Positions 1-53,091 of a stretch of DNA of 53,091 nt are shown one piece after another. Origin of the DNA: Phycisphaerae bacterium (lineage in GTDB: Bacteria > Planctomycetota > Phycisphaerae > JAJVII01). Every line of letters starts with the position of its first letter. The stretch's first letter is position 1. The stretch is taken from NCBI GenBank assembly GCA_022072085.1, contig JAJVII010000028.1, positions 1-53,091 on the forward strand. Reading direction: 5' to 3'. The position numbers and the translations under genes are program-made. The notes under the pieces are model-generated. The model searched no databases, was not told where the DNA came from, and saw nothing but the letters and a program-made list of their open reading frames with translations.

Positions 1-264
1 AGTCGGCCGGGCGTCGGACGCGACGAGGGCAGCCAGCGGCGCGACGGCTGCTGGGCCCGCGGCGACAAGCCGCTCGCCGGCGTCGAAAGCGGTCAGCGGG
101 TCGTCGCTGCTCAGCGCCGCGGCCAGCGCGTCGGCGGCCGGTGTCGCCGGCGTGGCGGGTGACGGCGGCGGGGCCGCGTCGCCCGCGCCGCCGAGAGCGA
201 CGGCTGCGAGGATCGCAACGAGCAGGGCGGCCGGCAGTGCGGGCCACGATGGGGATGATCGCAT
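1..264 (-). CDS. Exported HEAT-like repeat protein, N-terminal part only
   Basis: The frame is open from the ATG at 264 to the window edge (88 codons), so only the N-terminus is seen. It begins with a charged n-region and a hydrophobic Ala/Leu/Val core ending near a Gly-Ala-rich site, as in a Sec signal peptide. A Pro/Ala-rich linker follows. Residues about 48-85 have the AxxAGERLVAAGPAAVAPLAAL spacing of a HEAT/armadillo-like helical repeat. A GGGAGC ribosome binding site lies about 8 bases before the ATG, and a promoter lies at 316-344. HEAT proteins are usually scaffolds, and no enzymatic role can be stated. The C-terminal domain lies outside the window. Confidence 0.6.
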   Translation of the reverse strand, partial: MRSSPSWPALPAALLVAILAAVALGGAGDAAPPPSPATPATPAADALAAALSSDDPLTAFDAGERLVAAGPAAVAPLAALVASDARPT

Positions 265-315
265 GACGATGGGCTCCCGTGAGGCGAGGCAAACGATGCA
301 GGCTCCAGAGCCTTG

Positions 316-344
316 AAGATATCCGCCGCCGGCGCTGGCTTCAA
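316..344 (-). promoter_or_regulatory. Sigma70-like promoter for the HEAT-like gene
   Basis: On the minus strand, TTGAAG (339-344) and TATCTT (316-321) are separated by 17 bases. The predicted transcript would begin about 45 bases before the ATG at 264. The -35 box abuts the G/A-rich repeat module at 345-496. Matched by eye only. Confidence 0.45.
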
Positions 345-496
345 GGGCAGGGAAGGGGCTGAGGGGCGGAGGGGTGGGGGGGGGCGAGGGGCGGAGGGGC
401 AAAGGGGCCTTCTCTTCGAAGAACTCAAGACTCTGTCGGACTTCTGCCACTCTTCCGCTCTGCGTTTGATCCGGGCTCCCGGACTTTGCGATCGCC
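345..496. repeat. Dispersed intergenic module, copy A
   Basis: A tract made almost only of G and A (GGGGCGGAGGGG-type units, about 345-408) is followed by a segment containing CTCTGTCGGAC, CTCTGCGTTTGATCCGGGCT and GGACTTTGCGAT. Closely related blocks occur at 4819-5056 and 14889-14999. All three lie directly upstream of a promoter for a minus-strand gene whose product is exported. Confidence 0.6.
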
Positions 497-518
497 ACTC
501 GGCGCGGGGCGCAAAGAG

Positions 519-553
519 AAACGCCGGGCGAACTCCTCAGTCGCCCGGCGTTT
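519..553 (-). terminator. Intrinsic terminator of nrdJ
   Basis: A perfect 13-bp stem (519-531 with 541-553) encloses a 9-base loop. On the minus strand the stem ends in TTT and is followed by CTCTTTG. It lies about 77 bases past the nrdJ stop codon. No other gene lies between them. Confidence 0.75.
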
Positions 554-629
554 CCGGAGGGGGAAACGGAAAGTCTCTCTTGCCTGAAACGGGCGGATGT
601 TCGTCCAGCCGCCCGACGTTACGCCCGCC

Positions 630-3320
630 TCAGCATTGGCTGTAGCCGCAACTGTGGCACTTGACGCAACCTTCGGCGAAGCTCAGCGTGCTCTGGCATT
701 CAGGGCATTTCACCTTGAACTCGTTGAGCAGACGCTGCCGTTTTGAAAGGGCGGGGGCGACCGCCGTGGCTTGGCCGCCTGTCCCGCCCGTCGCCTCGGC
801 CACCGGTTCCAGCCGCGTTCCTTCGCGACCCGAGACCGGCTCGGCCTTGGGCGTTTGTTTGCCGTGTCCGTTGCCGCTCTTTCCGTTGCCGCCGCGGGCG
901 ACGGCCGGGGCAGGGCTGGCGACCGAGGAGGTGGCGGGCGGAACCTCGGCGCCCCGCATGCGGGCGTCGAGCTGGGCCAGGTCGAACTCGCCCAGCAGGA
1001 TGTTCTTGAGCCCGAACATCTCCTTGGCCTTGAGGTATCGCAGCAGGCCCTTGGCCAGTCCGTCGCCGAGGCTGGCGATCCGCCCGGTCTTGGTCGGGAC
1101 GGTCAGCGAGCTGCCGATGCCGTCGAGCTGCTTGATGGCCATCCGCAGCGGCCCGCCGCAACGGAGGAAGAGGCTGAGCAGCCGGCAGATGGCCTCGAGG
1201 TCGCTGTTGGCAACGTCGCCGCCCTTGCCGAGCTGGGCGAAGACCTCCAGCTCTCGCTCGCTCTTGGGATCGACGGTGATCTTCAGGTGCATGTTGCCGA
1301 AGGGGGTCATCTGGCGGATGCGGATGCAGCTCATCACGTCGGGCAGGGGGACCGGCTCGACGGTGACCAGTCGCTCCAGCGGCGAGAGGGCCTTCTCGAC
1401 CTCGGCCTCGACGGGGGCCTCGGCGTTCTTCTTCTTGTTGAGTTTGTCGGCGTTGTCCAGGGCCATGGGCTGGTGCTCGCGGCAGCCGTCGCGATAGACG
1501 GTGACGCCCTTGCAGCCCATGGAGTAGGCCATGCGGTAGATCTGCTCGACCTCGTGGGCCTCTGCTTCGTGGGGGAAGTTGATGGTCTTGGAGATGGAGC
1601 TGTCGCAGTGCTGCTGGAAGGCGGCCTGCTGGCGCATGTGCCATTCCGGGGAGATGTCGTGGGCGCACACGAAGACGTCGCGGATGTCGGCCGGGACGTC
1701 GTCAATGTGGGCCAAGGTGCCCTCCTTGGCAATGCGATCCATGAGTTGGTCGGAATAGAATCCGCGCGCCTTGGCCACTTCCCGGAAGTATTCGTGGACT
1801 TCGGTCAGCCGCTGACCGTTGAGGACGTTGCGGAAGAACGCCAGGCTGAACATCGGCTCGATGCCGCCGGAGCAGCCGGCGATGATGCTGATGGTGCCGG
1901 TCGGCGCGACCGTGGTGCAGCAGGCGTTGCGCATCTTGCGGTGGTGGACGGTGTCCCAGGTGCTGCCCTTGAAGTTGGGGAAGCAGCCGCGTTCCTCGGC
2001 CAGCTTCTCGCTGTAGGCGTGGGCCTCGTCGTTGATGAACTTCATGAACCGCTCGCCCCACTGGCAGCCGGCCTGGGTGTTGTAGCCCGCGCCCAGCTTG
2101 AACAGGGCGTCGGCGAAGCCCATGATGCCCAGCCCGATCTTGCGGTTGCCCTTGCACATCGCGTCGATCTGGGGGAGCTGGTAGTCGTTGGCGTCGACGA
2201 CGTTGTCCAGGAAGCGGACCGAGTAGTGGACGGTTTCGCGCATCCGCTCCCAGTCCACGGTCGGCTCGCCGCCGTCGGGGTCCATGACGACGAACGCACC
2301 GAGGTTGACGCTGCCGAGGTTGCAGGCTTCGTAGGGCAGCAGGGGCTGCTCGCCGCAGGGGTTGGTTGCCTCCATCCGCCCGATGTGGGGGGTGGGGTTG
2401 TGCTGGTTGATGCGGTCGATGAAGACTACGCCCGGTTCGCCGGTGGCGTGGGCGTTGGTGATGATGATCTTCCAGATATCGGCCTTGGTGTAGACGCCGG
2501 TGCGGTCGGCCTTGGGATCGTCGGCCTTGGGCAGGCTGCGGACGTCGTACTTCCAGATCTCCAGGTTGCGCGGGAGGAGGAACTCGTCGCCGGTGCGCGG
2601 ATTGCGGACGATGTGGGGGCTGTCGGGGTCAGCCAGGAAGCCCTCCATCCACTCGTCGGTGACCTTGACCGAGATGTTGTAGTTGGTGAAGGCGGTCAGG
2701 TCCTGCTTGGCGTGGAGGAACTTGAGGATGTCGGGATGATGGATATACATCATGCCCATGTTGGCGCCGCGGCGGAAGGCGCCCTGCTGGATGGCGTTGG
2801 TGGCCTCGGAGAAGGCCCGCCAGAAGCTGATCGGCCCGCTGGTCGTGCCGCCGCTGCTCTTGATGTAGTCGCCGGTGGGGCGCAGCTCGTCGAAGGCGAA
2901 CCCGGTCCCGCCGCCGGCCTTCTGGATGATGGCCGTGTGCTTGATCGAGTCGAAGATGCCGTCGATGCTGTCGGGCACGGGCAGCACGAAGCAGGCGCTG
3001 AGCATGCCCATTTCGCGCCCGGCGTTCATCAGCGTCGGGCTGTTGGGCATGAAGCGGTGGGTGGTCATCAGCTTGTAGAAGCGGTCGCGCCAGAGGCGCA
3101 CGTCCTCCTCGGTCCCGCCGTGGAGCACTTCCACGCGGGCGAGGGTTTCGGCGACGCGCCCGAAGAGTTCCTCGGGCTTCTCGGTCACCTTGCCGCTCTC
3201 GTCCTTCTTGAGGTAGCGGCTCTCCAGTACGCGTCGACAGTTCTCCGTCAGCTTCAGCGGCTCGATCCGGATGTCGTCGATCGCTTCCATGCGACTGTTC
3301 TTTCGATCCTTCGTTTCCAT
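630..3320 (-). CDS. nrdJ: Adenosylcobalamin-dependent (class II) ribonucleotide reductase
   Basis: A cytoplasmic enzyme of about 896 residues that reduces ribonucleotides to deoxyribonucleotides using a B12-generated thiyl radical. The ten-stranded barrel core is recognisable. Cys110 (LSACFVLP), the NPCGE motif with Cys322 and Glu324, and Cys333 match the redox pair and radical site of the family. No N-terminal ATP cone is seen. A TSCPD-type region and a Cys-rich zinc-ribbon-like tail (CPEC...CHSCGYSQC) close the protein, as in the long NrdJ type. The ATG at 3320 is chosen over the ATG at 3389 because GAGG sits 6 bases upstream and conservation starts there. ATG 3290 is a weaker alternative. 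The gene is apparently monocistronic, ending in the terminator at 519-553. No nrdR or B12-uptake gene is nearby. Confidence 0.95.
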   Translation of the reverse strand: METKDRKNSRMEAIDDIRIEPLKLTENCRRVLESRYLKKDESGKVTEKPEELFGRVAETLARVEVLHGGTEEDVRLWRDRFYKLMTTHRFMPNSPTLMNAGREMGMLSACFVLPVPDSIDGIFDSIKHTAIIQKAGGGTGFAFDELRPTGDYIKSSGGTTSGPISFWRAFSEATNAIQQGAFRRGANMGMMYIHHPDILKFLHAKQDLTAFTNYNISVKVTDEWMEGFLADPDSPHIVRNPRTGDEFLLPRNLEIWKYDVRSLPKADDPKADRTGVYTKADIWKIIITNAHATGEPGVVFIDRINQHNPTPHIGRMEATNPCGEQPLLPYEACNLGSVNLGAFVVMDPDGGEPTVDWERMRETVHYSVRFLDNVVDANDYQLPQIDAMCKGNRKIGLGIMGFADALFKLGAGYNTQAGCQWGERFMKFINDEAHAYSEKLAEERGCFPNFKGSTWDTVHHRKMRNACCTTVAPTGTISIIAGCSGGIEPMFSLAFFRNVLNGQRLTEVHEYFREVAKARGFYSDQLMDRIAKEGTLAHIDDVPADIRDVFVCAHDISPEWHMRQQAAFQQHCDSSISKTINFPHEAEAHEVEQIYRMAYSMGCKGVTVYRDGCREHQPMALDNADKLNKKKNAEAPVEAEVEKALSPLERLVTVEPVPLPDVMSCIRIRQMTPFGNMHLKITVDPKSERELEVFAQLGKGGDVANSDLEAICRLLSLFLRCGGPLRMAIKQLDGIGSSLTVPTKTGRIASLGDGLAKGLLRYLKAKEMFGLKNILLGEFDLAQLDARMRGAEVPPATSSVASPAPAVARGGNGKSGNGHGKQTPKAEPVSGREGTRLEPVAEATGGTGGQATAVAPALSKRQRLLNEFKVKCPECQSTLSFAEGCVKCHSCGYSQC

Positions 3321-3621
3321 CTCACACCTCGTATGAAGACCCGGTATCGGATGATGCGCACTGCGAAAACAAGCAGCCGCCGGCGGCACGTCCTGGCCGC
3401 CGGGGCACGGTACCTATTGCCATAGCGGCCGGCGCGGAGCCTGCCGCCTTCTCCAGGTGGATGCTTCGTCAGGACTGCGGAGGTGAACCCGGTGGCTCCT
3501 GCCCGCAACGGCGGGCCGATCCGGCCCGTCCGCGTCGCGCAATCGGTGGAATCGATGCTTGCGATCCATCTCGGCAGACACCTGGTCATTCACTGACATG
3601 AGCCGGTCGCTCTGGGTCGAC

Positions 3622-3637
3622 CTACTATACCTTGTGG
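3622..3637 (-). promoter_or_regulatory. Candidate NrdR box overlapping a -10 element
   Basis: The minus-strand sequence CCACAAGGTATAGTAG matches the 16-base NrdR consensus (ACACWATATATWGTGT) at about 11 positions and contains TATAGT, a good -10 hexamer. Repression by NrdR through boxes overlapping nrd promoters is established in other bacteria. The implied nrdJ leader would be about 300 bases. The -35 region is weak. Confidence 0.3.
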
Positions 3638-3960
3638 TAGTCGATGCTGCCCGCGAGCGCCCTTCCCCGCTTCAAGAACCCGTCCGAGTTGGCCGTTCAC
3701 TCGACGCCCGATGGTCCGCCGCGTAGAAAAGCTCGCAAGGCTGGGCCGGCGGACTATGAAGTTGTTATCGGGTGTCCAACCACTAGATCTTGAGTCTGAA
3801 GGACAACTCTACTCGATATATGGCCACCGTCAAGATATTACTGGCTCTTTGTTCAACTCTTCGGTTTCCTCGCGTCTGGCTTGGCGATTCCGCGCCTGCC
3901 CGACGGCAAATCACAGTCTGAAACCGGCCCGCTTCCGCCGGCCGCGCAAATGCTGCGCCC

Positions 3961-3976
3961 ACACTATATATGGTAG
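3961..3976. promoter_or_regulatory. Candidate NrdR-like palindrome
   Basis: ACACTATATATGGTAG matches about 13 of 16 positions of the NrdR box consensus. It is about 640 bases from the nrdJ start and has no partner box one to three helical turns away, so a role is uncertain. It could instead be a promoter-like AT-rich site. Confidence 0.25.
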
Positions 3977-4070
3977 CGTTCTGGAGGCCAAGAATCCATC
4001 CGGAAAGCCCCGATCCGCCGGGATTGTTCGCAACGATTTCGGGACCAAGAGCTTAGGGGATGGCTGCTAG

Positions 4071-4094
4071 GCCGGCCCTCACGGCAGGGCCGGC
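4071..4094 (-). terminator. Strong hairpin at the 3' end of the lipoprotein gene
   Basis: A perfect 9-bp stem GCCGGCCCT/AGGGCCGGC with a 6-base loop overlaps the stop codon of the lipoprotein gene. No T-tract follows on the minus strand, so it may act as a 3' end stabiliser or a weak terminator. Confidence 0.45.
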
Positions 4095-4723
4095 GCGACC
4101 TCCGAAGGGGCAGCGGGGACCGCCGAGTCAGCGGGCGTCGCCGCCAGGCCGAGCCGGCGCTGCACCCCCTCGACGATCTCGTGCTCGACGGTGATGTCCC
4201 GCCGCACGTCGCTCCACACCTCGCGCTGTTCGGGCGGAAGGTCCATCCCCTGATCCAGCGGCGTCTGGTTGGGCACGTCGCTGGAGCTGCGCATCTGGTG
4301 GTAGGCCGCATATTGCGCCGTGTCACGCCGCTGGAGCATCACGCGGACCTCCAGCTTGACGGCGCCGGCCTGCGTGCGGACGCGGGCTTGCGCGATCCGC
4401 CTCAGGTTGGACGGCGAACTGATGATGTGCAGCCGCCCGGTGTCGGCGCCCGAACCGGGGTCGACGTACTGCGGCGCGGTCTGGATGTTGCGGAGGGCCG
4501 CGTCCTGACTGACCAGAGTGAACTTCGAGCCCAATTCCGCCAGCGCCGCTTCGTAGGCGCGGTCGGGGGTGATGGCCGGCAGCGGCGCGCTCAGGAAGCC
4601 GGCTTCCTTCTGGCCGCTCAGGTCCAGCGGATCGCCGTTGCAGCCGGCCAGCGTGCCCAGCACCGCAGCCGCCAGCGTCAGCATCCAGTTCCTTCCGATC
4701 ACCCGTCGCGTCCGCGCATTCAT
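4079..4723 (-). CDS. Lipoprotein of unknown function
   Basis: A 214-residue protein. Residues 1-28 form a lipoprotein signal with basic residues, a hydrophobic stretch and the lipobox LAGC, making Cys28 the lipidated residue. The mature part is hydrophilic. It contains a region that could bind a ligand or fold as a small mixed domain (around EAALAELGSKFTLVSQD and AQARVRTQAGAVKLEVRVML), and it ends in a Pro/Ala-rich tail. I do not recognise a family. The ATG at 4723 is chosen over 4816 because GAGGAG lies 6 bases upstream and the signal peptide begins there. A near-consensus promoter lies at 4772-4800. The product probably sits on the outer membrane or the outer leaflet of the inner membrane. 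Confidence 0.75.
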   Translation of the reverse strand: MNARTRRVIGRNWMLTLAAAVLGTLAGCNGDPLDLSGQKEAGFLSAPLPAITPDRAYEAALAELGSKFTLVSQDAALRNIQTAPQYVDPGSGADTGRLHIISSPSNLRRIAQARVRTQAGAVKLEVRVMLQRRDTAQYAAYHQMRSSSDVPNQTPLDQGMDLPPEQREVWSDVRRDITVEHEIVEGVQRRLGLAATPADSAVPAAPSEVAPALP

Positions 4724-4771
4724 GGCCGACTCCTCGAGAGGACAACTGCAATCCGATCGCCTCACCCGCGC

Positions 4772-4800
4772 AGAGTAGGCCCGCCCCGGCGCGTTGTCAA
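4772..4800 (-). promoter_or_regulatory. Near-consensus sigma70 promoter of the lipoprotein gene
   Basis: On the minus strand TTGACA (4795-4800) and TACTCT (4772-4777) are 17 bases apart. The predicted leader is about 42 bases. The shared repeat module begins 18 bases upstream of the -35 box, at 4819. Confidence 0.65.
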
Positions 4801-4818
4801 GCGAATGGGCCCGCACTC

Positions 4819-5056
4819 CAGGGCAAACGCGAAGTCATGAACGCTGAAGGGCAGAGGGGCTTAGTAGGGATGGGGGGCTGAAGAGGGGACAGAGGTGTCA
4901 TGTCTTCAAGGAACTCTAGAAGCTGTTTCAAAGCCTACGCCGGCCGCGACCGCAACGCGATCCCGCGTAGGTCTTGAAACAGCTTCTAAGCTCTGTCGGA
5001 CCCCTGCGTCTCTTCTGCTCTGCGTCTGACCCGGGCCGCCGGATCCTGCAAGTGTC
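4819..5056. repeat. Dispersed intergenic module, copy B, interrupted by a palindromic insert
   Basis: It starts with CAGGGCAAACGCGAAGTC, identical to copy C at 14889-14906. A G/A-rich tract and GTCTTCAAGGAACTC follow. After the inserted palindrome (4918-4987) it resumes with CTCTGTCGGAC and GCTCTGCGTCTGACCCGGGC, which correspond to copy A. Copy A has no insert at this point, so it serves as an empty-site comparison. Confidence 0.6.
4918..4987. mobile_element. 70-bp palindromic MITE-like insertion
   Basis: Two 23-base arms (4918-4940 and 4965-4987) are inverted copies matching at 21 positions, around a 24-base GC-rich centre. The ends read GAAGCTGTTTCAA and TTGAAACAGCTTC and are flanked on both sides by TA, the target duplicated by IS630/Tc1-mariner-type transposases. 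The sequence is absent from the otherwise similar copy A at 345-496. No transposase gene is in the window. A transcriptional hairpin is an alternative reading. Confidence 0.55.
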
Positions 5057-5640
5057 CTGCCCCCTGCCCGGCCTCGGCGGCCTTCTGAGGACTTCGTGCC
5101 GCACCGCACAGAGTCGTTGGGCAGCCATCAGGCCTGGGCGGGACGGCGTATTTAAGCAACGGCCGATAGAATCGCATAAATTACTGTGCATAATTTAGTT
5201 ACGGCTTACTTGTGGCTGGGTGTTGGATTTTCAGGAATATTTGTTTGCGTGGCTGATAGGATCGTGATATATTTCACATGACGAATAACTCAGTGGACTT
5301 GGGAGCGGTTGGGGTCCGAATCCTCCCACCCCATAGGCTCAACACCAGCCCCAACCGCTCCCTTCCTGTTTCGTCTGCATTGCCGCCTCTTGAATACGGC
5401 ACCTGGGAACGCGCATCCAATGTAGGCAATGAAGTCGAAGCGGGTTCGGGGTTGACCTGTCGGATTGCACGGACCGCCGCAAGGACGATCCTGGCATTCC
5501 CCCATGAGGCCAACCCCTCTTTCTTGTACGGGGCGGAGCATTCAGACCAACTCTTCATCCGCGCCACCCCCTGTCCAACGGGGTCGTTCGTGCACTGTCG
5601 TCCCTTCCGGATTGTCGGCCGGAACCGGCCACAGGCGCAG
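5057..5640. other. Non-coding region left of the integrated element
   Basis: No convincing gene is seen in this region. It contains a TAAATTA/TAATTTA inverted repeat (5177-5197), an AT-rich stretch at 5150-5290, a perfect 14-bp inverted repeat (5301-5314 with 5349-5362), and a tRNA-3'-end-like sequence at about 5311-5332. The plus frame opening at 5278 is not considered a gene upstream of the att site. Confidence 0.5.
5301..5362. repeat. Perfect 14-bp inverted repeat with a tRNA-like T-arm in the loop
   Basis: GGGAGCGGTTGGGG (5301-5314) and its exact reverse complement (5349-5362) enclose a 34-base loop. The loop begins TCCGAATCCTCCCACCCCAT, which resembles a tRNA T-loop and acceptor 3' strand. 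No matching tRNA 5' half lies upstream. It may be a decayed tRNA or an old attachment scar. Confidence 0.4.
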
Positions 5641-5644
5641 ACCG

Positions 5645-5672
5645 TTGACACTCTGTGCCCGTCGAATATACT
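5645..5672 (+). promoter_or_regulatory. Native tRNA-Cys promoter, now separated from its gene
   Basis: TTGACA (5645-5650), a 16-base spacer and TATACT (5667-5672) form a near-consensus promoter. Predicted initiation is 5-6 bases before the tRNA-Cys 5' end at 5684. Only the 5' half of the tRNA remains here, so transcription now runs into the integrated element. Confidence 0.7.
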
Positions 5673-5682
5673 CATCGTTTCC

Positions 5683-5727
5683 CGGCCGCGTAGCCAAGTG
5701 GACCAAGGCGACGGATTGCAAATCCGT
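5683..5727 (+). repeat. attL: left 45-bp direct repeat, 5' half of tRNA-Cys
   Basis: This is identical over 45 bases to 10281-10325. It covers the tRNA-Cys acceptor 5' strand, D-arm and the whole anticodon arm (loop TTGCAAA). Identity stops abruptly after TCCGT on both sides. That is the pattern left by a tyrosine integrase using an attachment core in the anticodon region of a tRNA gene. Confidence 0.9.
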
Positions 5728-6006
5728 AACAGCGAATCCGAAACCCATTCACAGTCAACACCTTGCGAAGATCGCCCTGGGCGTCTTGGCCTTCTGCTTG
5801 GCGCTCTTGCTGCGCAAGTCGCCCCCGCCGCCCCCGACCTGGCGGGGCTCCTGGCCGCCTGGCTTGCCCTGCCCGATCACGTCAAGGCGACGATTCAAAC
5901 GCTGGTCAGGGCGACGGTCACCGGCAACGGCGGGCCGGCTGGCGACCCAATGGCTCTGTCGGCCCCGACCGCCGGCGAAGCAAAATCCGAAAGTCAATCA
6001 TATTGA
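5683..6006 (+). pseudogene. Displaced 3' end of the integrase gene (C-terminal tail)
   Basis: The frame through the att core (RPRSQVDQGDGLQIR) is the same here as in the integrase at 8517. In the excised circle the integrase would run from codon 603 straight into the 92 sense codons 5728-6003, ending at TGA 6004-6006. The tail is protein-like, with a predicted amphipathic helix (DLAGLLAAWLALPDHVK followed by ATIQTLVRAT). From recollection this resembles the C-terminus of intact planctomycete integrases. The other frames are Arg/Ser-rich shadows. In the integrated state this piece lacks its own good start codon. It could be read as a fragment only by chance. Confidence 0.65.
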
Positions 6007-6041
6007 CTTCTAAGCCAATAACCCGATAGGATGAACTGAGC

Positions 6042-6293
6042 ATGGCCAAAGTCACCTTGACCCCGGAAGCGGCCGACGGGCTGGAAGACCTGCCCCTTGC
6101 GATTCATGCCCGCGTGTTGTCGCTGCTGGAGCGGCTGGCCAAGTGGCCGGCCGTCAGCGGGGCCAAGCCGCTGTCGGGGCGGCTGGCCGGGCGATACCGC
6201 CTTCGCACCGGGGATTACCGCGTGCAATTCCGGGTGCAAGGCCAGGCCATCATTGTCGAGAAGATCGGACACCGCGACAGGTTTTACGAGTGA
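6042..6293 (+). CDS. RelE/ParE-family toxin
   Basis: An 83-residue protein with the compact RelE/ParE fold pattern. An N-terminal strand (KVTLTPEAADGLEDL) leads to two helices with LLERLAKWP, then the core KPLSGRLAGRYRLRTGDYRVQF typical of mRNA-interferase-like toxins, and the C-terminal strand IIVEKIGHRDRFYE. The basic residues and terminal HRDRFYE fit a RelE-type RNase acting on ribosome-bound mRNA, though gyrase inhibition (ParE) cannot be excluded. It lies 9 bases before the antitoxin gene in the usual toxin-first HigBA/RelE-Xre order. TTGACT (6003-6008) and TAGGAT (6027-6032) upstream could be a weak promoter. Transcription from the captured tRNA-Cys promoter could also reach it. Confidence 0.85.
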   Translation: MAKVTLTPEAADGLEDLPLAIHARVLSLLERLAKWPAVSGAKPLSGRLAGRYRLRTGDYRVQFRVQGQAIIVEKIGHRDRFYE

Positions 6294-6302
6294 GGCGAAG
6301 CT

Positions 6303-6650
6303 ATGGTCAAGATCATCGAACTGGCCGGTAAGCGTTGGGCAATCATGCCCGAAAAGGACTACAAGCGGTTGTCCGCCCAGGCCGGGGCCGACGCCGGCGG
6401 GCCGGTCCTGCCCAAGCCCGACGCCGAAGGCAACTTCCCGGCCGTGGAGTATGCTCGCGTGTCGCTGGCCCGCAAGATCATCAAGGCCCGCCAACAGGCC
6501 GGGCTTACCCAGGCCGCCCTTGCCCGCCGCGCCGGCATTCGCCCGGAAACGCTGAATCGGATTGAGAAGGGAAAGACCTCACCCGACACGGCCACTATTG
6601 CCAAGATCGAGCGGGCCTTGGAAACGGTCGGGGCAACCGCTGAAACCTGA
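6303..6650 (+). CDS. Xre-family antitoxin
   Basis: A 115-residue partner of the RelE/ParE toxin. Residues about 1-55 form an N-terminal strand-rich part (VKIIELAGKRWAIMPEKDY) that probably contacts the toxin. Residues about 58-108 are a Cro/C1-type helix-turn-helix (KARQQAGLTQAALARRAGI, then RPETLNRIEKGK). The expected roles are neutralising the toxin in the cytoplasm and autorepression of the operon. It follows the toxin by 9 bases and is followed by a GC-rich hairpin at 6684-6705, so toxin and antitoxin form one unit inside the mobile element. Confidence 0.85.
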   Translation: MVKIIELAGKRWAIMPEKDYKRLSAQAGADAGGPVLPKPDAEGNFPAVEYARVSLARKIIKARQQAGLTQAALARRAGIRPETLNRIEKGKTSPDTATIAKIERALETVGATAET

Positions 6651-6683
6651 CCGCTTGCCCGCCGGAATCCCCAAGAACGCACC

Positions 6684-6705
6684 GGGCCGCCCAGGTTGGC
6701 GGCCC
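6684..6705 (+). terminator. Hairpin after the toxin-antitoxin pair
   Basis: A perfect 8-bp stem GGGCCGCC/GGCGGCCC with a 6-base loop lies 34 bases after the antitoxin stop. It is followed by GCGCTGTTT, a weak T run. Confidence 0.5.
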
Positions 6706-6790
6706 GCGCTGTTTCCGCCGCCGGCGGCGAGCGCTCCGCCCCGCGAATTGACCGGCGACGTCATCCGAAATTCTGGACGCACTGACAGAT

Positions 6791-6976
6791 TTGGAGTTGG
6801 ACTCGCTGAAGGCCCGCGCCGTGGCCGAAGCGCCCAACGATTTCGCCCGGGGAAAGTACGCGAAGGCCGACCCCCGCAAGGATCGGGCCTTGCGGACGGC
6901 GATGGTCAGGCTGTTGAAGGATGACGCGGGCCGGCGCGAAAATCCGACCAAGAACGGCCCCGACGGCAAGGAATGA
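6791..6976 (+). CDS. Small charged protein of unknown function
   Basis: A 61-residue frame that starts with TTG (no clear ribosome binding site) and ends 3 bases before the recombinase start, which suggests translational coupling. The open frame extends back to about 6752, so the true start may be a rarer codon upstream. Composition is highly charged (Lys, Arg, Asp, Glu), with one predicted helix, DRALRTAMVRLLKDDAG. No family is recognised. It could be an accessory directionality or DNA-binding factor for the recombinase, but only its position suggests that. Confidence 0.4.
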   Translation: MELDSLKARAVAEAPNDFARGKYAKADPRKDRALRTAMVRLLKDDAGRRENPTKNGPDGKE

Positions 6977-6979
6977 ACC

Positions 6980-7924
6980 GTGGCGGACTGGCGACACACA
7001 ACGCCGATGCAACTGCTGGACTCGCACTTGAACCGGCTGCCCGGCACAACGCGGGCCTACGCGGCTGACCTTCGGGCCTTTGCGGCGTTCCTGAAAGCCG
7101 ACTCGCCCCAAACGGCTGTCGAAATCATTGTCGGGGCGGAACGCGGAGCGGCGCGGCGAATGCTGGAAGATTTCAAGAACGCCAGCCGGGCCAAGGGCCT
7201 GAGCCTTGCCACGACGCGGCGGCGAGTGTCGAGCCTCTTGGGGCTGCTGGCCCTGGCCCATGAATTCGACATCATCCCGTGGGCGATTCGGATGAAACTG
7301 CCGGCGGCCGATCCGATCCGGGACACAGCCGGCCCGGGCCGGCCGGTTGTGGAGCGGATGATTGAATTGTGCCAGCAACGTGACGACGCCAAGGGGCGTC
7401 GGGACTACGCGATACTATGCCTGTTGTTCTACAACGCCCTGCGAGCCGGCGAAGTGCTGAGCCTTGACCTTCGCCACGTTGACTTGTCCGCCGGCGACGT
7501 GCTGATTGCGGCCAAGGCCCGCTGGGACCGGGTGCGCATGCCGATCCCGTTGGTCACGCGTCGGGCAATCGAGCAATGGCTACAGCATCGGGGCGACGCG
7601 CCCGGCCCGCTTTGGCTGTCAATGCAGCGGGGCGAGGGCGAGCGGCGACGGCTGACCTATCGTGGGCTGTATGAAATGGTGCGTACGTTGGGCAGACAGA
7701 CCGGGGCGAAGTGCTGGCCCCACGCCTTGCGGCACGCGGCGGCAACGTCGATGCTGAACCTGAGCAACGGCAATATCGGCTGGGGCCTGGCCCTGACCCG
7801 TCACCGCGACCCGAAGACATTCCTGGCCTACGCGGACCGGCGGGGAATGGCCATGCGGTCCGCCGTGGAACTGCTGGCCGGTGGCCGCCAATTCCGTTCG
7901 GAGCCGCCAACTGTTGAGAACTAG
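6980..7924 (+). CDS. XerC/XerD-like tyrosine recombinase
   Basis: A 314-residue protein of typical Xer length. An N-terminal core-binding domain (about 10-110) is followed by the catalytic domain. The catalytic set is Arg155 (NALRAGEV), probable Lys179, His248-x-x-Arg251 (HALRHAAA), His275 and nucleophile Tyr284 (FLAYADRR). It starts with GTG preceded by AAGGA at about 7 bases. It probably cuts and rejoins DNA within the element. It is the second recombinase of this small element beside the integrase at 8517, and its substrate is unknown. It could resolve element dimers or cooperate in integration. A C-terminal Arg/Pro tail is short and unremarkable. Confidence 0.85.
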   Translation: MADWRHTTPMQLLDSHLNRLPGTTRAYAADLRAFAAFLKADSPQTAVEIIVGAERGAARRMLEDFKNASRAKGLSLATTRRRVSSLLGLLALAHEFDIIPWAIRMKLPAADPIRDTAGPGRPVVERMIELCQQRDDAKGRRDYAILCLLFYNALRAGEVLSLDLRHVDLSAGDVLIAAKARWDRVRMPIPLVTRRAIEQWLQHRGDAPGPLWLSMQRGEGERRRLTYRGLYEMVRTLGRQTGAKCWPHALRHAAATSMLNLSNGNIGWGLALTRHRDPKTFLAYADRRGMAMRSAVELLAGGRQFRSEPPTVEN

Positions 7925-8237
7925 CGTTGTCAACACGATGACAGGGCGCAAAGCTTTACGGGGTCGGGATCGGCGGTCCCAAGGCAATGTCCGGTCCGCG
8001 TCGGCCAACTTGACGGTTTTTCGGGCCGTTGACGCGCAGTCAGGACATAAGTTAGTGACGCCCGCTGGCAGGCTGTGGGTCCTTCCTGGCGGTCCTGTCC
8101 CGATGACTGTTATGGACGCCGTGGCGGATACGCACAGACTTTCTTTCTCGCGGTCTTCGGATGGGCCAGACGCGCGGAGCTTGCCGGCCTGCCGGGCGGG
8201 GTGTAACGTGCATCGGCAATCACTGAAAGGGCGAATC
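7925..8237 (+). other. Intergenic region between the two recombinase units
   Basis: About 310 bases without a convincing gene. Two TTGAC motifs (about 8013 and 8028) may belong to promoters for the downstream Xre and integrase genes, but no well-spaced -10 box was found. The open frame that begins at 7881 has no ribosome binding site and is read here as the 5' extension of the small Xre gene. Confidence 0.35.
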
Positions 8238-8453
8238 ATGGCCAAGCGGAAGACGCTGGCGGATCGGCTGATCCAGGAAATCCGGCGAGCCGAGCGGGGC
8301 GGGCTGACCCGCTACCGATTGGCTGGGCTGTCGGGCGTATCCGAAAGCCAGCTATCCCGGATCGTCAACGGGCAGATTGTCCCGACGCTGACGACGGCTG
8401 AAAGGATCGTCAACGCCCTGAAGCTGCAAATCAGCATCGGCCCGAAGGAATAG
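8238..8453 (+). CDS. Small Xre-type helix-turn-helix protein
   Basis: A 71-residue DNA-binding protein consisting of one helix-turn-helix (about residues 20-65), with RYRLAGLSGVSESQLSRI as the turn and recognition helix and TLTTAERIVNALKL after it. The ATG at 8238 is chosen because GAAAGG precedes it and the domain begins there, although the frame is open to 7881. It lies 63 bases before the integrase, in the position of an excisionase or of a repressor controlling integrase expression. The fold is confident; the role is inferred. Confidence 0.75.
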   Translation: MAKRKTLADRLIQEIRRAERGGLTRYRLAGLSGVSESQLSRIVNGQIVPTLTTAERIVNALKLQISIGPKE

Positions 8454-8516
8454 CCTTGCATATTTACAAGTATCGGCTATGAATAGGGAAGGCGGAAAGC
8501 AAAAGGCAGGTGGATC

Positions 8517-10481
8517 ATGCGAGTCTTCCAATCGACCTACAAGGATCGGCACGGGCAGACGCGGCGGACCGCTCGATTCTACGTTGAATTCGCCGATCAT
8601 CGGGGCGGCCGGCGGCGCGTGCCGGGGCTGACGGATCGGCGGGCGACTGAAGCCATTGGCCGCAACATCGAAGCCCTTGTGCGATTCAAGGCAAGCGGCG
8701 AGGCCCTGCCCGTTGCCCTGACGAAGTGGATTGAGGCCTTGCCGGCCAAGCAACGCGAACCGTTGGCCCGTTGCGGGCTTCTGGACGCCGGCAAGGTGGC
8801 TGCGCTTCGCCCGCTGGCCGATCATGTTGAGGGCACGGCGGACGCCCCAGGTTGGCGGCAACATCTGGCAGGCAAGGGCAACACGTCCGGCCACGTTGAC
8901 CTTTCGGTTTCCCGCGTCAAGAGCATCATCGACGGCTGCCGATTCCGCTTCTGGTCTGACGTTTCGGCGAGCAAGGTGCTGAGCTTCCTTGACGGCCTTC
9001 GGGCGGACCGGGCCAAACTGGACGCCGCCGGCAAGCCGATGGTCGATGAAGCGTCGGGCCAGCCGATTACCCGGCCGGGGCTGTCGGCCGCGAGTTTCAA
9101 CTACTACCTGACCGCGTTCAAGAGCTTCTGCCGTTTCATGGTCAAGGACGGGCGGGCCACCGAAAGCCCGGTGGCGCACCTGGACGGGCTGAACGTGAAG
9201 ACGGATCGGCGGCATGATCGGCGGGCGCTGTCGGTCGATGAAATCCGCTGGCTGCTGGATGTGACGGAAGCCGGCCCGCTGCCCCAGGCGGGCCAGAGGC
9301 GCGAGCCCGTGACTCGATTCGGCATGGACGGACCGGCCAGGTCGATGCTCTATCGGCTGGCCGTCGAAACCGGGTTGCGGGCAGGTGAACTTCGCAGCTT
9401 GACGCGGGCGAGTTTCGACCTGACTGGTGAACCGGCGACAGTGACGGTCGCGGCGGGTTACTCAAAGCGCCGGCGGGCCGACGTGCTGCCCTTGCGGGCG
9501 GAGACGGCGGCGAAACTGGCGGGCTTCCTGTCGGCCGGTTTGAAGTTTCCCGATGCCGCCGCGTTCACCATGCCCCCCGCCGGGCACGTTGCCAGGATGT
9601 TCCGCGCAGACTTGGCAGACGCCCGCACCGCATGGCTGGCCGACGCCCCGACGCCCCAGGACCGGTGCGAGCGGGACAAGTCGTGTTGCCTGGAGTATGC
9701 CGATGCGGCTGGGCGGGTTGCCGACTTCCACGCCTTGCGGCACACGGCCGGCAGCCTGCTGGCCGCCGCTGGCGTTCATCCGAAGGTGGCCCAAAGCATC
9801 ATGCGGCATTCGACCATCGACCTGACCATGAGCCGCTACACGCACGTCTTCGCCGGGCAGGAAGCCGACGCCGTGGCGGACCTGCCCGACCTGTCGGCCC
9901 CGACGCGACAGGCGGCCGCGCTGACCGGGACCGACGGCCGCCGCATGGAAACCATCCCAAACGCCGTAGGAAGCCCCAGGATCAACGCGGACCGCCAAGG
10001 CCGACCTGTTTGGCCGCAGGCCGATTCGCGAGCCGCTGGCGGCCCTGTAGTGCCTCCGGGCGAGTCCCGCGACGGCGACGGTGGCCCGGACGATCCGCCG
10101 CCGGCTAGCGGATGCTTGCAGGAAAGCAAGGATTCCGTCTTGGCCGTTTGCTTGGCGCATCGGGGCGGATTCTCGACGACTGCTGCGGACTGTAACGGAC
10201 AGAGCGGCCGGGCGGGCCAAAGCAACAAGGCCCTTGAAAACAAAGGACAAACCGCTTATCGTGCTGCGTTTGACGCATCGCGGCCGCGTAGCCAAGTGGA
10301 CCAAGGCGACGGATTGCAAATCCGTTATCCGTGGGTTCGAATCCCACCGCGGCCTGTTCCCTCAATCCCCCGGCCACCAGGAGGGGCGCCGGCCGGCGTC
10401 CCAGTCGCGCTGCTCGTACTTCGCGCCGCGCTCGTCGCGGGTCAGGACGAGCTGGTGGGCTTTCAACCACAGGGCCTTTGA
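8517..10481 (+). CDS. int: Tyrosine integrase of the tRNA-Cys element, C-terminus altered by integration
   Basis: A site-specific integrase, 654 codons as integrated. Residues 1-110 form a Lys/Arg-rich arm-binding part and 130-230 a core-binding SAM-like domain. The catalytic domain holds Arg288 (ETGLRAGE), Lys317 (GYSKRRR), His405-x-x-Arg408 (FHALRHTA), His431 and nucleophile Tyr441 (MSRYTHV). A long low-complexity linker follows. Codons 589-603 are the att core itself, and the frame then continues through the rest of tRNA-Cys to a stop at 10479-10481 in flanking DNA. The last 51 residues are therefore not element-encoded. In the circle the gene would end in the tail at 5728-6006 (695 residues). 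All catalytic residues are upstream of the exchange. The linker DNA also contains the promoter of the rebuilt tRNA. ATG 8517 follows AAGGCAGG. Confidence 0.88.
   Translation: MRVFQSTYKDRHGQTRRTARFYVEFADHRGGRRRVPGLTDRRATEAIGRNIEALVRFKASGEALPVALTKWIEALPAKQREPLARCGLLDAGKVAALRPLADHVEGTADAPGWRQHLAGKGNTSGHVDLSVSRVKSIIDGCRFRFWSDVSASKVLSFLDGLRADRAKLDAAGKPMVDEASGQPITRPGLSAASFNYYLTAFKSFCRFMVKDGRATESPVAHLDGLNVKTDRRHDRRALSVDEIRWLLDVTEAGPLPQAGQRREPVTRFGMDGPARSMLYRLAVETGLRAGELRSLTRASFDLTGEPATVTVAAGYSKRRRADVLPLRAETAAKLAGFLSAGLKFPDAAAFTMPPAGHVARMFRADLADARTAWLADAPTPQDRCERDKSCCLEYADAAGRVADFHALRHTAGSLLAAAGVHPKVAQSIMRHSTIDLTMSRYTHVFAGQEADAVADLPDLSAPTRQAAALTGTDGRRMETIPNAVGSPRINADRQGRPVWPQADSRAAGGPVVPPGESRDGDGGPDDPPPASGCLQESKDSVLAVCLAHRGGFSTTAADCNGQSGRAGQSNKALENKGQTAYRAAFDASRPRSQVDQGDGLQIRYPWVRIPPRPVPSIPRPPGGAPAGVPVALLVLRAALVAGQDELVGFQPQGL
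10234..10262 (+). promoter_or_regulatory. Element-borne replacement promoter for tRNA-Cys
   Basis: TTGAAA (10234-10239), a 17-base spacer and TATCGT (10257-10262) end 19 bases before the rebuilt tRNA-Cys. This DNA lies inside the integrase coding sequence and comes from the element. The native promoter stayed at 5645-5672. Confidence 0.45.
10281..10325 (+). repeat. attR: right 45-bp direct repeat, overlapping tRNA-Cys and int
   Basis: This is identical to 5683-5727. It supplies the 5' half of the functional tRNA-Cys and also codons 589-603 of the integrase. Confidence 0.9.
10282..10355 (+). tRNA. tRNA-Cys (anticodon GCA)
   Basis: A complete 74-base cloverleaf. The acceptor GGCCGCG/CGCGGCC, the anticodon stem ACGGA/TCCGT with loop TTGCAAA, and the T-arm GTGGG-TTCGAAT-CCCAC are all perfectly paired. 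Discriminator base T73 is the known identity base of cysteine tRNAs. CCA is not encoded. It is rebuilt by the integrated element: bases up to 10325 lie in the duplicated repeat and the 3' half is chromosomal. The 3' end is 6 bases from the convergent gene ending at 10362. Confidence 0.95.
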
Positions 10482-13400
10482 CTCGGCCGTCTCGCCGGTC
10501 AGCAGCGCCAGGCCGTCGGCCACCGTGCGATAGTAGCTGGCCAGCACCGGGGGCGAACTGCCGCCGGAGGCGACCAGGGCCTCCTCGGCCTGCAAGGCCT
10601 TCGCCGTCGCCTGGCGATAGGCCTCGATGTCGCCGGCGTCCTTGGCCGCGTTGGCCAGTTGGAAGTAGCCGTCGCGCAGCGAGCCCTGCGCGGTCTTCTT
10701 CATGTCCCCCCGCTGCCAGGTGGGCTTGTTGGCGAACAGTTCCTCCTTCAGCGCCATCTCGCGGGTCAGGGCGTCCGTCCGGGCGGCGGGGTCCATGTGA
10801 GCGTAGGCCAGTGCCTTGGCGTGACGGACTTCCTCCTCCTTCGTCGCGTGCAGGCCGTCCCACTTCATCTTTTCCTGGGCGTCGGCCAGCCGCTTCTCGG
10901 CCGCGGCGATTGTGTCAGGATGGTCGGCTGAGTACTTCCGCGCGTTGTCCAGGGCGGCCTGGGCCTGGTCGATCTCGCGCTGGGCGGCGGCGACGGCCCC
11001 GGTCACGCCGGCCAGACGCCACTGACGCTCCTTCTCCTCGTAGTCGGCCGCCTTCTGCATGGCCGCCTGGTGGTCGGCCAACTCCTTGTCCGGGTATACC
11101 AGTTGGGCGGTGCGCTGCACCGTCTTGCCATCGGCGGTCGCTTCCAGCGTCACCACGGCCGGCGGCGTGGCGGTGCGGGGAATCGCCAGCGTCGCGTTGG
11201 CCAGGCCGAAGCTGCCCGGCCACTGCGACGTGAAGACGTAGTGCGTCACGCCGCCGAATGTGGCCTTGATCCGCACGTGGTCGTAGTGATAGTCCATGTT
11301 GCCCGGCCGCACGGTCAACAGCAGGCCGTCGCCGATGCGTTTCTCGACCGGGCCGGTGTCGGGCTTGCCGCCGGAGCGCACGATGGAGATCACCGGCGCC
11401 TCCGGGCCGATGACGTTGCTCCAGGCGACGGGCGTCGCCGACTCGCCGCCCTTGGCCCACTCGCTGTAGACCATCAGGGCGGCCCGGTAGTAGGGCGGCC
11501 GCTCGATGTAGCCCGTCGGCTGATGGGTCGCCGGGTCGATCACGGCCATCGCCGCCTTCGGGCTGACGGGGAGCTGGAACCGCCGCTCGTCCAGCCAGCC
11601 GGTGCTCTGCTGGCCCTCGACGGCCTTGGGCCAGTTGCCCATCAGGTATTCCACCTGGCCGGCGCGCTTGGTCCACGGGCCGTCCGGGGAGTCGGCGCCG
11701 AAGACGATCAGGTCGCGATACGCGCCGCCGCGGCTCTTGCGAATCTCCGGCAGGGCGTCGCATGCGACGACGACCCAGTCGTTCGAGGTGTCGGCGAACG
11801 TGGGCCCCATCGCCAACTTCACCTCCGGCGGCTTGCCCCGCGCCGACAGCGGGATCGCTTGGCCAGCGCCGGTCCGCTCGTAGCCGGTCCACGTCCAGTC
11901 AGCCGGGCTCAGCCGGGCCGGCGTGTCGGGGTTCTCGTCCAGCGGCAGGGCGACGTGCGTGCCGGCCAGGTCGCTGACTGCCAGCACGCGCAGCTCCAAC
12001 TTCTCGGCGCCGACGGGCAGGTCGCCGGGCGCGACAGTCCCGACGTGCAGCAGTCCGTCCTGGCGGGCCTCGGTCGCGACGGTACGCCCGTTGATCTGGC
12101 AGATCGGCTGGCCGGCTGACTTGACCGGGCAACTGAACTCGACTTCGATCTTCGCCCCGCCGGCGGCCGGGTCCAGCGCCGCCGAAGCGCCGGTCTTGGC
12201 GGTGCGAGCGACGGCCAGGCCCGCGCCGTCGGCCTGTTCCTCCCACTGCACCTCGCAGACGGTCCGGTCGCCCTGGCTCAACCGTACGCGCCGGACACGC
12301 GGCGGGTCGGCGCTGGCCAGTTGCAGGCCGAAGGCCTTGCCCGCCTCGTCGGCCGAGTAGCGCGTGACAGCCAGTATCGTCGCGTCGTTGTCGCCCAGGC
12401 CGTAGGGCACGCGGAGGACGTAGCCGCCGGCCGGTTCGGAGAACTGCCCCTTGAACACGCTCCATCGGCCGCCGGTCTTGAGCATCGCCTGGAGCGAGAG
12501 TTCCTCCTTGCCCGCCTTGACCAGCACGTCCAGCGGGGCGTCGTCCGGCGCGGCGTCGGGGCGCTGGACGAGGAAGTAACGCGTGCCGCATCCGGCGATG
12601 CGCCCCAGCGCCGCCGGGAAGACGAACCGCCGCCCCGACACGCCGGGCGCCCCGTCGCTCCAGTCGATCTGGAAGCTGGCCGACTCGGGCGTGGTGAACA
12701 AGTCCTGGTAGAAGCCGGCCAGGACGCTGTTGAGCGCGACCGGGTTGTTCGGCTGAACGCGGAACTCCCGCTGGCGGGCGCCGGGCAGGCCGGGATATTT
12801 CTCCGCGTCGCGCAGCCGGCACTCCTCGGGCGCCTGGTCGGTCAGGAACGCGCCGATCGCGAAGCGGTCGAAGTAGTCGCGGAAGTGATCGCCGACCGTC
12901 GCCCCGTCGCCCAGCGCCGCGGCCAGCGCCGCCAGCGCGGGCGCCGTGCGGCTGGTTCCCTCGAGCGTCTTGCGGACCACCTCGGTCGCCGATGGATGAT
13001 GCCGGTCGAGAAAGTGCCACCAGACCGCCGCCCCGTACGGCCGACCGTCCTCGTCCAGCGAACTGTAGAGCATGCTGCCGGCCGGGCGCGAGTCGAACGT
13101 GAGCGGGCGCTGCATGAACAGGATGTAGCGACTCATGTGCTCGACGTGCGAGACGTAGGGGGCGAAGACCTGGTTGGCCGCCCAGGTCGCGGTCGATTCT
13201 TTCATCCACGGATCGCCGATCGGGCAGTAGTGCCACTGGATCGCGTGAAACAGCTCGTGGGCGGCGGTGACGGCGATGAGCTTCTGTCGGCCGACCTTGC
13301 GGTACTCGATCAGCCGGCGCAGGTTGATGCCCATGCGACAGTCCGGCGCGGGGGCGCCGCCGACGTACTTGCCCATCACCTTGCCGGCGACGCGGACCTG

Positions 13401-13808
13401 CTCGGGTCCGAAGTCCTGGTAGTAGAGCCGGTGATAGACGCGGTCGGAAATGGTCTCGGCCTCGACGGTAGGCGCGGCGAAGCCGGCGTCGCCGTAGAAC
13501 TTGGACGCCTTGGCCAGCGCCTTGAAGAGCATCTGGACGTCCTCGCGGAACATGGCCACGATCTTGGCCTTGTCGTCGGCGCTCAGGGCGTCGCCGGCGC
13601 GCGGGTCGGAGCGGCGGCGCAGCTCCAGGTAGGTCCGCACGTAATACTCCCGCGCCTGGGCGCGGCGATAGTAGATAACGTATCGCTCGGGCGAGGCAAT
13701 CGAGTCCGGCTGGAGCACGCGGCCCCAGGGGGAGTCGGCTGCCGCCGCCGGGATTGCCGCCGCCGCCAGCACCCAGCCCAGCACTCCCGCGACGCGTGCG
13801 TTCCTCAT
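10362..13808 (-). CDS. Large exported HExxH metallopeptidase-like protein
   Basis: An 1148-residue protein with a Sec signal peptide (about 1-24, ending AAAAD). Residues 184-188 read HELFH, a gluzincin zinc motif. Glu204 in MKESTATWAANQ fits the third zinc ligand, as in surface metallopeptidases with the E-T/S-ATW pattern. The middle (about 400-900) looks like tandem beta-sandwich regions. The C-terminus (about 930-1010) is a charged helical, probably coiled-coil, region (AAAQREIDQAQAALDNA and neighbours), followed by a helical repeat part. It is translationally coupled to the upstream lipoprotein through an ATGA overlap at 13805-13808, so the two probably act together in the envelope. The peptidase substrate is unknown and activity is inferred from the motif only. 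Confidence 0.75.
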   Translation of the reverse strand: MRNARVAGVLGWVLAAAAIPAAAADSPWGRVLQPDSIASPERYVIYYRRAQAREYYVRTYLELRRRSDPRAGDALSADDKAKIVAMFREDVQMLFKALAKASKFYGDAGFAAPTVEAETISDRVYHRLYYQDFGPEQVRVAGKVMGKYVGGAPAPDCRMGINLRRLIEYRKVGRQKLIAVTAAHELFHAIQWHYCPIGDPWMKESTATWAANQVFAPYVSHVEHMSRYILFMQRPLTFDSRPAGSMLYSSLDEDGRPYGAAVWWHFLDRHHPSATEVVRKTLEGTSRTAPALAALAAALGDGATVGDHFRDYFDRFAIGAFLTDQAPEECRLRDAEKYPGLPGARQREFRVQPNNPVALNSVLAGFYQDLFTTPESASFQIDWSDGAPGVSGRRFVFPAALGRIAGCGTRYFLVQRPDAAPDDAPLDVLVKAGKEELSLQAMLKTGGRWSVFKGQFSEPAGGYVLRVPYGLGDNDATILAVTRYSADEAGKAFGLQLASADPPRVRRVRLSQGDRTVCEVQWEEQADGAGLAVARTAKTGASAALDPAAGGAKIEVEFSCPVKSAGQPICQINGRTVATEARQDGLLHVGTVAPGDLPVGAEKLELRVLAVSDLAGTHVALPLDENPDTPARLSPADWTWTGYERTGAGQAIPLSARGKPPEVKLAMGPTFADTSNDWVVVACDALPEIRKSRGGAYRDLIVFGADSPDGPWTKRAGQVEYLMGNWPKAVEGQQSTGWLDERRFQLPVSPKAAMAVIDPATHQPTGYIERPPYYRAALMVYSEWAKGGESATPVAWSNVIGPEAPVISIVRSGGKPDTGPVEKRIGDGLLLTVRPGNMDYHYDHVRIKATFGGVTHYVFTSQWPGSFGLANATLAIPRTATPPAVVTLEATADGKTVQRTAQLVYPDKELADHQAAMQKAADYEEKERQWRLAGVTGAVAAAQREIDQAQAALDNARKYSADHPDTIAAAEKRLADAQEKMKWDGLHATKEEEVRHAKALAYAHMDPAARTDALTREMALKEELFANKPTWQRGDMKKTAQGSLRDGYFQLANAAKDAGDIEAYRQATAKALQAEEALVASGGSSPPVLASYYRTVADGLALLTGETAESKALWLKAHQLVLTRDERGAKYEQRDWDAGRRPSWWPGD

Positions 13809-14779
13809 GGCCGGCCCTCCTTGTCGTTGGCTGTCGCGGGCCTGGCCGCGGGCAGCAGGCCCAGGTTGGTCACTGTCAGCCGGGTCGTGAACGTGATCCG
13901 CCCGTGGTCGGTCCCCGGCGCCAGCGCCTCGGCGCCGCCGACGGGCCTGGGGGTTTCGTTGAACAGGTCGTCGTCATCGGTCACCGAAGCTGCCGCCACC
14001 GGCAGCTCGCCCACCGCCAGGTCGCGCGTCTGGGCGTCGGCGTCGGCTGACGCGCCGGCGGCCAGCTCCTTCTTCCACGCCCCCAGCGTCACGGTCAGCT
14101 TGCCGTCGGCGGCTGCCTCCAGCACGATCGCCTCACCGTCAGCCGGGAACAGCCGCACGCTGCGGACGGCCTCGGTGAAGGGCGCGTCGTCAGCCGACGG
14201 GTCGTGCTCCCACTTCTCGCCCGCGGGCGGGCGGGGCAGGGGGAGTCGGCCGGTCGCGCCGGCGAAGCCGTAGTAGCGGTCGGCCTGCCCGGTGCGGCCC
14301 TTGCCCTCGTAGACGATCGTGTGCAGGACCACCAGCTTGCAGGCCGACAGTGGCGTGTCGGGATCGCTGAGCACCAGCTCGTCGGTCGCGGGGTCGTCGC
14401 CCGGCCGGTCGCGGCCGATCACCAGCCGACCCGCGACGACCTGGAAGGGGCAGTGCGGCGGCGCCGGTTCATCGCCCTCGGGCGCAGCGTCGTCGTATTC
14501 GACCAGCGGGCCGGGGAAGGTGTCGCCGTTGCGCTCGACGATCTGCACGACCTGGACGGGCGGGCGGTCCAGCAGCGGCGGCGGCGGGCCGACCAGGTCG
14601 GCGACGCTCGGCGGAGCAACTGGCTGGTTGGGCGGCGACTGGCTGGGCTGCGCGTGATTGGACTGCCCCGCGGCCGGTTGGCTGGGCGGCGGTTGCGACG
14701 CGTTCTTCTTCGAGCATCCGCCAGCCAGGAGCAGCAACGCCGCTGCTGCGGCAGCAAGCCGGTAGCGATGGAACAACAT
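13805..14779 (-). CDS. Lipoprotein coupled to the metallopeptidase-like gene
   Basis: A 324-residue protein with a lipoprotein signal and lipobox LAGGC (Cys22). A Pro/Gln/Ser-rich linker (about 25-65) precedes a beta-rich domain (about 75-310) that I cannot assign. Features such as VQIVERNGDTFPGPLVEYDD and LTVTLGAWKKEL suggest a surface-exposed sandwich fold. The gene overlaps the next gene by 4 bases. A 17-spaced promoter lies at 14846-14874. The product is probably membrane-anchored and may tether or assist the downstream HExxH protein. Confidence 0.7.
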   Translation of the reverse strand: MLFHRYRLAAAAAALLLLAGGCSKKNASQPPPSQPAAGQSNHAQPSQSPPNQPVAPPSVADLVGPPPPLLDRPPVQVVQIVERNGDTFPGPLVEYDDAAPEGDEPAPPHCPFQVVAGRLVIGRDRPGDDPATDELVLSDPDTPLSACKLVVLHTIVYEGKGRTGQADRYYGFAGATGRLPLPRPPAGEKWEHDPSADDAPFTEAVRSVRLFPADGEAIVLEAAADGKLTVTLGAWKKELAAGASADADAQTRDLAVGELPVAAASVTDDDDLFNETPRPVGGAEALAPGTDHGRITFTTRLTVTNLGLLPAARPATANDKEGRP

Positions 14780-14845
14780 GGCAGGCTCCCTGATTCAGGT
14801 GGACGTGCGAACGGCTTCGAGTGCGGATCCGAGATGTGCGCGCTC

Positions 14846-14874
14846 ATTGTAAGCCAGCCCGCCAGCGAGGCCAA
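14846..14874 (-). promoter_or_regulatory. Sigma70-like promoter of the lipoprotein/metallopeptidase operon
   Basis: On the minus strand TTGGCC (14869-14874) and TACAAT (14846-14851) are 17 bases apart. The shared 18-base repeat start (14889-14906) begins 15 bases upstream of the -35 box. Confidence 0.55.
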
Positions 14875-14888
14875 CCCCATTTCCCGGT

Positions 14889-14999
14889 CAGGGCAAACGC
14901 GAAGTCGGGAAGGCGGAGGGGCGAAGGGGCTGAGGGGATGGGGTGCGGACTGATCTGCTCCGCGTTTGATTTGGGCTGGCAGGACTTTGCGATGGCCCT
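14889..14999. repeat. Dispersed intergenic module, copy C
   Basis: It begins with the same 18 bases as copy B (CAGGGCAAACGCGAAGTC). A GGCGGAGGGGCGAAGGGGC-type tract follows, then CGCGTTTGATTTGGGCT and GGACTTTGCGAT, both shared with copy A. Confidence 0.6.
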
Positions 15000-15024
15000 G
15001 CACCTGCGGCCGACCGGCGGCGGC

Positions 15025-15053
15025 TTGTCGAATCCGGCTGGATGGCAATAATG
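15025..15053 (+). promoter_or_regulatory. Possible promoter of the PQQ-propeller gene
   Basis: TTGTCG (15025-15030) and ATAATG (15048-15053) are 17 bases apart, upstream of the gene starting at 15169. The match is moderate and the leader would be about 110 bases. Confidence 0.3.
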
Positions 15054-15168
15054 GAACTTCCCGCCCCTGGCGGCGCGGCGCGAGGCGGCATCGGTCAGCC
15101 CCTGAGCCGGGCGCACGCCGGGCCCTGCTCCCGGCGGGACACGCGTGAGACGGACGCGAGGAGACGCC

Positions 15169-18100
15169 ATGAGACTTTCGCTGATGGGCCTGGGACTGCT
15201 GATCTGCGTGTCGGCTGCCTGCGGCGACGATGCGCCGCCGCCCGGACCGGCCGATGCGTCGGCTGCCTCGGCCCGTGAAGTGTTGGCGGCTGCGGGGCGC
15301 GACGGCGGGCTCTGCGTACAGATGGCCGGCTCGCCGGAGCTGGCCGCGGCGCTGCGGAATGACGGCCGCTGCCTCGTGCTGCTGCTGGAGACCGATGGGC
15401 GGACGGTCGCGGCGACCCGCTCAAAGATCGCCTCACTGACCGACTACGGGCCGGTCTCGGTCCGCGCGTGCGAAGCGGCCAACCTGCCGCTGGCCGACGA
15501 GATGGTCAACGTCGTCGTCATCGACGACCCCGCGCGGTTCGCGCGGTCGGGCTTTACCGCCGCCGAGGTGCTGCGCGTGCTCTGCCCGCAGGGGTCGGCC
15601 GTCGTCCGCGCCGACGCGAGCGGCCGCCAGATCGCCGACGCCCTGAAGCACGCCGGGGCCGCCGTCGCCGAATCCGGCGCGTGGCTCTGCGCCCGCAAGC
15701 CGCGGCCGGCAGGTTATGACGAGTGGACCCATCCCAACTACGGCCCGGGCCTCAGCGGCGTCAGCCGCGACAAGGAGATCGGCCCGCCCGAGCACCTGCG
15801 CTGGCTGACCGGGCCGGCCTTCCCGAGCCTGGGCGACTACGCCTACGGGCCGATCCTGTCTGCCGGCGGTCGCAACTACTACATGCTCAGCGCCAGCCAG
15901 TCGCTCTATCCGACGTTCGGCGCGCCGCCGACCACGGGCGATCCGGGCAGCCGCCCGCTGGCCTGCGAGTTGGTCGCCCGCGACGCGTTCAACGGCCTGC
16001 CGCTGTGGCGGCGGGCGTGCAACGCGCCCTACTACACGCCCATCGTCGCCGACGAGCGGCGGGTCTACCTGCGGATCGGACGCGAGGTTGTGGCTGTGGA
16101 CGGGCGCGACGGCCGCGAGGTCGGACGATACCCCGCCGTGTGCACCCGGCTGCTGCTGTCCGACGGCCGACTGGTCATGGACAACGGCGCGGCCCTCCAG
16201 GCGATCGACACGCGGACCGGGCAACAGGCGTGGAAGGCGCCGCTGCCGTCCGGCGGGCAGTTCCTCATCGACAGCGGGCGGGTCGTCGTGCTCGACGCGA
16301 AGGGCCGCCAACTGACCGCGCTGAACCTGGTCGACGGAAGCGAGGCGTGGCGGCAGAAGGATGCCCCATGGATCAAGCCGACCGACCGGCTGCTGTTCGG
16401 CCGCGACGGGCTGGTCTGCGTCACTTCGATCGGCCAGGGGGACAGGCGCGTGGCCGGCGTCGCTTCCGAGGACGGCAAGCTGCTGTGGGAACACTCGGAC
16501 CAATGCCCGGCTGGGGGAAAGATCGGAGCGGTCATCTACGCCAACGGGCTGGTATGGATTCAGAGCAACATTGCGCCCCTGGCGAAAGAGCAGCCATGGA
16601 CGGGGCTGGACCCCCGGACCGGCGCCGCGAAACGCACGCTGGCCCCGCGCACCTCGGCGTCGGGCTGCTACCCGCAGGCCGCGACGGACCGGTGGCTGGT
16701 GCTTAAGGGGCCCAGCGATTTCCTGTCCTGGGAAGACGGCAGCATCAGCACGTTCCGCGCGTTCCGCCCGACCTGCCGGCACGGCTCGACGCTGGCCAAC
16801 GGGATGTATTACTCGGCGCCCAACGTCTGCGTCTGCATGGTCGGCGTACTTCACGGGTTCGTCGGCATGTCGTCGCGGCAGTCCAGCGCCGCCGGGCAGT
16901 CCGACGTCGCGACGTCCGAGCGGCTCGAGGCCGGCCCGGCGATCGGCGGCGCCGGCGGCGGGGCCGCCGACTCGCCACTGGACTGGCCGACCTTCCGCCA
17001 CGACGCGGCCCGCTCGGCGTCGGCGTCGGACAAGGGCTTTGCAGCCAGGATGAAGGCGGCTTGGAAGACACCGGCGGCCTCGCCGACGCGGTGCGGACCC
17101 TCGCTGCTGGCTGACGACGTCGCGACCAACTGGACCGGCGCCGACCCGGTGACCGCCCCGACGGTCGCGGGGGGGCGCGTGTTCGTGGCCTGCCCCGAGC
17201 AGCACCGCGTCGCGGCGCTGGACGCCGCCGGCGGGCGGCTGCTCTGGTCTGCGACCGTCGGCGGGCGGATGGACGTGCCGCCGACGATCTTCGGGGGGCT
17301 CTGCCTGGTCGGCTGCCGCGACGGGTCGATCTTCGCTCTGCGCGCTTCCGACGGCGAACTGGCGTGGCGGTACCGCCTGACGCCGCGCGACGTGCAGATC
17401 GCCGCGTTCGGCCAGCTCGAGTCGCCCTGGCCGGTGGTCGGCGGCGTGCTGGTACGCGACGGATGGGCCTACGCGATCGCCGGGCGCACGACCTCGGCCG
17501 ACGGCGGCGTGTTGGTCTGTTGTCTGGACGCGGCCAAGGGAACGCCGAAATGGGAGGTCCGTTCACCGCTGGCCGGGAAGAACGACTTCGTGGGGCTGGC
17601 CGACCTGCTGGTGGCCGATGACAAGTGCATCTCCAGCGGCGGCAACACGCACTGCCGGCTGGACCCGGCGACCGGGGCGTTGCTCGGCCGGGCGGAGACC
17701 GACGCCCTTCGCGCCGGATCGCAGAACGGGCAATACTTCGGCTACGTCGGCAGCTCGTCGGCGCTGCTGGACCGCACCTGGCACTTCGTGGGCAGCGGGC
17801 GCGTGACCGGGCGATTCAACACGCAGTGGCGTGCGGGGCTGACCGGCCAACTCGTCGCGTTCGACAAGGACCTCGCCGTCGCCTGCCGCGTGACCTTCGC
17901 CAAGGAAGGGGTCGGCTCGCTGGTGACGGCGCAGAAGCCGGCGCCCGGCGGTCGGCCGGTCCAGGCGCCGCTGTGGTCGATCGACCTGCCGGCTGGACAG
18001 TTGGCGGAGGCGCTGGTGCTGGTCGGCGGGCACGTGCTGGTGGGCACGGCGTCGCCGGATCGCAAGCTCGGACGGCTGGTGGTGTTGGCGGCCAAGGACG

Positions 18101-18237
18101 GCGCGAAGCTGGCCGAGTATGACCTGCCGGCGGCCATCGCGTCCGAGGGGATCGCCGTCGCCGACGGCCGCGTCTACGTCTCGACGTGGTCCGGCGAGGT
18201 CGTCTGCTTCGAGCCCGACGCGGCCGGCAGCCACTGA
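15169..18237 (+). CDS. Exported PQQ-like beta-propeller protein with a methyltransferase-like N-terminal region
   Basis: A 1022-residue protein. The signal peptide (1-17) ends in SAAC, which may be a weak lipobox. Residues about 33-170 resemble a degenerate class I SAM methyltransferase: a strand and glycine region, LPLADEMVNVVVIDD, and AAEVLRVLCPQGSAVV. The canonical glycine-rich SAM loop is not evident. The rest carries many WRR/W-plus-A-x-D-x-x-x-G repeats of two PQQ-type (BamB-like) propellers. ATG 15169 follows GAGGAG at 6 bases and is preferred over 15145. It is probably periplasmic or surface-located, for scaffolding or redox-linked binding. True PQQ binding is unproven. It is transcribed divergently from the lipoprotein at 14779. 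Confidence 0.8.
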   Translation: MRLSLMGLGLLICVSAACGDDAPPPGPADASAASAREVLAAAGRDGGLCVQMAGSPELAAALRNDGRCLVLLLETDGRTVAATRSKIASLTDYGPVSVRACEAANLPLADEMVNVVVIDDPARFARSGFTAAEVLRVLCPQGSAVVRADASGRQIADALKHAGAAVAESGAWLCARKPRPAGYDEWTHPNYGPGLSGVSRDKEIGPPEHLRWLTGPAFPSLGDYAYGPILSAGGRNYYMLSASQSLYPTFGAPPTTGDPGSRPLACELVARDAFNGLPLWRRACNAPYYTPIVADERRVYLRIGREVVAVDGRDGREVGRYPAVCTRLLLSDGRLVMDNGAALQAIDTRTGQQAWKAPLPSGGQFLIDSGRVVVLDAKGRQLTALNLVDGSEAWRQKDAPWIKPTDRLLFGRDGLVCVTSIGQGDRRVAGVASEDGKLLWEHSDQCPAGGKIGAVIYANGLVWIQSNIAPLAKEQPWTGLDPRTGAAKRTLAPRTSASGCYPQAATDRWLVLKGPSDFLSWEDGSISTFRAFRPTCRHGSTLANGMYYSAPNVCVCMVGVLHGFVGMSSRQSSAAGQSDVATSERLEAGPAIGGAGGGAADSPLDWPTFRHDAARSASASDKGFAARMKAAWKTPAASPTRCGPSLLADDVATNWTGADPVTAPTVAGGRVFVACPEQHRVAALDAAGGRLLWSATVGGRMDVPPTIFGGLCLVGCRDGSIFALRASDGELAWRYRLTPRDVQIAAFGQLESPWPVVGGVLVRDGWAYAIAGRTTSADGGVLVCCLDAAKGTPKWEVRSPLAGKNDFVGLADLLVADDKCISSGGNTHCRLDPATGALLGRAETDALRAGSQNGQYFGYVGSSSALLDRTWHFVGSGRVTGRFNTQWRAGLTGQLVAFDKDLAVACRVTFAKEGVGSLVTAQKPAPGGRPVQAPLWSIDLPAGQLAEALVLVGGHVLVGTASPDRKLGRLVVLAAKDGAKLAEYDLPAAIASEGIAVADGRVYVSTWSGEVVCFEPDAAGSH

Positions 18238-18499
18238 GACCGTTCCGTTCACCGCCGAGGCGCCGAGGGAGAGAACGCGGCGGCCTCCGAATTCGGCGGC
18301 GGGCCGCCTGAGGTCTCGCGGAACGTCGGCAAGGCGGCCACCGTCGGGCGAAAAGGCAAGCCGCAGGCCGGGCACGGCGAGTAAGGCCGGCCCGAATCAG
18401 CAGCCCGGACATCGACGGAGCACGCTGTGTGCATCGGCGTGACAAGGCTGCGCCAACAGCGTCGCCGAGCGGGGGCTCTCACATTCCGCCAGACGCGGC

Positions 18500-21445
18500 C
18501 TATTCTTCCTGGCCTCGCGTGCCGGCCGGCAGCGTGATCTTCTCCTCGGTGCGATAGCCGAGCTTCACTTCAACGATGCGGGCGTTGCCGACGTCGCCGA
18601 TGAACAGGAGGCGGTCGGTCAGCGTCGCGACGTGGCTGGGCTGCATCAGGGCGACTTCGTCGCCTCCGATCGAGCGTGGGTGCGGTGGCGCGAGCATCGG
18701 CCCGCCGCCCTTGGGCCGGCCCAGCGGCACGCCGTCAGCCGGCAGGCCGTCGTCCTCGTTGCCGTATTGCCCGATCCGCAGGATCAGGTTGCCGTTGCTG
18801 TCGAGCACGGCGACGGAGAACTGGTCGGTCTCGGGGGCGAAAGAGCGGGCGAAGTAGTCCAGCGTGAAGCGGCTTTGCTGCCAGCAGATGCACCCCGGGG
18901 CGATCTTGAACGAGCAGTTGCCCACCCCGCCGTAAAGCCAGTCGGCCCCCTCAATCCATACATCGCCCATCGTGTAGCCGGCGATGTCGGGGCTTCGCTT
19001 GGGCAGTTCGTCCTTGGGCAGCGGGACCGGGGCGCGTTCGTTGTCGGAGATCCACTTGTTGCGGCCGGGGGGGACCTTGATCAGCGTGCCGCTGATCTTG
19101 TTGAAATAAGGCTTGCCGTTGTAGACCCGCGGGATGTGCGACATGAGGTAGACGTTGTCCTCGGCGTCGAGGCCCAGTCCGTCGATGCCGGACATCCCGG
19201 GCACGGCGTCGCGGACGACCTCGCGGCCGTGCTCGTCCCAGATGTGCACGCAGCCGCCGTTGAGCCCGACGAAGTTTCGACCGGGGTACTTCTGCGGCTC
19301 ATACTTCTTGCCGGCGATCAGCGCCGGGCCCTTGCGCTTGGCCTGCTCGGGCGTCAGGGCCACGGCCTTGGTCGCGCAGGCGACGGCCAGGTGGCCCTTG
19401 GGCGAGATGTAGAGCCCGCCCTGCGAGTAGTCGCCCGAGGGGTCCGACGGCAGGGCCAGCCCGGAGATGATCGCCACGCCCTTGTCCAGCCCCTCCTCGC
19501 CGTAGTCCCAGGGGATCTCCCGCCAGGTGACCGGGTCGTAGCGCAGCACGCGGTGGGCCGGTTCGACCTGGCGGAGGTAGATGCGCCCCTCGATGTCGAA
19601 GGTCATGTCCTCGGCCCACTGCACGGGCAGTTCGATCTCGCTCACCTTGCCCGTCTGCGGGTCGATCCGCAGGATCGTGTGGAAGCTTCCCCCGCCGACC
19701 CACCATTGGTTCTCGGTCTCATAGAGCTGGCCGTCGGCCGGGTTGACGTAGAGCCGCTGGTGGCCCTTGTTGCTCTGGACCCGCTTGACGCTGCGGACGA
19801 TGTCGCGGGTGAAGTCGCCTACGACTGCCAGCTTACCGTCGTCGCCCGGACGGAGCAGCAGCAGGTTGGACCGGTCCCACGCATTGCGGAAGTTGAAGTC
19901 CTCGTGGTCGCCTTCGCCGTACCCGCGGCTGGCCGCCCCGCCGCCGGGGTTCAGCCAGACGGTCGGCTTGTCGGCCCAGAAATCCACCGTCGCTCGCACG
20001 TCGCTGCCGCAGGTCGGGTCGCCCCAGCCGGCGTCGCCGCTGTTGCGGATCACCCAGGGCAGGTCGTACGTCGCGACCGTCCTGGGGTCGTCGGCCGACT
20101 TGATGACGGTCAGCCTGGCCGCGACCTTCTGCGACTGGTCCTTCAGCCCCGGGTTCCTCGCCCAGATCGCCCCGTTGAGGTTCCATGAGAAGACCCACAA
20201 CTGGCCGCTCTTGGGCGCGACCGAGACGAACACCGGCCGGCTGACCGGCACGCTCTTGAGCAGCTTGCCGTCGGCGTCGAACACGTCCACGCAGTTGCGT
20301 ATGAAGTCGGTCACGTAGACGCGGCCCCGGTCGTCGCAGGCGACGCCCGGGGTCAGGCCGCTGTCGCGGTCCATCTGGCCGGCGAAGACCGTCGGTGTGG
20401 CGTCGCCGTCGTAGTCCATCACCGTCACGCCGCCCAGCCAACTCTTGGTCCCGCGCCCGCCCCAGCCGCGGGAGTAATTGGAGAAGCCGGCCATGTAGAG
20501 CCGCCTGCCGTCGGGGCTGAAGGCGGCGCTGTAGGGACAACTGCGGGTGTCGGTTGACAGGTCGCCGTTCCACGCCTTGCCCTTGTCGGTGTTGAACCAT
20601 GTTCGCGGGCCGCTGAGGTCCAGCCCGCCGCTCGAGCCGTCGGTGGCCACGCGGCTGAGACAGAGCTTGACCAGGGCGATCCGCCGGTCGCGGACGGCCA
20701 TCGCGAATGCCGCCGGCACGGCGAACTGCTTGCGGTTGGTCCCCAGCCCGGCGGTGAAGAAGGTCGTTTCGTTCAGGCCGTTCTTCTGCGGCCGGGCGTA
20801 GCCCTGCGGGTAGTCGCGCCACGCCAGCCCCTTCACGTCCTTGATCTTGTCAGCCGGGAAGGGGTAGATCGTCCGCAGATAGCGCCCGTCATGGTCGAAC
20901 AGCCGCAGGTGGTCCACGCCGTTGCCGTCGTAGACGTAGACGCCCTCGGGCGCGGGGCAGGCGATGACGTCCTCGGTGGTGATCGCCCCGGCGCCCCCGA
21001 CCGACACGCGCTTCTTTGGGTCCCAGAACAGACTGCGGTCGTATCGCGGCATCAGGCCCAGCGACACGCGGACCACCGGCTGGACCCCGGCGGCCAGGTA
21101 CTTCCCCTGGTCGTTCTTGCCGTCCCAGGTGATGACCTGCTCGTGCGAGTTCTTCTGAAACGGCTCGGGGGCATTGGGCCCCAGCACGCCGCTGGCCAGG
21201 TGGCGCAGAATGCGGCCGTTGCCGTCCTCGATCGCCACGGTCACGTCGCAGTAGCCCTTGGTCGCAAAGCGGACGGTCGCCCGGTCGCCGTCGCGCGTCG
21301 CGGTTGGTTTGGCGGCGAACTCGAAGACATGCTCCGGCTTGACTCGCAGTTCGTCGGGCATGTCGCCGGCCGCCGCGAAGGACGAGGCCATCGCGGCCGC
21401 GGCGAGCATCGCTACACAGACGGCGTGCAATCGTCGCATCTTCAT
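18500..21445 (-). CDS. Exported FlgD-Ig/NHL-repeat protein
   Basis: A 981-residue protein with a signal peptide (about 1-26). Residues about 40-130 form a FlgD-type Ig-like domain: VTVAIEDGNGRILRHLASG, GPNAPEPFQ, and TWDGKNDQGK. The remainder is an NHL/six-bladed propeller series (VYVTDFIRNCVDVFDADGK; VYLMSHIPRVYNG; FIGDVGNARIVEVKL). Such proteins usually bind ligands or partners rather than catalyse. It has three paralogs here, at 33806, 43007 and 46262. It is divergent from the GH42 gene. Extracytoplasmic location is confident. The function is unknown, but the setting suggests polysaccharide handling. Confidence 0.85.
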   Translation of the reverse strand: MKMRRLHAVCVAMLAAAAMASSFAAAGDMPDELRVKPEHVFEFAAKPTATRDGDRATVRFATKGYCDVTVAIEDGNGRILRHLASGVLGPNAPEPFQKNSHEQVITWDGKNDQGKYLAAGVQPVVRVSLGLMPRYDRSLFWDPKKRVSVGGAGAITTEDVIACPAPEGVYVYDGNGVDHLRLFDHDGRYLRTIYPFPADKIKDVKGLAWRDYPQGYARPQKNGLNETTFFTAGLGTNRKQFAVPAAFAMAVRDRRIALVKLCLSRVATDGSSGGLDLSGPRTWFNTDKGKAWNGDLSTDTRSCPYSAAFSPDGRRLYMAGFSNYSRGWGGRGTKSWLGGVTVMDYDGDATPTVFAGQMDRDSGLTPGVACDDRGRVYVTDFIRNCVDVFDADGKLLKSVPVSRPVFVSVAPKSGQLWVFSWNLNGAIWARNPGLKDQSQKVAARLTVIKSADDPRTVATYDLPWVIRNSGDAGWGDPTCGSDVRATVDFWADKPTVWLNPGGGAASRGYGEGDHEDFNFRNAWDRSNLLLLRPGDDGKLAVVGDFTRDIVRSVKRVQSNKGHQRLYVNPADGQLYETENQWWVGGGSFHTILRIDPQTGKVSEIELPVQWAEDMTFDIEGRIYLRQVEPAHRVLRYDPVTWREIPWDYGEEGLDKGVAIISGLALPSDPSGDYSQGGLYISPKGHLAVACATKAVALTPEQAKRKGPALIAGKKYEPQKYPGRNFVGLNGGCVHIWDEHGREVVRDAVPGMSGIDGLGLDAEDNVYLMSHIPRVYNGKPYFNKISGTLIKVPPGRNKWISDNERAPVPLPKDELPKRSPDIAGYTMGDVWIEGADWLYGGVGNCSFKIAPGCICWQQSRFTLDYFARSFAPETDQFSVAVLDSNGNLILRIGQYGNEDDGLPADGVPLGRPKGGGPMLAPPHPRSIGGDEVALMQPSHVATLTDRLLFIGDVGNARIVEVKLGYRTEEKITLPAGTRGQEE

Positions 21446-21580
21446 CGCTCCCGATTCCGAGCCGACCCTCTCATCGGGCCGGCTGCATGGTCACCACCCC
21501 CCACTCTGGAAACCCGGTTTCGGCCCGCAGGTCGCTGTGGCGGGTGGATTCGATCGCACCGATCGCCCGCCGGGGGGCGC

Positions 21581-21609
21581 TTGGAACGTCCGGCCCGCCG
21601 GATTAGACT
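21581..21609 (+). promoter_or_regulatory. Likely promoter of the GH42 gene
   Basis: TTGGAA (21581-21586) and TAGACT (21604-21609) are 17 bases apart. The predicted leader is about 57 bases. Confidence 0.45.
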
Positions 21610-21673
21610 GGCTGCTCCGGGCTGGACGCAAGGAATATCCCTGTCGCGAAGTCCGGCTGATGGGAACTCGCGC

Positions 21674-23716
21674 ATGAACGGACAGATCGGCGGTGGGTTC
21701 GGTGGCGTGATCCTCGGATCGCACTACTGGCGGGCGCCGACGCCGCCGGAAGCGGAGTGGGAGGGCGACCTGGCCCGTGCCGCCGACATGGGCATCGAGG
21801 CGATCCAGCTTCGCGTGCAGTGGGCCTGGCACGAGCGCGTCGAGGGGCGGCTCGACTTCGCCGAGGTCGTGCGGCTGATGGACCTGGCCCACGCCCGCGG
21901 ACTGCGGACGGTGGTCAAGTTCATGCTGCCGGACGCGCCGCACTGGCTGTTCGCCCGCTACGACGCTGACCGCGTCGGGCCTGACGGGCGGGTGATTCCC
22001 GCGACGGCCCTGTCGGCGCTCTACAGCGGCATCGGCCCGCCCTGCTTCGATCGGCCGCTGGTCCGCGACAAGGCCGACGGCTTCATTCGCGGGCTGGCGC
22101 GGGCGACGTGCGATCATCCCTCGCTGGCGTTCTACAGCCTGTGGAACGAGATCCGCTCGACGCCCTACGGCCAGTGCGCGTGCCCCGACAGCCGGCGGGC
22201 GTTCGAGTCCTGGCTGCGGGCGCGATACGGGACGGTTGCGGCGATGAACGCGGCGCTGGGCAAGGACTTCGGCGAGTTCGCCGAATTCCGCCCGCCTTCG
22301 TCGACCAACGATTTCACTTCGGCGCTGGTGTGGCGGACCTGGGCCGCCGAGCAGCTCGTCGACACGCTGCGGTGGGTCCGCTCGCGCGTCCGCGAGGTCG
22401 CCCCCGACGTGCCGGTTGTGGTGCACGCCGGCATGAACAACATGGTCAATGCAGCGATGGGCGATTCGACCTGCGACCGGTTGAACGCCGAGGTGGTCGA
22501 CCTGTTCGGTCACTCGGGCGTCTTCTGGGCCGGGACGTTCCACGGCTACGAGCGGATCGAAGGGCGGGCCACCCGCGACGAGCCGACCTGGCGGACCCGC
22601 CAGTACATCCTTTCCATGCAGGACAACTGGGTCCGCAATGTCGCGGCCGGCCGACCGACGATGAACTACGAGGTCTACGGCAACGACTACGGCGCACGGC
22701 GGGAGGACTTCGGGCCGGCCGAGATGAACGACTTCCTGCTCACCTCGCTGTCTGAGGGCGTCAAAGTGATGATGTTCTGGCAGTTCAAAGCCGAGCGGAT
22801 CGGACTGGAGGCTGAGAACTGCGGGCTGGCGGAACTGGACGGGACGATCCCGCCGCGCGGCGAGCAGGTCCGCCGGCTGGCCGCGTTCATCCGCGAACAC
22901 CGCGACCTGCTGGCCGACTACCGGCCCGAGACCGGCCGCGTGGCCCTCCTCTACGACCAGGCCTCGGACATGATCAGCCAGCTCATGGAGCATGGCGAGT
23001 CCGGACAGACCGGCAGCACCGAGTATCGCTACAAGAACAACCTGAAGGGCTGGTACCGCCTGCTGTGGGAGGCCAACATCCCCGTCGAGATCGTGCCGAC
23101 CGAATCGGCCGGCGACCTGTCGCGCTATGAAGCGGTCGTTGCGCCCGCGCTGCTGCGCGTCTCCGACGCGCTGCGCCCGGCGCTGCTGGACTACGTCGCC
23201 CACGGCGGGCGGCTGATCGCCGACGCGGGCTTCGACAGCCGCGCCGACAACGCCTGGGCCCGCGTTCATGTTCCGGGCCGTGAGTTCGCCGAACTGCTGG
23301 GGCTGGCTTCCGGGCGCAAGCAGCTTCACCCCGCGCCGGTCGAGGTGCTCCGGTCGCCGTACGGACCGCTGCCGGCCGGCGACTGGTTTGCCCGGCTGTT
23401 GCCGGGGGACGGACCCTGGGCGTCGCGCCAGGCGGCGCGGGCCGTGCTGTTCGCCTTCAACCCCGGGTCGGCGCGATACCTGAACCCGGCCGCCGACTTC
23501 GCCCCCTTCTACGCGTGGTGGGACCGGTGGACGGGCATCCGGCCGCGATGGCCGGGCCTGCGAGTCCGCGTCGGCAGCAGCGGCGGTCGGCCGGTTTGCT
23601 TCGCCCACAACCTGAGCGACGGCCCTCTGCCGCTGCCGGCGAAGGGAGCGGCAGACCTGCTGGCTGCCCGGACCGACATTCCCCCCGACGAATGGGTCGT
23701 GCTGGCCGGTCAGTGA
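21674..23716 (+). CDS. GH42-family beta-galactosidase
   Basis: A 680-residue enzyme predicted to hydrolyse terminal beta-galactosides. No signal peptide is seen, so it is cytoplasmic, unlike most of its neighbours. The TIM barrel spans about 10-390, with acid/base Glu159 in YSLWNEIR and nucleophile Glu333 in TMNYEVYGND. A class I glutamine-amidotransferase-like trimerisation domain follows (about 405-570; GRVALLYDQ, ISQLMEHG, GGRLIADAGF). The length fits the family. The ATG at 21674 is where homology begins; the open frame back to 20891 is antisense to the NHL gene. It probably acts on oligosaccharides released by the secreted enzymes encoded nearby. Confidence 0.92.
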   Translation: MNGQIGGGFGGVILGSHYWRAPTPPEAEWEGDLARAADMGIEAIQLRVQWAWHERVEGRLDFAEVVRLMDLAHARGLRTVVKFMLPDAPHWLFARYDADRVGPDGRVIPATALSALYSGIGPPCFDRPLVRDKADGFIRGLARATCDHPSLAFYSLWNEIRSTPYGQCACPDSRRAFESWLRARYGTVAAMNAALGKDFGEFAEFRPPSSTNDFTSALVWRTWAAEQLVDTLRWVRSRVREVAPDVPVVVHAGMNNMVNAAMGDSTCDRLNAEVVDLFGHSGVFWAGTFHGYERIEGRATRDEPTWRTRQYILSMQDNWVRNVAAGRPTMNYEVYGNDYGARREDFGPAEMNDFLLTSLSEGVKVMMFWQFKAERIGLEAENCGLAELDGTIPPRGEQVRRLAAFIREHRDLLADYRPETGRVALLYDQASDMISQLMEHGESGQTGSTEYRYKNNLKGWYRLLWEANIPVEIVPTESAGDLSRYEAVVAPALLRVSDALRPALLDYVAHGGRLIADAGFDSRADNAWARVHVPGREFAELLGLASGRKQLHPAPVEVLRSPYGPLPAGDWFARLLPGDGPWASRQAARAVLFAFNPGSARYLNPAADFAPFYAWWDRWTGIRPRWPGLRVRVGSSGGRPVCFAHNLSDGPLPLPAKGAADLLAARTDIPPDEWVVLAGQ

Positions 23717-23746
23717 ACAGCCGATGGCCCGATGCAAGACCGGGTC

Positions 23747-26137
23747 CTAGGGCCAGGGAAGAACGCTCAGGTCGGGCCGCATGACCGACGTGCCGGCGCG
23801 GGGGTCGTGGTTCACCAGCACGTCGAACTTCTGCACCCAGACCATCTGGCCGTAGGGATGCTGGAAGGCGACCCGGCTGCCTTCGGCGACTTTGAACTCA
23901 AGCGGGGTCCAGTCGTTCCTGGCCACAGAGTAGACCCACTGCTCATCCTGGTTGCCCACGCGGAAGACGCCCAGGGCGCAGCCGGCCGGCTCGACGTATT
24001 CGACCACGACCGGCAGGCCCGGCGCGTTGTGCTTCGGCTTGGCGTTGGTCCACTTGCAGGCCTTGACGTCGAAGATCCAGGTGTTGTGATTGCCGGCCTT
24101 GGCGTGGTGCTCGACCCAGAGAATCTGGTCGCGATCGGGCAGGTAGCAGAACGGCCGGCACTCGCCGTCGTTAAGCTGCGGGCAGGGCCCGTCGACCTGC
24201 CGCACCGTCAGCCGGTTGGCCGCCACGTCGTAACTGCGGAACACGCAGCGGGCGACGCGATAGTCATATCGCTGCACAGGGGCGAGCTGGATGGAAAGGA
24301 TCCGCCCGCGCGGGTCGGTCATCTGCAGCCCGTCGAAGTCGTCCGGCAGGTCGGCCGGCTTCTTGTCCACCTCGATCTTCTGCTCCCGCCAGACCCCGCC
24401 GCGGGTGAAGTCGTAGAAGAAGGCGTAGCCGGGCTCGAAGAATTCGCTGGGCCAACTGCTCACGTTGCCGATGCTGCGATACATGCGGCCGTCGAAGGCC
24501 TGGTACTGGTTGCGCATGTGCCGTGCGGGCGGCCCGCCGCGGAAGCCCAGCGTGCTCCCCTCCCACCCGCAGTAGGGGATGAAGTCGTTGTTCGTGCCGA
24601 CGTAGTTGGACCAGCGGTTGGCGCCGACGTTATAGATGGCCACGTCGTTGTTCTGGTAGGTCGAGTGCCCGCCTCCGAAGTAGAAGACCCACCCGCGGGC
24701 CGGGTCCACGCTGATGCTGCCCCAGTCGCGGGTCGGCGTTTCGGGGTCCGGATGGGTGTTAACCCACGTGTTGGCCGGCAGGGCCTTGAGCCTGGCGATC
24801 CACGCCGGGTCGTCGTCGGGGACCGTCTGGGGTTTGACCGGCGGGGCGGGGTCAGCCGCCGGCGCCGGAGCGGCGGGCAGTTGGGACAGGTCGAGCCTGA
24901 GCAGGTAAGTCGTCTGCTCGCCCTTGGGTCCCTCGGGCTGGACGACCACCAGCGTGCGGGCCTTCTGATCCAGGGCCATCATCTGGTCGGGCGTCCAGCC
25001 GCCGGTGTGGCCATGGCCGAAGTAGGGCCCCGGCCAGTCCTGCTCGTTGCGCTTGAGCCATTCGCCCGTGGCCACGTCCAGCGACCAGAGCGTGGCCCTG
25101 GCCTGCTTGCCGGAGGTCGAGAAGGTGAGCAGCACGAACAGCCCGCTGACCGGGTCGTAGGCCATCGCCGGCAGGCGGTCCCGCGGCGGGCGGGTGGGGC
25201 AGGGCAGTTCCTTCCACGTCCGGGTCTTGCAGTCGTAGCGCCAGGTGTCGTCCAGGCCCAGGGAATAGCGCTCGCGTGCGGCCCGGTCGGGCAGGTCGTT
25301 GCGGACCACGCCGCTGTGGCCGCCGAACATGACGATGCACCCGTTCTTCGGGTCGTGGATCAGCGGGGCGGCGCAACGCGGCTCGGGGCCCGAGCCGGGC
25401 TTGACGGCCTCCCGCCGCCAGGTGTTGTCGGCGTAGCTGTAGCGGAAGACGCCGTAGTGGCCGGTGATCTCTCCGGTCGTGTCGCGCTGGTCGATGTTCT
25501 TGGCCGTGAAGTGCGGGAACATGACGATCTCGTCGTTGACCGGGTCGTAGCAGATGCCCACGCCGTAGACCGGCGGGGATCCGGGCAGTTCCCTGCCGTA
25601 GAGGATCGTCCTGGCCTTCATGTCGGTCCACTTCCTGGCGGCCGGGTCGTAGGACGCCATCAGGCCCGGCATCGCGTAGACGATCTGCTTGCGTTTGCTG
25701 TCGTAGCAGACGCCGAAGACGTGCAGGTCCGGCCGCGGGGCGCCGTCGGGGCGCATCAGCGCCTCGCCCAGGTAGCCCGGGGCCTGCCCGCCGCCCCCGC
25801 CGCCGGTGCGGGCGAAAGTGGCGTCGGTGCTGGCGTAGTCGGAGGTCCACTTGCCCGAGGCCGCGTCGAACGCCCGGACGTCGTTGCGCCCGGCAAAGGG
25901 CCGCCGTCCGAGATCCTGCACGCCGCCCCAGTGCAGCAACTGCCCGCGAACCGGCTCGTAGATCATCGCGCTGAACGAGTAACCCGGACCGTCCTCAGCC
26001 TCCGGCGGCAGGCGGACCCACTGGTTGACCGGCAGGTTGGCCGTGTCCACCGCCGGAGTGTCCGGCCCGGCCAGGGCGGCGGCGACGAAGGAGATCGACG
26101 CACTCAGGATCGCGAGCAGGCGGGTCAGCATCATCAT
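23747..26137 (-). CDS. Exported Kelch-like beta-propeller protein
   Basis: A 796-residue protein with a signal peptide (about 1-23). It has repeated Kelch-like blades, for example LHWGGVQDLG, IVMFGGHSGVV with DDTWRYDCKTRTW, and VFYFGGGHSTYQNNDVAIYNVGANRW. Two propeller-like halves flank a Pro/Ala linker near residue 430 (APAPAADPAPPV). Residues that would make it a copper galactose oxidase are not recognisable. It ends 30 bases from the convergent GH42 gene. It belongs with the Kelch-like proteins at 44746 and 48886. Any of three consecutive ATGs could be the start, all preceded by GGAGA. A binding role at the cell surface is an inference. Confidence 0.8.
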   Translation of the reverse strand: MMMLTRLLAILSASISFVAAALAGPDTPAVDTANLPVNQWVRLPPEAEDGPGYSFSAMIYEPVRGQLLHWGGVQDLGRRPFAGRNDVRAFDAASGKWTSDYASTDATFARTGGGGGGQAPGYLGEALMRPDGAPRPDLHVFGVCYDSKRKQIVYAMPGLMASYDPAARKWTDMKARTILYGRELPGSPPVYGVGICYDPVNDEIVMFPHFTAKNIDQRDTTGEITGHYGVFRYSYADNTWRREAVKPGSGPEPRCAAPLIHDPKNGCIVMFGGHSGVVRNDLPDRAARERYSLGLDDTWRYDCKTRTWKELPCPTRPPRDRLPAMAYDPVSGLFVLLTFSTSGKQARATLWSLDVATGEWLKRNEQDWPGPYFGHGHTGGWTPDQMMALDQKARTLVVVQPEGPKGEQTTYLLRLDLSQLPAAPAPAADPAPPVKPQTVPDDDPAWIARLKALPANTWVNTHPDPETPTRDWGSISVDPARGWVFYFGGGHSTYQNNDVAIYNVGANRWSNYVGTNNDFIPYCGWEGSTLGFRGGPPARHMRNQYQAFDGRMYRSIGNVSSWPSEFFEPGYAFFYDFTRGGVWREQKIEVDKKPADLPDDFDGLQMTDPRGRILSIQLAPVQRYDYRVARCVFRSYDVAANRLTVRQVDGPCPQLNDGECRPFCYLPDRDQILWVEHHAKAGNHNTWIFDVKACKWTNAKPKHNAPGLPVVVEYVEPAGCALGVFRVGNQDEQWVYSVARNDWTPLEFKVAEGSRVAFQHPYGQMVWVQKFDVLVNHDPRAGTSVMRPDLSVLPWP

Positions 26138-26195
26138 CGGGTCTCCGATTCGGAAGTTGCGCGCAGGCGCCCGCCCCGCCGGCGGGGCCGGGGAC

Positions 26196-26954
26196 CTACT
26201 TGCGCCACTCGATCCAGATGCCGTAGTTGATCCCCTCGCTGCCGGGCGGGTGGGGTCGGATGATGCGGTAGTCCGTGATGTGCAGCGCCTTCATGATCCC
26301 GCGCAACTCGGTCTCGGCCTGGTCGGGGTCGTATTCCGGCCCGCCGGCGCGATCGTCTGCGCCGACGGTCTTCCGCGCCGCCTCGACGGGCATCGTGGGC
26401 GCCAGGCCCCGGCCGATGAAGGCCGCGCCGCCGGGCTTGAGCACGCGCTGCACTTCGCCGAACGCCCGCACCTTGTCCTGCCAGAACTGGTAGGTCCCGC
26501 GGCTGACCACAATGTCGGCGTAGTCGTTGCGGAAGGGCAGGGCGTGGGCGTCGGCGAAGATCGCCCCGACGCGGTCGCCCACGCCGGTCGCCGATGTGCG
26601 CCCGCCGAAGCCGGGGAAAAAGTGCGGGTTGATGTCCGCGTTGATCCAGTAGAGTTTCGACCGCCGGACCAGCTCGACGATCAGCGTCCCCGGCCCGCTG
26701 CCCAGGTCGATGCCGATGCCACGCCGGTCGGCCAGGTCGAAGTGCTCCACGAGATACTCCGCCAGCGGCGCGTAGACCGGCGCCAGGCGTCCCTTGGCCG
26801 CCTTGGCCATGTTGTCGGCGTCGGCCTCGGTGAACAGGGTGTCGGAGGGGTAGAGCAGCGGCTGATACGGCGCCCCGGCTGGCGGACGCTGGGCGCACCC
26901 GGCGAGAACCAGGGGCAGGGCCGCAATCACCAACGCGGCAACGGCTGTTCGCAT
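26196..26954 (-). CDS. Lipoprotein with a class I SAM methyltransferase domain
   Basis: A 252-residue protein. Residues 1-20 form a lipoprotein signal with lipobox VLAGC (Cys20). The domain after it is a full class I methyltransferase. Motif I is GIDLGSGPGT (81-90), an acidic end of strand 2 is at INADINPHF, AIFADAHALPFRNDYADIVVS follows, and VLKPGGAAFIGRG completes the fold. Methyltransferases need cytoplasmic SAM, so lipid anchoring outside the cytoplasm would be odd. Either it is retained, has lost catalysis, or binds another ligand. The intact SAM loop argues against decay. It is preceded by bacterioferritin on the same strand, and no substrate is suggested by context. Confidence 0.82.
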   Translation of the reverse strand: MRTAVAALVIAALPLVLAGCAQRPPAGAPYQPLLYPSDTLFTEADADNMAKAAKGRLAPVYAPLAEYLVEHFDLADRRGIGIDLGSGPGTLIVELVRRSKLYWINADINPHFFPGFGGRTSATGVGDRVGAIFADAHALPFRNDYADIVVSRGTYQFWQDKVRAFGEVQRVLKPGGAAFIGRGLAPTMPVEAARKTVGADDRAGGPEYDPDQAETELRGIMKALHITDYRIIRPHPPGSEGINYGIWIEWRK

Positions 26955-27006
26955 GATCGGACCTCCGGCGTGTCGTGTTCCTCGATCCCCGGGGCGTGGG
27001 GCGCTT

Positions 27007-27516
27007 CTACGCCCCCGCGCTGCCGGCGCCGGGCTCGGCGCTGCCCATGGTCTGAAGCGCCAGGTAGTTGGGCCCGAAGCGGCGGATGTTGTCGATCACC
27101 GTGTCGAACTGATCGAAGTGCCCCTCCTCGTCGCCGATCAGGGCCTCGAAGATCTCCTTGCTGCCGGCGTCGTTGTTCTCGCTGCACTCGCGGGCCGACT
27201 GGTTGTACATCTCGACCGCACCGTCCTCCATGCCCGCGGCGCACTTGACGATCTCCTCGGCGTCGTGCAGCTTCTGGACCTCGGCCGAGGCGACCATCTC
27301 GACCTCGCCGCCGAGGAAGAGGATCCGCTCCGCCAGCGCCTCGACGTGGCGCATCTCGCCGATGGCGGTCTGCTTGAACAGCATTGCCAGCGGTCCCAGG
27401 CCCTGGTCGTCCAGGTGGAAGTGGAAGAACATGTACTGGTGGACGGCCGCCAGTTCGTCGGCCACCGCGGCGTTGAGCAACTCGACGCTGCGGGCCTTGC
27501 GGTCCTTCTTAGCCAT
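27007..27516 (-). CDS. bfr: Bacterioferritin-like protein
   Basis: A 169-residue four-helix ferritin. Ferroxidase ligands are visible as Glu21 (ADELAAVHQY), Glu54-x-x-His57 (GEMRHVEALAERILFL) and Glu130-x-x-His133 (DEEGHFDQF). Met55 corresponds to the heme-ligating Met of bacterioferritins, so a 24-mer shell with inter-subunit heme is likely. It stores iron and removes ferrous iron and peroxide in the cytoplasm. The ATG at 27516 follows GGGAGG and is chosen over 27552. An Ala/Gly-rich tail of about 12 residues is additional. It lies in a stretch otherwise coding for exported proteins and is transcribed with or before the lipoprotein methyltransferase, 52 bases away. Confidence 0.9.
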   Translation of the reverse strand: MAKKDRKARSVELLNAAVADELAAVHQYMFFHFHLDDQGLGPLAMLFKQTAIGEMRHVEALAERILFLGGEVEMVASAEVQKLHDAEEIVKCAAGMEDGAVEMYNQSARECSENNDAGSKEIFEALIGDEEGHFDQFDTVIDNIRRFGPNYLALQTMGSAEPGAGSAGA

Positions 27517-27676
27517 GGTGTCGCCTCCCGGGAGAATATCGGAGCGTGTCATAATCCAACAACCCGCGACGTGGCGGGCCGGGCGTCTCGGATTGTCTCC
27601 GGTCCGTCCGGCCAGTCAAGGCCTTTCCCGGTCAGGAGCCTCCTGGCGGCATCGCCGGCCTGCCTGCCGCGATGGC

Positions 27677-30337
27677 TCATTTCGCATCCACATTCCCTGC
27701 CACTTCTTCGGCCGTGCGGAACAGCTTCTCCGCGGAGCCAAAGTCGTCGCGAGCCTCCAGGCAGTCTTCACGGCCGCCAATGAAAGCCCCGCGAAGCCGC
27801 CATTGCCGCTCGTCCAGCACCTGCCAGCATCGCGCCACGGATGCTGCGTCAACCTTGCCAGACATTGCTGCTCGCTCAATGGCGATTCGTGCCTGGCACT
27901 CCTGCACGCCCTCACGAAGCTGCTCGAAGCGTTCGGTAGTGATCGCTCCTCTTGGGCCCGGTGCAAGCAGGGCCTCGGTAGCCGTATCCATGTTGAGCTG
28001 GTCCCAGCCGCCCTCAGGAAACCTAGCCGTCAGCGTGACCGATCGCTTTTCGTTCCAATATCCCCCCGGCCGCTTGCTGCGGTCCATGCTGTCCCTGCCA
28101 AGCAGTGGCCAGAAGTCCAGGCCGGTCCGGCCCAGCCCGGCATTGTTGCTCAGCAACGCCGCCTCGATGAAGAATCTGTGGCAGGCGAGCGTCGAGATCG
28201 GGTGCAGGCTCGGGCTGCACCCCTCGCGCGGAAACAGCGTGCGGTGCGTTTGCCAGCCGTGGTATCGTCCGTCCGGAGCGATGCGCGTGTCCCCCCGGCC
28301 CGGCGCGGGGAACAGGGAGTTGTAGACGCGGGTGTTGTAGCCAACCTCCATCCCGTTCCAACTGTTGCCGACATCGGCGTGAGAGCTACTGGACCACTTC
28401 ACGCCAGGCGCGATTTCCCGGTAGATCGCGAGCATATCCTTGGTCGGGCCCCAGGCGTCGCCGTTGGTTCCCATCATTGTGACCGCACGCAGGCCGCGAT
28501 TGTCCATCCGCGCCAGGATCTCCGCCCACGCCGACTTCCAGAACGCCTTGCCCTCGGGCGTGACCAGTCGGGGGATTTCGATGACCTCTGTCTTGCCGGT
28601 CGTCTTATCAGTGACGGTCACCTGCGCGCCCCGCCCGGCCTTGTCCGGCCGCTGGGCCCATTGGCAACTGTCCATGTACCGATCCCAGACATAGCACTGC
28701 ACGACGCGCAGGTTCATGTACTTGGCCGCGAGGTCCAGATAGCGGTTGAAGATCGCAAGATCCGGCTTGAGCTTGTCGCCGTCGCGTGTCCATCGCAGCA
28801 TGCTTTGTTCGTTGCCGAAGTTGGTGTGGGCTATCAGTGGCAGGCAGACGTAGTTGTTCCCGATCTCGCCCAGGAACCGGAACGATTGTTCCATCAGGGC
28901 GAAGTGCTCATCCGACCACGGCGCGACCCTATACTGCATTGCAACGGAGTCGGGTGACTGCACCAGGCCCATCAGCGTTGCATAGTCTCGCGGCTCAGGA
29001 AGCCGGAACGCCATAACTCGCAGGCGAATCGGCAGCTTGGCGGCAACCTGTCCCCCTGACTCCACGGTCAGTTCGCCCTCGTAGTCTCCGGGCGCAGCTT
29101 CAGCGGGCACGCGAACCTTCAGGACGATCGGCTGGATCGCCCCGGACTCGCCGCCGCCGGGAGCCGCCGCCACCGGCACCTCGGCCGGCGGGTCGCCGAC
29201 GAGCGTGTCCCAGAATCCGCCGGGCATAGAGTAGCGACACAACAACTGGTCGCTGCGAACAGAATAGAGGATTCCGACTTGCGATGCGAGGATCGCCGTC
29301 TTCCCGTCGGCCTGCCGCAGATCGCTCATCCGGGCCTTGACGTCCTTCAGCGGCTCGCCTGACGAGACCATGACCTTGCCGGTGAAACTGCCGTTGCGAC
29401 AACCTGTGATTGCGACCGCACCCGGTCCCTCGTTCGGGTCGGACCATTGCCACGGGTGACTTCTGGACGCCGGGCTGGTCGCCCAGGCCTGCACGCCGGG
29501 CGGACGGGCGGTGTTTGGCGTTGCCGCCCCGGCCGGGTCTGCACGCAGTTCCAGGCTGACCAGTCCACAGGTGCTCCAGTGCGACCGGCAGTTCAGGCCT
29601 TCGCGTTCCAGGCCGCTGCCGAAATATGCCGTGCGGTGGAACTCCAGGGCCAGAACGTTGGTCCCCTTGCGCAGCCGGTCCGGCGGGATGACGATCGGCG
29701 ATAGCGTGCGGATTCGCTTGGCCAGTCCGTCCGGGTTGGCCTGCGGGTCGCCAAAATCAACGCGAATTGGCTTGTTGGCAGCGTTGACAAAGCAGTCGTG
29801 GGGGTATTCGTCGGCCAGCGTGTCGGGGCCGATGGGGCCGGCGGGCATGCTGCCCCGGGCAAGTTCCTGACCGTTCAGATAGACAACGACCCCGCCTCGA
29901 TAGGACAGCGCCAGCGTCATGGAGTGAACCTTGCCCGGGTTGTCGACGTTGAACCGGCCGCGAAGGCAGACGAGTGCCGTCGCGGCGCCGCCGGCGCCGG
30001 CCGAGCGAAAGCCCCAGTCAAATGTCTTGGATCGACGCTGTTCGGGCCTGATCGAATATCGCGCCCAGCCCGAGTCGGCGAAATCCGGCGCCTTCCAGTT
30101 GGCCGCAGGCGGCGGTGTCTTGACCTCGACGGCGTCGGCCCCCCACCTGTCGGCCGCCTCTTTCAACTCCTCGCCGTGCCGCACAAGCGGGGTCAACCAG
30201 CGAAAACTCGCCCGCCACTGGCTGGCTTCGGTAAGCACGACGCCGGCGTCGGTCGACGGCTCCGATGCCGGCGTTGGGCCCGCCTGTGCGGCGACGAAAA
30301 GGCAAACCACGACAATTGCAGCCACTACGCATCGCAT
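27677..30337 (-). CDS. Exported DUF4091-like glycoside-hydrolase-domain protein
   Basis: An 886-residue protein with a signal peptide (about 1-20). The N-terminal half contains jelly-roll-like beta segments (residues about 100-270, with MTLALSYRGGVVVYLNGQE) and a sandwich domain. The C-terminal half is a TIM-barrel-like region (YVCLPLIAHTNFGNE, LRVVQCYVWDRYMD, GLRAVTMMGTNGDAWGP) of the type annotated as DUF4091/glycoside hydrolase domain. Catalytic acids cannot be assigned by eye. The ATG at 30337 follows AGGAGC and begins the signal peptide; the frame is open to 30439. A promoter candidate lies at 30430-30457. The substrate is unknown, probably a plant or algal polysaccharide. Confidence 0.75.
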   Translation of the reverse strand: MRCVVAAIVVVCLFVAAQAGPTPASEPSTDAGVVLTEASQWRASFRWLTPLVRHGEELKEAADRWGADAVEVKTPPPAANWKAPDFADSGWARYSIRPEQRRSKTFDWGFRSAGAGGAATALVCLRGRFNVDNPGKVHSMTLALSYRGGVVVYLNGQELARGSMPAGPIGPDTLADEYPHDCFVNAANKPIRVDFGDPQANPDGLAKRIRTLSPIVIPPDRLRKGTNVLALEFHRTAYFGSGLEREGLNCRSHWSTCGLVSLELRADPAGAATPNTARPPGVQAWATSPASRSHPWQWSDPNEGPGAVAITGCRNGSFTGKVMVSSGEPLKDVKARMSDLRQADGKTAILASQVGILYSVRSDQLLCRYSMPGGFWDTLVGDPPAEVPVAAAPGGGESGAIQPIVLKVRVPAEAAPGDYEGELTVESGGQVAAKLPIRLRVMAFRLPEPRDYATLMGLVQSPDSVAMQYRVAPWSDEHFALMEQSFRFLGEIGNNYVCLPLIAHTNFGNEQSMLRWTRDGDKLKPDLAIFNRYLDLAAKYMNLRVVQCYVWDRYMDSCQWAQRPDKAGRGAQVTVTDKTTGKTEVIEIPRLVTPEGKAFWKSAWAEILARMDNRGLRAVTMMGTNGDAWGPTKDMLAIYREIAPGVKWSSSSHADVGNSWNGMEVGYNTRVYNSLFPAPGRGDTRIAPDGRYHGWQTHRTLFPREGCSPSLHPISTLACHRFFIEAALLSNNAGLGRTGLDFWPLLGRDSMDRSKRPGGYWNEKRSVTLTARFPEGGWDQLNMDTATEALLAPGPRGAITTERFEQLREGVQECQARIAIERAAMSGKVDAASVARCWQVLDERQWRLRGAFIGGREDCLEARDDFGSAEKLFRTAEEVAGNVDAK

Positions 30338-30429
30338 GCTTGATGCTCCTGTTGCCTGGATGACGCCTTCGCGGGCGCCAGGCCCTCTGCCGCAACTCGC
30401 TGCACCTGGGGCTGCGTCCGTCAAAGCCT

Positions 30430-30457
30430 TGATTACCAATTATCTGATCGAAATCAA
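30430..30457 (-). promoter_or_regulatory. Possible promoter of the DUF4091-like gene
   Basis: On the minus strand TTGATT (30452-30457) and TAATCA (30430-30435) are 16 bases apart, in the only AT-rich patch of this 387-base divergent intergenic region. The rest of 30338-30724 shows no gene. Confidence 0.35.
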
Positions 30458-30724
30458 TTCCTTTCAGACAAACGGCAAGGAGTCGTCATCACAGCAGCAG
30501 CCCATCGGGTCACGCCTCCAGCACAGGGTAACCAGCGGGCGCAAAGAAGCGGGCCCGGCTGATGAGGACGGGCCCGAATGTGAACGGTGCGTAGGAGCCG
30601 GGACTACCGGCCGGCCCGGTTGCGCCTGCGACGCTTCGCGCCGAACAGGGCAGCCCGCCCGTCCCCGCGGCCATCGCTTGCCGGTGCCGTCGGCGGTGCT
30701 GTAGAATGGCCGCCGTGAGGCGGT

Positions 30725-31447
30725 ATGCTCGATGAATACCCATATCTGACCGCATCCATAGTTCTGGCGCTCCTCTCGGCCGCGATGATCGCCGGCTGGC
30801 CGCGGTGGCGGCGGCTTCTGTTGGCGGGCGGCCTGATGGCCCTGCTGCCCTGCGCCCTGCTGGCACGCTACTACAACGCCGGGCTGTGGGAGCCGCGGCT
30901 CCTGCTGGACACGCCCGTGGTTGCGGGCGAGGACCTGCTCTGGGCCTTCGCCGCCGGGACGATCACCTGCTTCCTGGCGATCCTGACGCTGGCCCGGCGG
31001 CTGGAGCAGGGGACGTGTCCGCAGCGGCGGCGGCTTCAACTGCTGGGCCTGACCGCGGCCGGCGTGGCTGGCTTCACGCTGGGCCGATGGCTGTTCCCGT
31101 CGCCGGCGGCCATGACCGTCGCCCACCTGGGTGCGGTGGCGGCTGTCTCGGCCGTCGTGCTGTGGCGTCAGCCGGCGCTTTGGCCGGTCGGCCTGGCCGG
31201 GGCGGTCGGCTACACGCTCTTTCACGCCGCCGACGTGTTCGCCTTCACGCACATCTGGCCGGCGACGGTGGACTACTGGGCGGTCGGCGGGCGGCTGCCC
31301 GGAGCGATACTGCGGGTTCCGACGTTCGAGTTCGTCTGGGCCGCCGGTTTCGGGTTCGTCTGGCCGATGGTCTGCTGCTACCTGTTCGGCGTGGCCCCGA
31401 AGCGGTCCGCCCGTCCGGCGCCCGCGACAGGCGTGAGGCCCGCATGA
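30725..31447 (+). CDS. Lycopene-cyclase-domain-like integral membrane protein
   Basis: A 240-residue protein with about six or seven hydrophobic helices. Two segments resemble the paired motifs of the heterodimeric CrtYc/CrtYd-type lycopene cyclases: TPVVAGEDLLWAFAAG near residues 61-76 and LRVPTFEFVWAAGFGFVWP near 196-215. Cyclisation of lycopene or another polyene ends in the membrane is the predicted reaction. Several acidic residues of the classical PxEE signature are replaced, so the substrate may differ. The gene begins a three-gene operon, overlapping the next gene by ATGA at 31444-31447. A GAGGCGG ribosome binding site precedes ATG 30725. Confidence 0.65.
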   Translation: MLDEYPYLTASIVLALLSAAMIAGWPRWRRLLLAGGLMALLPCALLARYYNAGLWEPRLLLDTPVVAGEDLLWAFAAGTITCFLAILTLARRLEQGTCPQRRRLQLLGLTAAGVAGFTLGRWLFPSPAAMTVAHLGAVAAVSAVVLWRQPALWPVGLAGAVGYTLFHAADVFAFTHIWPATVDYWAVGGRLPGAILRVPTFEFVWAAGFGFVWPMVCCYLFGVAPKRSARPAPATGVRPA

Positions 31448-32541
31448 GCGACTGCCTGCCCGCACCGGCTGCGCCCGACGGCGACGGCGAGATGCTCCAC
31501 TCGCGGCCGCGGGCCTGCATGGAGTGGTGGTACTACCACGGCCACCTGCGCGCCGGCGGCGAGGCCTGGGGCTTCTGCCTGGCGTTCTTCCGCACGCGGA
31601 CGGCCAGCCGCGACGTCGCCTGGCCGGTGCGGGTGGCGGCGCGGCTGGCGTTCGGGCCGCAGTATGTCCCGGCGCACTTCTCGCTGACCGACGCGGCCCG
31701 CGGCGAGTTCCGCTACGCCCACCGGCGGATGGTCCGCGGGTCGGCCGGCGCGGCGGACAGTTGCTATCGCGTCTGGTGCGGCGACTGGTCGGCCGAGGCG
31801 GCGGCGGACGGCTTGCATCGACTGACGGCGCGGATGCGCGGGGCGGGCCTGGACCTGCGGATGGCGCCGCGCGGCCCGGCGGTCGCTCACGGCCGGGACG
31901 GCTGGGTCCGCAAGAACGACTGCGAGCCCGGCCGCCACTACTCGCTGACGCGGCTGGACGCCCACGGCACGCTGCGGCTGGCGGGCCGATCGCACGAAGT
32001 CACCGGCTCGGCGTGGATGGACCGCGAGTTCGGCGGCTGGCGGCTGTTCCACCGCTGGGACTGGATGGGCATCCAACTCCACGGCGGGCCGGAGGTGATG
32101 GTCTCGCTGCATCGCGACCCGTCCGGGCGGGCGATCGCGTCGGCGTTCGCGGCGCTGGTCGAGGGCGGGCGGTCGACGCAACTGGCTGCCGACCGGTTCG
32201 AGCTGCGCCCGCGGCGGACCTGGACCAGCCCGGCGAGCGGCGTGCGCTACCCGATCGCCTGGACGCTGCGCATCCCGTCGGCCGACTGCGAGCTGGCGAT
32301 CGACCCGGTGCTCGACCACCAGGAGCTGGACACGCGCGGCTCGACGATGATCCTCTACTGGGAAGGCCAGTCGCGCGTGAGCGGTCGGCTGGGCGGTCGG
32401 CCGGTCACCGGCGACGCCTACGTCGAACTGCTGGGCTATGACGACTCGCATCTGCGGGTGACGCTGGCCGACTGGCTGGCGGGGGAACGGCGGCTGCACC
32501 GCGACGGGCCGGGCCGACGGGTTGGCCCGGGGGACGCATGA
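31444..32541 (+). CDS. CrtC/AttH-like carotenoid 1,2-hydratase family protein
   Basis: A 365-residue lipocalin-like protein of the hydroxyneurosporene synthase (CrtC)/AttH superfamily. EWWYYHGHL (27-35) and the second-domain signature GSAWMDREFGGW (189-199) followed by WDWMGIQLHGG are characteristic. The acidic pair Asp193/Glu195 fits residues proposed for hydration in the family. It would add water to a C-C double bond of an acyclic or cyclised terpenoid. No signal peptide is seen. It is coupled by ATGA overlaps to both neighbours (31444-31447 and 32538-32541), so the three products probably work on one pathway. Confidence 0.8.
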   Translation: MSDCLPAPAAPDGDGEMLHSRPRACMEWWYYHGHLRAGGEAWGFCLAFFRTRTASRDVAWPVRVAARLAFGPQYVPAHFSLTDAARGEFRYAHRRMVRGSAGAADSCYRVWCGDWSAEAAADGLHRLTARMRGAGLDLRMAPRGPAVAHGRDGWVRKNDCEPGRHYSLTRLDAHGTLRLAGRSHEVTGSAWMDREFGGWRLFHRWDWMGIQLHGGPEVMVSLHRDPSGRAIASAFAALVEGGRSTQLAADRFELRPRRTWTSPASGVRYPIAWTLRIPSADCELAIDPVLDHQELDTRGSTMILYWEGQSRVSGRLGGRPVTGDAYVELLGYDDSHLRVTLADWLAGERRLHRDGPGRRVGPGDA

Positions 32542-33425
32542 AGGGAGACGGTCGGATGGAGTATGCGGAGTTCAAGGCGACGGTCCGCGTGGAGGTCGAG
32601 CGGTTCATGGCCTCGGCGCTGGCCGAGTGCGCCGACGACGAGGTCTGCCGGATCGCCCGGCACGTCGCGCTGGGCGGCGGGCATCGCTGGCGGGCGCTGG
32701 TGACGGTGGCGGCCGGACGAATCTTCCGCCCCGACGCGCTGCGGATCGTCATGCCCACAGCCGCCGGCATCGAGCTGGCCCACGCGGCGTCGCTGGTGCT
32801 GGACGACCTGCCCTCGATGGATGACGCGGCGCTGCGGCGGGGCAAGCCCTGCGCCCATCGCGTCTTCCCCCGCTGGGCGGTGGACCTGGCGCCGGTGTTC
32901 ATGGTCACGCTGTCCTATCGGCTGGCGCTGGCCAACCCGCTGGCGCCGCCGGACCGCCGCGTGGACGCGGCCGCGGCGATGAGCGTCGCCGGGCTGGAGA
33001 TGGTGATCGGCCAGGCGCAGGACGTGAAGTCGTCGCAGTCGGCCGACGAGACCGAGGCCCAGGTGCTGGACCGCTACCTCCGCAAGAGCGGGGCGCTCTA
33101 CGGCACCTCGGCGCGGTCCGGGGGCGTGCTGTGCGGGGCGACCGCGGAGCAGGCCGATCGGCTCTACGGCGTGGGGCTGTCGCTGGGGTTGGCCTACCAG
33201 TTTCTGGACGACGTGGCCGACGCGGTCGCCCACGCCGGCCAGATCGGCAAGGACACCGGGCGCGACGGCGACAAGACGACGGCCGTCGCGCTGTTCGGCG
33301 TCGACGGCGCGCGGTCGCGCAGCCGGGCGTATCAGGACGAAGCGCTCGCCGGCCTGGCCGAGTGGGGCGCCGAGGCGGACCTGCTGCGCCAACTGGTCAG
33401 CGAAGCAAGCTGGGCCGCGGCGTAA
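32538..33425 (+). CDS. Polyprenyl (farnesyl/geranylgeranyl) diphosphate synthase
   Basis: A 295-residue trans-prenyltransferase. The first aspartate-rich motif is DDLPSMDD (89-96), with the two-residue insertion typical of bacterial FPP/GGPP synthases. The second is DDVAD (224-228). GGGHRWRALVTVAAG near 46-60 resembles the usual GGKRLRP region but is divergent, with His-Arg-Trp replacing Lys-Arg-Leu. It condenses IPP with allylic diphosphates to make the C15-C20 precursor. It closes the terpenoid operon, coupled by an ATGA overlap. ATG 32556 after GGGAGA is an alternative start. No phytoene synthase or desaturase is in the window. Confidence 0.87.
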   Translation: MKGDGRMEYAEFKATVRVEVERFMASALAECADDEVCRIARHVALGGGHRWRALVTVAAGRIFRPDALRIVMPTAAGIELAHAASLVLDDLPSMDDAALRRGKPCAHRVFPRWAVDLAPVFMVTLSYRLALANPLAPPDRRVDAAAAMSVAGLEMVIGQAQDVKSSQSADETEAQVLDRYLRKSGALYGTSARSGGVLCGATAEQADRLYGVGLSLGLAYQFLDDVADAVAHAGQIGKDTGRDGDKTTAVALFGVDGARSRSRAYQDEALAGLAEWGAEADLLRQLVSEASWAAA

Positions 33426-33740
33426 GCCGCCCCGCGACATCGAGCATCTCTGCGACCGCCCGATCCCGGGTGGGCCTGCCTCCGGGCGATGGGGTGCGGG
33501 TTCCCATGCGATGATCGGGCCCAGGCCGGCGTCAGTCCGGATTGCAGGCGTCCTCCGGTCATGTGTCCCTCCCCCCGAGGCGCTCCGCAGCGGTTGCGGA
33601 ATCGACACCGGCCTGCACGCCTGCCGGAAGGATGGAAAGCCGCCAGACATCCTTTGAATTGGCATGCCCCCGGCGCGGGGTCGCTCATCCTCTCCGCGGC
33701 GCGCGGGCAAAGTCTGCGACGAATGGCCGCGGGAGAGGCA
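33426..33740. other. Intergenic region between the terpenoid operon and an NHL gene
   Basis: About 315 bases in which I see no gene, RNA or terminator. Short open frames here lack a ribosome binding site and read as shadow composition. Confidence 0.4.
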
Positions 33741-33770
33741 TTGCGGCCGTTCGCCGAAGAGGGGTAAAGT
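33741..33770 (+). promoter_or_regulatory. Possible promoter of the NHL gene at 33806
   Basis: TTGCGG (33741-33746) and TAAAGT (33765-33770) are separated by 18 bases. The predicted leader is about 29 bases. Confidence 0.35.
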
Positions 33771-33805
33771 GTGATCGGCCCCCAGCCCAATGTCGGGAGA
33801 CAACC

Positions 33806-36445
33806 ATGCGACATGTCCTGGCCGCGACGACGGCGATCCTGCTGGCGACGATGGAATGCAGCGGCCTGGCGGCCGACAGCCCGGCCGTCGAGTTTACGGT
33901 CAAGCCGACGGTGGCCAGCGCCGACGGCAAGGCCACCGTCCGGTTCGCAGTGAATCGCCAGACCGACGTGGCGGTAAGCGTGCTGGACGCCGGCGGAGCC
34001 ATCGTCCGCCACCTGGTCGCCGGGGTGCTCGGCGCCAACCCGCCCGCGCCCCTGAAAGCCAACTCGCTGGAACAGTCGATCGAATGGGACGGCAAGGACG
34101 ACGACGGCAAGGCTGCCGCCAACGGCCCGTTCCGGATTCAGGTCGCCGCCGGGCTGAACGCCAGCTACGCCGGGACCGTCTTCTCCGATCGCCGCGGCCC
34201 CAACAGCCTGGTCGACGTGATGGGCCTGGCGGCCGGCCCGGACGGGCGGGTCTACGTGCTGGCCCATCGCTGGAAGCGTTACGTGGCCTGGAGTACTGCG
34301 GTGCACGTCTTCCGCCGCGACGGCAGCTACGAGCAGACCATCAAACCGCTCCACAGCGACCTGGCGGAGGATCGCCTCAAGTCCACCGGGGCGTTCAGGA
34401 CCCCCGACGGGGCGCTGGTCCCGATCATCTACAGCGCCAATCTGGCCATGAGCCATTACCCCAACACTGACGTGCAGCAGCAGCCGGTGGTGACGCCGGA
34501 CGGTCGGCTGGTTCTGGCCGTCTCGCCGGGCTGCCTGGCGGTGATCGACCGCGACGGCGGGCTGAGCGGCGGCGACTACGCCGGACCGGCCCTGGCCAAG
34601 GGCAAGAACCTGACCGACCCCCTGCCGGACAGCCGCGGCGGGTTCGTCTCGTTCAACATGCCTTATCTGGCGGCCAACGCCGACGGCAAGAACGTCTACC
34701 TGACCGGCATCGGGAGCGTGAAGTTCGTCCCCAACGCCGGCAATCATGCCTTCAACGATCACGCCGTCTACGCGGTGGCGCTGGCCGACCGCGGCCCGGC
34801 CCGGGTTCTGTTCGGCGACCCGGCGGCGCCCGGCGACGACCAGGGCCATCTGAGGGACCCGCGGGGGCTGGCCGTCGACGGCAAGGGCCGCTTGCTGGTG
34901 GCCGACTTGGGCAACAATCGCATCGTTGCGATCAACGAGAAGGACGGCACATTCGCCGGCTCGATGAAGGCCGAGTCCCCGGCCTGGGTGGGCGTCGACC
35001 CCGGCAGCGGGGCGGTCTACGCCTGCGTCGGCCGGTCGCGGCTGGTCAAGTATGCCGCCTGGGGCAGCGACAAGGAGGTCAGCAGCGTCGACCTGTCGGG
35101 CATGCTGGCGAGGATTCATCCCAACAACCGGCCGGGCACGCCGATGCACTTCGCGCTGGACTGCTCGGCCGAGCCGGCCGTGCTGTGGGCGGGCGTGGGC
35201 GGCGACCTGGTGCGCATCCAGGACCAGGGCGACAAGTTCTCCCAGCCTGCCCCGGCGGGCGCCTATCCGGCGCTCTACCCGTTCAGCCTGTCGATCGACC
35301 CGCTGCGGCGGGACATCCTCTGCCAGACGGGCGGCATTCAGATCCTCCACGAACCGACGGGGGAGATCACCAAGGCCCGCTCGCCCAACTTCTCGGGCGA
35401 GACGTTCCTCTGTCGGCCGGGCGCCGGCGGCGAACTCTATGCCCAGCCGCATGGCCTGCCGGTGATGCGCTTCGACCGTTCGGGCAGGCAGATGCCGTTC
35501 GAGGCGACGGCCAGCGACGCCAAGCTCAAGGGCAGCCTGAATAGCCGGTGGGAGGGGACGACCTCCTGGCCGCGCGACTTCTGCGTCGACCGTCGGGGCA
35601 ACGTCTACGTGAAGAACCGCGGCAAGGCCTATCACGGCCTGATGACTGTGGACGAGTACGGGCCGGACGGTGGCCCCAAGCGGACGGCGATCTGGGTGAC
35701 AAGCGACGGCGCCCTGGGGCCGCGGATCGACGCTGGGGGCAATCTCTACATGGCCGAGTGCATCAAGCCCCTGGGGCAGAAATACCCCGAGATATTCAAC
35801 GGCCACGTCTCGGGCGCCGTGGCGACCGAGTACCTCTGGATGTACGGCAGCATCGTGAAATACGGCCCGGTCGGCGGCGCCGCCTGGTTCCCGCCCGGCA
35901 AGGAGGCCCAGCCGTTCGACGGCCCGTGCGGGCTGGACCCGGCGCTCAAGAAAGTGAACGTCTCGGGCACCCGCGGCGCCCAGTGGATCCCTCAGATGGA
36001 ACTTCAGGGCGCCCGGTGGTTCCATCCGGGCTACGCCTACCTGCTGGACATGGCCGGTCGCGGAACCGACCGCTGCCACTGCACGGCCAGCGACTTTGAC
36101 GTGGACGGCTTCGGGCGCACGTTTTATCCCGACCAGGGCCTCTACCGCGTCGAGGTGCTCGACACCAACGGCAACCCGATCCTGCACATCGGCGGCTACG
36201 GCAACCAGGACTACTGCGGGCCGGACAGCTATGTCCTGGACCCGGCCGGCAAGTTCCTCCGCCCGCGGAAGCCCGATGATCCGGACACGCTTCTCAGCCC
36301 GTTCGCCCAGCCCGACCTGGCGTTCGGCTGGTTTGTCGGGCTGGTCGTGTCAGACCGCTATCTCTACGTCGCCGACGGCGTGAACCGCCGGGTGCTCCGC
36401 GCCCGGCTGGATTACGCGGCTTCGGCCGTCGCGTCCGTGCCCTAG
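33806..36445 (+). CDS. Exported FlgD-Ig/NHL-repeat protein
   Basis: An 879-residue paralog of the proteins at 18500, 43007 and 46262. A signal peptide (about 1-23) is followed by the FlgD-like Ig domain: VKPTVASADGKATVRFAVN, VAVSVLDAGGAIVRHLVAG, and IEWDGKDDDGK. NHL blades such as GRLLVADLGNNRIVAINEK and GNVYVKNRGK continue to the C-terminus. An unusual segment DRCHCTASDFDVDGFGR near residue 755 has its counterpart in the paralogs (LKCFCFTPRFDVDRFGR; CNCYGATSAMDLYDR), a conserved Cys-containing element in this family. ATG 33806 follows GGGAGA at 6 bases. It is convergent with mocA and is the only paralog on the plus strand. Confidence 0.85.
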   Translation: MRHVLAATTAILLATMECSGLAADSPAVEFTVKPTVASADGKATVRFAVNRQTDVAVSVLDAGGAIVRHLVAGVLGANPPAPLKANSLEQSIEWDGKDDDGKAAANGPFRIQVAAGLNASYAGTVFSDRRGPNSLVDVMGLAAGPDGRVYVLAHRWKRYVAWSTAVHVFRRDGSYEQTIKPLHSDLAEDRLKSTGAFRTPDGALVPIIYSANLAMSHYPNTDVQQQPVVTPDGRLVLAVSPGCLAVIDRDGGLSGGDYAGPALAKGKNLTDPLPDSRGGFVSFNMPYLAANADGKNVYLTGIGSVKFVPNAGNHAFNDHAVYAVALADRGPARVLFGDPAAPGDDQGHLRDPRGLAVDGKGRLLVADLGNNRIVAINEKDGTFAGSMKAESPAWVGVDPGSGAVYACVGRSRLVKYAAWGSDKEVSSVDLSGMLARIHPNNRPGTPMHFALDCSAEPAVLWAGVGGDLVRIQDQGDKFSQPAPAGAYPALYPFSLSIDPLRRDILCQTGGIQILHEPTGEITKARSPNFSGETFLCRPGAGGELYAQPHGLPVMRFDRSGRQMPFEATASDAKLKGSLNSRWEGTTSWPRDFCVDRRGNVYVKNRGKAYHGLMTVDEYGPDGGPKRTAIWVTSDGALGPRIDAGGNLYMAECIKPLGQKYPEIFNGHVSGAVATEYLWMYGSIVKYGPVGGAAWFPPGKEAQPFDGPCGLDPALKKVNVSGTRGAQWIPQMELQGARWFHPGYAYLLDMAGRGTDRCHCTASDFDVDGFGRTFYPDQGLYRVEVLDTNGNPILHIGGYGNQDYCGPDSYVLDPAGKFLRPRKPDDPDTLLSPFAQPDLAFGWFVGLVVSDRYLYVADGVNRRVLRARLDYAASAVASVP

Positions 36446-36505
36446 CGGAGCCACGGCGTTCCGGGCGCCGCACGCCGCGGGTCGGGTTGCCTGGCGAGAT
36501 CCAGT

Positions 36506-37084
36506 TCAGCTCAACTGGCGGCGGTAGTCGTCGGGGGTGTCGATGTCGTCCAGCACGGCCGGACCGGCCGCCAGTTCAACCACCTCGTCGGCATGGGCCT
36601 CCAGCAGGCCGCGAAGGCCCACGCCGTCGAACCGCGTCAGGATTTCCTGCCGATAGTCCGTGGCGAACAGGAGCGGATGGCCCCGCCGGTCCCCGGACAC
36701 CGGCACGAGGATGCGTCCGCGTCCTTGTGCGAAGGCCTCGATCATCCCGCCAATCAGGCCCGCGGTTACTCTGGGCTGATCACCCAGGACCGCCAGCACG
36801 CCCGCGCATTCGCCGGGCAGGGCCCGCAGGCCGCAACGGACCGAAGCCAGCATGTCGCTGGCGGGGTCGGGATTGTGCACAAGCGTGATGGCCATGCCCG
36901 CCAGCGCATCGGCGACGCGCGGGGCATCCGGTCCGGCCACCACAACGAACGTCCGGTCGACGGGGCTGCTCAGGATCTGGTCGACGATGTGGCCGATGAC
37001 GGTCCGCCCGCCGCAGGGCAGCAGCAGTTTCTGCGTGCCCATGCGCCGCGACCGGCCGGCCGCCAGGACGATGGCACAGATCAT
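36506..37084 (-). CDS. mocA: MocA-like molybdenum cofactor cytidylyltransferase
   Basis: A 192-residue nucleotidyltransferase. LAAGRSRRMGTQKLLLP (8-23) is the NTP-binding loop, GDQP (101-104) the metal site and RRGHPLLF the signature shared by MocA/MobA-like proteins. MocA transfers CMP to molybdopterin, giving the MCD cofactor used by xanthine-oxidase-family hydroxylases. It overlaps xdhC by ATGA at 37081-37084 and closes the operon with the molybdenum hydroxylase subunits, which fits this role. GMP (MobA) specificity is less likely given the neighbours. It is cytoplasmic. Confidence 0.85.
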   Translation of the reverse strand: MICAIVLAAGRSRRMGTQKLLLPCGGRTVIGHIVDQILSSPVDRTFVVVAGPDAPRVADALAGMAITLVHNPDPASDMLASVRCGLRALPGECAGVLAVLGDQPRVTAGLIGGMIEAFAQGRGRILVPVSGDRRGHPLLFATDYRQEILTRFDGVGLRGLLEAHADEVVELAAGPAVLDDIDTPDDYRRQLS

Positions 37085-38163
37085 GGCGACGCCTCCGGGC
37101 CCCAGTTGGGCGAAGCGCCTGTTCTGCGGACGGCGATCAACTGGGCGACGATGCTGACGGCGATCTCCTCGACAGTCTGGGCGCCGATGTCCAGGCCGAT
37201 CGGCGCATGCACGCGGGCCAACTCGGCCTCGCTGGCGGCGCCGGACCGGAGCAGGTCGGCCCGCAGGGCCGCGACCTTGCGGCGGCTGCCGATCATGCCT
37301 AGGTAGGCGGCCGGCCGGCCCCGGCGCTGGCGCTCCAGGCAGGCCGCCAGCGCCGCTTCGTCGTGCCGGTGGTCGCGGGTGACGATTGCGACGTAGAGAT
37401 CGCTGTCGGCCGGCCAGTCGGCCAGCATTCGGGCGATGTCGCCGCAGCGGCGCTCGACGCCGGTGGGATAGAGCCCCGGGGCCAGGAACTCCGCCCGGTC
37501 GTCGAGGACGGCCACGGCGTAGCCCGCCTGCGACGCCAGGGCCGCCAGCGACTGGCCGACATGCCCGCCCCCGGCGATCAGCAGCAGCGGCGGGAGGATC
37601 GCCTCGACGAGGGTGTCCACGTGCCGTCCATCCGCGAGATCCTGGACGAAGGCCTGCGGCGACTGACCGGCGGCCGCTGAACGCAGCACCTCCTCAGGCA
37701 GGTTGGGGGCGTCGGCAAAGCCGACGGCCAGCCATTGCACGGTGACATCGATGGCTGCCGGCGAGGTCCGGACCGTGGTGACCAGCAGGCCGCGCTGCCG
37801 GGCGTTGACGGCCGCGGCCGCCTGACGGCAGGCGTCGGCGTGGACGCCGATCCGCGGGTCCACGAGAATCCGCATCTGCCCGCCGCAGATCGGCTGGTCG
37901 GCCGCCGCGTCGGTGCCGTGCAGTTGGAAGTCGAAGACCTCCGGCCGCAACCGCCGGATCGCCTCGATCGCCCGCCGCTGCGTCTCGGCCTCGACGGCGC
38001 CGCCGCCGACCGTGCCGTGGATCGTCCCGTCGATGTCGATAACGGCCTTGGCCCCGGCCTTGCGCGGCGTCGAGCCGCTGGTCGCCAGCACCACCGCCAG
38101 GGCGCACGGACTTCCCGCACCGGCTCGCGCTGCCACCAGGCGACAGACGTCATCGCTTTGCAT
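37081..38163 (-). CDS. xdhC: XdhC-family molybdenum cofactor insertion/sulfuration chaperone
   Basis: A 360-residue protein with the two-domain XdhC/CoxI architecture. The N-terminal part has ATSGSTPRKAGAKAVID and GTVGGGAVE (51-58). The Rossmann domain begins LLLIAGGGHVGQSLA (194-206), and GMIGSRRKV plus HAPIGLDIGAQTVEEIAVSI near the end is the family signature. XdhC proteins bind and help sulfurate Moco before inserting it into the hydroxylase. It lies between the hydroxylase genes and mocA. The ATG at 38163 begins the conserved region; upstream codons to 38241 lie inside the inverted repeat and have no ribosome binding site, and the site before 38163 is also weak. Confidence 0.88.
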   Translation of the reverse strand: MQSDDVCRLVAARAGAGSPCALAVVLATSGSTPRKAGAKAVIDIDGTIHGTVGGGAVEAETQRRAIEAIRRLRPEVFDFQLHGTDAAADQPICGGQMRILVDPRIGVHADACRQAAAAVNARQRGLLVTTVRTSPAAIDVTVQWLAVGFADAPNLPEEVLRSAAAGQSPQAFVQDLADGRHVDTLVEAILPPLLLIAGGGHVGQSLAALASQAGYAVAVLDDRAEFLAPGLYPTGVERRCGDIARMLADWPADSDLYVAIVTRDHRHDEAALAACLERQRRGRPAAYLGMIGSRRKVAALRADLLRSGAASEAELARVHAPIGLDIGAQTVEEIAVSIVAQLIAVRRTGASPNWGPEASP

Positions 38164-38193
38164 GTGTCGGCTCAACGTGCCGGAGACCCGGCT

Positions 38194-38355
38194 ATTGAGT
38201 CCTGTAAGAGAAATCTTCACCACAGAGAACACAGAGGGCACAGAGTCAGACGTATTGAAAGATTCTGGATTTCGGTCATTTCTTGACGTTTCGGACCCCC
38301 TCTGTGATCTCGGTGTCCTCTGTGGTGAATGAAGATTCCTTTTGCAGGAGTCAAT
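38194..38355. repeat. MITE-like inverted repeat inside the molybdenum hydroxylase operon
   Basis: About 160 bases with imperfect arms of about 55 bases. The ends read ATTGAGTCCTG and CAGGAGTCAAT with one mismatch. Inside them are CACCACAGAG-type units on the left and their complements (CTCTGTGGTG) on the right. Such CACAGAG-rich palindromes are known to me as common extragenic repeats in many bacteria. It lies between the molybdopterin subunit and xdhC and contains the stop codon of the former. Confidence 0.65.
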
Positions 38356-40495
38356 AACCCTTGCCCTCGGCCGCCAGGCGGATCGGCATCGTGCGGATGC
38401 GCCGGCCGGTGGCGTGAAAGACGGCGTTGGCGATGGCCGGGGCGATGGCGATGATCGGCGTCTCGCCCGCGCCGACCGGCGTCTGGTCGGGCTGATTCAG
38501 CAGGTGGATGTCCAGTTCCGGCACGTCGGTAAATCGCGGCACGCCATACTTCCAGAATGTCGCGTTGAGCACCCGGCCCTTCTCGAACTGCATCTCCTCG
38601 CGCAGCGCCGGCCCCAGGCCCATCAGGATGCAGCCGGCCACCTGTGAGAGCAGGTTGGTCGGGTTGACGATCGCCCCGCACTCGAACGCCTCGCAGACAT
38701 GCCGCACGGTCAGCCGGTCGCCTTCGATCGCCACCTCGGCGCAGGCGGCGACGACCGAGCCCTTCTCCGTGCCGCAGGCCAGGCCGACGCCCAGCCTGGG
38801 GTCCTTCTTCCCGGATCGCGCCGCCCAGTTGAACTTTTCGGCCACGGTCTTGAGCACGGCCTTCAGCCGCGGGTTGTCCAGGTGGGCCCGGCGGAAGTCC
38901 AGCGGATCGGCGCCGGCCGCTACCGCCAGTTCGTCCATCGCGCTCTCGCGGGCGAAGTTGTTGGCGGTCGCCGCCAGGCAGCGATAGGACCCCTGCCGCA
39001 TCGGCGAGGCGGAGGGGACGTACTGGCTGCGGGACTTGGCGATGCGATAGGGCGACTCGACCGCCGCCCCGCCGGAGTTGACGTTGACAAAGTGCCAGGA
39101 GGTGAGGGTTCCCTGGGCGTCCAGGCCGGCCTGGACGTCGATCACAGCGGCCGGGCGGTAATAGGCCCAGGTGAACTCCTCGGCCCGCGTCCAGCGGACG
39201 AGGACCGGCCTGCCTGCCGCCTTGGCCAGCCGGGCCGCTTCGATGTGCGCGTCGGGCTGGTGCTTGCCGCCGAAGCCCCCGCCGAAGTCCGGCACGATGA
39301 CGCGGACCTTGTCGGCCCCCAGGCCGAAGGCGGACATCAGTTCGCCCCGGGCGCCGAAGGGGTTCTGCGTGCCGGTCCAGACAGTCAGCTTGCCGTCGTT
39401 CCACTCGGCCACTGCCGCCCGCGGCTCCATCGGCGCGTGCTGGACGTAGGCGACGTGGTAGGTCGCCGTCAGCTTCTTGTCCGCCTTGGCCAGTTCGTCG
39501 GCGAAGGGGTTGGCCGGTACGCCGCCGCGGGCATGGCGGCGGAGATGGTCGTAGAGTTCCGCGCTGGAGGGCAGGGCCGGGGCTTCCTCCCAGGCGGCGG
39601 TCCTGGAAATCGCGTCCAGGGCCTGCTCGGCCGCCCGCAGCGTCGGGGCGGCCACGCCGACAAACGCCCCGTCGCGCACGGCCAGCGCGTCTTTGGCCGC
39701 CTTGGCGGCCTCCATGTCGATGCTCTTGAGCCGGGCTCCGTAGGCCGGCGGCCGAAGCGCCTTGCCGTAGAGCATCCCCGGCCGCTGGATGTCCGACGGA
39801 TAGCGGTGGGCGCCGGTCACCAGGTCGCGGCGGCCGGCCCGCGGGGTCGGCCGGCCCATGACCTTCCACTCCTTGACCGCCGTGACCGTCACGCCGGGGG
39901 GGACCGCGGCGGCGAAGGGCACGTCGGAATTCTCTCCGACGAGTTCGCCGTAGTCGGCCTGTCGCCCGCTCGCCGGGTCGATGGCCTTGCCGTCGGCCAG
40001 TCGCACCCCCCTGGCGTCGATGGCGAACCTGGCAGCGGCCAACTGGATCAGCACGTCACGCGCCGCGGCCGCCCCCTGCCGCACAGCCGGCACGGTTGAG
40101 GGCGTCGAACGGCTGCCGGCGGTGACGCCGTCGTCGGGTGCCCGGTCCGTGTCGGCCATGATCAGTTGGACGCGGTCAGCCGGGACGCCGAGTTCCTCGG
40201 CCGCCGCCTGGGCCAGCTCGGTGCGGGCGCCCTGGCCGGCCTCCACCTTGCCGGTCATGACCGTGATGGTTCCGTCCTTGCCGATGTGGACGCGGGCGGC
40301 AATCTTCCCCGTGCCGCCCCCGCCGCGCGGCCGTCGCGGCTGAGCGGCCGCCGGCAGCGGCGCGACCGTGACCAGCAGGCCTGCGCCCAGCCACTGGACG
40401 AACGCACGGCGGGTCATGCCGCCGCCGGGCTCGGCGGCGGGCTCATCTCCGGCCTGACCGTCTGTCGGCGTGTGGGCGGTGCTGTCAGTCGTCAT
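38351..40495 (-). CDS. Tat-exported molybdopterin-binding hydroxylase subunit (IorB/aldehyde oxidase type)
   Basis: A 714-residue catalytic subunit of the xanthine oxidase family. MTRRAFVQWLGAGLLVTVAPLP near 27-48 is a Tat-like signal, as in isoquinoline 1-oxidoreductase beta subunits. GGGFGGKHQPDAHIEAARLA and the C-terminal PVGAGETPIIAIAPAIANAV contain the molybdopterin contacts and the catalytic Glu678. It would hydroxylate an aldehyde or N-heterocycle in the periplasm, passing electrons to the 2Fe-2S subunit. The start 2 bases after the small subunit gene (ATG 40495) is chosen over longer readings. No FAD subunit gene is present, which fits the IorAB type. The substrate is unknown. Confidence 0.88.
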   Translation of the reverse strand: MTTDSTAHTPTDGQAGDEPAAEPGGGMTRRAFVQWLGAGLLVTVAPLPAAAQPRRPRGGGGTGKIAARVHIGKDGTITVMTGKVEAGQGARTELAQAAAEELGVPADRVQLIMADTDRAPDDGVTAGSRSTPSTVPAVRQGAAAARDVLIQLAAARFAIDARGVRLADGKAIDPASGRQADYGELVGENSDVPFAAAVPPGVTVTAVKEWKVMGRPTPRAGRRDLVTGAHRYPSDIQRPGMLYGKALRPPAYGARLKSIDMEAAKAAKDALAVRDGAFVGVAAPTLRAAEQALDAISRTAAWEEAPALPSSAELYDHLRRHARGGVPANPFADELAKADKKLTATYHVAYVQHAPMEPRAAVAEWNDGKLTVWTGTQNPFGARGELMSAFGLGADKVRVIVPDFGGGFGGKHQPDAHIEAARLAKAAGRPVLVRWTRAEEFTWAYYRPAAVIDVQAGLDAQGTLTSWHFVNVNSGGAAVESPYRIAKSRSQYVPSASPMRQGSYRCLAATANNFARESAMDELAVAAGADPLDFRRAHLDNPRLKAVLKTVAEKFNWAARSGKKDPRLGVGLACGTEKGSVVAACAEVAIEGDRLTVRHVCEAFECGAIVNPTNLLSQVAGCILMGLGPALREEMQFEKGRVLNATFWKYGVPRFTDVPELDIHLLNQPDQTPVGAGETPIIAIAPAIANAVFHATGRRIRTMPIRLAAEGKGY

Positions 40496-40497
40496 GG

Positions 40498-40971
40498 TCA
40501 GCCCCTCCCCGCCGGCTGGGCGGCCCGGCGGACGGCCTTGAGGATGTTCGTGTAGCCGCAGCAGCGGCAGAGGTGCCCGTCCAGGGCGGCGACGATCTGC
40601 TCGTCGGTCGGCTGGGGCGTGCGGGCCAGCAGCCCCACGGTCGCCAGGACCATGCCCGGCGTGCAGTAGCCGCACTGCGACGCCTCCTCGGCCAGGAATG
40701 CCTCCTGCACCGGGTGCAGTTTCTCGCCGGTCGCAAGGCCCTCGATGGTGACCACGCTCTTGCCCTGGACGTTGGCGATCGGCGTGAGGCAGGAGTGGAC
40801 GGCCTGGCCGTTGACCAGCACCGTGCAGGCGCCGCAGCGGCCCTCGCCGCAGCCGAACTTGGCGCCGGTCAACTGGAACTCCTCGCGGAGGACGTCCAGC
40901 AGCGGCCGCTGCGGGTCGGTGGTGACTTTTCGTTGCTTGCCGTTGACCGTCAGGAGGATCGTTGCATCCAT
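40498..40971 (-). CDS. 2Fe-2S subunit of the molybdenum hydroxylase
   Basis: A 157-residue protein with two [2Fe-2S] clusters. The plant-ferredoxin-like one uses Cys41, Cys46, Cys49 and Cys61 (FGCGEGRCGAC and HSC). The second uses Cys100, Cys103, Cys135 and Cys137 (QCGYCTPGM and LCRCCGY). It carries electrons from the molybdenum centre to an unidentified acceptor. It has no signal of its own, so it is probably exported folded with the Tat-signal-bearing subunit. ATG 40971 after GGAGA is preferred to 40992. It is the first gene of the operon and is followed by the large subunit after 2 bases. Confidence 0.92.
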   Translation of the reverse strand: MDATILLTVNGKQRKVTTDPQRPLLDVLREEFQLTGAKFGCGEGRCGACTVLVNGQAVHSCLTPIANVQGKSVVTIEGLATGEKLHPVQEAFLAEEASQCGYCTPGMVLATVGLLARTPQPTDEQIVAALDGHLCRCCGYTNILKAVRRAAQPAGRG

Positions 40972-41063
40972 GGCGTGGTCTCCGGGATGCACGCCACTGT
41001 AGCCTCAGCCCGCGTCTGCTTCAAGTTCGTCCGCGGAGAACTGCGGAATCCGAGGACATGGAA

Positions 41064-42788
41064 TCACCGGGCCCTCAGGATGGAAAGAGTGGTCTTCTCG
41101 CCCGGCACGAGGACCACCTTCTCCACGGTGACCAGGCCCCAGGGATCGGCGGCGACCTCGCCGGAGCCTCCGGCGGAGTTCGTCCATTGCACAATCTGGC
41201 CGGCCTTGATCTTGAATTTCTGGCAGTTCCGCGGAGTGACGTCGACCGTCATCCTTTCCTTGCACAGATCGTTTTCGAGCTTCACCGACCACTGCCCGTC
41301 CTCATCGACAACGTCGCTCCAAAGGAACCCGAGGTTGATTCCGCCAACGGGATCTCCGTCGGCCGGGTCCCCGTTGCCCAGGCGGTCGTCGATGGAACTG
41401 TTGGAGAACGCCGGATAGCTCCGGCTGAGAGAGAACTTGGCTGCGCCGTAGTAGCGTTCCAGCCGCTTGGCCGCCTCCAAGGCGGTAGACGTGCTGTGGG
41501 TGCCACTGTTCCACGCCATCGCGAAGCCGTGGTGACCGGCCGCCAGGGCCCTGGCCATCTCCGTGTTGTCACGCCACGGAATCATCGTATCCTTCCGCCC
41601 ACAGGCCAGTGAGTAGAATGGCAGGTCCTCATGGTGTTCGCCGACCCATGCAACCGAGTCCTTGACCTTGAAGAAATCGGTCTTGCCGTCGGCCATGAAT
41701 ATGGGTTTGTTGAACTTGCTCAGGATGATCTCCCCGGGCAGATCGAGCCCGGCTGCCGCAATGGATGGCCGCGCCCGAACCCGTCCGATCTTCGCGACCA
41801 CGGCGGCGAACAGCGCCGGTCGGCGGAACGCCCAGAAGGCCACGCCGCCGCCGCCCATGGACTGCCCCTGGCAGTAGATGCGTTCCGGGTCAACCCGGTA
41901 CTTGTCGATGACCCAGTGGGTCATCCAGTCCAGACGCCGCGTGGTGAACTCGTAGAACCGCGGCTCCTCGTGGGCGGCGCCAACGGGCCGGCAGTAGTAG
42001 CCGGACCACCAGCTCTGGAGGATGCCGTCGCCACGGGGATTCTCGATGGCATCGCGAGGCGACAGCTTCAGCCCCGCCTGGTTTTCGGAAACCGCGAAGA
42101 CCCCCGGCAGGCCGTCCCGCCAGCCCATCTCCGCGGTACCGAAGTACAGGTAGAAGTCCCCGATCTCGGCCACCGTGCCGCCGTCGCGCTGGCTGCCGTG
42201 CAAGCTCACTTCGAGCGGGAGGTTCGGTTTGCCGCTGGGCCGGCTTTGCGTGTATTGCACGATCCTGATCGGCTGGATGGGCGCGACCTTTTCCTCCACC
42301 GCCTCCGTCGTGGCGCTCTGGCCGGGGACAATCTGGCCGACCGGCTTGAACGCGTCATCATTGACCATGACCGCGTAGAAGCTCTTGCCGTCGCGGTGCG
42401 CGGTCCGCACGGCCAGCCCGGAGCCGTCCGGAAGGGGCTTGCCGCCGTCCTCGATGATGCAGGTGGGCACGCGGGGGTCGATGCGGTCCTTCTCCGTGTT
42501 CGCCCGACCGAACTGTTTGCAGGAGTTGTTGAGTATGCCCGGGCAGCACAGTTCTGCCTTGGCCAGGTTTTCCTGGGTGATCGGCGCATCCGAGCGGTAC
42601 AGGGAGTAGCGGTACTTCGCCCCCGCCTGGCCCTGAGCGACATCGGTCCAGGTGACGAACGTCTGCCCGTCGTGATGCACAGCCTTGATGTCCGTAACGT
42701 GGGGGGCGTCAGCGGCTGCAAGGCCGCTGCCTGCCACCGCCAGCGCGGCCAGTGCGAACATGTTCACACGCAGAGCGACATATCCCAT
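41064..42788 (-). CDS. Exported alpha/beta-hydrolase (esterase/depolymerase type)
   Basis: A 574-residue protein with a signal peptide (about 1-26). Residues about 28-75 resemble a fibronectin-III-like region (FVTWTDVAQG, YRYSLYRSD). The hydrolase domain has GQSMGGGGVAFWAF with nucleophile Ser310, as in feruloyl esterases and PHB depolymerases. The other triad members are probably in the regions VNDDAF or ADGKTDF and NSGTHSTST. It could remove acyl groups from polysaccharide. It is the last gene of the long minus-strand run beginning with the sulfatase. ATG 42788 follows AGGAGC at about 7 bases. The substrate is not determinable. Confidence 0.75.
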   Translation of the reverse strand: MGYVALRVNMFALAALAVAGSGLAAADAPHVTDIKAVHHDGQTFVTWTDVAQGQAGAKYRYSLYRSDAPITQENLAKAELCCPGILNNSCKQFGRANTEKDRIDPRVPTCIIEDGGKPLPDGSGLAVRTAHRDGKSFYAVMVNDDAFKPVGQIVPGQSATTEAVEEKVAPIQPIRIVQYTQSRPSGKPNLPLEVSLHGSQRDGGTVAEIGDFYLYFGTAEMGWRDGLPGVFAVSENQAGLKLSPRDAIENPRGDGILQSWWSGYYCRPVGAAHEEPRFYEFTTRRLDWMTHWVIDKYRVDPERIYCQGQSMGGGGVAFWAFRRPALFAAVVAKIGRVRARPSIAAAGLDLPGEIILSKFNKPIFMADGKTDFFKVKDSVAWVGEHHEDLPFYSLACGRKDTMIPWRDNTEMARALAAGHHGFAMAWNSGTHSTSTALEAAKRLERYYGAAKFSLSRSYPAFSNSSIDDRLGNGDPADGDPVGGINLGFLWSDVVDEDGQWSVKLENDLCKERMTVDVTPRNCQKFKIKAGQIVQWTNSAGGSGEVAADPWGLVTVEKVVLVPGEKTTLSILRAR

Positions 42789-43006
42789 GACAACGCTCCT
42801 ATTGTGATGTCACCTTCCAACCGACCCATTCATCACGCCGCGATGGCCGCCGCCTGGGGAGTCTGGATCGCGGCACGTCTCATTGGTCGTCCTTCCCTCG
42901 GTCCCTTGCTCAACTGCCGGAGGAACAACGCCAGCTCCGGGAACGGCCTTCTCTGCAACTCTCCGCCAAGGCATATTCATTGCGATCACATCCTCGCATC
43001 GGCGGG

Positions 43007-44623
43007 TCATGGTATCGCCATCAGTTGCTCGACGTCGGCTTTCCAGCGGAAGATCAGTATCTGGTTGTTGGGGTGGTCGGCCACGTAGATGCCCCGGTCG
43101 GTGGCCTGCACGGTGGTGCCGCAGCCGACTTTGGCCTTGTCCTTGAAATCGCGGTTGTGCACCCGGAATACCAGGTTGCCTTCGTTGTCCAGGCACTTGA
43201 ACTCGTTCGCGAACGGGTCGGGAAAGAGCACCCGGCCGAAACGGTCCACGTCGAATCGCGGGGTGAAGCAGAAGCACTTCAGGTTGTCTTCGCCGTTGTG
43301 AGTGGGCTGGAAGGAGGCGCCGTAGTGGACCCACTTCACTCCTTGGCCGGTGAGCCTGGTCACTTTGCCGTTGTTGCCTCCCCGGCTCTCCAGGTCGCCC
43401 TTGGGGTCAGGCACGATCCTGCCGCCGGCCGGACCGAACTTGACGATCGACCCGTAGAGCGCCCGGGCCCAGCAGGCCCGCGAGAAGGGATCGTCGGGCT
43501 TCCCGTCGACCTTGGCGGCGATCTCGTCGGGCACCGGCTTGCCGGCCAGCTTCAGCCCCACGCCGACGAAGATGTTGCCCTTGAGGTCAAGGTTTACGCC
43601 CTGGTCGATGGCCGCGTAGACCTGGACCAGGCCATCCCTGAGGAGCTTGCCGTTGGCGTCGAATCGGCTGACGAAGTTGGACTGGACCAGGGTCGGGTCC
43701 TTCTCGGCCTTGAGAGGGATTTCCGCCACGTAGATGTTGCCGTCGGGCCCGACGGCCATTCCCCGCTGGTGCACGTGGCGGCGAAAGCGCTCGGGCAGCG
43801 TGAACTTGTTGGCGCCGCCCGGAAAGTCGAGGGGCTTGCCGTCGAGAGTGAAGCGGGCCACGTCCCAGCCGTAGCCGTCGTGCAGGAAGTATTTCCCGAA
43901 CCAGTCCATGACCGGTTCGCCCTTGCCGAAGGGGCCGACCTTGTCCCAGCCTTCCTTGGGCAGGATGCCCAGGAGTTTGCCGGTCAGCCCGTCGAATCGC
44001 GCAATGGGCACGTCCTTCCAGGCGCCCAGCGGGCCGCTGGACCAGCACTGCAACAGAATCTCGTCGCTCTCGTCGGAGACCACCATGTCGATCCGCGTGG
44101 TCCCGGCGTAGAACTTCAGCCGCGACGGGTCCGGCGAGTGCATCTTCGAGCCGTTCATGAACACAGGGCTGGTCATCTCGATCAGATCGCCCGAGGAATC
44201 GAGCCCGCCCGGGCCGTAGGTCACCGACTTCTCGTTGAAGACCTTGATGGAGACCGACCTTTCGAAGGCCGCTCGGACGCACGCCCGCACCCTGGCCTGA
44301 AACGGGCCGCCGGCCGGCTTCTGGCCGTAATCGTCCAGTCCGTCCCACTCGATCTTCTGCGCCAGTCCGGCTTGAAGCGGCGGCGGCGGGGCCGTCTGGC
44401 CGCCGAGCATTCCCGCCGCCAGGTGACGGACCACCTTGCCGGCGGCGTCCAGCACCGCCACCTCCACATCCGTGGCCGAGGAGACAGTGAACGTGATCAC
44501 CACCTTGTCGCCGTCCCTGCCTGCCGCAGGCTTCACCGCGAAGTCCGTCCCAGCCGACGCGGACAGACCGCCGGCGAGCAGGGACACGATGGCGATGGCC
44601 AGCAATGACAAGCGATTCCTCAT
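43007..44623 (-). CDS. Exported FlgD-Ig/NHL-like protein, short paralog
   Basis: A 538-residue member of the local NHL family, shorter than its three paralogs. A signal peptide (about 1-24) precedes the Ig-like domain: VEVAVLDAAGKVVRHLAAG and IEWDGLDDYGQK. The propeller part is reduced (GNIYVAEIPL; GRVLFPDPFANEFK). LKCFCFTPRFDVDRFGRV is retained near residue 455, matching the Cys-containing element of the paralogs. ATG 44623 follows AAGGAGG. It is paired with the Kelch-like gene at 44746, 122 bases upstream in the same transcript direction. Confidence 0.82.
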   Translation of the reverse strand: MRNRLSLLAIAIVSLLAGGLSASAGTDFAVKPAAGRDGDKVVITFTVSSATDVEVAVLDAAGKVVRHLAAGMLGGQTAPPPPLQAGLAQKIEWDGLDDYGQKPAGGPFQARVRACVRAAFERSVSIKVFNEKSVTYGPGGLDSSGDLIEMTSPVFMNGSKMHSPDPSRLKFYAGTTRIDMVVSDESDEILLQCWSSGPLGAWKDVPIARFDGLTGKLLGILPKEGWDKVGPFGKGEPVMDWFGKYFLHDGYGWDVARFTLDGKPLDFPGGANKFTLPERFRRHVHQRGMAVGPDGNIYVAEIPLKAEKDPTLVQSNFVSRFDANGKLLRDGLVQVYAAIDQGVNLDLKGNIFVGVGLKLAGKPVPDEIAAKVDGKPDDPFSRACWARALYGSIVKFGPAGGRIVPDPKGDLESRGGNNGKVTRLTGQGVKWVHYGASFQPTHNGEDNLKCFCFTPRFDVDRFGRVLFPDPFANEFKCLDNEGNLVFRVHNRDFKDKAKVGCGTTVQATDRGIYVADHPNNQILIFRWKADVEQLMAIP

Positions 44624-44745
44624 CAGCTCGATCCTCCTTGGAGCGAAACAGCTTCTACAGTGTCCCGATCTTCGCAAGCATGACGGGCCTGTCTTGCATC
44701 CAGAAGTGGATCAGCAGGGCGTTCGGTTTCATTCGGACTCCTCCC

Positions 44746-46143
44746 TCAGGGCTTGGCTTCCTGGCCGCGGCGGTAGCGGTAAACGAGCATGGGCCCGGGC
44801 GCCCCGTCGCTGGCCATGTAACAGAAGTGCGCGTTCAACTCCGCGTCATAGAACCCGCTGTAGTGGTGGCGGCCCTTCGAGGGCGGCCTGGGGGGTGCGG
44901 GGATTTCCTTGCTGGCCGTGCTCCACTCGTCCTTGACGGGGTCGTATGCGTAGATTCCCCGGACCTCCGGCGGCTCCCCCTTGCCCAGGTAATACCGGAA
45001 GAGCACCACGGCGTCGTTGGCCGCGTCGTAATTCATCATCGCATACTCGGTCGCATAGTTGGTGGAGCCCCCGCATGGCTCCCCCTTGGGCTTGGGCTCG
45101 ATCCAGGTATGGGTCTTCACGTCGTAGATCCAGAGCAGGTTGCCCTTCTGCACCTCGGTCTTGTTGCTGCCCCCGATGTAGATCCGGTCGCGCTTGGTGT
45201 CATAGCAGGCCGTGGCGCCGCGGCCGAACGGCGGCGGCGGGCCCTTCGGTCGGATCTTCTCCCAGGCGTTCCTGGCGGCGTCGTAGAGGTAATACGTGCA
45301 GGCGGAGTTGTCCATCCGGCTCCCCGCGGGACACATGAAGAGATACTTCTTGTGTGGCGGCAGGTAGAAGAAGTAGCTGCCCGACTTGTTGAAAAAATTG
45401 GGGGGCGAATCCGCCCCCGGCGTCTTGAAGACCTCGTATTTCCCGGTGTCCAGGCTGTAGAACCAGGGGCTGATCGGCCCGGTGATGGTGAACGTCCCGG
45501 TGTACAGGCGGTCCTTCTCCTTCTCCAGCAAGGCCTCGCGCTGTGGAAAGTACCGTCGGGAGTAGTTCTCCCCTCGGTTGATGAAGGCAAACCGGCGGGT
45601 TCCCGGATTATAGGTGAGGGCCTCATAGCCGTGGTTCTGGGGCGTCAGCAGCAGGTCTCCCTTGGCGTCCACCTCGAACCCGTCCGCGTTGATCCGACCG
45701 TCCCAGTTCTTGGTGTCCCAGCCAGGATCGAGGCAGATCCAGCGGTGCGCGTTGATGTCGTAGAACCAGAGGTCGTTGGCCAGGATGTGCCCGTCCGGCT
45801 TGACGAAACCGTGCGGCCCCATGCTGTGCAGGAATGCCCCGCGCAGTTCCGGGGCCGGCGGCATGTACGGGGTCCAGGAGCGTCCGCAGGCCTCGCCCCA
45901 CTTCGGGTCGGCCACAGGCGGGCCGAGCTCCAGCCACTGGTTGTCACGCAGGGCCCGGATCTTCTCGAGATGCGGGCCCGGCGTCGAGGGCAGGTGCGCC
46001 AGCGGCCCCTTTCCCTTCGATGCTTCTTCCGCCGGCTGGCTCGCCGGCTCCGCCGCTTGGGCGGCACTTCCCGAGCAGAAGATCGCTCCCGGAACCGCGA
46101 ATGCCAGGAACAGCGGCACTACACCCCTGCACAGCGATTTCAT
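44746..46143 (-). CDS. Exported Kelch-like protein
   Basis: A 465-residue protein with a signal peptide (about 1-30, ending AQAAEP) and Kelch-like blades: NDLWFYDINAHRW, YYLYDAARNAWEK, RIYIGGSNK with LLWIYDVKTHTW, and RGIYAYDPVKDEW. The repeats are divergent and rich in aromatic residues. No catalytic motif is seen. It belongs to the Kelch/NHL gene pairs of this region. The start at 46143 follows GGAG; 46152 is nearly equivalent. Its mature N-terminus (AEPASQPAEEASKGKGP) is a low-complexity tether. Confidence 0.75.
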   Translation of the reverse strand: MKSLCRGVVPLFLAFAVPGAIFCSGSAAQAAEPASQPAEEASKGKGPLAHLPSTPGPHLEKIRALRDNQWLELGPPVADPKWGEACGRSWTPYMPPAPELRGAFLHSMGPHGFVKPDGHILANDLWFYDINAHRWICLDPGWDTKNWDGRINADGFEVDAKGDLLLTPQNHGYEALTYNPGTRRFAFINRGENYSRRYFPQREALLEKEKDRLYTGTFTITGPISPWFYSLDTGKYEVFKTPGADSPPNFFNKSGSYFFYLPPHKKYLFMCPAGSRMDNSACTYYLYDAARNAWEKIRPKGPPPPFGRGATACYDTKRDRIYIGGSNKTEVQKGNLLWIYDVKTHTWIEPKPKGEPCGGSTNYATEYAMMNYDAANDAVVLFRYYLGKGEPPEVRGIYAYDPVKDEWSTASKEIPAPPRPPSKGRHHYSGFYDAELNAHFCYMASDGAPGPMLVYRYRRGQEAKP

Positions 46144-46261
46144 AGCCCACACTCCGCTTCAGCAGTCCAGGCCAGCCGGACCTTTACCGCCTGCCAGCAT
46201 CGTCAACAGCCACGGCCTGCGGCGCACTCGGCGCTATGCCGGGAAGGCCCCACCTTCTCGC

Positions 46262-48838
46262 CTACTCCGAGCGAGCCTCCGCCGCGTAGGTCAGCCTCGC
46301 CCGGACGATGTTGTTGTTGACCAGCGAGTATTCGGAGAGGAACCGTGACGGATAGCTGGACACGTACACGGCCTGATCCGTGGCCGCCACGGTCAGGGGC
46401 AGTTCCAGGGGGATCGCCGGCCGTCCGGCCGCCTTCTCGCCACCCGGGCCGTCGAAGTTGTCGTAGCCGCCGAAGGACAGAATCTCGTTGAAGTTGGTGT
46501 CCAGCACCCGGACTTTGTGCTGCACGGCGTCGGGAACGAACAGCCGGTCGTAGAGGTCCATAGCGGAGGTCGCCCCATAGCAATTGCAGACCTGGATGAA
46601 ACTCGCCTTCTTGCTCGGGGGGACAAAGGACACCCCCGTAGCCAGCCCTTTGAGCCCCTTGACGGCCATCATCGGGCTGCCGAGGTAGACGCTCAGTTCC
46701 GTCTCCCCGACGGCGGCCGCCTGGCCCTTGCCCAGAGTGCGGGCAGAACCGCCTTCCGGTCCGAACTTGAGGATCGAGCCGTAGCTGGCCAGCATCACGT
46801 TGCGATAAGAGCCTGGCCGTGCAGCACCCGGAGGAATATCGTCCAGGCCCGGCACCCGAGCGACTGGCTCAGGGAAGGGGGCCTTGGCCGGCTTCATGTT
46901 GTCCGCAAGATACAGGTTCCCGCGACGGTCCAGCAGCAGGTTGCGGGGCGCCATCAGGCCGCTGACCAGATCGCGCCGCCGGACTTTGCCGTCCGGCCCG
47001 AGGACCACGACGCAGGCCTGCTCGCCGGGGCGACTCCTGTAATACAGCCAGTAGATTTCGCCTGCCGGGGTGACGTACAGGTTGTCCCGCTCGCCTTCGC
47101 GGAAGACGTCGCCGGAGTCCACCTCCTCGGAGAACTCACCAGTGGCGGCAAAAAGCACCGGCTTGCCCGTCTCGTCCCAGCGGGACAAATGCTGGTCCTT
47201 CACGCGATAGAAGAGCCCGTCTCGGCCGCGGACCAGCTTGCGGTCGTAACACTTGTCGAGCCAGAAGGGGCTGAACTTGTTGTCCGCCCCGGAGTACATG
47301 CAGGAAGTTATCTTTGCGCCGGTCAGTCTCGGACCCGCGCTGAGTTCTGACAGGTAGAGTTTGTCGTTCGCCGGATCGGCCGCGAACAGGGCCAGCCGGT
47401 TATTCTTACGGTCCGGGGGCAGGTCTGCCAGGGGCGCCGGGTCGGAAAAGGTCTGACCCTGGTCCTCGCAGCGCAAGAGGCAGAAGGAGGCCCACGGCGA
47501 GGACGATCCCAGGTACAGGACCGGGGCCTTGCCACGGGCATCGAGCGCAAGCAGCGGGGCCGAGTCCGGCTTCTCCAGGGCCTTGTCGGCGCCAGACCAC
47601 TTGCCAAGAGGTATCTCGGCCAGCAGAGGTCCCTCTCGGCCCGCGTATTTCTGAAGGGCGAAGGTCTTGGACGACGGCGACCAGGCCACCACATAGATGA
47701 CGCCGGTCTCGGGATGCACCCGCAGCGTGGCAGGATGGGCATTCAGGGTCAGAGTAGACACATAGGCCCCGGCCGGATTGAATACCTGGATTCGCTGGTT
47801 GCCGAAATCGGAGACATAGACGTTGCCCTTGGCGTCAACCGCCAGCCCCCGCGGCTGGTTGAGGTGCTCGTTGTCCGCGCCGGTGCCCTTGGTGTCGCCC
47901 ACAAAGACCTTTGGGACGGCGCCCGGATCGGCGCCCACGTTGCTGACCGCACCATCGTGGCTGGTGAAGTACACGGTCTCGCCGTCGGGGCTGAAGGCGA
48001 GGTGCACGTCGCGCTGGCAGCCCAGGTTCGGGCCGGCGAGGCGCGGCCGTGGCACAGTGCCGTCGCGGTTCAACATGAGCAGCCAGTTGTTCTCCTTATG
48101 CTCATGGATATCGCACCCGCTGGCCATGACCAGCCGCCCGCGCTTGTCCATGTCCATGGTCATGTAGTTTAGGGCGACGAACCCAGGCGCCTGGGCGTAG
48201 GCCAGCCGGTGCTGCAACAGCGGGTTGAATCGCCCCTCGGCGTCGGGGATGACCTTGAAGTCCGCCACCCCCGCCGGATCAAAGGTCGCCGGGAACGGGT
48301 AGAGCGTACGCAGGTACTTGCCTTGCGGAGAGAAAACCGCCAGGTGCGTGGGCGGCCGGGTGCCCAGGGTGAAGGCCGCATAGAGGTTGCCGTCGGCATC
48401 CACCGCCAGGCCGGCCACGGTGTAGCCTGTGAAAGGCGGGACGTCAGACTTGCGGACGTAGCGGTCAAACTGGACGCCCAGACCCAGGCGCACTCTGGCG
48501 ACTGGCCGATCCGCCATGGTCGCGGGCTTGCCGGCGTCGTCCTTGCCGTCCCAGGCGATCTCCTGGGACAGGGCGTCGGGCTTGAAGGGCTCCGGGGCGT
48601 TCTTGCCCAGGCGCCCAGCCGCCAGGTGCCGTATGACTCGGGCTTGGCCGTCCAGGACGGCCACCTCGACGTCGATCGGCGCCGAGACGGCGAAGGAGAT
48701 CCTATACCCCTCTTCGGAACGGACCATCGTCGGCCGCGCCGTGAAGGCTGGATCTCCCGCCCGGGCACGCTCAGCCGGGCCGAGGCAAGCCATCGTCAAA
48801 GCTCCCACCAGGACCATCCGAATGGCGTCATGCGTCAT
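46262..48838 (-). CDS. Exported FlgD-Ig/NHL-repeat protein
   Basis: An 858-residue paralog. The signal peptide (about 1-27) is followed by VEVAVLDGQARVIRHLAAG and IAWDGKDDAGK (FlgD-like Ig domain). Clear NHL blades are GLAVDAKGNVYVSDFGNQR followed by IQVFNPAGAYV, and NLLLDRRGNLYLADNMK. Near the C-terminus, VCNCYGATSAMDLYDRLF corresponds to the Cys element of its relatives, and VYVSSYPSRFLSEYSLVNN forms the last blade. ATG 48838 after GGGAGG is preferred over upstream ATGs. It lies 47 bases from the Kelch gene at 48886, so co-transcription is likely. Confidence 0.85.
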   Translation of the reverse strand: MTHDAIRMVLVGALTMACLGPAERARAGDPAFTARPTMVRSEEGYRISFAVSAPIDVEVAVLDGQARVIRHLAAGRLGKNAPEPFKPDALSQEIAWDGKDDAGKPATMADRPVARVRLGLGVQFDRYVRKSDVPPFTGYTVAGLAVDADGNLYAAFTLGTRPPTHLAVFSPQGKYLRTLYPFPATFDPAGVADFKVIPDAEGRFNPLLQHRLAYAQAPGFVALNYMTMDMDKRGRLVMASGCDIHEHKENNWLLMLNRDGTVPRPRLAGPNLGCQRDVHLAFSPDGETVYFTSHDGAVSNVGADPGAVPKVFVGDTKGTGADNEHLNQPRGLAVDAKGNVYVSDFGNQRIQVFNPAGAYVSTLTLNAHPATLRVHPETGVIYVVAWSPSSKTFALQKYAGREGPLLAEIPLGKWSGADKALEKPDSAPLLALDARGKAPVLYLGSSSPWASFCLLRCEDQGQTFSDPAPLADLPPDRKNNRLALFAADPANDKLYLSELSAGPRLTGAKITSCMYSGADNKFSPFWLDKCYDRKLVRGRDGLFYRVKDQHLSRWDETGKPVLFAATGEFSEEVDSGDVFREGERDNLYVTPAGEIYWLYYRSRPGEQACVVVLGPDGKVRRRDLVSGLMAPRNLLLDRRGNLYLADNMKPAKAPFPEPVARVPGLDDIPPGAARPGSYRNVMLASYGSILKFGPEGGSARTLGKGQAAAVGETELSVYLGSPMMAVKGLKGLATGVSFVPPSKKASFIQVCNCYGATSAMDLYDRLFVPDAVQHKVRVLDTNFNEILSFGGYDNFDGPGGEKAAGRPAIPLELPLTVAATDQAVYVSSYPSRFLSEYSLVNNNIVRARLTYAAEARSE

Positions 48839-48885
48839 CTTACGTCCTCCCTTTCTCCGGCTCATGCTTGCCTTGCCGATGGCTC

Positions 48886-50184
48886 CTATTGCGCTCGATG
48901 CCGGTATACCCACACGTTGGTATTCCGGCAGAGCACGAAGACGTTGCGCTGCGGATCGAAGTAACCGATCAGCTTGTTGCTGCCGCCGCCGACGGGAGCC
49001 GCAGCGCCGGCCGGCTTGATCTTCTGCCATTTCTTCCCGGCAACGTCGTAGGCCCACAGGGCCAGGCTCTCCTCTCGCTGATCGTAGAGCAGGAAAGTCC
49101 CGCTGCCCGGATCGTAGCCGCCGGGGGTGAACGACGGGTGGCCGCCGGGCGTGTCCGGCCCCTCAGCAGTCTTCGACCACTTGTTGGCGGCGACGTTGTA
49201 TTCGACGGTGCGGTTGCCAAGCTTGTCGTCCTGCGAGCAGACCACCAGCACCCCCTTGTCCTGGCACCAGCCCTTCATGCCCACGCGGAAGGGAAGGTCC
49301 ACGTTGAAGTTGGCCTTCCTGGAAGCTTCGTCCCCAGGCAGCAGTTCCTTCCAGAGCCGCGTTTCGAAGCTGAACTTCCAGGTTCCCATGCCATCGCCGG
49401 GACCGGCGAATAGCAGGCCCTTGAACTCCGGGACGAACTGGAGATAGCGGTTCTGCCCCGACTGGCGCGGGCCTGCGGCCGGGACCGGCCCGCCGGCAGT
49501 CCGGACGGGCTTCCAGCGGCCCTCGGCCGGTCGGAAACTCCACAGTGGTGGGTTGTGGAGGTTCTCATCGCTCGTGTACTTCTTCTGGATATCCGGCGGA
49601 AAGAAGCCCATCGGCCACTGGCTGTTGAAGTACATCGTGCCGGTGTTCGGGTCGTAGGAGCTCTGGCACCACTGGTGGCCCATGACCACCGGTCCGCCCC
49701 GCGGCGTCATCAAGACCCCGTCTCTGAATTCGGCTTGTGCGAAGGTCGTGCTGCCCTTGCTCAGGTCGTCGGGGGCGTAGAGACATACCCAGGCGTTGCC
49801 GGCCAAGTCGTACTCCCAGACATCGTTGAGGCGATGGGGAACGCCGTGGTTGGCGCCAAAGTACATGGCTCGCTTGCGGTCGGCCATCCACAGCATCTCG
49901 ACGCCATAGTTGCGGCCACCCGGGCCCTTCTTGTCGAGATTGTAGCGCTTGGCCGCTTCGTTGAGGTTGCCGATCACTCTGGCGGCGGGCAGCTCGGCAG
50001 CCTGGCCCGCTCCGAGCGAGCGAAGTATCCTCGCGACCTCCGGATCGGGGGCGACCTCGGGCAGGACCTGTGCCGGCTGCGACGTGGCGGCCGGCTCCCC
50101 GGCCAGTGCCCGCCCCGTCAGGCCGGCCCCGCCCGCCGCCAGGGCCACTGCCAGGAATCCGACCGTCAGCATGCCATTTTTCAC
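48886..50184 (-). CDS. Exported Kelch-like protein
   Basis: A 432-residue protein starting with GTG (GGAG 9 bases upstream), with a signal peptide (about 1-28). Blades include YGVEMLWMADRKRAMYFGA with DVWEYDLAGNAWVC, MYFNSQW, VVCSQDDKLGNRTVEYNV with AANKWSK, and LALWAYDVAGKKWQKI. It has a similar layout to the protein at 44746. It sits between the RG-lyase-like gene (16 bases) and the NHL gene (47 bases), the tightest part of the putative operon. A ligand- or glycan-binding role is inferred from context. Confidence 0.78.
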   Translation of the reverse strand: MKNGMLTVGFLAVALAAGGAGLTGRALAGEPAATSQPAQVLPEVAPDPEVARILRSLGAGQAAELPAARVIGNLNEAAKRYNLDKKGPGGRNYGVEMLWMADRKRAMYFGANHGVPHRLNDVWEYDLAGNAWVCLYAPDDLSKGSTTFAQAEFRDGVLMTPRGGPVVMGHQWCQSSYDPNTGTMYFNSQWPMGFFPPDIQKKYTSDENLHNPPLWSFRPAEGRWKPVRTAGGPVPAAGPRQSGQNRYLQFVPEFKGLLFAGPGDGMGTWKFSFETRLWKELLPGDEASRKANFNVDLPFRVGMKGWCQDKGVLVVCSQDDKLGNRTVEYNVAANKWSKTAEGPDTPGGHPSFTPGGYDPGSGTFLLYDQREESLALWAYDVAGKKWQKIKPAGAAAPVGGGSNKLIGYFDPQRNVFVLCRNTNVWVYRHRAQ

Positions 50185-50200
50185 GGTGTCTGTCTCCTGG

Positions 50201-52675
50201 TCACTTGGCCCTGGCCGCCTCGTAGAACATCCATGTGGTCAGGATGGACGTGTCCACCGTGGATCGCCCCTCGAAGCCCACCCGGCGGGCGACCACGTCA
50301 TCGGCTGCGAACTGCTTCGTATCCCGGTACCCGCGCTTGGTTCCGCGGTTGTAGCACGTCTTGGCCAGATCCAGCCACGCCCGGTCGCCCGTCAGGCAGT
50401 ACGCTTGGGCGAAGATGTCCACGGCGCTGATTGTATAGCTGGGCTCGTGCGTCCCGCCCGGGCCGGGGCAGTTCTTGTGCTCGTCCTCCCAGTCCCAGAT
50501 GTTGAAGGGCTGGTCCTTGCCGGTCACGCCCACCAGCGTCTTGTAGGAGATGAACTGGCAGTGCTTGCACCACTGGTAGTCGCGAGCGAAGGTCGCCATC
50601 TCCAGAAACCGCTCCCGCGCCTGGGCGTCGCCGGTCAGCCGGTAGTAGGAATCAAACGCGTAGGCTTGTTCGTGCTGCTCCCAGGAGCCCTTGTCGCACA
50701 TGATCGGCCATCGCTCCTGGCCGTGAGTCACGAACCCCTCCCCGTCGCCCAGGTGCAGTTCCAGGCCGTTCTCCTTGAGGTGTGCGGCCAGCCGCGGGGA
50801 GATCTTGCCGGGCGTCATCGGCTCCGTCCACTTCTCAAGACCCAGGGGGCCGCCGACGTAGAAGCCGCACGCCTTGCTCCAGTCCGAGGCCTTCATGGCC
50901 TTCTCGAACATCTGGTCGCACCATGACCGGTCCTTGGGATCGCGGGTCAGGCTGGCAAGACGGATGCCCGCGGCCCAGGGACGTGCGAACCTGCGGGCCC
51001 CGAACAGATTGATCGGAGACCCCGTCTTGGGGAAGGCCCTGGCTGCCAACACGCGGGCGTGTTCCACCAGGTCCCGGCCGGCCTCCAGGGCGTCGACGTC
51101 GCCGGTCAGACAGTAGTAGTCGAAGATGCCCACGCCCCAGAAGTGGCAGATCTCCGCGCGGCTGTCGACCCACATGTACGACTTGGGGTTATACCAATCG
51201 ACCTTCAGGCCCGAGTTCTTCCGAACATCCGAGAACTCGAACCCGTCGGTCCGGTAGGCATAGTGCGTCTTGTAATACGCGGCATAGGCCTGGGCCCAAT
51301 CGAGCATGGCCCGTTGGCCGCTGCGTACGTACTGGAGCAGGAACCCCTGCGCGTAGTCCGCCTCGGTCTCGTTGTGGATCAGCGCCCGCCGGATATAGGC
51401 CGCCGGCTCGTGCTTCACCTTGGGGAAGTCCTTCTGTTTCGGGGGAGTTTCCCAGCCGTGCCAGCCCCACTTCTTGTACACTGCGATTTCTTCATCCACC
51501 GTGGCGAAATGGCCCTTGCTGAGTGCCCCCGTCTCGCTGATCCAGGCCCCGTCGGGCAAGGCGTGGAGCCAGGAACGCAGCGCGGAATCACGCTTGCCGT
51601 TGGTCTGGGCGTCCCGGACACCGCCGTAGAAGTCCAGCCACACCTCGGTGTCCTTGTGGGCGCAGTCCATCAGGTTGAACCGCCCGTCACCGTAGCCGTA
51701 CTTGGAACCTTCCGGCGGAACTGCCCAGACGGCGGCACGTTCCCCGGTGACCTCGATCCGGATCGCCTCGGGGGCGGCAAGTCTCGGCAGCCGCGGGAAG
51801 CGGTCCGCCCCTCCCGGGAAGCATCCTCCACTGTGGCGGAACGCGACAAGGACTCCGCGCTGTCCGTCCCCGCAGGCCGCCCAGTGCTCGCCGCTTCCCT
51901 GCGATCCGCCGTTGAACCCCAGTGCAAGCCCCAGTGAGGCCTCCTTGATCTTCGCGTCGAATCCCTGCTCCGGCTCGGAGTTTCGCAGGGAGTGCTCCAC
52001 GCGCACCACCGACAGCCCCGCCCAGAAGGTGAGCCGGGTTGTGTAGAAGAGGTAGTGATTGCCGCCTTCATCGAGGTATGGCCCCTCCACGCGCAGGGTG
52101 GCGCGCACCGGGCCGCGGTATTCCCAGGAGACGCGGTCCGGTTTGCCGGCCTTGAAGCTCTTGCCGGCGCCGTCGCTGAGCTCCAGCGTGCCTGGGCCGG
52201 CGAGTTTCTTCCCGGCCATTTCAACGGACTCCAGCAGGCTGAAGTTCTTCTTGTTGACCGTAAACTTGGCTGCCCCGGTGTCCACCGTGACCGCCTCGTC
52301 GGTTTCGGCGATCTGCAGGGGCATGGCCGGGCCCACGGCCTTGCCCGGCTGGACCGAGAATTCGGCCTTGCCCCCGGCAGGCACATCAGTCAGGAAGTCG
52401 ACCAATGCCCACTGCACCGAGCCGTCCGCATACCCGGCGAGCTTTGTAAACTGCGCCGCCAGCGGCCTGCCGTCCTTTGTGAAGAGCGAGAGTTCGTCAA
52501 CGCTCTTGACCTGCCCGGGTTTGAAGGGCACGCCGCCCGAGGCTGGCTCGCACTTGCGATCAACGCCTGCCGGCTCGACAACGGTGACCGGAACCTGGAA
52601 CTCTGCGGCTCGGACCAGAACTGGCCAACTGATCGCGCCTGCCAAGACCAGAACGACTCTCGCAGCCATCTTCAT
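50201..52675 (-). CDS. Exported RIFT-barrel polysaccharide lyase-like protein (PcRGLX/YetA type)
   Basis: An 824-residue protein with a signal peptide (about 1-23). The N-terminal part has the RIFT-barrel-like pattern of the YetA/PcRGLX family: GGVPFKPGQVKSVDELSLF and GSVQWALVDFL. A beta-rich middle (TRLTFWAGLSVVRVEHSLR) and a helical C-terminal barrel with many Trp, His and Tyr (YDYYCLTGDVDAL-like helices, AYCLTGDRAWLDLAKTCYN) follow. The characterised relative is an exo-rhamnogalacturonan lyase (PL26). Whether this protein cleaves pectin-like glycans is unproven. It is adjacent to the truncated sulfatase gene and to the Kelch/NHL genes, which supports a role in polysaccharide breakdown. Confidence 0.7.
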   Translation of the reverse strand: MKMAARVVLVLAGAISWPVLVRAAEFQVPVTVVEPAGVDRKCEPASGGVPFKPGQVKSVDELSLFTKDGRPLAAQFTKLAGYADGSVQWALVDFLTDVPAGGKAEFSVQPGKAVGPAMPLQIAETDEAVTVDTGAAKFTVNKKNFSLLESVEMAGKKLAGPGTLELSDGAGKSFKAGKPDRVSWEYRGPVRATLRVEGPYLDEGGNHYLFYTTRLTFWAGLSVVRVEHSLRNSEPEQGFDAKIKEASLGLALGFNGGSQGSGEHWAACGDGQRGVLVAFRHSGGCFPGGADRFPRLPRLAAPEAIRIEVTGERAAVWAVPPEGSKYGYGDGRFNLMDCAHKDTEVWLDFYGGVRDAQTNGKRDSALRSWLHALPDGAWISETGALSKGHFATVDEEIAVYKKWGWHGWETPPKQKDFPKVKHEPAAYIRRALIHNETEADYAQGFLLQYVRSGQRAMLDWAQAYAAYYKTHYAYRTDGFEFSDVRKNSGLKVDWYNPKSYMWVDSRAEICHFWGVGIFDYYCLTGDVDALEAGRDLVEHARVLAARAFPKTGSPINLFGARRFARPWAAGIRLASLTRDPKDRSWCDQMFEKAMKASDWSKACGFYVGGPLGLEKWTEPMTPGKISPRLAAHLKENGLELHLGDGEGFVTHGQERWPIMCDKGSWEQHEQAYAFDSYYRLTGDAQARERFLEMATFARDYQWCKHCQFISYKTLVGVTGKDQPFNIWDWEDEHKNCPGPGGTHEPSYTISAVDIFAQAYCLTGDRAWLDLAKTCYNRGTKRGYRDTKQFAADDVVARRVGFEGRSTVDTSILTTWMFYEAARAK

Positions 52676-52831
52676 CTCTGTTCTCCGGTAACCTTCTGAT
52701 TGCTGGTTGGGCGAAGGTTATGGCAAAGGGGCTCTGACAGAACCTACAGGGGACACAGCGCGGGGGGACAGCAGAAGAATCTCGGAAGTCGCAATGCTGT
52801 CGCTGGCCGGATTCCCTCTCTCATTCCAGCT

Positions 52832-53091
52832 CTACTTGCCCGGTCCGCCGCCGAATTCGCCGAACGGGTAGCTGTAGGTCGAGCAGTGTTCCCGCAGCAG
52901 GGCCTGCAATTCCTTGACCGTTGCGGCTTGAGCCGGGTCCTTGAACAGGTTCTTCTTCTCGTCCGGGTCGGCCTTCAGGTCGAACAGCAGATCGTTCTGG
53001 CCGCCGTAAACATTCCGCATTCTCGTATCCGGGTAGCCCTTCACGCTGCGAACGGCGATATACTTCCATCGCTCGGTGCGAACCGCCCGGG
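52832..53091 (-). CDS. Sulfatase, C-terminal fragment (continues beyond window)
   Basis: Only the last 86 codons are present. AVRTERWKYIAVRS and the block QNDLLFDLKADPDEKKNLF are the typical C-terminal strands of family S1 arylsulfatases, where a hairpin supports the active site. The formylglycine-bearing N-terminal domain lies beyond the right edge. It precedes the RG-lyase-like gene by 156 bases on the same strand, so it is probably the first or an early gene of the carbohydrate-degradation run. Planctomycetes are known for many such sulfatases. Confidence 0.85.
   Translation of the reverse strand, partial: RAVRTERWKYIAVRSVKGYPDTRMRNVYGGQNDLLFDLKADPDEKKNLFKDPAQAATVKELQALLREHCSTYSYPFGEFGGGPGK

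Follow-up and report, generated by a model that had tools for sequence, protein, structure and literature searches.

An integrative element in a planctomycete tRNA-Cys gene with its attachment site inside its own integrase gene and a proposed exchange of promoters on integration

Genomic islands in tRNA genes are usually regarded as harmless, since they leave both the host promoter and a complete tRNA in place. Several described systems share single features with the element presented here. In the Islander collection, 159 of 3919 islands have a 5′ tDNA fragment, in keeping with the original prediction that capture of a 5′ half is uncommon; these islands lie in a tRNA gene with the displaced 5′ fragment on one side and the rebuilt tRNA on the other, and the available text of the Islander paper makes no mention of promoters (PMC4383910). 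The tyrosine integrase of myxophage Mx8 has attP in its coding sequence and acquires a new int 3′ end on integration, by which a 112-residue end is exchanged for 13 residues (PMC6070905, PMC4701971). The genes of the archaeal SSV-type suicidal integrases are split on integration at tRNA att sites 40-50 bp long, with the catalytic part in Int(C), cut from Int(N); a 2021 review describes this cutting of the own integrase gene as exclusively archaeal (PMC8371274). In ICEKp1, as described, element genes are transcribed from the host tRNA promoter while the element is integrated and from another promoter after excision, and the tRNA keeps its own promoter (PMC13023037). In the tRNA-dependent lysogeny of mycobacteriophages, the element is described as making an essential tRNA depend on itself through a core of about 10 bp, without the tRNA being rebuilt; the phage itself encodes a tRNA of that isotype (PMC10865867).

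Our window, i.e., the whole stretch of 53,091 nucleotides analysed, is a contig of a Phycisphaerae bacterium (GCA_022072085.1, JAJVII010000028.1) with an element of approximately 4.6 kb in a tRNA-Cys gene. All coordinates of the original prediction hold, as does its assignment of the att core to the 5′ half of tRNA-Cys: the sequences 5683-5727 and 10281-10325 form an exact 45-bp direct repeat that comprises 44 tRNA bases (5684-5727) and one upstream base, reported by the repeat search as 48 bp at 98%, and the only tRNA that ARAGORN identified in the window is a tRNA-Cys(GCA), located at 10282-10355 on the + strand. The attL core (5683-5727, +) is the displaced 5′ half, while the attR core (10281-10325, +) is the element-supplied half of the rebuilt gene. 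As in the Islander type, the complete tDNA and its cognate 5′ fragment have the same orientation (+), the fragment is upstream, and a tyrosine integrase gene lies between them, at a spacing of about 4.6 kb within the 2-200 kb range. An RF00005 search of the genome (5.49 Mb, 72 contigs, 97% complete) found 48 tRNAs; when each was classified individually, only the 10282-10355 gene was tRNA-Cys, and a DNA search of the genome returned the 44-nt half but no second full copy. The finding of a single tRNA-Cys gene in the assembly agrees with the original prediction. tRNA-Asn is likewise absent among the 48 tRNAs found, so one or more tRNA genes seem to be missing from the assembly.

The element genes found all lie on the + strand. 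They encode a ParE/RelE-like toxin (6042-6293; PF05016, E 3e-8; phrog_1213), an HTH protein that is probably its antitoxin (6303-6650; PF01381), a second, XerC-like tyrosine recombinase (6980-7924; PF00589, with TIGR02224 below its cut-off), an HTH regulator (8238-8453; PF01381, in a scan started at 8178) and the integrase (8517-10481; PF00589), which in the integrated state reads as an ORF of 654 aa whose last 51 residues are host-coded. No near relative of the integrase turned up in a search of annotated phages and plasmids.

Promoter-like sequences lie before both copies of the tRNA half. The native tRNA-Cys promoter, TTGACA-N16-TATACT (5645-5672, +; 11 of 12 consensus bases), now faces the left end of the element. 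An intact tRNA-Cys gene in G001, of the same family, has TTGACA...TATACT at the matching place and shows no half-tRNA repeat, which agrees with the earlier claim that the native promoter and a 44-base half-tRNA were left behind at the left end. The full tRNA is, as predicted, downstream of element DNA with the candidate promoter TTGAAA-N17-TATCGT (10234-10262, +; 9 of 12), and similar sites are found at the same place in relatives. Scanning both strands of 4500-12000, we counted three such sites against 0.9 ± 0.9 in shuffled sequences. At the element end, a score of at least 8 was reached in 10/16 relatives with the same direction as the window element but in 3/54 with the opposite direction, the background being 2/240 shifted windows and 170/3200 shuffles; this distribution argues for the predicted element-borne promoter, which may make the tRNA. 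The codon phase of the motif in the window differs from that in four relatives. Alternatively, tRNA-Cys could be cut by RNases from read-through int transcripts, the hexamers at 10234-10262 being there by chance or as part of an integrase-binding site. The int gene is indeed upstream on the same strand with a frame that overlaps the tRNA, a search between them for terminator-like sites on the + strand found none, and the promoter region lies between an arm-like site and the core and could be bound by the integrase or by host factors; moreover, a site scoring 8 is lacking in 6/16 same-direction elements, and the element promoters, where present, match the consensus at just 8-10 of 12 bases. We nevertheless regard this explanation as unlikely, since the promoter-like sites are enriched at exactly that place in same-direction elements only, and the captured repeat of one relative, L254, takes in the promoter. 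Recombination within the half-tRNA would thus swap promoters. On the other side of the element, transcription from the host promoter into the toxin-antitoxin genes, as originally proposed, fits the + orientation of all element genes, and the tRNA promoter may in this way express the element cargo.

Were the left half-tRNA instead an old remnant, with the promoter-tRNA unit on the right native to the host, no exchange would have taken place. This reading gains something from the flanks, since the match between G001 and the window is limited to the promoter-tRNA stretch, the flanking genes are not syntenic, and an empty site was not found in the same species. We judge it very improbable, because the half copy is preceded by a promoter resembling that of the intact G001 gene, further both-ended elements show this lay-out at other tRNAs, and the int frame runs on across the joint.

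This last feature escaped the original prediction, which missed that attP is inside the int gene: both the candidate promoter and the att core sit within the int frame, which has no stop ahead of or within the tRNA. The PF00589 match covers residues 278-445 of the integrase, before the att core. When the element ends were joined in silico, the frame stayed open into a conserved C-terminal tail in 21/23 pairs, the window element included, and failed in two. Same-locus pairs, non-tRNA repeats and G002:C44, which matched at the arm repeat, were not treated as att joints. In the window, the tail comprises 92 codons plus a stop (5728-6006, +) and would be in the int frame only in the circular form, giving a predicted integrase of 695 aa in the circle versus 654 aa with the host-coded end in the chromosome. 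Relatives, in which tails were also sought by HMM, have homologous tails with a conserved motif (5836-5919 in the window, +), whose W, L and P do not vary across 25 rows. When codon positions in the tail were compared, no clear third-position excess was seen. A 15.5-kb circular contig, L417, in which no tRNA gene was found, encodes one unbroken 569-aa integrase, the IMG/VR contig L388 has a second unbroken integrase with the tail in the same ORF, and G028:C13 has a direct fusion of int and tail. That the tail is a separate small gene and the open joined frame a coincidence is therefore the least probable explanation and barely credible: tail and integrase are never in one frame in integrated copies, conservation is poor between the catalytic domain and the core, and 2/23 pairs are out of frame, but 21/23 are in frame and open against about one third expected in frame by chance, single ORFs hold both parts in L417 and L388, and in G028:C13 the two are directly fused. 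Since the frame continues through attP into the tail, integration would sever the C-terminal end of the integrase and, attP being inside int, also replace it. Loss of the tail may alter integrase activity. According to AlphaFold, the tRNA-coded part of the integrase lies in a low-confidence linker that precedes a helical end.

Islands with a 5′ fragment are a known minority, and the severing of the tail is as in Mx8, here across a planctomycete family. To the lay-out of the 5′-fragment islands, as given in the available Islander text, the window element adds a candidate replacement promoter and an int gene spanning attP (PMC4383910). As in Mx8, the int frame crosses attP in the free form, in the joined frame of the window element and unbroken in L417; the window element exchanges 92 residues for 51, and the arrangement, described for Mx8 as one phage and its kin, extends here across a planctomycete family that has a conserved tail of its own (PMC6070905, PMC4701971). 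No sequence kinship with Mx8 was found in the phage collection. In contrast to the SSV type as reviewed (PMC8371274), the catalytic part here keeps the start codon and the tail alone is lost; we rejected membership of that type, as the integrase has PF00589 only and no PF16795, and the split falls on the opposite side of its catalytic part. In contrast to ICEKp1 as described (PMC13023037), the tRNA itself would move to an element promoter. tRNA-dependent lysogeny was also rejected, given the 45-bp core, the rebuilt tRNA and the absence of another tRNA in the window; what the window element carries is a half tRNA gene together with a candidate promoter. A literature search on integrases of Planctomycetes or Phycisphaerae and on attP inside integrase genes gave no paper on this family among the matches listed.

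We consider it likely that the locus is a planctomycete tyrosine-integrase element with attP inside its own int gene, whose integration swaps promoters and severs the int tail. In this model, built on sequence comparison, attP of the small element would lie within the 3′ part of int and hold a half tRNA gene, which two arm-like repeats flank both in the window element and in its nearest relatives; in the window, these are putative integrase arm sites on the tail side (5782-5804, +) and the int side (10136-10158, +), 91% repeats of each other; the same pair occurs in the G001 and G002 elements. Recombination inside the shared 5′ half would trade promoters, so that the host tRNA promoter would face the left end, with the severed int tail and then the toxin-antitoxin genes, and the element promoter (10234-10262) would face the rebuilt tRNA-Cys. 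The same event would part the catalytic portion of the integrase from its C-terminal tail. More tentatively, and with somewhat more doubt than confidence, we suggest a two-way switch, in which one recombination trades the promoters of an essential tRNA and of the cargo and removes a folded C-terminal integrase hairpin; cargo expression, integrase activity and the supply of the tRNA would then not be the same in circle and chromosome, and an att core in a disordered linker would allow the family to take up new target tRNAs in both directions with the enzyme unharmed. Such a linker would explain simply how an att site can reside in a protein gene and yet change targets. A seemingly essential tRNA would be handed to the promoter of a mobile element, whose end, if lost or silenced, could harm the host, and self-cutting of the integrase gene on integration would be common in a bacterial group, contrary to the archaeal-only view.

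Relatives in other Planctomycetota would likewise take over the promoters of other tRNAs and cut off the end of their own int. Most family members have the 3′ tRNA half, with int antisense to the tRNA, while a recurring minority, including the window element, has the 5′ half with int in sense orientation. In 10 named same-direction elements, the available locus sequence showed no displaced 5′ half, so their type is defined by direction alone. We built a quick tree of 80 integrases, namely those of the window, two G-loci and 77 of 80 named loci (L210, L269 and L275 being left out), in which the branch of the G030 row is long and partial. Capture of the 5′ half as the property of one clade was rejected, as the label needs 14 changes on the tree against a shuffled mean of 14.8; the 5′/3′ direction is scattered over the tree, and the starred branches force at least 7 changes.

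Based on a repeat search, the element in tRNA-Cys is bounded by a 45-bp exact repeat (attL, 5683-5727, identical to attR, 10281-10325) that covers tRNA-Cys(GCA) from its first base up to and including the anticodon stem (5′ half), with the full tRNA-Cys(GCA) located at 10282-10355. The 5′ half of tRNA-Cys is therefore the att core, as stated in the original prediction, whose coordinates were all correct when checked against the sequence. The left copy is preceded by 5′-TTGACA-n16-TATACT-3′ and the right copy by 5′-TTGAAA-n17-TATCGT-3′. Because a TTGACA...TATACT promoter precedes the intact tRNA-Cys in the same-family genome G001, the left flank is most simply read as the native tRNA-Cys flank, in agreement with the proposal that the native promoter is left at this end. 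The suggested search for another tRNA-Cys gene returned none among the 48 tRNAs of the 97%-complete assembly (RF00005 search, every one classified); no tRNA-Asn was found among them, probably owing to an assembly gap, and the result is thus no proof of absence. Just left of the element, a degenerate stretch (5293-5329) weakly resembles a tRNA 3′ half; its best match is tRNA-His (76% over 37 bases, E 0.11), and it may represent a chance likeness or an older att scar.

In the proposed mechanism, both recombining sites would consist of a promoter, a half-tRNA and their own downstream part, and a crossover within the half-tRNA would trade the downstream parts. The 3′ half of the tRNA would pass to the element promoter, and the left end of the element would pass to the tRNA promoter, from which its genes would putatively be transcribed. 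All the genes found in the window element are on the + strand, and those with family matches in the tRNA-Leu elements of G001 and G002 are oriented along their tRNA. A published parallel for an element gene under a host tRNA promoter is ICEKp1, whose int is reported to be driven by the tRNA-Asn promoter in the integrated state (PMC13023037). The window element also includes a second, XerC-like recombinase (6980-7924).

The central reading, in which the native promoter is captured and a new one supplied, is well supported by sequence comparison. In 16 same-direction elements, i.e., those with int in sense to the tRNA and presumably carrying its 5′ half (the window, 13 named loci, G001:C282 and G030:C27), we considered sigma-70-like hexamer pairs whose -10 box falls 4-30 bases upstream of the tRNA and scored the best one out of 12. 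Scores of at least 8/12 were obtained at 10 of the 16 element ends, although these elements are kin, their counts are not independent, and p-values serve as a guide only. The same threshold was reached at 3/54 ends of opposite-direction elements (int antisense, 3′ half presumably carried), in 2/240 windows moved 100-500 bases upstream within the same elements, in 170/3200 shuffled sequences and in 16/47 tRNA upstream regions of the window's genome. The native/element scores of the six same-direction elements with both ends were 11/9 (window), 11/8, 8/9, 7/9, 9/8 and 9/9. Additionally, a TTGnAA or TGGTAA motif lies 48-49 bases upstream of the tRNA in the window and four relatives; since its codon phase is 1 in the window and 2 in the relatives, it points to a DNA function and not a protein one. 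In L254, a 6.9-kb tRNA-Leu element, the sequence shared by attL and attR begins shortly ahead of the -35 box and extends to the end of the half-tRNA, so that, judging from this match, promoter and half-tRNA are carried together; the upstream regions of both G001 tRNA-Ser element ends likewise look similar. We regard as new this comparative evidence for a putative element-borne tRNA promoter.

The 5′-fragment arrangement is known and uncommon, a minority class, because Islander counts a 5′ tDNA fragment in 159 islands versus a 3′ fragment in 3760 (PMC4383910), as anticipated by the original prediction, and a review on archaeal recombinases, with reference to Williams 2002, describes very few exceptions to the original promoter being kept by the rebuilt bacterial tRNA (PMC8371274). 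Among the best 80 named relatives of the window integrase (of 561 found), the next tRNA was in the same direction in 13, opposite in 54 and not in reach in 13. Of 64 integrase matches in 41 related genomes, 50 were located within 1 kb of a tRNA, which had the same direction in 6 cases and the opposite one in 44. On a quick maximum-likelihood tree of 80 integrases (77 of these relatives, the window and two further loci), both directions were interspersed (14 changes for the 5′ label versus 14.8 in shuffles), with the starred branches forcing at least 7 changes, and the closest to the window were L200 and L202 (tRNA-Leu, same) and L201 (tRNA-Arg, opposite). Given this intermixing, also among the closest kin, capture direction seems free to change in the family, and its repeated change, as suggested by the tree, is a new observation. 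The anticodon stem-loop, in which the core would lie, is nearly palindromic, so the integrase may be able to use it either way round.

The int frame of the window has no stop ahead of the tRNA, and in most tRNA-bearing relatives of both directions it also enters the tRNA. Past the distal half-tRNA, the C-terminal segment, or tail, has the conserved motif DLxxxxxAWxxLPxxxKAxILAMV, whose W, L and P are invariant in 25 aligned tails; the tail profile matches 30/41 genomes at E ≤0.05, the weakest matches being possibly due to chance. Of 63 tails, 23 could be paired with one of 64 integrases encoded in their own genome through a shared tRNA repeat ≥16 bases long, and the joined frame crossed the core and stayed open into the tail in 21 of the 23 pairs (failing in G015:C61 and G009:C23), with a chance expectation of about 1/3 and several non-independent pairs from G037. 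The G002 tRNA-Leu pair, outside the 23 because its exact repeat is below 16 bases, is in frame by eye. Direct support for int spanning attP is provided by JAQTSY010000011.1 (L247/L417), a 15,590-bp contig whose ends overlap by 127 identical bp and which is thus a circle of 15,463 bp; no tRNA gene was found on this circle, which encodes one unbroken 569-aa integrase with an antisense-tRNA-like peptide and the tail. Int and tail also form a single ORF in an IMG/VR contig classed there as linear (L388/L420), and the tail is joined directly to int in G028:C13. The circle is filed under a Paceibacterota MAG, yet its integrase kin are planctomycete, and it is probably misbinned; by eye, some of its ORFs resemble type I restriction genes. 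In L289 (G030:C25:21991-22938), a damaged int is continuous with tRNA-like sequence and the tail, perhaps representing a decayed copy of the unsplit form.

From the coordinates, 51 host-coded residues take the place of the 92-residue tail of the window upon integration. A bacterial integrase family that would sever its own C-terminal end in this way is, on the sequence evidence, new. By analogy, its best functional guide may be the Mx8 int, with attP likewise within int, in which 13 residues are reported to substitute a 112-residue C-terminus, making the enzyme less active without inactivating it (PMC6070905, PMC4701971). In an AlphaFold2 model of the L247 integrase (34 aligned rows, mean pLDDT 78.8), confidence is mostly high for the N-terminal strand-and-helix domain and from there up to approximately residue 400, the stretch 407-534, including the tRNA-coded peptide, has pLDDT <50, and the C-terminal end is a helix pair (536-543 and 550-566; block means 58 to 88). 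The att core thus falls in a linker that appears disordered, which would explain how the enzyme tolerates a variety of tRNA halves, read in various frames. Two 23-bp repeats, 91% identical, are located 190 bases before the core end on the int side (10136-10158) and approximately 55 bases past it on the tail side (5782-5804). The same pair occurs at similar distances in the G001 and G002 tRNA-Leu elements, and the L417 circle has a repeat pair of different sequence that shares their 12-base internal period; by their anatomy, these are probably integrase arm-binding sites.

The window's own genome contains another 5′-half element, L182, with the half at G000:C33:8204-8241, tRNA-Leu(TAA) at G000:C33:13146-13231 and an integrase frame that ends ahead of the tRNA. 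On G002:C105, two more 5′ half-tRNA-Cys copies (L069 and L070, at 79448 and 88287), each with promoter-like sequence, lie 41 and 32 kb upstream of a full tRNA-Cys (120863), perhaps as a tandem array. At G002:C44 (L181/L202, tRNA-Leu), the element-supplied and displaced host 5′ halves differ in the D stem by paired changes (GCG/CGC versus ATG/CAT, read by eye), with the host tRNA apparently turned into a chimera.

Follow-up and report, generated by a model that had tools for sequence, protein, structure and literature searches.

Integration detaches a conserved C-terminal hairpin from the integrase gene of a planctomycete tRNA-Cys element and its relatives

A 4.6-kb integrative element (5728-10325) in the tRNA-Cys gene of a planctomycete chromosome loses a conserved tail from its own integrase when it integrates, because its landing site lies inside the integrase gene. 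Dozens of related elements share this layout, which points to a widely distributed built-in switch of the kind known from the Myxococcus phage Mx8. The window analyzed here is the whole 53,091-nt stretch of contig JAJVII010000028.1. The features concerned with the exchange are as follows.

5683-5727, + strand: attL core, made of the 5′ half displaced from tRNA-Cys and sharing the frame of the tail
5728-6006, + strand: integrase C-terminus of the circle only, 92 residues and stop; apart from the integrase gene in the chromosome, with homologous tails at attL of relatives
5782-5804, + strand: putative P′-arm integrase-binding site (repeat family D6), a 23-nt copy (91%) of 10136-10158; predicted role
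5833-5916, + strand: conserved helical-hairpin motif PDLAGLLAAWLALPDHVKATIQTLVRAT, kept across tails; hairpin in AlphaFold, pLDDT about 91
8517-10481, + strand: integrase gene in its chromosomal form, 654 aa, PF00589; codons 1-588 unique, 589-603 core, 604-654 tRNA 3′ half and host DNA
10136-10158, + strand: putative P-arm integrase-binding site (repeat family D6); predicted role
10281-10325, + strand: attR core, integrase codons 589-603 and 5′ part of the regenerated tRNA-Cys
10282-10355, + strand: regenerated tRNA-Cys(GCA)

The element is organized as a tRNA-targeting genomic island, with an intact tRNA gene at one end, a direct repeat of a tRNA fragment at the other and an integrase aboard. 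The repeat (5683-5727 and 10281-10325) is exact over 45 bp and 98% identical over 48 nt. Two copies of the core were found in the whole genome, and no third. What has been displaced is the 5′ half of the tRNA, an arrangement less frequent among islands (159 of 3919; PMC4383910).

An earlier note on this DNA had claimed that the core is read in frame as codons 589-603 of the integrase and that all catalytic residues, including Tyr441, lie upstream of the exchange. Both statements held. The two copies of the exact repeat are read in the same frame, and the residues aligned with the R-K-H-R-H-Y set of the phage integrase family of tyrosine recombinases (R288, K317, H405, R408, H431 and Y441, with the PF00589 domain at residues 278-445) all precede the core. 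The lengths given there were also correct: in the joined circle 603 codons continue into 92 more, making a frame of 695 that ends with TGA at 6004-6006, against 654 in the chromosome. An intact homologue (G028) has a lambda-Int-like fold in an AlphaFold model. Judged from the sequence, the integrase gene contains the whole attP, that is, the core and the putative arm sites, placed after the catalytic domain and before the C-terminal hairpin; similar paired repeats also flank the core in relatives. The exchange takes place at the anticodon loop; it leaves the hairpin behind at attL and supplies the chromosomal gene with a host-encoded end.

The tail is supported as real integrase coding sequence under purifying selection at the protein level. 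Differences between tails fell on codon positions 1, 2 and 3 at 28/17/55%, with the third most variable, and 7.2 residues differed where 12.0 were expected. Comparatively, the 60 nt before the tail showed no such bias (32/32/37). The tail in the window was 51% identical over 57 residues to that of another element (G002), and the class-wide hairpin motif was DLxxVxxAWPxLPxxxRxxIxxMV, in which the W and the L three residues on were invariant in 79 of 79 tails. Tail length was constrained to 51-92 residues, while the chromosomal integrase ends ranged from about 0 to 360 (median 9). The codon-position test ruled out that the tail is merely conserved arm-site DNA. We found no credible match to the tail among Pfam and PDB sequences and no tail in plasmids; phage records gave distant matches to the integrase only.

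Natural genes of the circle form were also found. One relative, JAQTSY010000011.1, is a circular contig of 15.5 kb whose ends overlap by 127 bp and in which no tRNA gene was called; its catalytic domain, a core made of a tRNA half and the tail were contained in one ORF. A second intact ORF of this kind was found in an IMG/VR viral contig (L254). A similar tail in intact homologues and a coding signal in the tails of relatives were thus both present, as the earlier note had asked to be checked.

The comparison of relatives at the att core, also proposed there, bore it out. The tail stood just past the core at the far end in 33 elements, despite differences in tRNA, strand and tRNA frame, and their chromosomal integrase ends varied. 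Integrase, core and tail joined in frame in 32 of the 33 elements with both ends available (20/21, and 12/12 new ones), compared with 11 of 33 expected by chance. The binomial probability is about 1e-14 at a chance of 1/3 per element, with the reservation that the elements are not all independent (e.g. L051 and L126). In the one exception, L052, a tandem element was considered as the cause of the out-of-frame join, and no third core was found. From the catalytic domain to the core, the integrase frame was free of stops in 21 of 21 elements and the other two forward frames in 4 and 1; from the core to the tail, the figures were 20 of 21, against 5 and 2. Stops occurred in the other frames even where the GC content of the element was 42-48%.

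The association with tRNA genes was tested from both sides. A tRNA piece lay upstream of 70 of 82 tails, within the open frame of the tail in 67 of the 70, and in 58 of 1098 random windows. Conversely, without using the tail for selection, we collected integrases whose att repeat is tRNA-like and at least 28 nt long; there were 25, nine of the loci coming from integrase-only searches. All 25 had a tail 67-149 nt beyond the repeat, in frame in 24. At least 32 tail-swap elements were counted, and the tRNA species that they target numbered more than ten. Each of the three antisense frames of the tRNA occurred, as did both strands; therefore, the frame is not imposed by the tRNA.

As read from these sequences, the integrase gene of the circle continues without a break across the core and into the hairpin, in a layout conserved across many elements and tRNAs. 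We think it probable that integration, by stripping the hairpin, also acts as a latch. The hairpin would be used only by the enzyme encoded by the circle, where it most likely helps to assemble or activate the integrative complex. Enzyme newly made after integration would lack it, so its activity would be reduced or redirected and the integrated state latched. Excision would then depend on a helper acting with the tail-less enzyme, or on intact integrase supplied from elsewhere. By analogy, we infer as most likely that integration is carried out by the full-length circle form and that an enzyme deprived of its tail is damped or redirected, which would stabilize the integrated state. Any such influence on direction or stability is carried over from the Mx8 precedent (PMC4701971, PMC6070905).

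The tail swap is a plausible candidate for a sensor of the integrase's own state. More tentatively, a large planctomycete integrase family might use the dedicated hairpin as a state reporter, carried only by circle-made enzyme, which distinguishes integration from excision and might pass from one element to another. Such exchange is conceivable because the hairpin is stored at the end opposite the integrase gene while the element is integrated. Tail and catalytic part were modelled separately. A Mantel test found no correlation of their distances (r = -0.27, with a noisy 26-residue tail). Therefore, there was no sign of tight co-evolution of tail and integrase, a point against the latch, and tails may be exchanged between elements.

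An unlikely, though not far-fetched, alternative is that the integrase is suicidal. The tail would be needed for all activity, the chromosomal form would be dead, and exit would occur only with intact integrase from another copy; the arrangement would then be a compact att-plus-int module and no switch. Purifying selection on the tail and the unconstrained chromosomal ends agree with this, and SSV-type archaeal elements, whose att lies within the integrase gene, live with a split gene (PMC8371274). However, SSV-type integrases are cut into N and C fragments and disabled, the catalytic C-terminal portion being parted from the N-terminal one, whereas here the catalytic domain stays whole, upstream of the core. 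Every integrated copy examined kept an open frame through the catalytic domain, the stretch directly following the Tyr and the linker, and the tail-swapped enzyme of Mx8 remains active, though altered (PMC6070905, PMC4701971).

It is improbable that the swap is simply tolerated, attP having come to overlap the integrase gene and the hairpin being kept for folding or stability, with the two forms about equal. In the AlphaFold model of the intact homologue the hairpin sits on a low-confidence and probably flexible linker, which agrees with this. However, a hairpin useless in the circle would not keep its invariant Trp in all 79 tails or its frame in nearly every element.

We regard it as very improbable that the tail is a degradation tag whose removal stabilizes the integrase. 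The model for this is integration-dependent immunity in mycobacteriophages, where attP lies within the repressor gene, integration trims off a degradation tag, and the integrase itself bears an ssrA-like tag (PMC9262239). The element shares with them an attP inside a gene and a C-terminus altered by integration, but its attP is in the integrase gene. Its tails end variably, mostly in polar residues, 1-31 positions past the motif; no shared LAA-type or tag-like terminus was found among them, and the conserved part is a helical hairpin and not a terminal tag. It is hardly credible that the tail is an independent small left-end protein and that the GC-rich genome joined it in frame by accident: the window abounds in long spurious ORFs, and on the upstream side of the core the tail frame is open as well, from 5260, but the excess of in-frame joins, the stops in other frames at 42-48% GC and the fused ORF of the circular contig contradict it.

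The preferred reading, a latch set by loss of the hairpin, has a close precedent. The earlier note had taken the tail swap to differ from the split SSV-type integrases and from the trimmed repressors of mycobacteriophages; it is not, however, unlike everything known. According to the work of Tojo (1996) and Magrini (1999), as reported in PMC6070905 and PMC4701971, the gene of the Mx8 tyrosine integrase holds attP past the catalytic domain, integration changes its C-terminus from 112 residues to 13 with the catalytic domain spared, and the swapped enzyme is altered. In both systems attP is downstream of the catalytic Tyr and the frame is open in both states. The deposited Mx8 ORF also crosses a stretch resembling antisense tRNA (TGLEPV). 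On our reading of the sequence, the Mx8 C-terminus differs in having no W..LP hairpin motif, and the tail of the element, unlike that of Mx8, is a conserved family across a phylum, joined to many tRNA sites. Streptococcal ICEs in rumA similarly have attR within the integrase gene and encode another C-terminus when excised (PMC4701971), although theirs are serine integrases with a non-tRNA target. The Islander authors had already listed integrases extending across attP (PMC4383910). The principle of the swap is therefore not new; what is new is a conserved, unclassified tail, with many tRNA targets, spread through Planctomycetota.

These results make a recurring design of what had been an oddity, known mostly from Mx8. 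They open to comparative testing the ways in which tyrosine integrases set direction, whether in place of a separate directionality factor or alongside one. In Planctomycetota, the tail can be searched for to locate attL ends and the boundaries of elements. The odd tRNA-like peptides that end integrase ORFs (GFEPxT, GIRTHD, DSNPxP) are explained as integrated-state ends, a non-native C-terminus. Therefore, integrases cloned from chromosomes would lack their real C-terminus.

Three promoter-like sites were found in the region, against 0.5 expected. Two of them lie near the tRNA copies, and the element carries four other genes.

5645-5672, + strand: sigma-70-like promoter TTGACA-16-TATACT (11/12 matches), shortly before the displaced 5′ half of the tRNA
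6042-6293, + strand: ParE-family toxin (PF05016), left-end cargo
6303-6650, + strand: HTH antitoxin-like protein (PF01381; HipB/Y4mF-like below cut-off)
6980-7924, + strand: second tyrosine recombinase, Xer-like, 314 aa (PF00589; below Xer equivalog cut-offs)
8238-8453, + strand: small HTH protein (PF01381) just upstream of the integrase gene
10234-10262, + strand: predicted promoter-like site TTGAAA-17-TATCGT within the integrase ORF

The site at 5645-5672 is probably the original host promoter of tRNA-Cys, stranded at attL, and the one at 10234-10262 would drive the regenerated tRNA-Cys. The HTH protein at 8238-8453 is a candidate regulator or directionality factor.

We found that the att core of this element lies inside its own integrase gene, so that recombination swaps the C-terminal tail of the enzyme. 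Taken alone, this anatomy is in our view very nearly certain. The features concerned are as follows.

5728-10325: integrative element of 4,598 bp in tRNA-Cys(GCA)
5683-5727 (attL) and 10281-10325 (attR): att core, an exact 45-bp repeat equal to the tRNA 5′ part up to the anticodon stem-loop
8517-10481, forward strand: tyrosine integrase, chromosomal form, 654 aa
10282-10355: intact tRNA-Cys, its 5′ half now supplied by the element
10136-10158 and 5782-5804: 23-nt repeat pair, putative arm-type sites
5645: promoter-like site, probably the stranded host tRNA promoter
6003-6032: promoter-like site over the stop codon of the circle-form integrase (tail), ahead of the ParE-like toxin gene
10234-10262: promoter-like site inside the integrase gene, positioned to drive the regenerated tRNA

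The core constitutes integrase codons 589-603, and its left copy shares the integrase frame. Joining 10325 to 5728, as in the excised circle, gives 603 + 92 = 695 codons, ending in a TGA stop at 6004-6006. These core codons, the 695-codon frame and the 654-aa length had been proposed in an earlier note, whose coordinates and numbers were correct on rechecking. The catalytic residues (R288, K317, H405, R408, H431 and Y441) are all 5′ of the core. In the AlphaFold model of the tail, residues 36-47 and 50-65 form a helical hairpin, with a pLDDT of about 91 for most of it. The sequence thus shows that the integrase encoded by the circle has the hairpin and that the one encoded by the chromosome lacks it.

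The in-frame arrangement recurred among relatives. Integrase and tail joined in frame in 20 of 21 elements for which a single contig spans both ends, and in all 12 additional elements, which came almost entirely from Planctomycetota genomes plus one IMG/VR contig. The total, 32/33, has a binomial P of about 1e-14 at one in three, with some elements being related. As tails had helped to select many of these loci, we repeated the test without them, starting from integrases preceded by a tRNA-like repeat of at least 28 nt; nine loci were fetched by integrase alone, and L254, whose 301-nt repeat is not tRNA-like, was left out. A tail was present 67-149 nt beyond the core in 25 of 25, in frame in 24. 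The target tRNAs were Cys, Leu, Arg, Gln, Asp, Thr, SeC, Gly, Ser, Lys and others. Integrase genes run through the core along its sense or its antisense strand, with all three antisense frames in use, so the frame is not set by the tRNA. Peptides such as GFEPxT, GIRTHD and DSNPxP, found where integrase ORFs of planctomycetes end, come from reading through antisense tRNA and belong to the integrated state. One element (L052 in genome G015, cores at 9090 and 19359) was the only one whose integrase and tail were both open through the core in different frames; an indel, an assembly error or real decay are the alternatives.

The integrase frame contained no stop from catalytic domain to core in 21/21 elements, where the other two forward frames were open in 4 and 1; from core to tail the figures were 20/21 against 5 and 2. 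Differences between tails were spread 28/17/55% over codon positions 1, 2 and 3, and 7.2 residues changed where 12.0 were expected, while the 60 nt before the tail had no codon-position signal (32/32/37). The hairpin is thus under selection as protein, and the linker resembles attP DNA whose only constraint is to avoid stops.

Searched against genomes, the 92-residue tail matched a segment of genome G002 at 51% identity. An integrase with 62% identity to the window's follows that segment on the same strand, 5.3 kb downstream, so the segment is the opposite end of a sister element. With nine tails combined into a 28-position profile (A1), 260 of the 397 genomes in the class gave a match at E <= 0.05 per genome, a limit at which about 20 would arise by chance; some genomes in other classes of the phylum matched as well. 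Homologous tails and a coding signal, on which the proposed tail swap depended, were both present in relatives. Half or whole tRNA sequence preceded the tail in 70 of the 82 strong hits, mostly by 67-183 nt and most commonly by about 100 nt, and was inside the tail's open frame in 67; for comparison, 58 of 1098 random 450-nt windows taken at these loci contained a tRNA-like match. Tails were 51-92 residues long in all elements measured, and chromosomal replacement ends ran from about 0 to 360 (median 9). Genomes G170 and G265 carried 11 and 14 copies of the tail, many of them where a contig ends, which suggests many related elements or repeated tails.

Uninterrupted forms also occur naturally. 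The ends of contig JAQTSY010000011.1 (15,590 bp) overlap exactly over 127 bp, so that it can be read as a closed 15,463-bp circle. No tRNA gene was called on it. Its integrase ORF runs in a single frame from the catalytic domain through half of tRNA-Arg(CCT), 50 bp in antisense, into the tail. The contig carries type I restriction-modification genes and was binned in a Paceibacterota genome; it is probably a mis-binned planctomycete element. The IMG/VR contig L254 supplied a second such ORF, and locus L109 a third, with an upstream frameshift. In an intact integrase from genome G028 no core intervenes and the hairpin directly follows the catalytic domain; this arrangement may be ancestral. AlphaFold models this G028 enzyme with a lambda-Int-like fold (1z1b is the best match in the PDB, E 3.7e-12) and places the hairpin after a low-confidence linker. 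The tail itself had no credible Pfam family and no match among PDB sequences.

As selection appears to act on the circle form, the hairpin most likely aids the integrative reaction, and its loss would damp or redirect the enzyme and stabilise integration. With this functional step included, we consider the reading moderately probable. In Mx8, the swapped integrase form is reported to have lower activity and changed specificity (PMC4701971, PMC6070905). Alternatively, the chromosomal form might be dead, or the swap neutral. A degradation tag is disfavoured, since the tails have no tag in common at their ends.

Myxococcus phage Mx8 and the streptococcal rumA ICEs, with serine integrases, are clear precedents: they too have an att-embedded integrase with a swapped C-terminus. 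The Islander paper already records Mx8 and SSV integrases extending across attP (PMC4383910). What is new is the conserved tail family, of which we found no description in the open-licence papers searched, its spread and its many tRNA targets.

Besides the integrase, the element encodes a ParE-like toxin with an HTH partner, a small HTH protein and a second tyrosine recombinase; the last, at 6980-7924 within the same 4.6-kb element, is Xer-like. Repeat pairs comparable to the 23-nt pair flank the core on both sides in relatives. The genome holds no third core copy, so the host tRNA-Cys is probably its sole copy. Promoter-like sites numbered three, against an expectation of 0.5. The element replaces both the 5′ half of the tRNA and the region upstream, so the regenerated tRNA-Cys, apparently the only one, seems to use a promoter within the integrase coding sequence (10234-10282).
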